Below, piece after piece: positions 1-35,927 of a stretch of DNA of 35,927 bases. A program made the position numbers and the translations under genes. Location: assembly GCA_029211065.1 (NCBI GenBank), contig JARGFK010000043.1:1-35927 (forward strand), in the 5' to 3' direction. Numbering within the stretch: position 1 is the stretch's first letter; each line of letters begins with the position of its first letter. The notes below the pieces were generated by a model. The model was given only the letters and a program-made list of their open reading frames with translations. It searched no databases and was not told the DNA's origin. Source of the DNA: Desulfobacterales bacterium (GTDB lineage Bacteria > Desulfobacterota > Desulfobacteria > Desulfobacterales > JARGFK01).

Positions 1-323
1 CATTACACACAACGGCCTAACTGGAACTACTCAATTGCTCCAGTGAAAATGTGAATTAATTTTTGCGTAAGCCCTTACCACATTTTTACGACATTACAAG
101 GTTGACGTGACACTAGTGATTAACACAATCATAAATCTTCATTTTATACACTTTTTAACAGCAAATTCTTATCAATTCATTTTACAGATAACAGTGCCCA
201 TCCATAAAAAATGTCGAAGTAAAATTTTTATCGTGTGACCATCATTTTCGGAACGGCATTGGTAATGTATCAAAGAAATTCTGAAAAGGATTTCCGAAAG
301 AAACTAAAAGCGGGGAATAAGGG
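1..323. other. AT-rich non-coding stretch at window edge
   Basis: No open frame with coding character is visible here. The stretch is clearly more AT-rich than the genes that follow, with several T and A runs. It lies downstream of the minus-strand binding-protein gene that ends at 324. I see no convincing terminator stem or promoter. Confidence 0.5.
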
Positions 324-1031
324 TTAATCCAAGCCTGTTTCCCGGCAAATTCGCCGGCCTTCATCAGAGGCCATAAAGTCGAGCAACGCTTTGGCTTGTT
401 GCTTATTGGCCGCGCGGGCAAGCAGCGCGGATTGATAGGTCGTCACTTTTTCGACTTCCTTTGGCAGCGGTCCAAGGAGTTTTACATTCAAGCCTTTATC
501 TATCTGTACCTGGATTTCCGTAGCCTGGCCAAAGCCGATTTCGCTCGTGAGAGCGCTCTTGTGGAGATGCTCCATGACTGCGGCGCCGGTTTTTGTCCGG
601 ATGGTTTTGGCGGCAACTTCATCCGCAATGCCTAGATTTTCCATCATGGTCGCGATGTACTGACCGCTGGATGCCTCGTTATAGACCAGCGAATCCGTTT
701 CTATGATCGCCTGTTTTAGCGTTTCCGCCGAGGTCAGGTCGGGCTCAATGGCGCCATTTTTAACGGTAACGGCGGCCTTGACCGATCCAATGATTGAGCC
801 GGTGCCATCAACCGTGTGTCCATCGGCAGCAAATGCTTCGGCGGTCGGGACGGGGGCAACGACAATATCAGCATCACTGGTTCCGGAGTTGATGGTGTTC
901 CGCAACACCGGCGCCGTCGCAAATTCAACCGAAACGGGGACGCCGGTTTTTTGGGTAAAAGCTTTTGCGCAGCGGGCAACGCCAGTTTTTGAAGCCCCGG
1001 CACTTAATATTCTTATCGCGTTTTCTGCCAT
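324..1031 (-). CDS. ModA-like periplasmic-binding-fold protein without signal peptide
   Basis: A 235-residue protein resembling type 2 solute-binding proteins of the molybdate-binding (ModA) superfamily. It has an N-terminal beta-strand and SAGASK loop, a TSDADIVVAP segment typical of the ligand cleft, and a C-terminal ALLDFMASDEGRR helix, the usual family ending. Family members bind an oxyanion or small organic acid outside the membrane and hand it to an ABC permease. This one begins MAENAIRILSAG, directly at the mature fold, with no signal peptide or lipobox, and no permease or ATPase gene lies nearby. The start is supported by AAGGAG seven bases upstream. Ligand unknown; a cytoplasmic sensor or an orphaned binding protein are both possible. 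Confidence 0.72.
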   Translation of the reverse strand: MAENAIRILSAGASKTGVARCAKAFTQKTGVPVSVEFATAPVLRNTINSGTSDADIVVAPVPTAEAFAADGHTVDGTGSIIGSVKAAVTVKNGAIEPDLTSAETLKQAIIETDSLVYNEASSGQYIATMMENLGIADEVAAKTIRTKTGAAVMEHLHKSALTSEIGFGQATEIQVQIDKGLNVKLLGPLPKEVEKVTTYQSALLARAANKQQAKALLDFMASDEGRRICRETGLD

Positions 1032-1116
1032 TTGTATTCTCCTTCCATTTGTATTCCAACCCCAACGGACGGACTCCGGTGCAGAGTACTGATGGTGGCA
1101 TTCAAGGTGTCAACAG

Positions 1117-1220
1117 CGCTTTATACCGCTTTCCATAATAAAGTTCCGAAATAATGAATTGCGGTATAAGCGGTTGTAGAAAAAAGCGTTGGGATAACGG
1201 AACGTTTTTTTGACAACCGC
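1117..1220. repeat. Two adjacent inverted repeats with shared GCGGT arms
   Basis: The first palindrome pairs TTATACCGC (1121-1129) with GCGGTATAA (1161-1169), and extends further with one bulged base. The second pairs GCGGTTGT (1170-1177) with ACAACCGC (1213-1220), and inside it AAAAAAGCGTT (1180-1190) with AACGTTTTTTT (1201-1211), giving an imperfect stem of about 20 bp. A related TAGCGGTTGTAAAAA stretch recurs near 4350. It lies just downstream of the minus-strand hydroxyacid dehydrogenase, so it could act as a terminator (on that strand the inner stem runs into TTTTTT), or be a small non-autonomous repeat. Confidence 0.7.
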
Positions 1221-1266
1221 TATAAAATCGCAGCGATCGATTGCGACCATCCCTATGATGCCCCCA

Positions 1267-2263
1267 TCATCCCCCGCCGGTAACCGGAAGCCCCCCTTGT
1301 AGAACTTCACTGTTCACCAGGTTTTTCGGTAGCGCGCCGCGCAGAACGCTGACCACATCCTCGGCCACCGTCCTGTTGGCCCGGGCCCGGGCCTCGCGGG
1401 TCCCCCCGCCCAGGTGCGGCGAGGCGATCACGTTCTTGAAGCTGAGGAGCTCGCTTTCCGGGTCCGGCGGTTCCTGCTCATAAACATCCGTGGCGTAGCC
1501 CCCGACGCCACCCTCCCTGAGCGCCCGGACCAGGGCCTGCTCATTCACAACGGTGCCGCGGGAGTGATTGACCAGCAGGACCGTCCGCTTCATCATTTCA
1601 AACTGGGGCGTGTCGATCAGGTTCATTGTCTCGGGGGTCAGGGGGATGTGCAGGCTGATGCTGTCGGACTCTCGAAGCAGGGTTTCGAGGGGTACATACG
1701 CAACCCCGGCGGACCGCTCCAAATCCAGGTCCCTGTTCCGCTTGTAGTAGAGCACCCGCATGCCGAAGGCCCGGCACCGGACGGCGACCCGGCTCCCGAT
1801 CCGCCCCAGGCCGATGATCCCGTGCGTCTTGCCGCTGAGTTCCAGATTGGTCCGGATCAGCTCGCGCCGTTCACTCCACCGGCCCCCCCTTGACGGCCGC
1901 GTTGCAGCGGATGATGTTCTTGGCCAGCGACAGCAGGAGGGTCAAGGCAAACTCGGCGACGGAATCCGAAGTGACATCGGGGACATTGGTGACGAGAATG
2001 CCGCGCTCCGTGGCAGCCTTCAGATCCACGATATCCACCCCCACGCCCTGCCGGGCGATGTGCTTCAAACGGGGGGCCGCTTCCATGAGGTTTCGGGTTA
2101 CCCGGGGGCTGATGCCGACCAGGAGGGCATCCGCATCTTCGATCTCCTCCAGGAGCACCGCTTCCGAGTCGTTTTCGAGAACGACGACCCGGGCGACCTC
2201 CCGCAGCATGGCAAGGGCTTCCTCCCCGGGCTCGAACCGATTAGCCACAACAATTTTCTTCAT
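1267..2263 (-). pseudogene. D-isomer-specific 2-hydroxyacid dehydrogenase, frameshifted
   Basis: NAD-dependent reduction of a 2-keto acid to a D-2-hydroxy acid (phosphoglycerate dehydrogenase-like family). Two frames make one protein. Residues 1-127 run from MKKIVVANRF to AAVKGG; the reading frame then hits a stop. Removing one G from the seven-base run (C7 at 1883-1889 on the plus strand) joins it to the second frame through RWSERRELIRTNLELSGK and gives about 331 residues, a normal family length. The reconstructed protein has the NAD motif GLGRIGS (about 151-157), catalytic Arg in NHSRG (about 235), Glu in YEQEP (about 264) and His in SPHLGG (about 283). The start at 2263 is set by GGAGG six bases upstream. 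It probably forms an operon with the aldolase and amidohydrolase upstream. A sequencing error is as likely as true decay. Confidence 0.85.
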
Positions 2264-2349
2264 GGTTTCCCTCCGATCGTTTTGAGAGCTGCCCCGACTG
2301 CGGCCATTCACGTCGCCGGCCGGCTCAGTTGAGTCTGGATCTGTGGCTT

Positions 2350-3132
2350 TCAGCTTTTACGCGCCGTTTTAACGGCATCCGAAAACATCTTCCGGATGAA
2401 CGGAATATCGTGTCCCAGGGTAATGACCTGCGCCTTTTTTTTCCACGATGCGACGGTCTCAGCGAAGTTCGGGGCGCCTGGATCGAGATTTACCGATGTG
2501 AATTTCCCATGGCGCTTGGCCGTTTCGAAAATTTTTTCCTCCAGGGCCAGAACCGCCGGGTGGTCCTTCTGACCGGTCATGCCTAATGAGTTCGATAGAT
2601 CGCCCCGGCCGCTGCCGATCAGATCGATCCCCTCCACGTTCAAGGTTTCTTCCAGGTTGTCGGCTGCCTCTTTCGATTCGATCTGGACGCCCAGCAGGAG
2701 CTCCTCATTCGACCATCGGGTGTAATCACCGCTGCTGACCCTCCCGTACCGCATCACCCTGGCGGCGCTGTAAGTCCCCCGGTCTCCCAGCGGGGCGAAG
2801 TGGACGGCATCCACCACAGCCCTGGCCTTTTCCGCCGTCGAGACGTCGGGGATGAACAGACCCATGGCTCCCGCCTCCAGGATGTTCGCAATCAGATACG
2901 GGTCGTTGTCGACCCGGGCCATGGGCGTGATGCCGGCCGCCTCGGCGGCTCGGATCAGGTTGACGATTGTCGGAAGATCATAGGCGTTGTGGCTGGTGTC
3001 GATGCGAACGAAATCGAATCCCGCATATGCGGCCAACTCCACCATCACCGGCGAGGGAACGCCGATATTCAGCCCGAACACGGTCTGCCCGTTTCTGAGC
3101 GCCTGCTTGATTGGATTTTTTTTCAGTTCCAT
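2350..3132 (-). CDS. HpcH/HpaI family aldolase
   Basis: A 260-residue class II aldolase of the HpcH/HpaI (citrate-lyase beta-like) family, which cleaves 4-hydroxy-2-oxo acids to pyruvate plus an aldehyde or keto acid using a divalent metal. Visible motifs are FVRIDTSH near the start, EAGAMGLFIPDVSTAEKAR in the middle, FAPLGDRG, the metal-ligand Glu in GVQIES and the metal-ligand Asp in GRGDLS. The family's common IDTEHG is IDTSHN here, so substrate use may differ. The start at 3132 has AAGGA nine bases upstream; a longer in-frame start at 3228 has no support. It sits between the amidohydrolase and the 2-hydroxyacid dehydrogenase on the same strand with short gaps, which fits one catabolic operon. 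Confidence 0.85.
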   Translation of the reverse strand: MELKKNPIKQALRNGQTVFGLNIGVPSPVMVELAAYAGFDFVRIDTSHNAYDLPTIVNLIRAAEAAGITPMARVDNDPYLIANILEAGAMGLFIPDVSTAEKARAVVDAVHFAPLGDRGTYSAARVMRYGRVSSGDYTRWSNEELLLGVQIESKEAADNLEETLNVEGIDLIGSGRGDLSNSLGMTGQKDHPAVLALEEKIFETAKRHGKFTSVNLDPGAPNFAETVASWKKKAQVITLGHDIPFIRKMFSDAVKTARKS

Positions 3133-3158
3133 GGCAATGCATCCTTGTGTCGCCGGGG

Positions 3159-4007
3159 TTAGAATTTGAATAACTGCTGGGGGTTGTCGACCAAGATCCG
3201 GCGTCGGTTGTCTGCATCGGGCACCCACCGGCCGAAGAAGTTAAAGAGTTCGACGGTTCCCGTATTGTCCGCAAAAGAGAGATGGGGGTGGTCGCTGCCC
3301 CAAATGAGCCGGTCGGGCGCCGTTTCTACCAGCGCCTGCATCATCGGACCCGCATCGGCAAACCCGGGGGCGACGGACATCCGGTAAAGACCCGTCAGTT
3401 TTACCCAGCAGCACCCCTCCCCGTGCCGCAAAAGATCCAGCAGCTGCTGGAATCCCGCCTGGTTGACTCCGTCGCGGGCCAGGAACATCCCCATGTGGGC
3501 GAGCATGAAACGGGCCTTGAGCTGCCGCAGCGTACCCATCAGCTCTTGGGTCAGCCATCCCGGCAGCAGAAAACCGAGGATCCAACCCAACTCGGCACAG
3601 CGTGCATCGAGCCGCATGATGCGGGGCAGGAGCGTTTTACCGAAGCCCGGATCGGGGGGCTTGATCGGACGGACATTGATGCGGACACCGCACACACCCG
3701 CTGCGTTGAGCGCCTCGATCTCAGCATCGGGCACATCCTCGTGAACATCGACGATCCCCCGGCACCCGGGCAGGGTTCCCATCGCATCGAGCATGCAGGC
3801 GTTATCCCGACCGTAAGCGCTCGGTTGCACCAGAACCCAGCGCTCGAACCCAAGCCCCCGGGAGAACGCCAGAAATTCGTCGAAGGGCGCATAGGGGGGC
3901 TTGTAGCGCAGGTCGTCCCCGTAGGGGTAACGTTCGGCGGTACCGAAGACGTGAAAGTGGCTGTCGCAGGACAAACGGGGGGGCCCTGAATTCGGGCTCG
4001 CCTTCAT
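3159..4007 (-). CDS. Amidohydrolase, 2-pyrone-4,6-dicarboxylate hydrolase-like
   Basis: A TIM-barrel amidohydrolase (COG3618 type) related to LigI, which opens the lactone ring of 2-pyrone-4,6-dicarboxylate in aromatic-acid breakdown. Motifs are the HxH in CDSHFHVFG near the N-terminus, LVQPSAYGRDN, the His in LAHMG and the Asp in WGSDHPH near the C-terminus. Length 282 residues from the start used here (4007). That start has no ribosome site at normal distance. A good one (AGGAG, eight bases away) serves an ATG at 4018-4020 in another frame, and the two frames meet at a C7 run (3976-3982 on the plus strand), so the true start may be obscured by a frameshift. The next gene downstream is the HpcH/HpaI aldolase, matching the hydrolase-then-aldolase order of pyrone degradation. 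Confidence 0.78.
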   Translation of the reverse strand: MKASPNSGPPRLSCDSHFHVFGTAERYPYGDDLRYKPPYAPFDEFLAFSRGLGFERWVLVQPSAYGRDNACMLDAMGTLPGCRGIVDVHEDVPDAEIEALNAAGVCGVRINVRPIKPPDPGFGKTLLPRIMRLDARCAELGWILGFLLPGWLTQELMGTLRQLKARFMLAHMGMFLARDGVNQAGFQQLLDLLRHGEGCCWVKLTGLYRMSVAPGFADAGPMMQALVETAPDRLIWGSDHPHLSFADNTGTVELFNFFGRWVPDADNRRRILVDNPQQLFKF

Positions 4008-4020
4008 TATGTAATGACAT

Positions 4021-4431
4021 GGTTTTTGCTCCTCTCTCCTTTTAAATTGATCATTCTCCGCAGATGGTCGGAGAAAAGCGAAGATCCCGTCATGCGGGGC
4101 TGCAGTGTCATTCATTTATAATCCATTGGTGTACGGAGTTTAGGAAAAGCGTCCTTGTATGTCAATCAAGAATTGGGTCATGCGATAAAATCTCCTGCCC
4201 GCTTGCCGCCGCCGGCCGGCTGCCTCGATGTATTGGTTTCTGAAATATGGGTTTTCGCTCCAACTAGGAAATCAGTCTCATCACTCTTCACTTATTCACA
4301 GCCATCCGGGGCGAGTTTACTCCTTGACTAACAAATACACTTTTGCCAGACTAGCGGTTGTAAAAAGCAGCTTTATTGTGCCGGGATATCCGTGGATATA
4401 AAAGTTCACACATTTTGTTTACTTTAGGAAA
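4021..4431. other. Intergenic region between divergent operons
   Basis: No gene seen. It separates the minus-strand aldolase operon from the plus-strand Gfo/Idh gene, so it should hold two divergent promoters. I could not pick a convincing -35/-10 pair. It contains a TAGCGGTTGTAAAAA stretch near 4350 that resembles the arm of the inverted repeat at 1170-1220, and a short ATATCC/GGATAT palindrome near 4385. Confidence 0.45.
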
Positions 4432-5451
4432 ATGAAAAAAAAGAGCAGCATATCCGGCCGGCTGCGCGTCGGCATGGCCGGTGCCGGTCGAATTACCGAT
4501 TACCATCTTCTGGCATGGAAGGGTTTAAAAACCGCGGACGTTGTCGCCATAGCAGACCCCTTGATAGAGAGAGCGTCAGACCGATCCAAAGAATTCGACA
4601 TCCCGGGTGTTTATGACGATGTGGCCGATATGCTGGCCGGAGAAAATCTCGACATTCTGGATATCGTTTCACCCAATCCGTTTCACGCCGAACATGTCCG
4701 GCTTGCCGCCGAACATCACATTGATGCCTTGTGTCAAAAACCTTTAACCGACACGCTGGCGGAAGCCGAAAACCTGGTGAGCGAAGTCGGCGGCAAAATT
4801 CGGCTGATGGTCAACGAAAGCAGGCGCTTTAGATCCGACTTCCGGCAAATCGCCGCCTGGTTGTCTGAGGGAAGGCTGGGGGATGTCCTGCAGTGCCAGA
4901 TGATCATGAACCGGTCCGGTTATCTGCCGGACAAGAACGGTCGGCGCCCTGCGATTGATAAGTCCCCTGCCAAAGCGACCTTAAAGCGCCTTCTCATCCT
5001 GGGCGTTTTAATTCATCAGCTGGATGTTCTCAGGTTCCTGATCGGACCGCTGAACGTCATTGCGGCTCGGGCCACACGGACGGAAGCGGACCTGGCCGGC
5101 GAAACCCTGGCGACCATATTTATGGAGACATCAAATGGTGCGCCGGTGGTCTTGGCCGGGAATTTTGTAGCCCCCGGATTCGGCGTGACGGTCTCCGACC
5201 GGCTCGAACTGATCGGAAGCAAAGCCAGTATTATCCTGGAACCCGGCAACCTCAGGCTCCTTGGCCCGGAAGCGTGCACCGTAGCGTATGACATGAAGAA
5301 GGAATACCAGACCTGTTTTAGTGCGGCCATTGCGCATTTTACGGAATGCATCCGGACGGGAAAACCTTTTGAAAGCGACCCCCGCGACAATCTGGAAACG
5401 CTTCGCCTGGTTGAAGCAGCCTATAAAACCGCCAGCCTCGATGCCGTTTAA
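4432..5451 (+). CDS. Gfo/Idh/MocA family NAD(P)-dependent oxidoreductase
   Basis: A 339-residue dehydrogenase-like protein. It has an N-terminal Rossmann domain with VGMAGAGRITDYH (about residues 13-25) and the region that normally carries the EKP motif, here CQKPLTDT (about 100-107), so the glutamate is replaced by glutamine. The C-terminal alpha/beta domain contains LGVLIHQLDVLRFLIG, the family's substrate-pocket helix. Members oxidise or reduce sugars, inositols and similar polyols; the substrate cannot be read from sequence. A weak AGGA lies close to the ATG. Downstream comes a promoter at 5516 and a separate transcription unit, so it may be transcribed alone. Confidence 0.85.
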   Translation: MKKKSSISGRLRVGMAGAGRITDYHLLAWKGLKTADVVAIADPLIERASDRSKEFDIPGVYDDVADMLAGENLDILDIVSPNPFHAEHVRLAAEHHIDALCQKPLTDTLAEAENLVSEVGGKIRLMVNESRRFRSDFRQIAAWLSEGRLGDVLQCQMIMNRSGYLPDKNGRRPAIDKSPAKATLKRLLILGVLIHQLDVLRFLIGPLNVIAARATRTEADLAGETLATIFMETSNGAPVVLAGNFVAPGFGVTVSDRLELIGSKASIILEPGNLRLLGPEACTVAYDMKKEYQTCFSAAIAHFTECIRTGKPFESDPRDNLETLRLVEAAYKTASLDAV

Positions 5452-5515
5452 CCGGCGCCGCTGTATTCAGCACTTAACCCTCTCGGATATCCCGCTTTTC
5501 CGAAATAAAATCTCC

Positions 5516-5544
5516 TTGACACGTAAGCCCCCTTTCCGTATCCT
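5516..5544 (+). promoter_or_regulatory. Sigma-70-type promoter for the NicX-like gene and MFS transporter
   Basis: TTGACA at 5516-5521, a 17-base spacer, then TATCCT at 5539-5544. The -35 box is perfect and the spacing ideal. It would give a leader of about 165 bases before the first start codon, containing the short GAAA-loop hairpin at 5590-5601. Confidence 0.6.
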
Positions 5545-5585
5545 CACGCGGGTTCGTGAAGGGTCGAATGCAGCCTTTGGTTATC

Positions 5586-5607
5586 TTTTCCGCGAAAGCG
5601 GTGATCC
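5586..5607. repeat. REP-like hairpin CCGC-GAAA-GCGG
   Basis: CCGC (5590-5593), loop GAAA, GCGG (5598-5601), flanked by TTTT and TGATCC. It resembles the widespread proteobacterial intergenic repeat of the form ATTCCCGCGAAAGCGGGAATCC, in degenerate form. In one frame it reads FRESGDP, as such repeats often do. It lies in the leader of the NicX-like gene. Confidence 0.55.
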
Positions 5608-5724
5608 ATTACCCTTATCAATCGTTTCTGTGAAATCCGCATATATTTTTTCTTAGGCCCGATATCGTCTGACGTACTTGGTTGCCCTGCAAATAGAATA
5701 ATTATGGAGGTAGAGAGATGCTGA

Positions 5725-6306
5725 ATGCGGAACGCCCTGGCAGTGGACTCGTTGCTGGAGAAAACGCGCGAAGTCCGCTTCACCACTGCCGAAGGAACCG
5801 ATGTGACCATGCAGTTATGCGGCCGCAAGGGGAAAGCCCAGACCGGTTTTGCCGACCAGCCGGGCAAGTTTTCCGGGCTTCCCGACGGAGAAGCCACCGT
5901 AGCCCCGCTGGAGGGTACCACCCAGGGCCGCATCATCAACCCCTACATCCTAGACAAGATCGGCCAGGTGACGGAGCCTTTGCAGGTGGAAATCAAGGAC
6001 GGCTGGATTGTCCATGTGGAAGGCGGAAAACAGGCCCGGCAAATCAATGACCTCTTCGAGAAGTTCGATGCCAATGCCCGGCGGATGGCTTCCCAGTTTG
6101 CGCTGGGAATGAACCCTGACTGCCGCATTATCCCCGATACCAAGGAGGTTTCCAAGAGACTGGGGACCCTCCATGTGGCGATGGGAGACAACATCTCCCT
6201 TGGCGGAACGATCCAGTCCGGCCTGCACATCGACTTTGTCCTCCTGAATCCCACGGTCTGGCTGGACGGAAAATTGATCCTGGAGGATGGAAGGCTGTTC
6301 ATATAG
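5725..6306 (+). pseudogene. NicX/aminopeptidase-T-like protein lacking its N-terminal domain
   Basis: The 193 residues match the middle and C-terminal parts of the family that holds 2,5-dihydroxypyridine dioxygenase (NicX) and M29-like leucyl aminopeptidases: AEGTDVTM, LPDGEATVAPLEGTTQGRI, KDGWIVHVEGG, FALGMNPDCRI, LGTLHVAMGDN and the ending LNPTVWLDGKLILEDG. Family proteins are about 320-350 residues; the N-terminal nucleotide-binding-like half is absent. A stop codon lies immediately upstream in frame, so no extension is possible. The strong GGAGG site is best placed for an ATG at 5718 in a different frame. This looks like an N-terminal deletion that kept the original promoter, ribosome site and start codon. 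The MFS gene follows at once. A shortened working protein cannot be excluded. Confidence 0.72.
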
Positions 6307-6314
6307 AATTATTG

Positions 6315-7550
6315 ATGACAACAGACGCCCCCCCAAAAACAAATTCATCACGGCGGTTTATTGTAACCGTTGTTAATATCATGCACAGCCTGGGCCATGT
6401 GAACATCCAGGGTATTCCCATCCTCTATCCCGTACTTCGGGACCATTTTGCATTCGGATATGTTGGGATCGCTTTTTTATCCCTGGTCAGCCAGGTCGTT
6501 ACCGGGCCCATGCAGATTACGTTCGGCGTGTTGACACGTTTTGCCCGTCGCTTTCAAATTTTGGGAGTCGGCAATGCCCTGGCTTTCATCGGAACCATTT
6601 TCATGGCCGTCTCCCAGAACTTCAGCCATCTGGTAATCGGTCGAGCGTTCCGCGCCTTGGGTACCTGCACGTATCATCCGGTGGGGGGCGCCATCATGGC
6701 CGCCAGTTTCCCCAATGACCGTGCCAAGGCGCTCGGTTTGTACGATACGGCCGGCAATATCGGCAACCTGGTTGCCCCCCTGCTGGTGGGCGCCCTGCTG
6801 CACGTGCTGGGCTGGCGATCCGTCCTCTTTATTCTGGGCATGCCGTTTATCATCACAAGCATCCTGTGCTTTTCGGTAAAAGAAACCGCTGATCCGGTTC
6901 CCATCGAAATCAAAAAACGGGACCGATTCGGACTGCAGGAATATAAAACGGTATTCAGGAATCGTAATTCATTGATCTTATCACTGACCATGATGGCGGG
7001 TGCGGGGGGACGGGGCGGCGGCGTGATCCAAACCTATCTGACCGTTCTCCTGGTTGATCGCTTCGACATGTCGGTCTCTCTATCCGCTCTATTTTTCGCT
7101 GCCTACACGTTCGGCGGCATGTTTGGTCCCCTGGCCATGGGGTGGTTTTCAGATCGGACCTCTCCGCTGCTGGCAACACGTCTGAATCTTGTCTGTTTTT
7201 CGCTTTCTATTGTATCGATCCTGACCCCTGCTGTTCCCGGAATCCCCCTGGCCGTTTTTATTTTCCTTTCGGGTTTTTTCATCGGATCACGCAATGCACT
7301 GTTACAGACCCTCTTGTTACAGTGCGGAACCCAAGATGCCCGAATAGATACGCAGCTAAGCCTCTACTTTACCATCGGGGCGATTTCCGGACCTTTTTGG
7401 ACCATCCTGGTGGGCGTGCTGGTGGATCAGTTCGGAATGGCGACCGCCATCTGGACGATGGCTGTATCTTACGTGGTGGCAATGATCATTCTCAGCTTTA
7501 TCCGGCTCGATCAATCTTCGGATAAACATAAACCGAAGCCGACAAGATAG
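6315..7550 (+). CDS. MFS transporter, fosmidomycin-resistance-like group
   Basis: A 411-residue inner-membrane protein with about 12 hydrophobic segments. HPVGGAIMAASFPNDRAKALG and TAGNIGNLVAPLLVG resemble the Fsr branch of the major facilitator family, and GGMFGPLAMGWFSDR marks the loop of the second half. It would move a small organic anion or drug by proton exchange. Its start (ATG 6315, or TTG 6312) lies nine bases after the NicX-like stop with no strong ribosome site, so it is probably translationally coupled to that gene. The N-terminus contains a C7 run that stays in frame. The context suggests import or export of the substrate handled by the neighbouring catabolic genes. Confidence 0.86.
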   Translation: MTTDAPPKTNSSRRFIVTVVNIMHSLGHVNIQGIPILYPVLRDHFAFGYVGIAFLSLVSQVVTGPMQITFGVLTRFARRFQILGVGNALAFIGTIFMAVSQNFSHLVIGRAFRALGTCTYHPVGGAIMAASFPNDRAKALGLYDTAGNIGNLVAPLLVGALLHVLGWRSVLFILGMPFIITSILCFSVKETADPVPIEIKKRDRFGLQEYKTVFRNRNSLILSLTMMAGAGGRGGGVIQTYLTVLLVDRFDMSVSLSALFFAAYTFGGMFGPLAMGWFSDRTSPLLATRLNLVCFSLSIVSILTPAVPGIPLAVFIFLSGFFIGSRNALLQTLLLQCGTQDARIDTQLSLYFTIGAISGPFWTILVGVLVDQFGMATAIWTMAVSYVVAMIILSFIRLDQSSDKHKPKPTR

Positions 7551-7568
7551 AGCGCGTCAAGATTCTGT

Positions 7569-8153
7569 TCAAAACGGTACCTGCTCTCCTTCCGGCAACG
7601 GTATTTCAAACACATTTAATACCATCGCAATGGTTGTATAGTATCCCAACAAAAAGACCAGCTCCACAACACCGGCTTCCCCCAACAGGTCAACCGCCTT
7701 TGCGTACGGGCGGTCGGATATATGCCCTGTTACAAGGAGCTCCCGGCAGAATGCAAACACCAGTCTTTGGGCCGGGTCGCCAAACTCCGGCTCCTCGCCT
7801 GCTTTCAGGCTTTTTATCACACGGTCGTCCAACCCCTGTTTTCGGCCTATTTTTTCGTGGGCCCACCATTCATAGTGAGCCTCCCATTTGGCCGCAGCCG
7901 TCAGGATGGCCAGTTCGCGCAGCGGTCCGGAAAGGGCGCCCTCAAACCGCAACACCTCCCCCAGCCGCTGGGCGGCTTCTCCGATAACCGGGTTATACAA
8001 AAAAGCATTGAAGGGACCCCTGAGACCGCCTTCTTTTGTGAAAAAAGAGTCCAGGGACCGCCCCTGGGACCGCTTTCCGCCGGTAATACGGTCGCAAAGC
8101 TGTTTTTGGGCATTGTTAAAATTTTCAGTGGTAATGGATGGGATTCGGCTCAT
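7569..8153 (-). CDS. Carboxymuconolactone decarboxylase family protein
   Basis: A 194-residue all-helical protein of the CMD family. The core is LSGPLRELAILTAAAKWEAHYEWWAHEKIGRKQGL, the usual segment with Arg-Glu and His positions of 4-carboxymuconolactone decarboxylase. There is no CxxC, so it is not an AhpD-type peroxidase partner. Family enzymes decarboxylate 4-carboxymuconolactone in the beta-ketoadipate route, but many relatives have unknown roles. AAAGGTG lies just upstream of the ATG at 8153. It is the second gene after the NHL propeller (13-base gap), an apparent two-gene operon. Confidence 0.85.
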   Translation of the reverse strand: MSRIPSITTENFNNAQKQLCDRITGGKRSQGRSLDSFFTKEGGLRGPFNAFLYNPVIGEAAQRLGEVLRFEGALSGPLRELAILTAAAKWEAHYEWWAHEKIGRKQGLDDRVIKSLKAGEEPEFGDPAQRLVFAFCRELLVTGHISDRPYAKAVDLLGEAGVVELVFLLGYYTTIAMVLNVFEIPLPEGEQVPF

Positions 8154-8166
8154 TTCACACCTTTGG

Positions 8167-9159
8167 TTATCTTAATCGGGCCAGTTTGCGCAGGGACGGA
8201 TAATTGGGGCGGTCGATCCTCAATCGCTTCAAACCGTTTTGCCCGTTCTCAACAACGTACATGTTCCCCTGGGAGTCGAGGGTCATGCCGTGGGCGCTGA
8301 CAAAGCTGTCCATCTCCCCGTAGTTTGTCCCGCCCCACCTGGTCAGCAGGTTTCCTTCCAGATCGAAAACGCCGACACCTGAAGGAACGGACTCGGACAT
8401 TATCGTGCCGCCGTAAGTACGCCGGCCGGCCATCCAGAGCAGGATCGATATGAAGACGCGGTTTTCGTTATCGATACATATCGATTGCGGGCGTCCCTTT
8501 ATGTTCCAACTGTCCAGGTGTTTTCCCGCGGGATCAAAGATCTGTATCCGGGAGTTTTCCCGGTCGCACACAAACACCCGGCCGTCCGTATGGACCCAAA
8601 CGGCGTGGGGCAAATTGAACTGCCCGGGCCCGACCCCGGCTTCGCCCCATGACTGCACCAGCCCCCCCTCCGGGGTAAAGCGATGGACGCGGGCATTGCC
8701 GTAGCCGTCCGTGATATAGAGCTCGCCGCTTGGCGCCACCGCCACTTTGGTGGGACGGTTAAAGGGCCCGGCGGCCTTTATGCCAACCGTCGTCTTCGAA
8801 TCCATGATATAGCCGGTGTCGGCGGGTTGGTTCGGCGTTCCCAGGGTTTGGAGCAGCCTGCCCTCCAGGGTGAACTTGCGAACGGTATGTTCCCAGTCGT
8901 CGGTGCACCATACGATGTCGTCCGGCGTGATCGTAATGCCGTGGGGACGACCCGGGATATCATGCTCACCCCAGGTTCCCAGAAACCGGCCATCGCCCTC
9001 AAACACCACCACCGGGTGCGCTGAGCGGTTGAAGACGTAGACACGGTCCTGGGAGTCCGTGGCCACTCCGGGAATATCGGCGCCCAGCTGTAGCCCATCC
9101 GGAAGGGCTCCCCACCCCTCGACAACCGCGAACTTGTATCCGCCGCCTTCTAAAATCAT
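8167..9159 (-). CDS. NHL-repeat six-bladed beta-propeller protein
   Basis: A 330-residue protein with repeated blades: DSQDRVYVFNRSAHPVVVF, GRPHGITITPDDIVWCTDD, PTKVAVAPSGELYITDGYGN, LPHAVWVHTDGRVFVCDREN and SAHGMTLDSQGNMYVVENG. These are NHL/SGL-type blades as in peptidyl-hydroxyglycine amidating lyase and many bacterial relatives. There is no signal peptide, so it is probably cytoplasmic. GGGAGG lies nine bases before the start. It is transcribed with the CMD-family gene downstream. A close paralogue, frameshifted, sits at 31353-32314 on the other strand. Function unknown; a lactonase-like or ligand-binding role is possible. Confidence 0.85.
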   Translation of the reverse strand: MILEGGGYKFAVVEGWGALPDGLQLGADIPGVATDSQDRVYVFNRSAHPVVVFEGDGRFLGTWGEHDIPGRPHGITITPDDIVWCTDDWEHTVRKFTLEGRLLQTLGTPNQPADTGYIMDSKTTVGIKAAGPFNRPTKVAVAPSGELYITDGYGNARVHRFTPEGGLVQSWGEAGVGPGQFNLPHAVWVHTDGRVFVCDRENSRIQIFDPAGKHLDSWNIKGRPQSICIDNENRVFISILLWMAGRRTYGGTIMSESVPSGVGVFDLEGNLLTRWGGTNYGEMDSFVSAHGMTLDSQGNMYVVENGQNGLKRLRIDRPNYPSLRKLARLR

Positions 9160-9264
9160 CTTTCATTTCCTCCCTTTTATTTTTCCGCCATGATCACGTA
9201 TAAAAAACTGAAGGCAATGCGAACCTTGATTAGAAGCCCATACGCTTCTCAGCCTTCTCTGCTA

Positions 9265-10320
9265 CTATCCCATTTTAATCTCTTTCTCAACCTCAGCCTC
9301 GTCCTTTTTTTGCCTTCCCACCTCACTCTCGTCCCTCGCCCCTCGTTCTTCGTCACGCGTCTTTCGCCCCACGTCCTTCGTCTTTCGTCCCCTCGTCCTT
9401 CGTCCCTCATCACCTCTATCTTTTAAAGCCTGCATCGTATTGACTCCCAGGGCGCAGACAATCAATACCATGCCGGCTGCCTCAAAAAGGGTGGGCTGTT
9501 CCCCGAGTTGAATCCAGGCGGCGAGCACCCCCGCCACCGGCGTGGCGAGCGTTCCCAGACCGGCCGAACCGGCGGAAAGGCGGCTTAAGGCATAAAACCA
9601 GAGCAGCCATGCGATGGCGTTTCCCGGGACAACACTGTAAAAAAGGGCGGCTATGAACGGAAGGGACCAGGTAATGGGCGGTGAAGAAATAAAAAGGGTA
9701 ATCAAGACAAGCGGAATACAGCCGAACAGCATCTGCCAGGTTGTATAGGAGAGCAGGTCCAGAGAGGTTTTTTGCTGGAGCCTTTTTGAGATGATGATGC
9801 CCACGGCCCAGGACACGCTGGACAGAAGGGCCAGTCCCTTGCTGAACAGGGCGTCGTTGAAGCTGAAGGGCATGAGGATAAACAGCAGCCCCGCCAAAGC
9901 AATGACAACGCTCAGCCACTGCAATCTTCGCAAGCGTTCCCCCAAGACCAGCCAGGCCAGCAGCAGGACCCAGAACGGCATGGCGTAGTTTAAGACCGCT
10001 GTTTTACCGGCGCCGCCGTTCACAATGGCCCAGGTTGAGAGCCCGTAAAACCCGCCTAACTGGAGCGAGCCCGAGAGAAATGTTCCCGGAATTTCCTTGG
10101 GCAGAATCGGCTTTCCCAGCCAGACAAGCACCGCCAGGAGACAGATCCCTCCCAGAAAAAGCCGCAATGCCGCATAGTCGAAAGGGGCCGCATACTGAAC
10201 GGCCACCTTCATGACGACCCAGTTATAGCCCCAGAGAAAGACAAGTGCGATAAGCGCCAGTACCGCCCTCCCCTGGGGAGACAGACGCTGTATTGCTGAA
10301 TCAAAATATTTTTTTAGCAT
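9265..10320 (-). CDS. EamA (DMT superfamily) transporter with repeat-derived C-terminal tail
   Basis: A 351-residue inner-membrane protein with two EamA domains and about ten membrane segments (for example LVFLWGYNWVVMKVAV near the start). SAGSAGLGTLATPVAGVLAAW lies in the second domain. Such proteins export amino acids or other small metabolites. The start at 10320 (MLKKYFDS) is chosen because the fold begins there; a longer frame to 10515 adds non-family sequence. The last roughly 45 residues, from about DRGDEGRR, are highly charged and are encoded by the CGTCCCT-type heptamer repeat at 9330-9410 and flanking sequence. The ancestral stop was probably lost and the gene now runs through the repeat. 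Confidence 0.83.
   Translation of the reverse strand: MLKKYFDSAIQRLSPQGRAVLALIALVFLWGYNWVVMKVAVQYAAPFDYAALRLFLGGICLLAVLVWLGKPILPKEIPGTFLSGSLQLGGFYGLSTWAIVNGGAGKTAVLNYAMPFWVLLLAWLVLGERLRRLQWLSVVIALAGLLFILMPFSFNDALFSKGLALLSSVSWAVGIIISKRLQQKTSLDLLSYTTWQMLFGCIPLVLITLFISSPPITWSLPFIAALFYSVVPGNAIAWLLWFYALSRLSAGSAGLGTLATPVAGVLAAWIQLGEQPTLFEAAGMVLIVCALGVNTMQALKDRGDEGRRTRGRKTKDVGRKTRDEERGARDESEVGRQKKDEAEVEKEIKMG
9330..9410. repeat. Degenerate tandem heptamer repeat, consensus CGTCCCT
   Basis: Eleven consecutive units with a strict CG start: CGTCCCT, CGCCCCT, CGTTCTT, CGTCACG, CGTCTTT, CGCCCCA, CGTCCTT, CGTCTTT, CGTCCCCT, CGTCCTT, CGTCCCT. All keep the seven-base register except one eight-base unit. 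It overlaps the 3' end of the EamA gene. The same heptamer recurs at 12997-13024. Confidence 0.85.
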
Positions 10321-10883
10321 GATCGGCAAACCGTGGCCCTGGACATATCCTTTTGGCTGAAAAAATGTACCGGAAGCCTTAACAGAAGCCCACGCCGATG
10401 GCAAGCGCCTTGATTCATCTGAGATTGGGGTTAAAAATGGGGAGGGCGGAGATATCCCCCTTTTCAATCGATGGTATTCTTTGGATTTGTACAACCGGCA
10501 AACAACGCCCCGCAAATCGCGTCGGGGGTAAACCGGAACCGGCTGTTCATGTTTGCCGGCAAAATCCAGAACCGGAAATTCTCATATTTCATTCCCCAGA
10601 AGAGCCGGTTTCTTTCTTTTCCCCGGACTTTCAGAATATTTCGGCATAACTGTTTCAGGATCAAAGCGGCACTATAACACAACCCATTCATATCATGAGA
10701 CAAATCCTGGCGGTTTTGGATCGTCCTTTCACCTTTTTCAGCAACCCGGCTGGCAGGGTCTTTCTGGCACGGACTTTGCCTTTATAATATCCAGGCGCTT
10801 TTGATTTATTTAATCAGGAACGGGCGGCCGTGTTTGCTGCCCTTGCGCTTGTGACAGATGACAATTAAACAGGAGGAGTAACG
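10321..10883. other. Gap between divergent genes, holds a sigma-54 promoter
   Basis: No convincing gene. Several short frames exist but none has a ribosome site or family look. The right part carries the sigma-54 promoter (10765-10779) of the small unknown gene. The part near 10540-10600 is rich in CCGG pairs and CCGGAACCGG-like motifs, without a clear long stem. Confidence 0.5.
10765..10779 (+). promoter_or_regulatory. Sigma-54 (RpoN) promoter
   Basis: TGGCAC at 10765-10770, five bases, TTGC at 10776-10779. This is an exact match to the -24/-12 consensus TGGCAC-N5-TTGC. It lies about 105 bases upstream of the 119-residue gene starting at 10884, on the same strand. An enhancer-binding activator would be needed; no activator gene lies nearby. 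Confidence 0.75.
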
Positions 10884-11243
10884 ATGGACTGGAAATTCTG
10901 GCAGAAATCGGATAAGCGAAGTGCACATCCCAAAGCCGCCGTTTTGTCGGCTCCCGGGTACTTGCCGGAGCCGGTTGCAAAACACCTGGTCGTGACCATG
11001 AAACAGGAGGCTGAATGGGTTTGGAACCTTAAAGCGGTGGAACGCTCGCGCCCCGAGCAAAAAAATGTTTTTGATGTGCGGGTATTTGATAATGCCAAGG
11101 TCAATATGAAAAAGGTAAATGTCAGAGATTATAATTCCCTGGACACCCATCCGGAACTGATCGCTTTCGAAGGCTGGTACAATAAAAAAACCAGAGAAGT
11201 GCAGTTAACCGCCGGGCTGGGGCCGATTCCAAAGGCGGCTTAA
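10884..11243 (+). CDS. Small uncharacterised protein under sigma-54 control
   Basis: A 119-residue soluble protein that I do not recognise. It begins MDWKFWQKSDKRS, is rich in Lys and Trp, and contains KHLVVTMKQEAEWVWNLK and FDVRVFDNAKVNMKK, suggesting a small mixed alpha/beta domain. There is no signal peptide, membrane segment or Cys cluster. The ribosome site AGGAGGAG is very strong, so it is probably well expressed when transcribed. It stands alone, with the sigma-54 promoter upstream and a hairpin (11304-11340) downstream, before the converging glpD gene. Confidence 0.75.
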   Translation: MDWKFWQKSDKRSAHPKAAVLSAPGYLPEPVAKHLVVTMKQEAEWVWNLKAVERSRPEQKNVFDVRVFDNAKVNMKKVNVRDYNSLDTHPELIAFEGWYNKKTREVQLTAGLGPIPKAA

Positions 11244-11303
11244 TCTGGTGGATTTTTAACGAAGTGACCCGGTACGAAACAGGCCCTGGCATCCAATCTC
11301 TTT

Positions 11304-11340
11304 CCCCGATGAAAAGCTAAAGCCGTTCATTTCATCGGGG
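11304..11340. terminator. 11-bp perfect hairpin between convergent genes
   Basis: CCCCGATGAAA (11304-11314) pairs with TTTCATCGGGG (11330-11340), loop of 15 bases. It sits between the small unknown gene and the end of glpD. There is no T run directly after the stem on either strand, so it may be a processing or stability hairpin rather than a classic terminator. Confidence 0.55.
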
Positions 11341-11410
11341 GCTCAGGGATAGTTGCGTTTTTCCCTTAAAGGGATGTCGCCCTGTTTGTCCCCAAATCAG
11401 CAACCTCAGG

Positions 11411-12967
11411 CTAAGCCACCAGATAGTTTTGCGCTTTTTTGCGAAACGATTCAACTTGCGCTTTTTGCCAGTCCGCCCCTTGGTTTAATTCCGCCGCCAT
11501 CAGGCTGGCCGTTTCCGGCGCCATGGCCATGGCGGCACGGGCATCTAAAAACAGGGTGCGGCGGCGACGGGCCAGAAAGTCTTCCACCGTTCGCGCCATC
11601 TCATGCCTCACCGCCCAGACGACTTCCGCACCAAGCACGAAACCGCCCGGCAGGGTCTTTTTCAGGCGGGCGTCGCTTTTGGCCAGCTTTTCGATTTCAA
11701 GGGCGTCCGATCCGTAGTCCTTCAGGCTGCCGAAGCGTTCCGCATGGTGGTGATAGCCGTGGATCTGCAACGTTTCACTCACCGAGGGCTGGGGTTTCAG
11801 ACGCGCCACCGCAACGGCCTGGTCAAGGGTCTCTTCCGCCATCTTGCGATAGGTGGTCCATTTCCCGCCGGCGATGGTGACCAGCCCGGTCCGCGAAATC
11901 GACAGGGTATGCTCCCTTGATATCGTAGCGGTGTTAAGGCTTTCGGCACTGCCCACCAGCGGGCGTAAACCGGCAAAAACGCTTAGGACGTCAGCGGACG
12001 CAGGGTCTTTGGTCAGATAGCGGGCGGCATGGCTCAGCAGAAAGTCGATCTCCGCTTTAAGCGCCAGCGGTTCCAGGGAAATATCATCGACGGGGGTGTC
12101 GGTGGTGCCCACAACGACGCGATCGTGCCAGGGAATGGCAAAAAGCACCCGGCCGTCATCCGTGTGGGGCACCATGATGGCGGTGTCCCCCGGCAGGAAG
12201 GCCTTGTCCAGGACAATATGGACCCCCTGGCTGGGCTGTATGATCGGCGGGGATTGGGGGTCATCCAGTTGGCGAACCCCATCGCTGAAGACGCCCGTTG
12301 CGTTGATGACGGCCCTGCTTTTCAGTTCGTATTCCCGGCCGGTTTCAATATCCCGGGCGATTACGTCGCAGACCAGCCCGTTCTTTTTTTTTAGACCAAC
12401 GACCTGGATGTAGTTGATCAGGGCAGCGCCCTGTTCGGCCGCCGTTTGGACCAGGTTGATGACCAGGCGCGAATCGTCGAATTGCCCATCGTGATAGATG
12501 ACCCCGCCCAGCAGTCCCTCGGTTTCGACGGTCGGTATCTTCTCAACGGTTTTCTCCACCGACAGAATCTGGGACGGACCGAAGCCCTCTTTGCCCGCCA
12601 GCATGTCGTAAAGTTTTAATCCGACCCCGTAAAACGGCCCTTCCCACCAGTCATAGGTGGGAACGATAAACGGCAAATCGTGCACCAGGTGGGGTGCGTT
12701 GCACCGCAGGATGCCGCGTTCCCTTAAGGCCTCCAGAACAAGGGACACGTTTCCCTGCTGCAGGTAGCGCACACCGCCGTGGATCAGTTTGGTGCTCCGG
12801 CTGGACGTGCCGGCTGAAAAATCATTCTGTTCCAGGAGCGCGACCTGATAGCCGCGCGAGGCGGCTTCCACCGCCGTACCAGCCCCGGTGGCCCCGTCGC
12901 CGATAACGACAAAATCCCACGCTTGTGAGGCGTCGGCAATTCTTGCAAGCATTTCTTCCCGATTCAT
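11411..12967 (-). CDS. glpD: FAD-dependent glycerol-3-phosphate dehydrogenase
   Basis: A 518-residue flavoenzyme that oxidises sn-glycerol-3-phosphate to dihydroxyacetone phosphate and passes electrons to the quinone pool at the inner membrane. The FAD-binding motif is VVIGDGATGAGTA (about 20-32). The signature SAGTSSRSTKLIHGGVRYL follows, then FAGLRPLVG and TIAGGKWTTYRKMAE near the substrate site, and a C-terminal helical domain. Length agrees with GlpD (about 500-550). No glycerol kinase or facilitator is next to it. It lies downstream of a second heptamer repeat, and its start at 12967 has no strong ribosome site. Confidence 0.92.
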   Translation of the reverse strand: MNREEMLARIADASQAWDFVVIGDGATGAGTAVEAASRGYQVALLEQNDFSAGTSSRSTKLIHGGVRYLQQGNVSLVLEALRERGILRCNAPHLVHDLPFIVPTYDWWEGPFYGVGLKLYDMLAGKEGFGPSQILSVEKTVEKIPTVETEGLLGGVIYHDGQFDDSRLVINLVQTAAEQGAALINYIQVVGLKKKNGLVCDVIARDIETGREYELKSRAVINATGVFSDGVRQLDDPQSPPIIQPSQGVHIVLDKAFLPGDTAIMVPHTDDGRVLFAIPWHDRVVVGTTDTPVDDISLEPLALKAEIDFLLSHAARYLTKDPASADVLSVFAGLRPLVGSAESLNTATISREHTLSISRTGLVTIAGGKWTTYRKMAEETLDQAVAVARLKPQPSVSETLQIHGYHHHAERFGSLKDYGSDALEIEKLAKSDARLKKTLPGGFVLGAEVVWAVRHEMARTVEDFLARRRRTLFLDARAAMAMAPETASLMAAELNQGADWQKAQVESFRKKAQNYLVA

Positions 12968-12996
12968 GGTGACTCACAAAAATGTTTTGTCCCGCT

Positions 12997-13024
12997 CGTC
13001 CCTCGCCCCTCGTCCCTCGTTACT
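12997..13024. repeat. Second copy of the CGTCCCT heptamer repeat
   Basis: Four units in register: CGTCCCT, CGCCCCT, CGTCCCT, CGTTACT. It fills the gap between glpD and the RhlE-like helicase and matches the units at 9330-9410. Confidence 0.75.
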
Positions 13025-13054
13025 TCTTCCCAGCTTCCCCGGCCCCCATTTTTT

Positions 13055-14458
13055 CTATCGCCTGCCCCTGGGTTTGCTTTGATTAGAAGATCGAGGGGCA
13101 CGCGCCCCTGATCGGCTCGGCTTTTTCCCCGCCTTTTCGCTTCTCCCGCCGGACCGGGATATCGATTCCGCTCCCGGACTTTTGCCGGAGCCTTTGGGTT
13201 TGGCTTTACGGATTTTCGATCGCTGTTTTGCAGAATTTCGCCGGGCGACCATCTCTTTTATGGCCCTGTCCGCCTTTTTTTCGCTGGACGGGCTGTTGGG
13301 GCGAAAGAGAACGAAATCGGGAACGTCGCTATCCACTGTATAGCCGTCAACCTTTTCCACCGGAATCTTCTGCTTCAGCAGTTTTTCAATGGCCTGGAGA
13401 TAGCGCCTTTCATCATGGCTGACCAGGGAAACGGAAATGCCGTTTACACCCCCACGACCGGCGCGGCCGATGCGGTGAACATAATCCTCGGGGATGCCCG
13501 GCATATCGTAATTGACCACATAAGGAAGACTGCTGATGTCCAGCCCCCTTGCGGCCACATCCGTTGCCACGAGGGTGTGGATCTCACCGTTCTTGAATGC
13601 TTCGAGGGTCCGTATCCGCAGAGACTGGCCTTTGCCGCCATGCAGCGCCGCAGCACTGATGCCTTGTGCGGCAAGCTTCTCCGAGAGCTTGTCGGCCCCG
13701 TGTTTTGTGCGGGTAAAGACCAGTATCCGGCGCCAGCGTCCCCGGGTGATCAGGTGGATGAGAAGCGCCCGCTTGTTTGTCCGGTCCACCAGGTGAACCT
13801 TCTGGACTATTGATTCCGCCGCCGTATTGTGGGGCGTCGCCTCGATAAGTTCCGGATCCTGCAGCATTCTGGCGGCAAGGTTCCGGATCTCTTGGGTGTA
13901 GGTGGCGGAGAACAGCATGGTCCTGCGTTGGGCTGGAACGAGATCGAGGATCTCGGAAATCTCCGCACTGAATCCAAGGTCCAGCATTCTGTCCGCCTCG
14001 TCAAAAACCAGAAACGCTATCCGGGAAAGATTCAAATGCCCATGGACGGCAAGATCCAGCAGGCGGCCCGGTGTGGCCACAAGAATATCGATGCCGCGCC
14101 TCAGCCGATCGATCTGGGGGTCGATGCGAACCCCGCCGTAAACCACGGTGCATCGAATGGAAACCCTCCTTGCATAGACCTTGATGCACGCTCCCACCTG
14201 AAGCGCCAGTTCCCGCGTGGGGGTCAGAACAAGTGCCCGGGGGTAGCGCCCGCTGCCGTTCCGGCGGCTCAGGATTTCCACCAAAGGGAGTACAAACGCG
14301 TCTGTCTTTCCCGAACCGGTCTGGGCGCGGGCAAGGATATCTCTTCCGCCAAGGATAACGGGAATGGACCTGGCCTGAATGGGGGTAGGAGCGGTGTAAC
14401 CCTTGGCTTTAACGGCGCCAAGCAGTTCGATCCCAAGGCCAAGTTGATCAAATGACAT
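13055..14458 (-). CDS. rhlE: DEAD-box ATP-dependent RNA helicase, RhlE type
   Basis: A 467-residue RNA helicase that unwinds structured RNA in ribosome assembly and mRNA turnover. Motifs in order: Q motif FDQLGLGIELLGA..GYTAPTPIQ, Walker A AQTGSGKT (about 45-52), PTRELALQ, TPGRLLD, the DEAD box VFDEADRMLDLGF, SAT in LFSATY, then ARGLDI and HRIGRAGRGG in the second RecA domain. The C-terminal 100 residues are basic and Ser/Arg-rich, as in RhlE proteins. The start is supported by AGGA seven bases upstream. Pyruvate kinase lies 48 bases upstream on the same strand. Confidence 0.9.
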   Translation of the reverse strand: MSFDQLGLGIELLGAVKAKGYTAPTPIQARSIPVILGGRDILARAQTGSGKTDAFVLPLVEILSRRNGSGRYPRALVLTPTRELALQVGACIKVYARRVSIRCTVVYGGVRIDPQIDRLRRGIDILVATPGRLLDLAVHGHLNLSRIAFLVFDEADRMLDLGFSAEISEILDLVPAQRRTMLFSATYTQEIRNLAARMLQDPELIEATPHNTAAESIVQKVHLVDRTNKRALLIHLITRGRWRRILVFTRTKHGADKLSEKLAAQGISAAALHGGKGQSLRIRTLEAFKNGEIHTLVATDVAARGLDISSLPYVVNYDMPGIPEDYVHRIGRAGRGGVNGISVSLVSHDERRYLQAIEKLLKQKIPVEKVDGYTVDSDVPDFVLFRPNSPSSEKKADRAIKEMVARRNSAKQRSKIRKAKPKGSGKSPGAESISRSGGRSEKAGKKPSRSGARAPRSSNQSKPRGRR

Positions 14459-14506
14459 ATACGAATCCTGAATGGTCTATGTAAAACGTGCTGTTGCGGA
14501 TCAATT

Positions 14507-15961
14507 TCAGACTGTAACAGCGGTCACACTGGGGGTGTTTTGCTCCGGATCGCTGTGGAACCCCTGCACCACCAGAATACTTTGGCCTTTACCAGCAAGT
14601 CCGTATTCCACAACAATGCGCCGTGCCAGTGAAATCGGACTGTCGATCCCGGCAAGATCGACGGGAACCGGAATGACCCCCCAGAGAAGATTTGCAATGC
14701 AGCTGGCTCTATAATCCGGACAAACACCGACAATGGGCGCGGAGGGTCTCGATGAACTCATCACCGCCAGCGAATGGTCATTCAGTGATATGACAACGAT
14801 GGCGCGGACAAGAAGATCGCGCGACAGTTGGGCCATTGATTCCGAAAGGGCATCTTCCACCGGCAGCGGCCGGGGAGTATCGTAATGCCGGCGCAGAGAA
14901 CCGAATGCCCCCCGGCGCCAGAGGTAGGCTTCGGTTTGCCGGGCGATGCCGTCCATCATTTTGACGGCTTCTACGGGATGCCTTCCGGCAGCGGTTTCGG
15001 CCGACAGCATAACCGCATCGGCGCCGCTGCGAACCGCAGTGGCCACATCTGAAACTTCAGCCCTGGTGGGGCGTGGATGTTCGATCATGGACTCGAGCAT
15101 CTGCGTCGCCACAATGACCGGTTTTCTGTTTCTCCGGGCCAGGTCGATGAGCTGATCCTGGGCGTTGGGTACCGTCTGGGGCGGCAGTTCCACGCCCAGA
15201 TCGCCGCGGGCTACCATGATCCCGTCTGCTGCCGCTATAATGTCTCCGATATGGTCAAGGGCTTCCGGCTTTTCGATTTTTGCAACAATGGAAACATGGG
15301 CGCCGGTTTGCGCGATCAGGGATCGCAGGGCCTCGACATCCGAACCGCGGCGGACGAATGAAAGCGCCAGAAAATCCACCCCAAGCGCCACTGCAAAAAG
15401 TGCATCGATGCGGTCTTTTTCAGTCAAAGAGGGCGCTGAAACATTGACGCCGGGAAGATTCATCCCCTTGTGGTCGCGCAGCAGGCCGCCGCTGATAACT
15501 TTACAGCTGATTTCGGTTCCTTCGACTGATTCCACCCGCAGTTCAAAGTTGCCGTCATCCAGAAGAATCCGATTGCCGGCCTTGACATCGCCGGCGAGCG
15601 CCCGGTACTGCGAAGGAATCAGTCCCGGGGAGCCTTCCACATCCTTGCAGGTCACGGTCACGCTGCTTCCCCGGACCAGTTCAACCCGGCCCCCCTGGAA
15701 GGATCCCACCCGAATTTTGGGGCCGCATAGATCCGCCAGCACCGACACAGGCTTTTTCAGTTTTTGGGCTGCGCTGCGGATATGACCGTAGGTGGCGGCA
15801 TGGTCGTCATGGGTGCCATGGGACATGTTGAGACGGAAAATGTCGGCCCCGGCATCAATGAGGCTTTCGATGGTGCCGATATCGTTTGAGCTCGGCCCCA
15901 GGGTTGCCACGATTTTGGTTCGACAGTTCATAAGGAGATTAATGTTTGTGTCGATCGGCAT
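14507..15961 (-). CDS. pyk: Pyruvate kinase
   Basis: A 484-residue glycolytic enzyme turning phosphoenolpyruvate and ADP into pyruvate and ATP in the cytosol. Motifs: RTKIVATLGPSS at the N-terminus, IFRLNMSHGTHDDH, DLCGPKIRVG, the active-site SIVAKIEKPEA, VARGDLGVELP, ATQMLESMI and SGADAVMLSAETAAGRHPVEAV, followed by the C-terminal allosteric domain. Length is standard. The start at 15961 is set by AAGGAG seven bases upstream; a further ATG at 15982 lies before that site. The helicase gene follows downstream. No lesions seen. Confidence 0.95.
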   Translation of the reverse strand: MPIDTNINLLMNCRTKIVATLGPSSNDIGTIESLIDAGADIFRLNMSHGTHDDHAATYGHIRSAAQKLKKPVSVLADLCGPKIRVGSFQGGRVELVRGSSVTVTCKDVEGSPGLIPSQYRALAGDVKAGNRILLDDGNFELRVESVEGTEISCKVISGGLLRDHKGMNLPGVNVSAPSLTEKDRIDALFAVALGVDFLALSFVRRGSDVEALRSLIAQTGAHVSIVAKIEKPEALDHIGDIIAAADGIMVARGDLGVELPPQTVPNAQDQLIDLARRNRKPVIVATQMLESMIEHPRPTRAEVSDVATAVRSGADAVMLSAETAAGRHPVEAVKMMDGIARQTEAYLWRRGAFGSLRRHYDTPRPLPVEDALSESMAQLSRDLLVRAIVVISLNDHSLAVMSSSRPSAPIVGVCPDYRASCIANLLWGVIPVPVDLAGIDSPISLARRIVVEYGLAGKGQSILVVQGFHSDPEQNTPSVTAVTV

Positions 15962-16224
15962 GGTGGTACTCCTTTTAGACATTAAGCCCGGGGTAATGAT
16001 TGAATGCTTTATTACTAATAGCTTAAAGCGGGTTTAAGTTGCAATCCGTTTTTTGTCAAAAAGACCGTTGTGACAGGAATTTGAGAAATTTGGTATCGAT
16101 TTTTTTTCAAGATCGTGTATGTTAAAAACTTCGGGATGCTGCGCATTGCAGCTAAACGTTTTTTAGAAAAAAATGTATAAAATTATAACAAAATATAAAC
16201 GGAAACGAGAAAGGAAACAACCCT

Positions 16225-17004
16225 ATGGATTTTGAAATATCCGGAAAAAAAGCAATTGTCGGCGGCGCCAGCATGGGGCTGGGAAAGGCATGCGCCATGT
16301 CCCTGGCCCGGGAAGGGGTCGACCTCACCATCGTGGCTCGCACCCGCGCCAACATCGAGGCCGCCGCCGAAGAAATCCGCAAGGCAGCCGGCGTCCAGGT
16401 GACGCCCGTGGCGGCGGACATCAACTCCGACGATGGCCGGGCACGCATCCTGCAGGCCTGTCCGGAGCCGGATATTCTGATCAACAACTCGGGCGGACCG
16501 CCCACCGGCAACTTCCGCGATTGGAATCGTGAGGACTGGCTGGCGGCCCTCAACAACAATATGCTGGGCGCCGTCTTTATGATCAAGGACACGGTGGACG
16601 GCATGATAGCACGAAAGTTCGGACGGATCATCAATATCACTTCGAGCGCGGTGAAGGCCCCCATCAGCATCCTGGGCCTTTCCAACAGCGCCCGGTCCGG
16701 CCTGACCGGATTCGTGGCCGGCGTCGCCCGGGAGGTGGCCAGGCACAATGTGACCATCAACAATATACTCCCCGGCGATTTCGCCACCGAACGGCATGAA
16801 TCCAACACACGGGCCATGGCCAAGGTCCAGAATAAAACCTACGAAGAGATGCGGGCAATTCGTACCGGCCTGATTGCGGCCGGCCGCTACGGTGCGCCCT
16901 CCGAACTGGGCGACTTATGCGCCTTTCTCTGCAGCGCCCGGTCCGGGTTCATCACCGGCCAGAACCTGCTCATCGACGGCGGGAAATACCCCGGTACATT
17001 TTAA
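16225..17004 (+). CDS. SDR-family protein with atypical active site
   Basis: A 259-residue short-chain dehydrogenase-like protein. The cofactor loop is GGASMGLGKA (TGxxxGxG with a Gly in place of Thr), followed by INNSGG instead of NNAG and IINITSSAVKAP at the catalytic Ser. Where the YxxxK pair should be, the sequence reads LSNSARSGL, so Tyr is Ser and Lys is Arg. This matches the beta-ketoacyl-reductase-like SDR subgroup known to lack the usual tetrad. It is annotated elsewhere as 3-oxoacyl-ACP reductase, but the reaction is unproven. The start has AAGGAA upstream. Divergent from pyk and followed 87 bases later by the YciI gene, possibly co-transcribed. Confidence 0.85.
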   Translation: MDFEISGKKAIVGGASMGLGKACAMSLAREGVDLTIVARTRANIEAAAEEIRKAAGVQVTPVAADINSDDGRARILQACPEPDILINNSGGPPTGNFRDWNREDWLAALNNNMLGAVFMIKDTVDGMIARKFGRIINITSSAVKAPISILGLSNSARSGLTGFVAGVAREVARHNVTINNILPGDFATERHESNTRAMAKVQNKTYEEMRAIRTGLIAAGRYGAPSELGDLCAFLCSARSGFITGQNLLIDGGKYPGTF

Positions 17005-17091
17005 CCCGCTTATGCCATTAGGATTTTCGTCAGACTTGCCGGGCATGGCGTTGCTTTAATATACGTTTACGCGTTAAGCCAGGGAGGGAGT

Positions 17092-17700
17092 ATGCTGTTT
17101 TCTCTTTTAATTTATGACGAGCCCGATACGGCCAGACTGCGCGATATCCATCGGAAGGCGCACCTGGCCTATTTGAAAGAATTCGACGACCAGACCCTGT
17201 TTGCAGGACCCTTTACCACAGACGATGAATCCGCCGATCTGGGCAGCCTGCGCCTGATCCAATTTCCGGACCTTGGGGCCTTCGAAAAACATATCGCCGA
17301 CGAACCGTACGTAACCGGCGGAATCCAGAAGCACTGGATCGTAAACCGCTGGCAGGCGGCGGTTCCTACCACCTGGCGTGACTGTCCGCGCACGCCGGGC
17401 AATATCCAGGCCATGTTTCACGGCCTGGACGGCCCCAACGGCGCCCGCATTCGCCGGGAGCACGGCGCCGCCCATCAGGCCTATCTGGCAGAACATGCCG
17501 CCGGCATCATCGCCCGGGGCCCCCTGCTCGATCAAACCGGTAAGATCCCGATAGGCAGCCTGTGGCTCCTGGACGTTTCCGATATGGACACGGCACGCCG
17601 GTTCATCGCCGACGAGCCCTACAACAGGGCCGGCTGCTTTAAGGACGTCACATTCCATCGCTGGCGATTCGGACGGGTCTTCGACCGATTCAAGGTATAG
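17092..17700 (+). CDS. Tandem YciI-domain protein
   Basis: A 202-residue soluble protein made of two YciI (ferredoxin-like, dimeric alpha-beta barrel) domains. Domain 1 (about 1-95) has RKAHLAYLKEF, FAGPFTTDD and FEKHIADEPYVTGGI. Domain 2 (about 105-200) repeats these as REHGAAHQAYLAEH, ARGPLLDQTG and ARRFIADEPYNRAGCF. Single YciI proteins are about 95-100 residues and act as dimers; this fusion would form one barrel within one chain. The catalytic role is unknown; distant relatives include dehydrochlorinase-like enzymes. Strong AGGGAGGG upstream of the start. Its last 11 bases overlap the end of the convergent GIY-YIG gene. Confidence 0.85.
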   Translation: MLFSLLIYDEPDTARLRDIHRKAHLAYLKEFDDQTLFAGPFTTDDESADLGSLRLIQFPDLGAFEKHIADEPYVTGGIQKHWIVNRWQAAVPTTWRDCPRTPGNIQAMFHGLDGPNGARIRREHGAAHQAYLAEHAAGIIARGPLLDQTGKIPIGSLWLLDVSDMDTARRFIADEPYNRAGCFKDVTFHRWRFGRVFDRFKV

Positions 17701-17971
17701 AAGTCCCGCTTGTCCCGTTCCTTTTTGTCAGCTCCATAATCTTCATGCCTGAAGGTACGTGCTTGATCCGGTACTCCAGTTTGAACGCATCGCTTTTTGT
17801 CATATTAGGGATAGCGGCCACCAGTTCAACCGGCAGCCGAAACCTTGTATATTTGGCTGCTTTTCCTGAATTATGTGCTGCCAATCTTGTTTCCAGGTTA
17901 TTGGTTACCCCGCAATACAAAGAGTTGTCAGAACACCGAAGCAGATAAACAACCCAGTGGTTTTTCTTCAT
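17690..17971 (-). CDS. GIY-YIG nuclease family protein
   Basis: A 93-residue single-domain protein of the UPF0213/YhbQ group. The GIY-YIG core appears as WVVYLLRCSDNSLYCGVTNN (VYL...LYCG), followed by the RLAAHN segment with conserved Arg and His, then DAFKLEYRIK with the catalytic-type Glu region. It may act as a small DNA-repair endonuclease; cellular role uncertain. No clear ribosome site. It overlaps the 3' end of the YciI gene tail to tail. Confidence 0.85.
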   Translation of the reverse strand: MKKNHWVVYLLRCSDNSLYCGVTNNLETRLAAHNSGKAAKYTRFRLPVELVAAIPNMTKSDAFKLEYRIKHVPSGMKIMELTKRNGTSGTSIP

Positions 17972-18122
17972 CTTTTAAAAGGTGGTTTCCCTGTTGAAAT
18001 CATTCGCCAAAACCGGGGACGATCGCTTGGCAAAAATAGAAAAGGTATTTGCTTATTTAAGACCGTTCCCTTGTCCGCAACTCTTGGCAACGCAGCCGCC
18101 GGTGTTCTCCGCCTTTCCAAAC

Positions 18123-18689
18123 TCAAGGTTTTCCCAACGCGTCCATAAACTGATTCTTGATAAAGACGGGGCTTTTGGGCGGGCGCCCGGGGGCTTGGGT
18201 CGAATCGGTCTTGGCCACCAGGACCCAGGGGCCGGATTGGGAGAGGATTCGGGAAAGGGCTTCTTTAAATGCGGTAAAGGTTTTTACCGTCAAGGCTTTC
18301 TGGAAGCCGGCGCCCCTGGCAACCGCTGCGATATCGGCTTTCCCGCCGGTATGGGTCGGTTGTCCGCCGGTAATTTGATACTGAGCATTGTCCCAGATGA
18401 TGTGGACGAGATTGGCGGGCGCTTTACTGGCTGCTGTGGTCAATGAATTCAAGTTCATCAGAATCGCCCCATCACCGTCCAGCACGATCACCTTCCTGTC
18501 CGGGCGGGCCATGGCCAGCCCCAGGCCGATGGAGGACGCCATGCCCATGGAGTTCCACATGTAAAAATTGGCCTTGCGCTTTTGGGCGGCGGTGAACAGG
18601 TCGTATTTCGGATTGCCGCAGGATGCGATAATCGGTTCGTCGGAAAGCTGCGCCACCAGGTAGCGGGTTGCTTTAAGCCGGTTGATCAT
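18123..18689 (-). CDS. Sulfopyruvate/phosphonopyruvate decarboxylase-like, TPP-binding (beta) subunit
   Basis: A 188-residue thiamine-diphosphate-binding half-enzyme. The TPP motif is intact: VIVLDGDGAILMNLN through AQYQITGG, that is GDG...N about 25-30 residues apart, with GMASSIGLGLA before it. It corresponds to ComE or the C-terminal half of phosphonopyruvate decarboxylase. With its partner it would decarboxylate a 3-substituted pyruvate (sulfo- or phosphono-) to the aldehyde. Its start overlaps the stop of the alpha gene by four bases (ATGA), a clear translational coupling. No other coenzyme M or phosphonate genes are in the window, so the substrate is open. Confidence 0.83.
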   Translation of the reverse strand: MINRLKATRYLVAQLSDEPIIASCGNPKYDLFTAAQKRKANFYMWNSMGMASSIGLGLAMARPDRKVIVLDGDGAILMNLNSLTTAASKAPANLVHIIWDNAQYQITGGQPTHTGGKADIAAVARGAGFQKALTVKTFTAFKEALSRILSQSGPWVLVAKTDSTQAPGRPPKSPVFIKNQFMDALGKP

Positions 18690-19246
18690 TTTTCATCCTT
18701 CCATCCCATCAGAGCGGTGGACAGAATCACCGCAACCGGCTGCTCGGCGGTGAAGGCCGTTTTAATTGCGCCGCCTATGATGGTTTCCAGTTCATCTTCA
18801 CGGTTCACGGTATAGTGCTGGATTCCCAGCGCCCCGAGGATGCTGCGAAGGGCTTTTCCCATAACGACATGGCAGGCGTTAAACTCCCCCAACTCGCCCC
18901 GCTGGCTGATCAGCATCAGGAACGGAATCTGGTAGGGAATGGCCAGCGACGCCAGGGCATTGACGCAGTTGCCCAGTCCGGCGCCCTGCATCATCAGGAC
19001 ACCATATCTTCCCCCCAGATATTCCCCGGTGATGATGCCGATGCCTTCTTCTTCCCGGGCCAGGGTCGTGAAATGAAAATACGGGTCTTTTTCAGCCGCT
19101 TTCAGAATCCGACCGATAACGGAATCCGGTACAAATGATATGGAGCGGATATCATTGGCTTTCAGCAAAGAAACAATTTTACGGGGCCACTCCAATTTTT
19201 CCCCCTTTTGCAGGTAGTTGGATAGTTTTTGCCGTTTATCTAACAT
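18686..19246 (-). CDS. Sulfopyruvate/phosphonopyruvate decarboxylase-like, alpha subunit
   Basis: A 186-residue PYR-domain partner of the TPP subunit (ComD-like). It has FVPDSVIGRIL near the N-terminus, the conserved activating Glu in LAREEEGIGIITG, and LMMQGAGLGNCVNAL. The start is uncertain: ATG 19246 or GTG 19276, neither with a clear ribosome site. The four-base overlap with the beta gene supports an obligate heteromer. The internally deleted SDR lies upstream on the same strand with a gap of about 100 bases. Confidence 0.82.
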   Translation of the reverse strand: MLDKRQKLSNYLQKGEKLEWPRKIVSLLKANDIRSISFVPDSVIGRILKAAEKDPYFHFTTLAREEEGIGIITGEYLGGRYGVLMMQGAGLGNCVNALASLAIPYQIPFLMLISQRGELGEFNACHVVMGKALRSILGALGIQHYTVNREDELETIIGGAIKTAFTAEQPVAVILSTALMGWKDEK

Positions 19247-19365
19247 GGCGCCCGGCCCGCTGTCAATTGAGGACACCGCCCGGGCCGGCGTATACGGGTA
19301 ATTTTCAGCCGTTCGGGCAGACCTCGATTCCTTAACAGTTCATTCGTTTCATGGGCTGCATTGCG

Positions 19366-19887
19366 TTATAGAATCTTTCTGCCCTCAGGTGTCAGGAAAC
19401 CGTAGGCTTGCAGCGGCATACCTGCTGTGGCCTTGAAATGTTCCAGCAACAGTTCAACCGTCCAACCGCCCGGCATGACAGCGGTCTTCGCGTGATGCGT
19501 GTGCTCGCAGATGGCCAGCCGGGGGCCGTCTATACAGATGAACTGGCCGTTGATCCAGTACGCCTGATCACTGGCCAGGAACACCACCAGCGGCGCTGCT
19601 TCCTCGGGTTTGAAATACCCCAGGTCGGCGTCAGTAGGCGGCCGCTCGTTTCGTACAAGGGCTGCCTGAATAATCTCCCGGGCGCCCTCCATGCTTGCCA
19701 CACTGACGGCACACCCCTGGGCTGTGCCGCCCGCCTTTCGAATCTCTTCCACCACACCGGCGACATTGCCCGCCGTCCTCGAGTTAACGACCACCTTTGC
19801 CCCGGCTTGCGCCAGCCCCAAGGCGTAGGCGCGTCCCAAGCCCGTCCCTGAACCTGTCACTATGGCCACTTTCCCGTCCAGCAGCAC
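19366..19887 (-). pseudogene. Short-chain dehydrogenase with in-frame internal deletion
   Basis: A 173-residue reading frame that starts as a normal SDR (VAIVTGSGTGLGRAYALGLA, then KVVVNSRT and VASMEGAREIIQAAL) and ends as one (PEEAAPLVVFLASDQAYWINGQFICIDG). The middle is missing: no NNAG, no catalytic Ser, no YxxxK, no PG loop. About 100 residues of Rossmann core are absent although the frame is kept. The C-terminal extension after IDGPRLAICEHT is a known feature of a larger SDR subgroup of about 280 residues. GTG start with GGAGG four bases away. It can hardly be a working dehydrogenase; an assembly-level deletion is the alternative. Confidence 0.75.
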
Positions 19888-19976
19888 ATTTCCTCCTTGC
19901 TGTAGTTACGATGTTTTAAAGTTCTGTGTTACGAAAAGGATAGGTTAAAGAGCCGCCGCTGTCGGAACGCGCGTGC

Positions 19977-20531
19977 TCAGCTGAACTTGACGGCGGTTCC
20001 GTACACTAACAATTCAGCGGCACTGCCAACAACACTCGTAGTCATATAGCGGACATTAATGACTGCATCGGCTCCCATTCCAACAGCCTGCGCTGTCATC
20101 CTCTCGGTGGCGATTGACCGAGCGCTCCCCATCATATCCGTGTATTCAGTCAATTCACCACCGAGAATCAGCCGGACGATAGCCGACAGGTCTTTGCCGA
20201 TCCATATTGCAAATACCGTGTGTCCCTGGACCAGACCCAGAATCTCTGTGATTTCTCGCCCGGGCAGCACATCGGAATTCAGCAGCAGAAGCGTGCGGCC
20301 AGACCCGGCAACCGGCTGTTTTTCAACTGATGACGCGCGGGTCCTTTGTTCGATGGCTACTGTCGCCAGCACCACAAGGATACCCCCCAAAAGGCAGAAA
20401 ACCGCGAGCCTCAGCCACCAGGGAACGACCGGATCATCTGCAACCATTACGTACCATGGCATACCGACAAATACTACTGTAAAAATCCCGAGCACGAACG
20501 CCACGGAGCCAAAATGTCGAAGTACTTTCAT
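19977..20531 (-). CDS. YbjQ/UPF0145 heavy-metal-binding-like domain with membrane anchor
   Basis: A 184-residue protein. The first 65 residues hold two hydrophobic segments (SVAFVLGIFTVVFVGMPWYV and LRLAVFCLLGGILVVLATVA). From about 80 on it matches the YbjQ fold: LPGREITEILGLVQGHTV, MMGSARSIATERM, MGADAVINVRYMTTSV and a final YGTAVKF. Most YbjQ proteins are about 100-residue soluble pentamers, so the membrane anchor is an addition. Metal binding is suggested for the family but not proven. The start at 20531 has AAGGAG five bases upstream. Confidence 0.83.
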   Translation of the reverse strand: MKVLRHFGSVAFVLGIFTVVFVGMPWYVMVADDPVVPWWLRLAVFCLLGGILVVLATVAIEQRTRASSVEKQPVAGSGRTLLLLNSDVLPGREITEILGLVQGHTVFAIWIGKDLSAIVRLILGGELTEYTDMMGSARSIATERMTAQAVGMGADAVINVRYMTTSVVGSAAELLVYGTAVKFS

Positions 20532-20608
20532 GGTATCTCCTTTTATCATTAAACTTGCCGGCCATGGGCAGGGTTTATTAAAATCGAAAATCCAGTCCCT
20601 TTGCCAAA

Positions 20609-20630
20609 TTATTTACTTATTTGCGGACGT
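20609..20630. repeat. Dispersed repeat, right-type motif, copy 1
   Basis: TTATTTAC, three variable bases, TTTGCGGACGT. It matches 23897-23918 at 20 of 22 positions. It overlaps the 3' end of the DUF3750 gene, encoding its last residues. Confidence 0.7.
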
Positions 20631-21185
20631 GGACGACCCTTTTGCCTGGTTCATGTAACCGCTGCCGATTGCAGAAAAGGGGAGCTCCAGCTCCAGTTCC
20701 GGCACCTGCTTTACGATCCAGGCTGTGAAGGTGTTGCTGTTGGGTCCCGGAAAGCCCTTGTAAACCGTTTTCCAGGGATAGGCCTGCGCAGCCTTGTCGA
20801 CGAGATCGATGAGGCTATCGACCCCCTTGCCGCGATACGCTTTAATAAGGCGGGGTTTTTCACCGTACCAGTAGCGGTCGGGAATATCCCGGGCAATCCT
20901 CAGTACCGGCTGACCGCGGCGACCCCGCCAGCCAACCACGTCGTATACCGTGTAAGCGGGTTCGCCGGTCCGTTTCGCCGCGATCCAGGTGTGAATGGCG
21001 AACCATCCGCGCCAGCCATAGGTATCGGCGCCGTAAACGTGAAGAACCGCTTCGATGGTTGCGGCCGGGTCAGGCGCGATCTTTGACGATTCGCGACTGG
21101 CGGTGCGCCAGCCATTGTTCGGTGAACACTGTAATAGAATCAATCCCAGCAGGACAACAGCCGGCATTCGTTTTAAGTTTTTCAT
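20613..21185 (-). CDS. DUF3750 family lipoprotein
   Basis: A 190-residue protein with a lipoprotein signal (VVLLGLILLQCSPN; lipobox LLQC, Cys about 20), so anchored in the inner or outer membrane. The body matches DUF3750: VLHVYGADTYGWRGWFAIHTWIA, YTVYDVVGWR, RYWYGEKP and YPWKTVYKGFPGPNSNTF. The conserved His-Thr-Trp and the Pro-Gly-Pro-Asn-Ser-Asn-Thr-Phe segment recall a hydrolase- or peptidase-like site, but function is unknown. It stands alone and is bracketed by dispersed repeats at 20609 and 21199. The C-terminus (SSTSANK) is encoded by repeat DNA. Confidence 0.85.
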   Translation of the reverse strand: MKNLKRMPAVVLLGLILLQCSPNNGWRTASRESSKIAPDPAATIEAVLHVYGADTYGWRGWFAIHTWIAAKRTGEPAYTVYDVVGWRGRRGQPVLRIARDIPDRYWYGEKPRLIKAYRGKGVDSLIDLVDKAAQAYPWKTVYKGFPGPNSNTFTAWIVKQVPELELELPFSAIGSGYMNQAKGSSTSANK

Positions 21186-21198
21186 GAATACCCCAAAT

Positions 21199-21223
21199 AC
21201 GTAATCAATATATCAAGGAACGT
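21199..21223. repeat. Dispersed repeat, left-type motif, copy 1
   Basis: ACGTAATCAAT, one variable base, TATCAAGGAACGT. It matches 23794-23818 at 24 of 25 positions. It lies just upstream of the DUF3750 gene. Confidence 0.75.
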
Positions 21224-21285
21224 CCCTTTTGCCCTGTTAATCCTGTCGAAAAATATTTTGGCTGTATGTCTAAATAATTATTTGG

Positions 21286-21522
21286 TTATAGATTCCGCAA
21301 CGGCTCGAAAAGATATTCCAGGCCGTTTACTTTGATCTCATACACCATGCGCAGCATATCCCCCAGTTGTCCGTCCGGATATCCCTTCTGGGCCAGCCAG
21401 ATTACATAAGGCTCCGGCAGGTCGATCAACAGCCGATCCTTGTACTTGCCGAACGGCATCCGCATCCTGGCCAATTGAAGCAAAACCGTTGCATCCGGTA
21501 TGCACGCATTTTCTCTGTTCAT
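21286..21522 (-). CDS. DUF3820 family protein
   Basis: A 78-residue protein of the DUF3820 family: RMPFGKYKDRLLIDLPEPYVIWLAQKGYPDGQLGDML. The PFGKYKG-like start and the LPEPYVIWL motif are the family's hallmark. These proteins resemble the small domain found beside exonuclease and virulence-linked proteins; no activity is established. AAGGA lies just upstream of the ATG. Single gene. Confidence 0.85.
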   Translation of the reverse strand: MNRENACIPDATVLLQLARMRMPFGKYKDRLLIDLPEPYVIWLAQKGYPDGQLGDMLRMVYEIKVNGLEYLFEPLRNL

Positions 21523-21576
21523 TGTATCCTTATCAGCTCACCGTTTCCGGCCGGTGCCTGAACAAGGGCGCAATAT

Positions 21577-21609
21577 TTTAAGGACGCCCCCTTTTTCATC
21601 GTCCTTAAA
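21577..21609. repeat. 10-bp perfect hairpin with GGACG arms
   Basis: TTTAAGGACG (21577-21586) pairs with CGTCCTTAAA (21600-21609), loop of 13 bases. It lies between DUF3820 and the end of the AOR gene. The GGACG arm end is shared with the other short repeats of 20.6-26.2 kb. Confidence 0.65.
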
Positions 21610-21746
21610 GCGCTCCTGTTGATATCACAAAAGCCGTTTTAGATCCGTATGGGTGCCCGCTAAAAAACTTAATACATTTATTTCAGATACTTGTGCAGGT
21701 CAGGCACCGGATCAGCCGTATCCAGAATCCAGATTCGAATCAAAGA

Positions 21747-23630
21747 TCAGCCGAACTGTTTAACGAGGCCTTTGAGCCCAAGCGATTCAGTCGTCGCCTC
21801 GGTCGGCGTTCCGGTTTTGGCCTCCCAGCCCATGGCCTTGTGGAATTCTTCGGCAAGGCCCTCCATATCGATGGTCACCCCTTTGAGCGGGCCTTCCGCC
21901 TTGGGTGGAATACCCGCCATCCGCTGGGGTAGACGGGAATCGTCTGCGGCGATTCCCTCGCGCACGTTGAAACACTTCCGCAATGTCTGAATGCGGCCTC
22001 CGGCTTGGAGCGCTTCCGCCATGTCCATATCCCATCCGGTTACCGCATTCAAAAAATCGACCAAAGGAAAAAATCCGAAAAAGACGGTCGGAAAGAGACA
22101 CACCCCGGCCGAGTTTCCAATTTGTGAATATTTCGAGGTCACGGCGCTGGCCGGCCCTTTGCGCCTGTATTCGTACTTTTCAAAATGAGGGAACGTAAGC
22201 TCCGGATACGGGGCCACGACCGACGCACCGGCATCCAGGCGCGCCATGGGTGCCGCGGTGTGGCGGCCGGGAGTGGGATCGCACGCATATCCGGTGCCCC
22301 GGCCCGGCAGAAACAGTGCGTTGTGCAGGCCCGGCTCCTGTCCGCCCACATGGATCGCACAGGCGTCGGCCCCTTTGCCGATTTTCCGTGCGGCGATCTT
22401 GACGCCGTCGGCAAGGATATCGCCGAAACCTTCCCTGCGGATGATTTTGTCCAGAAGCGTTATCATCGCATCCGAATTTCCCCAGAGAAGGTCCAGGCCG
22501 TCGGCATCGCTTTTTGAAATAATGCCTTTCTCGTAACACTCCATGGTAAAAGCAATAACGGAACCGGCCGAGATCGTATCCAGACCGCCGCGGTTGCACA
22601 TGTCGTTCAGCTTGATAATGGAACCCAGGTCGGTGTTGAGGCACATGGCGCCGAAAGCCCCGACGGTCTCATACTCGGGCTTGTGGGCATCTTCAACAGG
22701 ATACCGTCCTTCTGCAACCTTATAGATACCCCCGCAGGCGACGGGGCAGTTCGCACAGGCGTATTTTCGTACCTGGGGGGCAATCAATGTATCCGGGTCG
22801 GTGATCTTTTTCATCTCCGGAAGCGCCTGGGCACCGGCCAACAGCCAGTTTTTTACCGGTGTCGCACCGCCGGTGATCAGCGCGCCGGTTAACCCGCAGG
22901 TCCCGTGTTTCATCAACACTTCGACAAATCCGCCGGCTTCGCGCATTTTTTGGATAAAATCCTTCCGCAGTTCATCGAGCCGGCCGGCGTCGGCGACAGC
23001 CACCTTGCCGGTGCCGGAGACCACCACGGCCTTTAATCGCTTGGAACCCATGACAGCCCCCACGCCGGACCTTGCGGCGGCCCGACCGCTGTCGTTGATG
23101 ATGCCGCTGATCAACGAGAGTTTTTCGGAAGCCGGGCCGATGGATGCCGTCCGGATCCTGGAATTTCCGGTTTCCTGTGCCAGCTTCGCTTCGGTCTGAT
23201 GGGTGTCCAGACCCCACAGGTGTGAGGCCTTCTTGAGTTCAATCCCTTTATCGGTTATCAGAAGATAAGTCGGTTTGGATGCGATGCCGGAAACAAAAAT
23301 GGCGTCCCACCCGGCGGACTTGAGCTCGGATCCGAAATACCCGCCTGAATTGGCATCTCCCCAGCCGCCCGTCAGGGGGGATTTGCACACGGCCATGTAG
23401 CGGCCGCCGGTGGGTGTTCGGGTGCCGGTCAAGGGACCGGTTGTAAAGCCGAGGATATTTTCCGGGCCCAGCGGATCCACTCCTTTCTTCTGGCGTTCGT
23501 ACAAAACCCGAACCCCCAGCCCGCAGCCGCCGATAAAGCTGCGCGCCATGCCTTCGTCCAGTTTTTCTTCTCGAATCTCTCCGTTGCTGAGATCCACAAA
23601 GCCGATCTTTCCCGTATATCCTCCAGCCAT
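21747..23630 (-). CDS. aor: Tungsten-containing aldehyde:ferredoxin oxidoreductase
   Basis: A 627-residue enzyme that oxidises aldehydes to acids, or reduces acids, with ferredoxin in the cytosol, using a tungstopterin and a [4Fe-4S] cluster. The N-terminal domain has YTGKIGFVDLSNGEI, GFTTGPLTGTRTPTGGRY and SGGYFGSELKSAGWD, the pterin-binding strands. The cluster motif is YACANCPVACGG (CX2CX3C, about 292-299), with a later Cys in GVCLFPT (about 535) as likely fourth ligand. Length fits the family (about 600-630). GGAGG is better spaced for the second Met (23630) than the first (23633). It is single, with no ferredoxin or molybdopterin genes in the window. Confidence 0.93.
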   Translation of the reverse strand: MAGGYTGKIGFVDLSNGEIREEKLDEGMARSFIGGCGLGVRVLYERQKKGVDPLGPENILGFTTGPLTGTRTPTGGRYMAVCKSPLTGGWGDANSGGYFGSELKSAGWDAIFVSGIASKPTYLLITDKGIELKKASHLWGLDTHQTEAKLAQETGNSRIRTASIGPASEKLSLISGIINDSGRAAARSGVGAVMGSKRLKAVVVSGTGKVAVADAGRLDELRKDFIQKMREAGGFVEVLMKHGTCGLTGALITGGATPVKNWLLAGAQALPEMKKITDPDTLIAPQVRKYACANCPVACGGIYKVAEGRYPVEDAHKPEYETVGAFGAMCLNTDLGSIIKLNDMCNRGGLDTISAGSVIAFTMECYEKGIISKSDADGLDLLWGNSDAMITLLDKIIRREGFGDILADGVKIAARKIGKGADACAIHVGGQEPGLHNALFLPGRGTGYACDPTPGRHTAAPMARLDAGASVVAPYPELTFPHFEKYEYRRKGPASAVTSKYSQIGNSAGVCLFPTVFFGFFPLVDFLNAVTGWDMDMAEALQAGGRIQTLRKCFNVREGIAADDSRLPQRMAGIPPKAEGPLKGVTIDMEGLAEEFHKAMGWEAKTGTPTEATTESLGLKGLVKQFG

Positions 23631-23633
23631 CAT

Positions 23634-23955
23634 AAACCTCCTTTAATCGTTCGGGGTTCAGGGAGGGGCTTCCATTTAGGCCAGCCCATTCGCTTCCCCG
23701 CCACTATCACCCCGGTCACTCGTCACGTGTTGCCCGTCACAAACTTTCCTTCAATATCATTCTGCCCCTGAGCGCCTTAACCGCTTCTTTCAAACGTAAT
23801 CAATTTATCAAGGAACGTACCATCTATCGCATCTGTCGACAAGCCCTCTATTGGCATCAAGAACTTTCTGCACCAACATCCCATTTAATGAGGCGGTTAT
23901 TTACCTGTTTGCGGACGTCCCGCCCGTCTCCGAAACCCGGAAATGCATCGTTGAC
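23634..23955. other. Intergenic region with paired dispersed repeats
   Basis: No gene. It holds the left-type repeat (23794-23818) and the right-type repeat (23897-23918), 78 bases apart, plus sequence near 23710-23745 with several GTCAC groups. It is upstream of aor and downstream of the EEP gene, both on the minus strand, so it should contain the aor promoter, which I could not identify. Confidence 0.5.
23794..23918. repeat. Left- and right-type dispersed repeats, copy 2
   Basis: Left-type motif at 23794-23818 (24 of 25 identical to 21199-21223) and right-type motif at 23897-23918 (20 of 22 identical to 20609-20630). Here left precedes right with a 78-base spacer, whereas around DUF3750 the order is right-gene-left. 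Both motifs end in GGA(A)CGT. Confidence 0.72.
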
Positions 23956-24768
23956 TTAATCGATCCATCTGAATGTTGCATACACCGGAAAGTGATCTGA
24001 GGGGTAGACTCCTGCGAAAAGGCTTTCCACCACACGGTATTCCACAGGCGCAATCTGGCCGCGGTATAGGATCCAGTCGATGTGTTCGCCGTTTGTGCGC
24101 CCGTTAAAACCGTGGTAGGTACCCGGAAACGGTTTTTCGGCGGCATTTTTATACCAGGGCGCGGTAGGCGAGGATTTCTGGCCGCCCCCTGTGAAAATCC
24201 TGTAGCAATTCTGTTCGGGGGTGGCATTGAAATCGCCCAACAGGATTGCCGGCGCCTGTGAAGGCAGCTTGGCCAGGTGCTCCATTATCAGGAGAGCACT
24301 TTTGGTCTGCACCTCTTCTGCAAAGTCGAAGTGGGTGTTGGTGCAGATCAAGCGTCGATGTTTGTTTGCAAACATGCCAATGGTGCACTGGCGCGGCCAG
24401 CGACTATCCTTAAACCGGCTGGGGATCGAAGGTGTTGGGCTGAGGAAAAGATGCTGGTAAAATGTCGAATCCCATTCGCTTTTAAAGAAAATGACATTGT
24501 GCTGCCAATTGGGCGGGGCGGGGCTGTACTTTCCGATACACTCGTAGCCGGCCAGAATATCCGTCAAGAAATCGATTTGAAAATCGTTAGCCTCCTGCAG
24601 ACCGATAAAATCAGGGCGATATTTATTGAACAGCGCAGGAAGCCCCTTCTTTCGATGGTCCCAGCTGTTGGCACCGTCATCGGCCAGGCCGAAACGAAGA
24701 TTAAAGGTCAATGTCGAAAAACCTTCTGCGGCACCGGTCATTATTTTGATATTATCCGTATCGCTCAT
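23956..24768 (-). CDS. Endonuclease/exonuclease/phosphatase family protein
   Basis: A 270-residue metal-dependent phosphohydrolase of the EEP superfamily. Motifs in order: STLTFNLRFG, DFIGLQEAN with the metal-binding Glu, CTNTHFDF with His, ILLGDFNATPEQ with the Asp/Asn pair, HIDWILYRG, and the catalytic end SDHFPVYATF. No signal peptide, so probably cytosolic. Substrate (nucleic acid, sugar-phosphate or lipid headgroup) cannot be read. No strong ribosome site. It stands alone between two repeat-bearing gaps. Confidence 0.88.
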   Translation of the reverse strand: MSDTDNIKIMTGAAEGFSTLTFNLRFGLADDGANSWDHRKKGLPALFNKYRPDFIGLQEANDFQIDFLTDILAGYECIGKYSPAPPNWQHNVIFFKSEWDSTFYQHLFLSPTPSIPSRFKDSRWPRQCTIGMFANKHRRLICTNTHFDFAEEVQTKSALLIMEHLAKLPSQAPAILLGDFNATPEQNCYRIFTGGGQKSSPTAPWYKNAAEKPFPGTYHGFNGRTNGEHIDWILYRGQIAPVEYRVVESLFAGVYPSDHFPVYATFRWID

Positions 24769-24795
24769 TTAATATGCTGAAGGGGGTGATGGGGT

Positions 24796-24854
24796 CGTCC
24801 ATTTATCTCATGGTTGATTTGCTTATCAGGTGTCTACCGATAATGCAATGGGCG
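24796..24854. repeat. Palindrome-ended repeat, copy A
   Basis: It begins CGTCCATT (24796-24803) and ends AATGGGCG (24847-24854), with TTATCAGGTG inside (24823-24832) followed by TAAT. The same layout recurs at 26022-26071 in the same orientation, on the other side of the 322-residue gene. Confidence 0.65.
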
Positions 24855-24883
24855 AACATTCCGAGTCCATTGTGGTTTTTTTC

Positions 24884-24911
24884 TTGACTCGTATGGGTGC
24901 TTCTCTATAGT
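24884..24911 (+). promoter_or_regulatory. Sigma-70-type promoter for the 322-residue gene
   Basis: TTGACT at 24884-24889, 16-base spacer, TATAGT at 24906-24911. It gives a leader of about 110 bases. Early in this leader CAGGT (24927-24931) pairs with ACCTG (24940-24944), followed by TTTTT, an attenuator-like arrangement with a short stem. Confidence 0.6.
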
Positions 24912-25027
24912 CTTTCTCCGGAAAAGCAGGTTCTTATCGACCTGTTTTTGTTCCAGTGGAAATCATTCCTATGGATTCTGTCGGCACATATATTTTCGGT
25001 ACAAATCATTAAAAAGGAGATCTAAAA

Positions 25028-25996
25028 ATGACGACAAGCGACTCGGTAGAAAAAAAGCCTCTATGGTTGTTAATCGAAGAGAAGATCCTCGGGCTCGATT
25101 CCCAGGACCTTTCAGGGGAAAGCCTGGAAGCATCGATTCAACGGATTGCGGGTGAACTTGACAATACAGGCTTCAATGTTTCGCGTTACGGCGGCCATAT
25201 GCTTCAATTGAGATGGGCAATGAATGAAGCCCACAAAGTCGGAAGGCCCCTTCTGAGGGATTTCAACACTGCGATCGCTGCCCTTACGCTGGAGGACGCG
25301 GCCAACCCCTATTCTGCAACGGATAAGCTCATCAACGACATCGGCAAAACGTGGCCGGAACTCCAAAAATCCGAACGCAGACCGGATGTGATACGGATGG
25401 TCGAGAAGACAAAACTCGACCTGCTCACTGCCAAGGCAAAAGGCCTGCCGAACGATGAAGGCATCCGATTGCTCATTGAGGAAAAAGTGGCTCCCGAGGC
25501 GATCACCAGGGCGCTGGACATTACCGCAGAAAAGCTGGAACAGATCAACGCCTTGATAAAAAAGGAGCGCGCAGAGAAAGCAAGGGTAGCCGCCCTGCTC
25601 GAGGCGGTAGCGGACAAGTCCAGCGAAGAAAAAGTGAAGCACCTTTTTACGAACAACGTCTCCGAAAAATTGATCATCGCGATGGCACAAGTTGACCAGA
25701 ACGCGATCAATAGTGTCAAACAGACAATGGAAGCGGAGCTAAAGGAAAAACAAAGGCTGGAAGCAGAAGAAGCCGCCCGGAAAAAGGAAGTGGCGGCCGG
25801 ACCGGCGCTGGATGATATCCCGCCGGACAAGATGCTCGAATACATTGAGTCCATCCGCGAAATCATGGAATTCAGCGATCAAGAGAAAGAAATCAGAGTG
25901 ATGTGCGAGCAAAGCTCCATCCCCAAGAGCCTTGTGGACATTGCCGTTTCGGAGCCCGGCAGACTGGATGAGCTCGAAAAAAAGGCGCAGGGATAA
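25028..25996 (+). CDS. Uncharacterised 322-residue helical protein, repeat-flanked
   Basis: I do not recognise a family. The protein is soluble, very rich in Lys, Glu and Ala, and almost wholly helical. Residues 1-125 look globular (LSGESLEASIQRIAGELD, RYGGHMLQLRWAMNEAH). About 180-260 is probably coiled coil (KKERAEKARVAALLEAVADK, EAELKEKQRLEAEEAARKKE). The C-terminus has a further helical unit (LEYIESIREIMEFSDQEKEI). There is no signal or membrane segment. AAAAAGGAG gives a strong ribosome site, and a good promoter stands at 24884. The gene with its promoter is bracketed by similar palindromic repeats at 24796 and 26021. A structural or adaptor role is possible. Confidence 0.8.
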   Translation: MTTSDSVEKKPLWLLIEEKILGLDSQDLSGESLEASIQRIAGELDNTGFNVSRYGGHMLQLRWAMNEAHKVGRPLLRDFNTAIAALTLEDAANPYSATDKLINDIGKTWPELQKSERRPDVIRMVEKTKLDLLTAKAKGLPNDEGIRLLIEEKVAPEAITRALDITAEKLEQINALIKKERAEKARVAALLEAVADKSSEEKVKHLFTNNVSEKLIIAMAQVDQNAINSVKQTMEAELKEKQRLEAEEAARKKEVAAGPALDDIPPDKMLEYIESIREIMEFSDQEKEIRVMCEQSSIPKSLVDIAVSEPGRLDELEKKAQG

Positions 25997-26020
25997 CAGG
26001 CATATGCTCTCCGTGTTTTA

Positions 26021-26072
26021 ACGTCCATTGGATTATTGATTATCAGGTGCGCAACAGTAATCCAATGGACGT
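26021..26072. repeat. 15-bp perfect inverted repeat, copy B
   Basis: ACGTCCATTGGATTA (26021-26035) pairs exactly with TAATCCAATGGACGT (26058-26072); the 22-base loop carries TTATCAGGTG. It resembles copy A at 24796-24854 in ends and core. It sits 24 bases after the 322-residue gene, where it might also stop transcription. Confidence 0.8.
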
Positions 26073-26122
26073 CCTTTACTGCCCCGTCCCTTCCTGCCCG
26101 CAACTCGCTCGTTTTTTTTCAA

Positions 26123-26146
26123 TTTTCGATTGGTAACAATCGAAAA
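26123..26146. promoter_or_regulatory. Tight 10-bp hairpin upstream of the iron-ADH gene
   Basis: TTTTCGATTG (26123-26132), loop GTAA, CAATCGAAAA (26137-26146), perfect pairing, preceded by a T run. It lies 60 bases before the ADH start. It may be an operator palindrome or leader hairpin; the T run before and A run after also allow a terminator reading on the minus strand. Confidence 0.55.
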
Positions 26147-26206
26147 ATTATACGATTATTTAAGGACATCCCGATTTTCACGAACGCAAAAAGAGGAGCT
26201 GCACCC

Positions 26207-27379
26207 ATGACCCCTGCCTATTCATCGAAAACCCATATCTCATATTCCCCCAACAAGATTGTCCTGGGTGTCGATTCCGCCGCGCGAACCGCCGCTGAAG
26301 TGCGCCGGCTGGGAGGTTCCAGGGTTCTACTCGTGACAGACCCCGGCGTCATCCAGGCCGGTCTGACCCGGACAGTTGAAGCTTCATTTCAAGCCGAAGC
26401 CATCCCCTATGTTCTATATGACCGGGTTGAACCCGAACCGCCCTCCCGGATCATCGATCAGGGCGCCCGGATTTTCAAGTCTGAGGACTGCGACCTGGTG
26501 GTGGGTATCGGCGGCGGCAGTTCCCTTGATGTCGCCAAGGGAATTTCGATCCTCAGCGCTAATGGGGGCTCTATCCTGGATTATATCGGTGCGGATCTTG
26601 TTCCCAAAAAAGGGGCGCCGATGGTCCTGCTGCCCACAACCGCGGGCACGGGCAGTGAGGTCACGCGGGTCCTGGTCATGACGGACGAACGGCAAAATAC
26701 CAAGAATGTGGTCTTCACCCCTTTTGCCCTGGCCGACACGGCCATCATCGACCCTCGCTTGACCGTGAGCATGCCGCCGCATGTTACGGCCGACACCGGC
26801 ATGGACGCCCTGGTACACGCTGTTGAAACCTATGTTTCCATGAATGCGACGGAATTCTCGGATGTCTGGGCTGAAAAGGCCATCGCGTTGATCGGCCGCT
26901 ATCTGCCGGTGGCCTGGGCCAAGGGCGCCAACCTTGAAGCCCCTTATTACATGTCCTTAGGGGCCACTTTGGCAGGCCTGGCTTTTACCAGCGGCGGTCT
27001 GGGGGCGGTTCACGCCCTGGCTTATCCCCTGGGAACGGAATATCACATGACCCACGGCCGGACCAATGCCATTATGCTGCCGCATGTCATGCAGTTCAAC
27101 CTGTCCGGAAATCCTGAAAAATACGCCGTGATTGCCGCTTTGCTGGGGCGGGAGATTGAAGGGCTTTCACCGATGGCGGCGGCCTTGCTGGCCGTGGAAG
27201 CGGTACTGGAACTGCAGGCGTCTATTGACGTGTCCAGTCGCATGCGTGATTATGATATTCCGGAAACAGACCTTTCCAAGCTGACGGAAGGCGCCATGAA
27301 ACAATCCCGTCTTTTTATTCCCAACCCGAGAGATCTGACGAAAGACAATGTCCGCGCCATATATCAGGAAGCGTTCTAA
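26207..27379 (+). CDS. Iron-containing (group III) alcohol dehydrogenase
   Basis: A 390-residue NAD(P)-dependent metal alcohol dehydrogenase. Motifs: VVGIGGGSSLDVAKG for cofactor binding, PTTAGTGSEVT, the metal-site helix DTGMDALVHAVETYVS with Asp and His, GGLGAVHALAYPLG and HMTHGRTNAIMLPHV with the remaining His ligands. Length is normal for the family. The start at 26207 has GAGGAG upstream; the frame reaches back to 26036, but that part overlaps the repeat. It could reduce aldehydes or oxidise primary or secondary alcohols. It ends at a strong bidirectional terminator shared with the TSUP gene. Confidence 0.9.
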   Translation: MTPAYSSKTHISYSPNKIVLGVDSAARTAAEVRRLGGSRVLLVTDPGVIQAGLTRTVEASFQAEAIPYVLYDRVEPEPPSRIIDQGARIFKSEDCDLVVGIGGGSSLDVAKGISILSANGGSILDYIGADLVPKKGAPMVLLPTTAGTGSEVTRVLVMTDERQNTKNVVFTPFALADTAIIDPRLTVSMPPHVTADTGMDALVHAVETYVSMNATEFSDVWAEKAIALIGRYLPVAWAKGANLEAPYYMSLGATLAGLAFTSGGLGAVHALAYPLGTEYHMTHGRTNAIMLPHVMQFNLSGNPEKYAVIAALLGREIEGLSPMAAALLAVEAVLELQASIDVSSRMRDYDIPETDLSKLTEGAMKQSRLFIPNPRDLTKDNVRAIYQEAF

Positions 27380-27429
27380 ATTGAAGAACCCCGCAGTTCC
27401 GGCATGGCGGGACTGCGGGGTTCTTCAAT
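27380..27429. terminator. Bidirectional rho-independent terminator
   Basis: ATTGAAGAACCCCGCAGT (27380-27397) pairs perfectly with 27412-27429, an 18-bp GC-rich stem with further pairing towards the loop. It fills the whole gap between the convergent ADH and TSUP genes, beginning directly after the ADH stop and touching the TSUP stop codon. The flanking AATT gives short T tails on both strands. Confidence 0.85.
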
Positions 27430-28232
27430 TACAGTACTGAAACCAACATTCTGACACTTAAAATGATCAGCAATACGGCAAATACCTTTTTCAGGGTCGA
27501 TACGGGTAATCTGTGGGATAACCTGGCGCCATAGGGCGCTGCGAAGAAGCTGGTTGTGGAAATGAGCAATGCGGCCGGCAAATAGACGAAACCGAACGTA
27601 TATTCCCCCGGCGACGTATTTGCCCAGCCATTTACTAGATAGCCGATGGTTCCCGCGATTGAAATCGGAAAGCCGATGGCGGCCGAGGTGCCGATGGCTT
27701 TTTTTATTTCGACATTCTGCCATGTAAGGTAGGGTACGGTTAATGCGCCGCCGCCGATGGAGACGAGCGCGGATATAGCGCCGATTCCGGAACCCGCTAT
27801 AAACAATCCGGTATTTCCTGCCAACTCTCTGCTTGGCTTTGGCTTTTTGTTTAGAAACATTTGACTGGACACATACGCCATGAACAAGGAAAAAAAGATC
27901 GCAAGATAAAATGAGCTCAAGTAAGAGGCGATAAACGTAGCGAGAAAGGTTCCCAAGATAATGCCGATGGACATCCCCCTGACGACTTTCCATATGACGC
28001 TGCTCCTTGAAGCGTGCGCACGGAAACTTGAAAAGGTGGTGATTATCATGGAAGCCATTGATGTACCCAAAGCTAAATGAACCACAGTATCGACGGATAC
28101 ACCATTGATTAGAAAAATCGACGTCAGCACCGGCACCATTATTCCGCCGCCGCCGACGCCCAATAGCCCTGCCATAAACCCGACGAAACAACCGATCAGC
28201 AAAAATAACAATATCAATTCAATTTCCAACAA
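27429..28232 (-). CDS. TauE/SafE family (TSUP) anion exporter
   Basis: A 267-residue inner-membrane protein with about eight hydrophobic helices. Both halves carry the family's Gly-rich motif: MAGLLGVGGGGIMVPVL and SALVSIGGGALTVPYL. Family members export sulfite, sulfoacetate or other small anions. The start is TTG at 28232 with GAGG eight bases upstream. The nearest upstream gene on the same strand is the flavoprotein, which ends at 28346, so co-transcription is possible. A link to sulfonate metabolism via the ComDE-like genes 9 kb away is only speculative. Confidence 0.9.
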   Translation of the reverse strand: MLEIELILLFLLIGCFVGFMAGLLGVGGGGIMVPVLTSIFLINGVSVDTVVHLALGTSMASMIITTFSSFRAHASRSSVIWKVVRGMSIGIILGTFLATFIASYLSSFYLAIFFSLFMAYVSSQMFLNKKPKPSRELAGNTGLFIAGSGIGAISALVSIGGGALTVPYLTWQNVEIKKAIGTSAAIGFPISIAGTIGYLVNGWANTSPGEYTFGFVYLPAALLISTTSFFAAPYGARLSHRLPVSTLKKVFAVLLIILSVRMLVSVL

Positions 28233-28345
28233 TTCAACCTCAAAAAAAGAACTCCAGTATAACCTTTCGACCTTGAAAGATATATGTTTTGCCGGGAATC
28301 CGTTGAACGCCCGTATCCATGGGATGAAATGCTTTTTGGATTATC

Positions 28346-29962
28346 TCAATGATCGTCTACGGGAACGATGCGGCTGATCTTCGGATCACCGTCGGCCATA
28401 TGGACGAAAATGGCCTTGAGCCAGCCGGGCGCCTCGGACGGAAAATCTTCCCGGAAATGAGACCCGCGGCTTTCAGTCCGCGACAAGGCCGCAAGGACAA
28501 TGGCCTTGCCGCTCAGGGCCGCGTTTTTCAGTTCCAAAAGCCGGCACAGCTCCAGCGGGGCGCGCGCTGAGAGGCCCTTTAGTTTGTGTAAAGTATCATC
28601 CATTACAGCCAGGGCTTCATCCAGATTAGCGCCGCTTCGGACAATTCCAGCCTTATGCCACATGACCTGTTTGAGCTTTTCGGTGAGCGCACGATAATTT
28701 CCGCTGCCTTTAGCGCCGGGATCAACGGCCCGCAGCCGTCTTTCCATGGCGGCTTTGGCCGGTTTACGCACATCGACCCCCGACGCCCGGGAAGCGGCAT
28801 GTTCCAGTGCGGAAAGAGCGGCCAGCTCCCCGAACACCAGCCCTTCGGACAAGGCGTTTCCGCCCATGCGATTGGACCCGTGAATACCGCCCACAACCTC
28901 ACCGGCCGCAAACAGCCCCTTAAGGCGGGTGCATCCGCCGGCATCGATTACCAGCCCGCCCATGGTATGATGGCAGGCCGGCGTGATCTTTATCGGCTCG
29001 GTATCGTATGCGATCTTTTTTCGAAAGCGGGCCTTGAGGTCTTCGCTGATGGGCAACTGCGACTCGTCCGTTCCCCTTATGTCCAGCAGCAACGCATTGT
29101 CGACCCCGTTTCCCATGGCGATTTCTCGAAAAAGGGCCTGGGACAGACCGTCCCGGCAGACAATGACAATGGGTTTGAGATGGAGCGCGTATTTTTCCTT
29201 GATGTCTTCGCCCTTCCGGTTGACGATCTTTCCCAGATCGCCAAAAAAGGCCGGCAGGAGCATATGGCAGCGGCCGCCCCCCGCGTAAATCAACGGGTAA
29301 AACTGCACGAACTCCATGTCCCGGAGCTCCAGTCCGGCCGCCAGGGCCAGGGCATAACCGTCTCCGGTTGTTCCCGGGGCGTTGTCGTTCCGGGCGTAGA
29401 TAAACCCGGCCCCGCCTGTTGCCAGCACCACCGCCCCGGACCGGAAAGCATAAAATTCACCGGTCCGTTTATGAAACCCGACCGCCCCCAGGCAGGCGGA
29501 ACCGTCCGTCAATAAATCCGTAACCATCACGTTTTCAACAAAGTCCACGCCGGTCTCCCGGCAGGCCTTTACCAGCACCCGCGAAAGGTTAGGGCCGCCC
29601 AGGAGCGCATCGGTGCGAAAGTAAAATCCGGTCTTATGAAATTGTCCGGCGAGTCCTCTTTGATTAAGCGCTTTGATTTTTTCAGGCGCCAGATCCACGA
29701 AACGCTTTACCAGTGCACGGTCGTTGAGCATATTGCCGCTTTCCAGGGTCTTGCGAAAATGTGCTTCGGCGCTGAACTGGCCGACGGCGTGGGTGAATGC
29801 GCCGCCGGCCAGGATCGTGTTGTTGGCCTTGCCCATGGGGGATTTCGAAAGCAATAGCGTTTTTTTTCCATTGGCTGCGACGGTTATGGCTGCCTGGAGA
29901 CCGGCGATGCCGCTTCCGATGACAAGCACGTCCGTGTCGATGATCGTAAGGCTGTTTATCAT
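28346..29962 (-). CDS. Fumarate-reductase/aspartate-oxidase-like flavoprotein
   Basis: A 538-residue FAD protein of the SdhA/FrdA/NadB superfamily. It has the FAD motif VLVIGSGIAGLQAA, ILAGGAF, VVLATGGAGFIY, the substrate-site His in CHHTMGGLVID, the second FAD motif GLFAAGEVVGGIHGSNRMGGNALSE and a helical C-terminal domain. The stretch that carries the proton-donor Arg in fumarate reductases (CRGEGG) reads AFFGDLGK here, so that Arg is absent. The covalent-FAD His of SdhA is also not seen. No iron-sulfur or membrane partner is adjacent. GGAG lies five bases before the start. A 2-hydroxyacid or amino-acid oxidoreductase function is possible, but the substrate is unknown. Confidence 0.85.
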   Translation of the reverse strand: MINSLTIIDTDVLVIGSGIAGLQAAITVAANGKKTLLLSKSPMGKANNTILAGGAFTHAVGQFSAEAHFRKTLESGNMLNDRALVKRFVDLAPEKIKALNQRGLAGQFHKTGFYFRTDALLGGPNLSRVLVKACRETGVDFVENVMVTDLLTDGSACLGAVGFHKRTGEFYAFRSGAVVLATGGAGFIYARNDNAPGTTGDGYALALAAGLELRDMEFVQFYPLIYAGGGRCHMLLPAFFGDLGKIVNRKGEDIKEKYALHLKPIVIVCRDGLSQALFREIAMGNGVDNALLLDIRGTDESQLPISEDLKARFRKKIAYDTEPIKITPACHHTMGGLVIDAGGCTRLKGLFAAGEVVGGIHGSNRMGGNALSEGLVFGELAALSALEHAASRASGVDVRKPAKAAMERRLRAVDPGAKGSGNYRALTEKLKQVMWHKAGIVRSGANLDEALAVMDDTLHKLKGLSARAPLELCRLLELKNAALSGKAIVLAALSRTESRGSHFREDFPSEAPGWLKAIFVHMADGDPKISRIVPVDDH

Positions 29963-29995
29963 GTAATCTCCATTATAATTTTCGGGTTTGGGAGG

Positions 29996-30832
29996 TTAAA
30001 TCTGCCCTTGGAAGACCTTTAGAAGTTCCCGTTCGTAGGGAATCTGCCTGCCTTGTGAAATGCAAAACTTTTTTACCGGGGCGGCATCCTCGATTTTTTG
30101 TCGCAGCAGGGCTAAGAGGGCCTTGGCAATAATACCGGCGCTTTTAACGGCGTTTTCTTCGGAATCCCGAAACCCCTGCTCTTTGATTTCGAGTTGGATC
30201 GATTCTGCCTGATCAAAGCCATACCCCTGCCGGACAAACCATTGATTAAAGCGTTTTGAATCCCGGCCGCGATAGTTTGCGCCTTCTTTACGGGTAATGA
30301 GGGCGGTCATGCCGCCGGCTGTGAGCTGATCCCTGAACGTCTCCACGGTTTCCTGCCGGGCGGTGGGCCGGTCCCGGGTTTCGCCCGTTTTTGGGTCCGC
30401 GCCCTGGCCGTATCCGATAAACGCATCTATCCTTTCAGGCCTCCCGGCAAACAGCCCCTGGTCGATATGCTCCCGGCCGTGGGACACTGCCTTGTCGTCC
30501 GCGATCCCGTGCACCCAGACAATGACTGTTTTTAGGCTGTTCTTAACGGTTTCAGCGATTCGATCAAAATATGCCGATACTTTTCCGGCATGATCGATCC
30601 TGAAAAGATCGAGGTGGTATTTTTCAAAGCTTTTTGTAATGTCCCCTTTGGGTTTGAAAAAGCGGTCGTTGATGACGGCGGTGCAGCCGAGTTCGCGCTG
30701 AACTTCCGCGGCAATAACGCCTGTCCGCACGTCGTTTTGATATTCCCCGTCGATCACTGGGCCGTGGGGCGCGACGATCAGAATGTCGGTTGAACCCGGT
30801 ATAAATCGAATTCCGCTGTCTCTTTCTGTCAT
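29996..30832 (-). CDS. Uncharacterised protein, possibly N-formylglutamate-amidohydrolase-like
   Basis: A 278-residue soluble protein. DILIVAPHGP near the N-terminus, a nearby NDVRTGVIAAEVQRELGC, IVWVHGI in the middle and the phrase YRGRDSKRFNQWF resemble metal-dependent amidohydrolases of the N-formylglutamate/polyglutamate hydrolase fold, in which His residues bind zinc. The match is by overall look only, and I am not sure of it. The flavoprotein follows 33 bases downstream on the same strand, suggesting a joint operon in which a hydrolase could supply an amino or hydroxy acid to the oxidase. Confidence 0.6.
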   Translation of the reverse strand: MTERDSGIRFIPGSTDILIVAPHGPVIDGEYQNDVRTGVIAAEVQRELGCTAVINDRFFKPKGDITKSFEKYHLDLFRIDHAGKVSAYFDRIAETVKNSLKTVIVWVHGIADDKAVSHGREHIDQGLFAGRPERIDAFIGYGQGADPKTGETRDRPTARQETVETFRDQLTAGGMTALITRKEGANYRGRDSKRFNQWFVRQGYGFDQAESIQLEIKEQGFRDSEENAVKSAGIIAKALLALLRQKIEDAAPVKKFCISQGRQIPYERELLKVFQGQI

Positions 30833-31352
30833 TCTATTTCAGTTTCGTTTATAGTCCCGGGGAAGTTGTTTACAAATTGTACCGATGATAACCGCTTTTA
30901 TCCGTATGGGTCTTTGCGGATCTGAATGCTTTGGCCTTTTTGCTCCGATCCTGCTACAGTTGACAGACAGACCGATCATGGATTGTTGCGCTTCAAATCA
31001 CCCTAAATCATATTGTTTTTATCAATTCGGCATTTCAATAACAATAAAAATGTTTGTTGTGCATAGATGAACATCAAAACGTCTTCCCGCCCATGGGGTA
31101 AACCGGGGTTTGTGGGCGAATAGTACCTGTGTAAAATGATCCGCCTTTATGCCCGGCAGGCAACGCTCATTCGCCTATATACTGATGGGGCGCAGCGGTT
31201 TAAGGGGAATGGGCCCGCTGCTGCAATCCAGCTTTTGACCTTTAGTCCTTTTTAGACTATACCGAAAAGGAAAACATGCCCGCAAGGACTCAACAACCGG
31301 GAGCGGTTCACTGGTCAAAACGCGCATCAAGGCAACCCTATGGAGGCGAGAT
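30833..31352. other. 520-base gap between divergent genes
   Basis: No gene is evident. Nested short inverted repeats occur: CGCCCA/TGGGCG around 31088-31118 enclosing AAACC/GGTTT, and GCAGCGG (about 31194) with CCGCTGC (about 31217). The structured stretch may be a leader of the NHL gene at 31353, but it matches no riboswitch class I know. No clear -35/-10 pair found. Confidence 0.4.
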
Positions 31353-32314
31353 ATGAAAGTAGGCAGCGGCGATTTTATCTATGAGGTCATTCACAACTGG
31401 GGTCGGTTGCCGGCCGGCTGGTCGTTGGGAAGCGTGCCCAACGGGGCTTGCGATTCCCAGGGCAGGGTCTATGTATTCACGAGAAGCGAGCATCCGGTGC
31501 TTGTCTTTGATCCGGACGGACGTTTTCTCGGCTCCTGGGGCGAGGACATTTTCAGTCGTCCCCATGGCATTCTGATCACCCCGGACGACATTGCCTACTG
31601 CACGGACGACAAGGATCATACGGTGCGCAAATGCACCCTGGACGGCAAGGTGTTGATGACTTTGGGAACAAAAGACCAGCCCACCGACACCGGCTACGAT
31701 GGGAAAAACTGGCGCACGATAAAGAAAAGCGGCCCGCCCTTTCACCGACCCACCAACCTCGCCCTTTCCCCCGGGGGTGATATGTATGTGAGCGACGGCT
31801 ACGGCAACGCGCGCGTCCACAAGTTCTCGCCCGAAGGAAAGCTGCTTTTCTCCTGGGGAGAACCGGGCGACGGCCCCGGCCAGTTCGCCATCGTCCATTC
31901 CGTTCGCACGGACAAAAAGGGATTGTCTACATCGCTGACAGGGAAAACGCCCGCATCCAGTTGTTTACCCCCGAGGGTAAATTTATCACCCAGTGGACGG
32001 ACATGCAGAAGCCCCAGGGATTCTACATGGGTCCGGATGGGCTGCTCTATACCACTGAAAAGCCGGTGAAGCGGCCCGACGGAAAGGCGCCGGGATACCT
32101 GCCGCCCCGGGTGAGCATCTGGAATACGGACGGAAAGCTCCTGGCCCGCTGGGGCGGGGAAGATCTCACGAAACCGGGCAACTTTTTCGCGCCCCACGGC
32201 ATCTGGGGGGATGCCCGCGGAGATCTCTATATCGGCGAGCTGTCGACCGACGCCTTGCGGGGCGACGCCCCGGGGGACTATCCGCTCCTGCACAAACTGG
32301 TGCGGGTAAAATAA
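31353..32314 (+). pseudogene. NHL-repeat beta-propeller protein, frameshifted paralogue
   Basis: A paralogue of the propeller at 8167-9159. It reads YEVIHNWGRLPAGW, SEHPVLVFDPDGRFLGSWGE, SRPHGILITPDDIAYCTDD and VSDGYGNARVHKFSPEG in one frame, then breaks after VHSVRTDKKG. The other frame continues IVYIADRENARIQLFTPEG to the end at LLHKLVRVK. Adding one base in the AAAAAGGG run near 31914-31921 restores a single protein of about 320 residues, close to the 330 of the paralogue. The start has GGAGG six bases upstream. Single-base loss in a homopolymer suggests sequencing error or recent inactivation. Confidence 0.83.
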
Positions 32315-32375
32315 GGCCGCGAAAAGGCGGAAAGCTTGGAGGCTGGGATGCCTGGAAGCCGCAAGGGCTGGGGAA

Positions 32376-32408
32376 TATACTGCCATGCCTGGGTCGGCAT
32401 GGCATCCC
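32376..32408. terminator. Hairpin downstream of the NHL paralogue
   Basis: GCCATGCC (32382-32389) pairs with GGCATGGC (32396-32403), loop TGGGTC, and TCCCCA follows with a matching TGGGGA slightly upstream. It lies between the NHL gene and hrpB. There is no T tail on the plus strand, so its role as terminator is uncertain. Confidence 0.5.
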
Positions 32409-32460
32409 CAAAAAGTCCGGACACAGGTTCCCGTTCGCCCGCAAATAACAATTTTACCGG

Positions 32461-35037
32461 GTGAGTCCATTCTTTGAAATGACTTCTATACAGAATAATG
32501 CTTTTGGAGACATCATCGGACGCCTTCCCATCGCCCCTGTATTGGCTGACCTTGGCGCGGCGCTGGACCGGCACCGATCTGCCGTAATGGTGGCGCCGCC
32601 CGGGGCCGGCAAAACCACCGCTGTCCCCCTGACGCTGCTCCAGGCCCGCTGGCTGAGCGGCAAGCGCCTACTCCTTTTGGCGCCGCGCCGTCTGGCAGCC
32701 CGCGCCGCGGCCTATCGCATGGCTGCCCTGCTGGACGAACCGGTGGGAGAGACTGTCGGCTATCGCATCCGCATGGAGAGCCGGGTGGGTCCCCGCACCC
32801 GCATCGAAGTGATCACCGAAGGGGTGCTTACCCGCATGCTTCAGTCCGACCCCGGCCTGACCGGCGTCGGGATCGTAATCTTCGATGAATTTCACGAACG
32901 CAGCCTGGATGCCGACCTGGGACTGGCCCTGTGCCGGGAAGTCCAGGGGGCCTTTAACGAAAGCCTGCGCCTGTTGGTGATGTCCGCCACCCTGGATCCC
33001 GCACCCGTCACAACCCTGCTGAGCAATGCACCGCTGATTCACTGTGAAGGCCACTCCTTTCCTTTGGAGACCCGCTATGTGCCCGCTCTCCCGTCCAAAC
33101 CGATGGAACGCGCCCTGACCGATATCCTGCTGCGATCCGTTGCCGCCGAAGAGGGCAATATCCTCGCATTTCTCCCCGGAGCGCCGGAAATCCGCCGAGT
33201 GGCCCGCCTGCTGGCCGAGGCCGGGATTGACGGTCGCTGGGACATAACGCCCCTTTACGGCAACCTGACCCGCGCTCAACAGGATCGCGCCATTGCCCCG
33301 CCGCCGGCCGGGCGTTCTAAAATCGTGCTGGCCTCGGCGATTGCCGAAACCAGCCTGACCATCGAGGGAGTCCGGGTGGTGGTGGACAGCGGCCTGCAGC
33401 GGGCCCCGCGGTTTGATGCCCGCACCGGCATGACCCGGCTGGTCACCCTGCCGGTGTCCCGGGCCTCGGCTGATCAGCGCCAAGGGCGGGCCGGCCGCCT
33501 GGGCCCGGGGATCTGCTACCGTCTGTGGAGCGAAAGCGCCCATACCACCCTTGCCCCTCACAACCGGCCGGAGATCCTTGACACGGACCTGGCCGGTCTG
33601 GCCCTGGAACTGGCCCAGTGGGGCGTGGCATCCCCCGATCTCCTCGGCTGGCTGGATCCGCCGCCGACCGGAACATTTAAACAGGCCAAGACCCTGCTGG
33701 CCGACCTGGGGGCGATGGATGACCGCGGCAAGATCACTCCCCACGGCCGCCGCATGGCAGAACTGCCCCTGCACCCCCGCCTGGCCCATATGGTCCTGGC
33801 CGCCCGGGAGGAGGGCATGGGGGGTCCGGCCTGCGAAGTGGCGGCCATTTTAAGTGAACGCGATCCGCTCCATTTTACGGGCGGCATGCGGGACGCCGAC
33901 CTGCGACTGAGGATTGATGCCCTGCACGCCTTCAAATCGCATGCCCCCGTGGCGCTGCCGAATTGCAGCGTGGACACCGGCGCACTGCGACAGATCTTAA
34001 AAATCGCAGCGGTGCTGCAGAGACGCATGGGCCCCAAGGCCCTTCAAGATTCCCGCCCGGATGTGGGGCGCCTGCTGGCCTGGGCCTATCCGGACCGCAT
34101 TGCCTATCGGCGGCCCGACAGTGTCGGCCGCTACCTCATGACCAACGGCCGCGGCGCTTTCTTCGACCCGCCCGACCCCCTTGGTGCGCATGATTTCCTG
34201 GTGATTGCCGAACTGGACGGCGAGCGCCGCGATGCCCGCATATACATGGCAGCGGCCTATGATCGCGATACCCTGATGGATCAGTTCAGCCGGCGGGTTC
34301 AATGGCAGGAAAGGGTGGACTGGGACGCGCAGCGCCAGGCCGTAACATCCGTGCGCCGGCTGGCCCTGGGATCGCTGACCCTGCTGAGCGAACCCCTGGC
34401 CGACCCCGATCCCCGAGCCCTCACCGCCGCCATGATCGCCGGCATCAGGGCCGGCGGCATCCATGTACTGCCATGGACGCGGTCATTGCGCGCCTGGCAG
34501 GCCCGGGTGATGCTGCTGCGAAGGGTTGCGGCCGGGGCAGCGGACTGGCCGGACCTGTCCGACAGCGCGCTGGCTGACGATTTGGAAACATGGCTGGGAC
34601 CCTTTCTGGCGGGTTTTACCAGCTTCAAGGCGCTGGCGCGTCTGGACCTGACAGGCGCGCTGCGCAGCTGGCTCTCCTGGCAGCAACAGCGGCTCCTCGA
34701 TACATGGGCCCCCACCCATATGGTGGTTCCCAGCGGCGCCCGCCGGCCCATCGACTACAACGCCGAAGTGCCGGTCCTGGCCGTGCGGCTGCAGGAGATG
34801 TTCGGTGCGGTGGATACACCCACCATTGCCGCGGGCCGCCTGCCGCTGCAATTGCACCTGCTCTCACCGGCCGGCCGCCCGGCCCAGATTACCCAGGACC
34901 TGGCCGGCTTCTGGCGCAACAGTTATCCGGCCGTCAAAAAAGAGCTAAAGGGGCGCTACCCCAAACACGATTGGCCCGACGACCCCCTGAGCGCCCGGCC
35001 CACATCCCGGGCCAGGCCGCGCCAGCCAAAGATTTAA
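32461..35037 (+). CDS. hrpB: ATP-dependent helicase HrpB
   Basis: An 858-residue DEAH-type helicase. Motifs: Walker A MVAPPGAGKTTAVP (about 43-56), APRRLAARAAA, the box IFDEFHERSLDADL, SATLD, the Ia/V region ASAIAETSLTIEGV, and RQGRAGRLGPG (motif VI). The HrpB-specific C-terminal domain follows, including the typical ending RYPKHDWPDDPLSARPT. Length fits HrpB (about 800-850). Its biological role in RNA handling is not well defined outside a few species. The start is uncertain: GTG 32461 or ATG 32479, neither with a good ribosome site. Its sequence is distinctly GC-rich. Confidence 0.92.
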   Translation: MSPFFEMTSIQNNAFGDIIGRLPIAPVLADLGAALDRHRSAVMVAPPGAGKTTAVPLTLLQARWLSGKRLLLLAPRRLAARAAAYRMAALLDEPVGETVGYRIRMESRVGPRTRIEVITEGVLTRMLQSDPGLTGVGIVIFDEFHERSLDADLGLALCREVQGAFNESLRLLVMSATLDPAPVTTLLSNAPLIHCEGHSFPLETRYVPALPSKPMERALTDILLRSVAAEEGNILAFLPGAPEIRRVARLLAEAGIDGRWDITPLYGNLTRAQQDRAIAPPPAGRSKIVLASAIAETSLTIEGVRVVVDSGLQRAPRFDARTGMTRLVTLPVSRASADQRQGRAGRLGPGICYRLWSESAHTTLAPHNRPEILDTDLAGLALELAQWGVASPDLLGWLDPPPTGTFKQAKTLLADLGAMDDRGKITPHGRRMAELPLHPRLAHMVLAAREEGMGGPACEVAAILSERDPLHFTGGMRDADLRLRIDALHAFKSHAPVALPNCSVDTGALRQILKIAAVLQRRMGPKALQDSRPDVGRLLAWAYPDRIAYRRPDSVGRYLMTNGRGAFFDPPDPLGAHDFLVIAELDGERRDARIYMAAAYDRDTLMDQFSRRVQWQERVDWDAQRQAVTSVRRLALGSLTLLSEPLADPDPRALTAAMIAGIRAGGIHVLPWTRSLRAWQARVMLLRRVAAGAADWPDLSDSALADDLETWLGPFLAGFTSFKALARLDLTGALRSWLSWQQQRLLDTWAPTHMVVPSGARRPIDYNAEVPVLAVRLQEMFGAVDTPTIAAGRLPLQLHLLSPAGRPAQITQDLAGFWRNSYPAVKKELKGRYPKHDWPDDPLSARPTSRARPRQPKI

Positions 35038-35114
35038 CCCTGATTGAGTGAAGACGCGCGTCCATTGCCTTTCTCTTTCCGCCGGTTTCCCAGAAGCGTC
35101 ACAACTGTCCGGCC

Positions 35115-35582
35115 TTAAAATCGGCCGCAGTCCATCAGGAGCGTCTGGCCGGTGACGCTGTCGCTGCGGCAGAAGAGCATCACCTGTTCGTCAATGTCGT
35201 CCTTGCTTACCGGACGATGCAGCACGTTCAGTTCGTGGGCGGTAGCCACGTAGTCGGGTGGCCGGTTGGCGGTCATGCGCGTGCCGAGTATGAGACCAGG
35301 GGCGACACAGTTGACAGTGATCTGCGGCGCCAAAGCGACTGCCATACACTTGGTGAGGTGATTCAGTCCCGCTTTGGAGACCGCATAAGCGATGCTGCTG
35401 CCCCTGGGGAATATGCCCGCGCCCAGCTGCGAAATTTCCATTGCCACGGCTTCGGCCTTGTCCTTCGATTGTGCGTAGTTCACAACCACGTTCACGCCGC
35501 TTAGGGCAAGTGCCCGGCAGATGCGCTGTCCCAAGCCCCCGCTTCCTCCCGTCACTATTGCCGCGCAACCCCTGAGTTCCAT
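35115..35582 (-). pseudogene. Second short-chain dehydrogenase with in-frame internal deletion
   Basis: A 155-residue frame starting as a standard SDR (CAAIVTGGSGGLGQRICRALA, VVVNYAQSKDKAEAVAMEI) and then jumping at QLGAGIFPRGSS directly into the catalytic helix SSIAYAVSKAGLNHL (YxxxK kept). It ends with INGxS-like SVTGQTLLMDCG. About 85-90 residues are missing, including NNAG and the strand before the catalytic Ser. A full member would be about 240 residues. AAGGAGG lies eight bases before the start, so the 5' signals are intact. Non-functional as a dehydrogenase unless the deletion is an assembly artefact. Confidence 0.75.
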
Positions 35583-35927
35583 CGTCTCTTCCTCCTTGGT
35601 TTGGGTTCATTTTGTATATCAGTCGCCAGTAACAACAGGGGGCGATTATGAAATGAGGCATTTCCATCGACAGCCTGCAAGCTGTCTGACTGATGAACGA
35701 CTGCTCCCCACCGTCGCCCAGACTGCGTCGTTGTAAATCTTTGATCATTGATTAAAACGCCCCTGCCGGTTTGGTTCAGATGCGGTGAGAGACAAAAATG
35801 GACTAAATGAGTGACGGTAAAATTCATATATAGTTATCGGGAATATGTCAAAGTGGGTATGCACTTTACTCAACCGACCACATGGTGTAGTATGCGGTTA
35901 TGGAGGAGCCAAGACACCCTGTTGCTG
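35583..35927. other. Non-coding end of window
   Basis: No supportable gene. It contains the upstream region of the deleted SDR, and a short AAAGTG/CACTTT palindrome near 35850. A GGAGG at 35902-35906 may precede a gene starting beyond the window. Confidence 0.4.

Follow-up and report, generated by a model that had tools for sequence, protein, structure and literature searches.

Orphan genes that move horizontally are common, and the usual explanation for them is a plasmid, a phage, an integron or a transposon. An integron gene cassette is a small movable unit of one gene, which can enter unrelated contexts, and its attC site has the core motif RYYYAAC...GTTRRRY. MITEs and cargo-bearing non-autonomous transposons are units without a transposase of their own. 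Among short palindromes, the CGTC-tagged REPs are described as 20–40 bp long with stems of 8–9 bp and loops of 4–5, as present in many copies and as having no dedicated transposase found (PMC3733652). Here we report a single gene in a Desulfobacterales genome. We think it probable that this is an accessory gene which moves as a free-standing transcription unit and has repeatedly reached new chromosomal sites, by gain or by a change of place. The basis for this reading lies in sequence comparison and has four parts: the lack of synteny, a transfer signal relative to the backbone, one unoccupied site, and a block with a right edge common to three sites. The features of the window (the whole stretch of DNA analysed, 35,927 nucleotides) that concern the unit are as follows.

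23956..24768, minus strand: upstream neighbour, endonuclease/exonuclease/phosphatase family (PF03372, E 6e-19); outside the unit
24796..24854, plus strand: left palindrome-ended repeat, 59 nt; ends CGTCCATT / AATGGGCG, with one G-U pair
24844..25027, plus strand: upstream block common to other copies (blastn of upstream regions), with no orthologous neighbour shared
24884..24911, plus strand: promoter, sigma-70-type, TTGACT-16-TATAGT (hexamer match)
24912..25027, plus strand: 5' leader of about 116 nt, conserved in seven aligned loci
25014-25019: ribosome-binding AAGGAG, upstream of the 322-aa ORF
25028..25996, plus strand: ORF of 322 aa; product acidic and all-helical, its family undescribed (no match to a known family above cut-off)
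26022..26071, plus strand: right palindrome-ended repeat, 50 nt; ends CGTCCATT / AATGGACG; 17-bp stem; tail only TCCTTT
26207..27379, plus strand: downstream neighbour, iron-containing alcohol dehydrogenase (family match); outside the unit

The sequence-only reading had called the 322-aa product a protein of no known family, and this was borne out in every library searched: no relative lies above cut-off in Pfam, NCBIfam, PHROGs, PADLOC or PDB sequences. Matches below cut-off scatter, with VipA in 7 of 31 members (best E 0.006) and also TerB, ANAPC4 and FliG; a muconate cycloisomerase model reaches E 0.0008, but with 18.6 bits against a cut-off of 335. The gene is not named in the titles or abstract openings searched. 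Within its own lineage it is patchy, being present in 64 of 389 genomes of the class, 10 of 96 of the same order and 4 of 395 drawn from the phylum (its own genome included in each count). A search of genome contigs gave 38 named loci, mostly in Desulfobacterales or Deltaproteobacteria bins; the carriers include the isolates Desulfosarcina widdelii and Desulfatitalea alkaliphila as well as three Nitrospirota bins, with proteins at 49–52%. Relatives are either strong or absent, and an alignment of 51 copies has a mean column identity of 70%, with lengths near 322. Some copies (L165 and L124) have an N-terminal extension of EE(T/I)EKVEE-like repeats, and in L036 and L038 the reading frames are disrupted.

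Over the clustered loci, no orthologous neighbour recurs with the gene, except in one near-identical pair (L020/L021; L037 had no gene tag in this clustering, owing to ORF picking). Two neighbour clusters do recur, in 8 loci and in 3 loci, but their members are only distantly related within large families and vary in position; the 3-locus cluster consists of TetR regulators that are 21–22% alike in the closest pairs listed, and the other cluster is 22–39% alike. A TetR-family regulator lies 0.6–1.7 kb downstream of the gene in L017, L019 and L025. In a set of 57 loci (one per genome), an ORF lying no more than 6 kb away is shared by 4 of the 28 pairs with protein identity of at least 85%, 2 of 120 pairs at 75–85%, none of 414 at 65–75% and 3 of 1,030 below 65%; some flanks are short, so these sharing counts are lower bounds, contig ends (for example at L014, L038, L164 and L176) can hide shared neighbours, and the window locus itself (L001) entered the comparison with only 1.5 kb on each side. 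In one of the four sharing pairs at 85% or more, L125/L126, what is shared is a non-colinear fragment; without that pair, 3 of 28 share a neighbourhood. Within genera, 2 of 49 pairs have colinear neighbourhoods (L120/L123 and L130/L131), and one further pair has a single distant ORF in common; L171 and L176 had no gene identity in this comparison, probably from the same kind of cause as for L037. Both L120/L123 and L130/L131 are cases of a vertical stay at one site; the gene dS of 0.44 in L120/L123 is within the range of its neighbours. L026 and L179 have upstream genes in common, yet their copies are only 56% alike.

No vehicle is visible in the surroundings. Among the Pfam matches listed for 121 neighbours, no family is matched by more than 4, and no integrase appears among the families matched by at least 2 of the 121 (matches listed for 25 of 172 families). 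Linkage to tRNA insertion sites was considered and dropped: tRNAs occur at 3 of 33 loci (L026, 416 nt upstream; L030, 132 nt past the stop; L022, about 1.5 kb upstream), two of them within 500 bp of the gene. Carriage by viruses, phages or plasmids was dropped as well, since searches of phages, plasmids and viral contigs found no relative of the 322-aa protein there.

The clearest instance of a change of site comes from two genomes of the same genus, G735 and G754. Their copies (L125 and L126) have 95.7% protein identity, a dS of 0.19 and fourfold sites that are 87.7% alike, whereas the seven flanking genes of the G754 site have dS of 0.58–1.20 relative to G735 and fourfold sites only 43–68% alike. 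The five genes upstream and the two downstream of the G754 site have colinear counterparts in G735:C6, where 2.4 kb of unrelated DNA lies between the two groups and the gene is absent; the G735 copy sits on another contig. Elsewhere on the same G754 contig, about 14.5 of 18 kb is colinear with G735:C6, the break being about 16 kb present in G735 only, which indicates that the chromosome as such is not scrambled. This evidence for an unoccupied site comes from one genome pair and from rearranged ground: next to the unit, G754 has a duplicated gene end and about 5 kb of additional DNA, and no colinearity is seen past the second gene downstream. The duplicated part at L126 is the 3' end of a gene for 254 aa, present on either side of the roughly 5 kb that was not found at the G735 site (−624 to −327 and at about −6.1 kb); this DNA is another insertion next to the moving gene. 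The upstream neighbour of L125 is missing in G754. No unoccupied site was found in Desulfosarcina when one flanking protein each of L120 and L122 was sought in eight genomes.

An old gene of purely vertical descent, its synteny erased by chromosome shuffling in fast-rearranging genomes, could account for the scatter in neighbourhoods. Gene identity rises with that of the markers rpsB and tsf (Spearman's ρ = 0.51, 528 pairs; 33 rows, 3 of them without tsf, and L036 identities too low because that copy is frame-shifted), syntenic vertical pairs exist, and the GC content of the gene tracks that of its flanks (r = 0.77, 66 loci, some second fetches included). Against this stand the dS of the G735/G754 copies, far under that of a largely colinear backbone, the patchy presence in the class (64 of 389) and the phylum draw (4 of 395), and the discordant pair L031/L045, from distant lineages, in which gene dS is 0.05 and rpsB+tsf identity 66.7%. 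The reverse also occurs, in that L032 and L033 have markers that are 95.3% identical and genes that are 64.8% identical. The gene tree disagrees in part with the rpsB+tsf tree (both leave out L021, L035 and L046–L049), while identity follows the markers overall; vertical descent and transfer thus both occur. Most of the genomes are draft bins, so mis-binned contigs could mimic transfers, above all for L029, L031 and L045. On balance, we regard vertical descent with shuffling as an unlikely account of the whole pattern.

The DNA that accompanies the gene gives the unit an outline. In the window, the start of the upstream block varies with the partner (−184 for L016, −172 for L046, −158 for L015), and the block runs to the start codon. 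In G735 and G754 the shared block extends from about −250 to +250 around the ORF and holds this single gene, with no transposase within the unit; the protein has no transposase match above cut-off either (TnpW falls below cut-off in 1 of 31). The same right-hand end sequence recurs at L126, L167 and L165, which are three unrelated sites: L167 is from another genus than L126, with a protein 94.1% identical, and L165 is without about 95 nt inside the block, yet has the same end. At up to 3 mismatches, the right-edge motif (ACAAATCGGCAGTTA-like) is confined to those units across the fetched loci, which partly overlap and amount to about 1.4 Mb; allowing 4 mismatches adds one place, in L195. The left edge is less sharp, differing between pairs by up to about 70 nt.

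A right edge common to three unrelated sites is what a non-autonomous element with cryptic ends, moved in trans by a host transposase or integrase, might be expected to leave. This explanation also seems improbable to us, given that neither terminal inverted repeats nor a target duplication was seen by eye at L126, the best-resolved site (its left edge is inexact), that the left edge varies and that other families show different extents. A bolder version is a one-gene mobile element of a new kind, with a defined right end and no known transposase or recombinase, whose own tandem-HTH-like product would recognize the DNA of the unit or a host recombination protein and so bring about relocation; we put this forward as the most remote of the readings considered. 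In the reading that we favour, an accessory gene gained at or shifted to new sites, the unit would consist of the upstream regulatory region, the leader, the one gene and a short 3' region. It would reach new sites within and between genera of the Desulfobacterales and probably between classes of the phylum: ordinary DNA transfer would carry it between cells, illegitimate recombination or a trans-acting enzyme would insert it, and selection would presumably retain it.

Attention was first drawn to the gene by the sequence-only reading, which saw it as bracketed by two palindrome-ended repeats in the same orientation. Both repeats are present at 24796–24854 and 26022–26071, with the ends, core and orientation described. 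The two intergenic regions align with a local score of 20.5, reached by 2 of 5,000 dinucleotide shuffles; the same score is also reached by 2 of 646 arbitrary overlapping segment pairs with the same spacing in the window, so the similarity of the repeats is by itself not overwhelming. The window has TTATCAGGTG at two places, where 0.03 would be expected. As RNA, the right repeat is predicted to form a hairpin of 17 bp around a 16-nt loop (−23.7 kcal/mol, z = −6.2, 0 of 200 shuffles), and the left repeat folds more weakly (−15.7 kcal/mol, z = −2.2). The conserved block is bordered by them on both sides: the left one ends where the shared upstream sequence begins, with an overlap of at most its last 11 nt, and the right one starts 26 nt past the stop.

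The repeats do not accompany the orthologues and were found at the window site only. No third copy was found in the 4.94-Mb genome (32-nt core, up to 3 mismatches). Among fetched loci, TTATCAGGTG is missing in 194 of 197 and the palindrome pattern of the right repeat in 189 of 192, the remaining three in each case being the window site itself; the 32-nt core is found nowhere else at up to 4 mismatches, and one match with 5 mismatches lies in L191. Repeats that are missing at orthologous loci are not general moving parts, and the idea that they move the unit, as a general mechanism, was rejected on their absence at the other fetched loci, being known as they are from the window genome only. Orthologues in fixed synteny without the repeats had been named as the pattern that would speak against a cassette; the repeats are absent at the orthologues, and synteny is not fixed either. 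What survives of the proposal of a movable or losable cassette is the behaviour of the unit, supported by the lack of synteny and by G735/G754, and what falls away is the repeats as the means.

For the window genome at least, excision or loss of the cassette by recombination between the 50–60-nt repeats might still be envisaged, as they border the conserved block on both sides and direct repeats are slightly more frequent around copies of the gene. Significant direct repeats surround it at 4 of 32 loci with enough flank (the window, L025, L041 and L044), each with a different sequence. A wider count gives 6 of 56 loci, after removal of second fetches of one place and of short flanks, against 2 of 86 control genes (P = 0.04, one-sided Fisher test, with a threshold picked after the scores were known), an excess that is weak at most. 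The window repeats are 75% alike over 36 nt, which is too diverged for easy homologous recombination, and other copies move without such repeats; we therefore rate this explanation as very unlikely. The best explanation of the repeats is that they belong to the local DNA at either edge of the unit and are not a mobility signal. The right one is perhaps the terminator hairpin of the gene: several copies (L120, L122, L129 and L131) have, by eye, a terminator-like hairpin right after the stop, and the palindrome at 26022–26071 occupies the same place, with a poor T tail. It was not called in a terminator scan, and Rfam gave no match in the window at gathering score.

Other repeats were seen in passing. 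Two Nitrospirota bins (L041 and L044) have repeats on both sides of the gene that are GGTAGTGTCAGGTCTACGCATTTCAG-like and TGCCCCGTTAGACTC-like, and GTCAGGTCTTGAGA lies just downstream of the gene in L016, L018 and L036. In L013 the gene is bracketed by the arms of an imperfect inverted repeat, long enough to span about 180 alignment columns and lying some 400 nt before and 300 nt after the gene; it may be what is left of another element. In the window, imperfect CCCTCGTCC-type repeat units at 9323–9417 and 12990–13027 are alike and 3.6 kb apart, and at 27379–27430 two adjoining 26-nt inverted arms, 92% complementary, lie between convergent ORFs and look like a shared terminator.

The transcription signals ascribed to the unit fared unequally. 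The promoter said to lie between the repeats is there as a TTGACT-16-TATAGT pair, one match in the stretch where shuffles predict 1.6 by chance. A TTGAC(T/C)C...TA motif occurs in 14 of 59 upstream regions (one per genome; 20 of 71 when second fetches are included) compared with 11 of 1,480 random 260-nt segments, and upstream regions without it carry other sequence. The attenuator-like leader is unsupported and was dropped, because the consensus fold of seven leaders reaches only −3.8 kcal/mol and the sole terminator-like site (24784–24800) lies upstream of the promoter.

A full-length structure model of the protein is all helical (pLDDT 86.9, pTM 0.61). The description of a coiled-coil protein holds for one long helix (residues 224–257) and not for the rest of the model. 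Profiles of residues 139–196 and 194–262 match each other (probability 95, E 3e-8), which identifies them as tandem repeats; the C-terminal stretch 262–322 matches neither unit in profile comparison. The HTH-like parts of the tandem units are residues 139–181 and 197–238, and the C-terminal half modelled alone has a pLDDT of 88 and a pTM of 0.53. In VIA comparisons with the unit 139–181, 43 of the 50 chains listed are DNA-binding or sigma-factor proteins by their titles, but the matches are all weak (Z up to 5.7), and the best Z for the full-length model is also 5.7. Foldseek searches of PDB and BFVD gave nothing at or below E 0.001; for the C-terminal half, paired domains fill the top two rows, at E 0.66 and 0.85. 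Acidity is common to all 51 proteins (pI 4.4–5.0) and to the HTH-like units themselves, and this charge argues against simple DNA binding. We therefore lean, tentatively, towards an adaptor or regulator that binds protein rather than a classical DNA binder. Such a product, soluble, acidic and helical, might work on its own, and its two tandem HTH-like units would bind a conserved host partner, a suggestion that we make with low confidence.

Patchy distribution with gain or loss, together with the disrupted frames in L036 and L038, would also suit an anti-phage or stress gene that spreads as defence genes do. We find this rather doubtful, and less probable than either shuffled vertical descent or movement in trans: no PADLOC family matches the protein at E 0.1, and no viral, phage or plasmid copy was found. 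Some of the 121 neighbours match PADLOC models (MTase_II, mads and others, among the matches listed for 25 of 103 families), from which we make no claim of a defence island either way; several such models match ordinary enzymes too.

If the favoured reading is right, a strongly conserved, undescribed protein changes its chromosomal place in sulfate reducers together with the DNA upstream of its gene and with no visible vehicle, in one well-resolved case within a chromosome that is for the most part colinear. It would then offer a good handle on the movement of single genes in these bacteria and on a function that they acquire again and again. New here are the family, the common right edge and the relocation, which is well resolved against a largely colinear background.

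The described systems resemble the locus in part. As in CGTC-tagged REPs (PMC3733652), the window repeats are palindromic and start with CGTC, but they are 50–59 nt long, the right copy has a 17-bp stem and a 16-nt loop, and there are two copies in 4.94 Mb at up to 3 core mismatches rather than a high copy number. Like MITEs, the unit is without its own transposase; unlike them, it carries a conserved gene for a protein and has no terminal inverted repeats or target duplication that could be seen. Residues 139–181 superpose on HTH units of transcription factors, sigma factors, the serine recombinase Sin, the paired domain and the DNA-binding domains of Tc3/Mos1 (Z 4.0–5.7, mostly over 40–47 residues), whereas the 322-aa protein as a whole is acidic, with no catalytic domain recognized and no significant match. 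By eye, the common right edge has an attC-like GTTAAGT in L165, L126 and L167 do not fit the core, and no attC pair was seen at the three loci. The likeness to integron cassettes is that of a single gene found as a small unit in unrelated contexts; the difference is that many copies here carry their own upstream regulatory region and stand alone.
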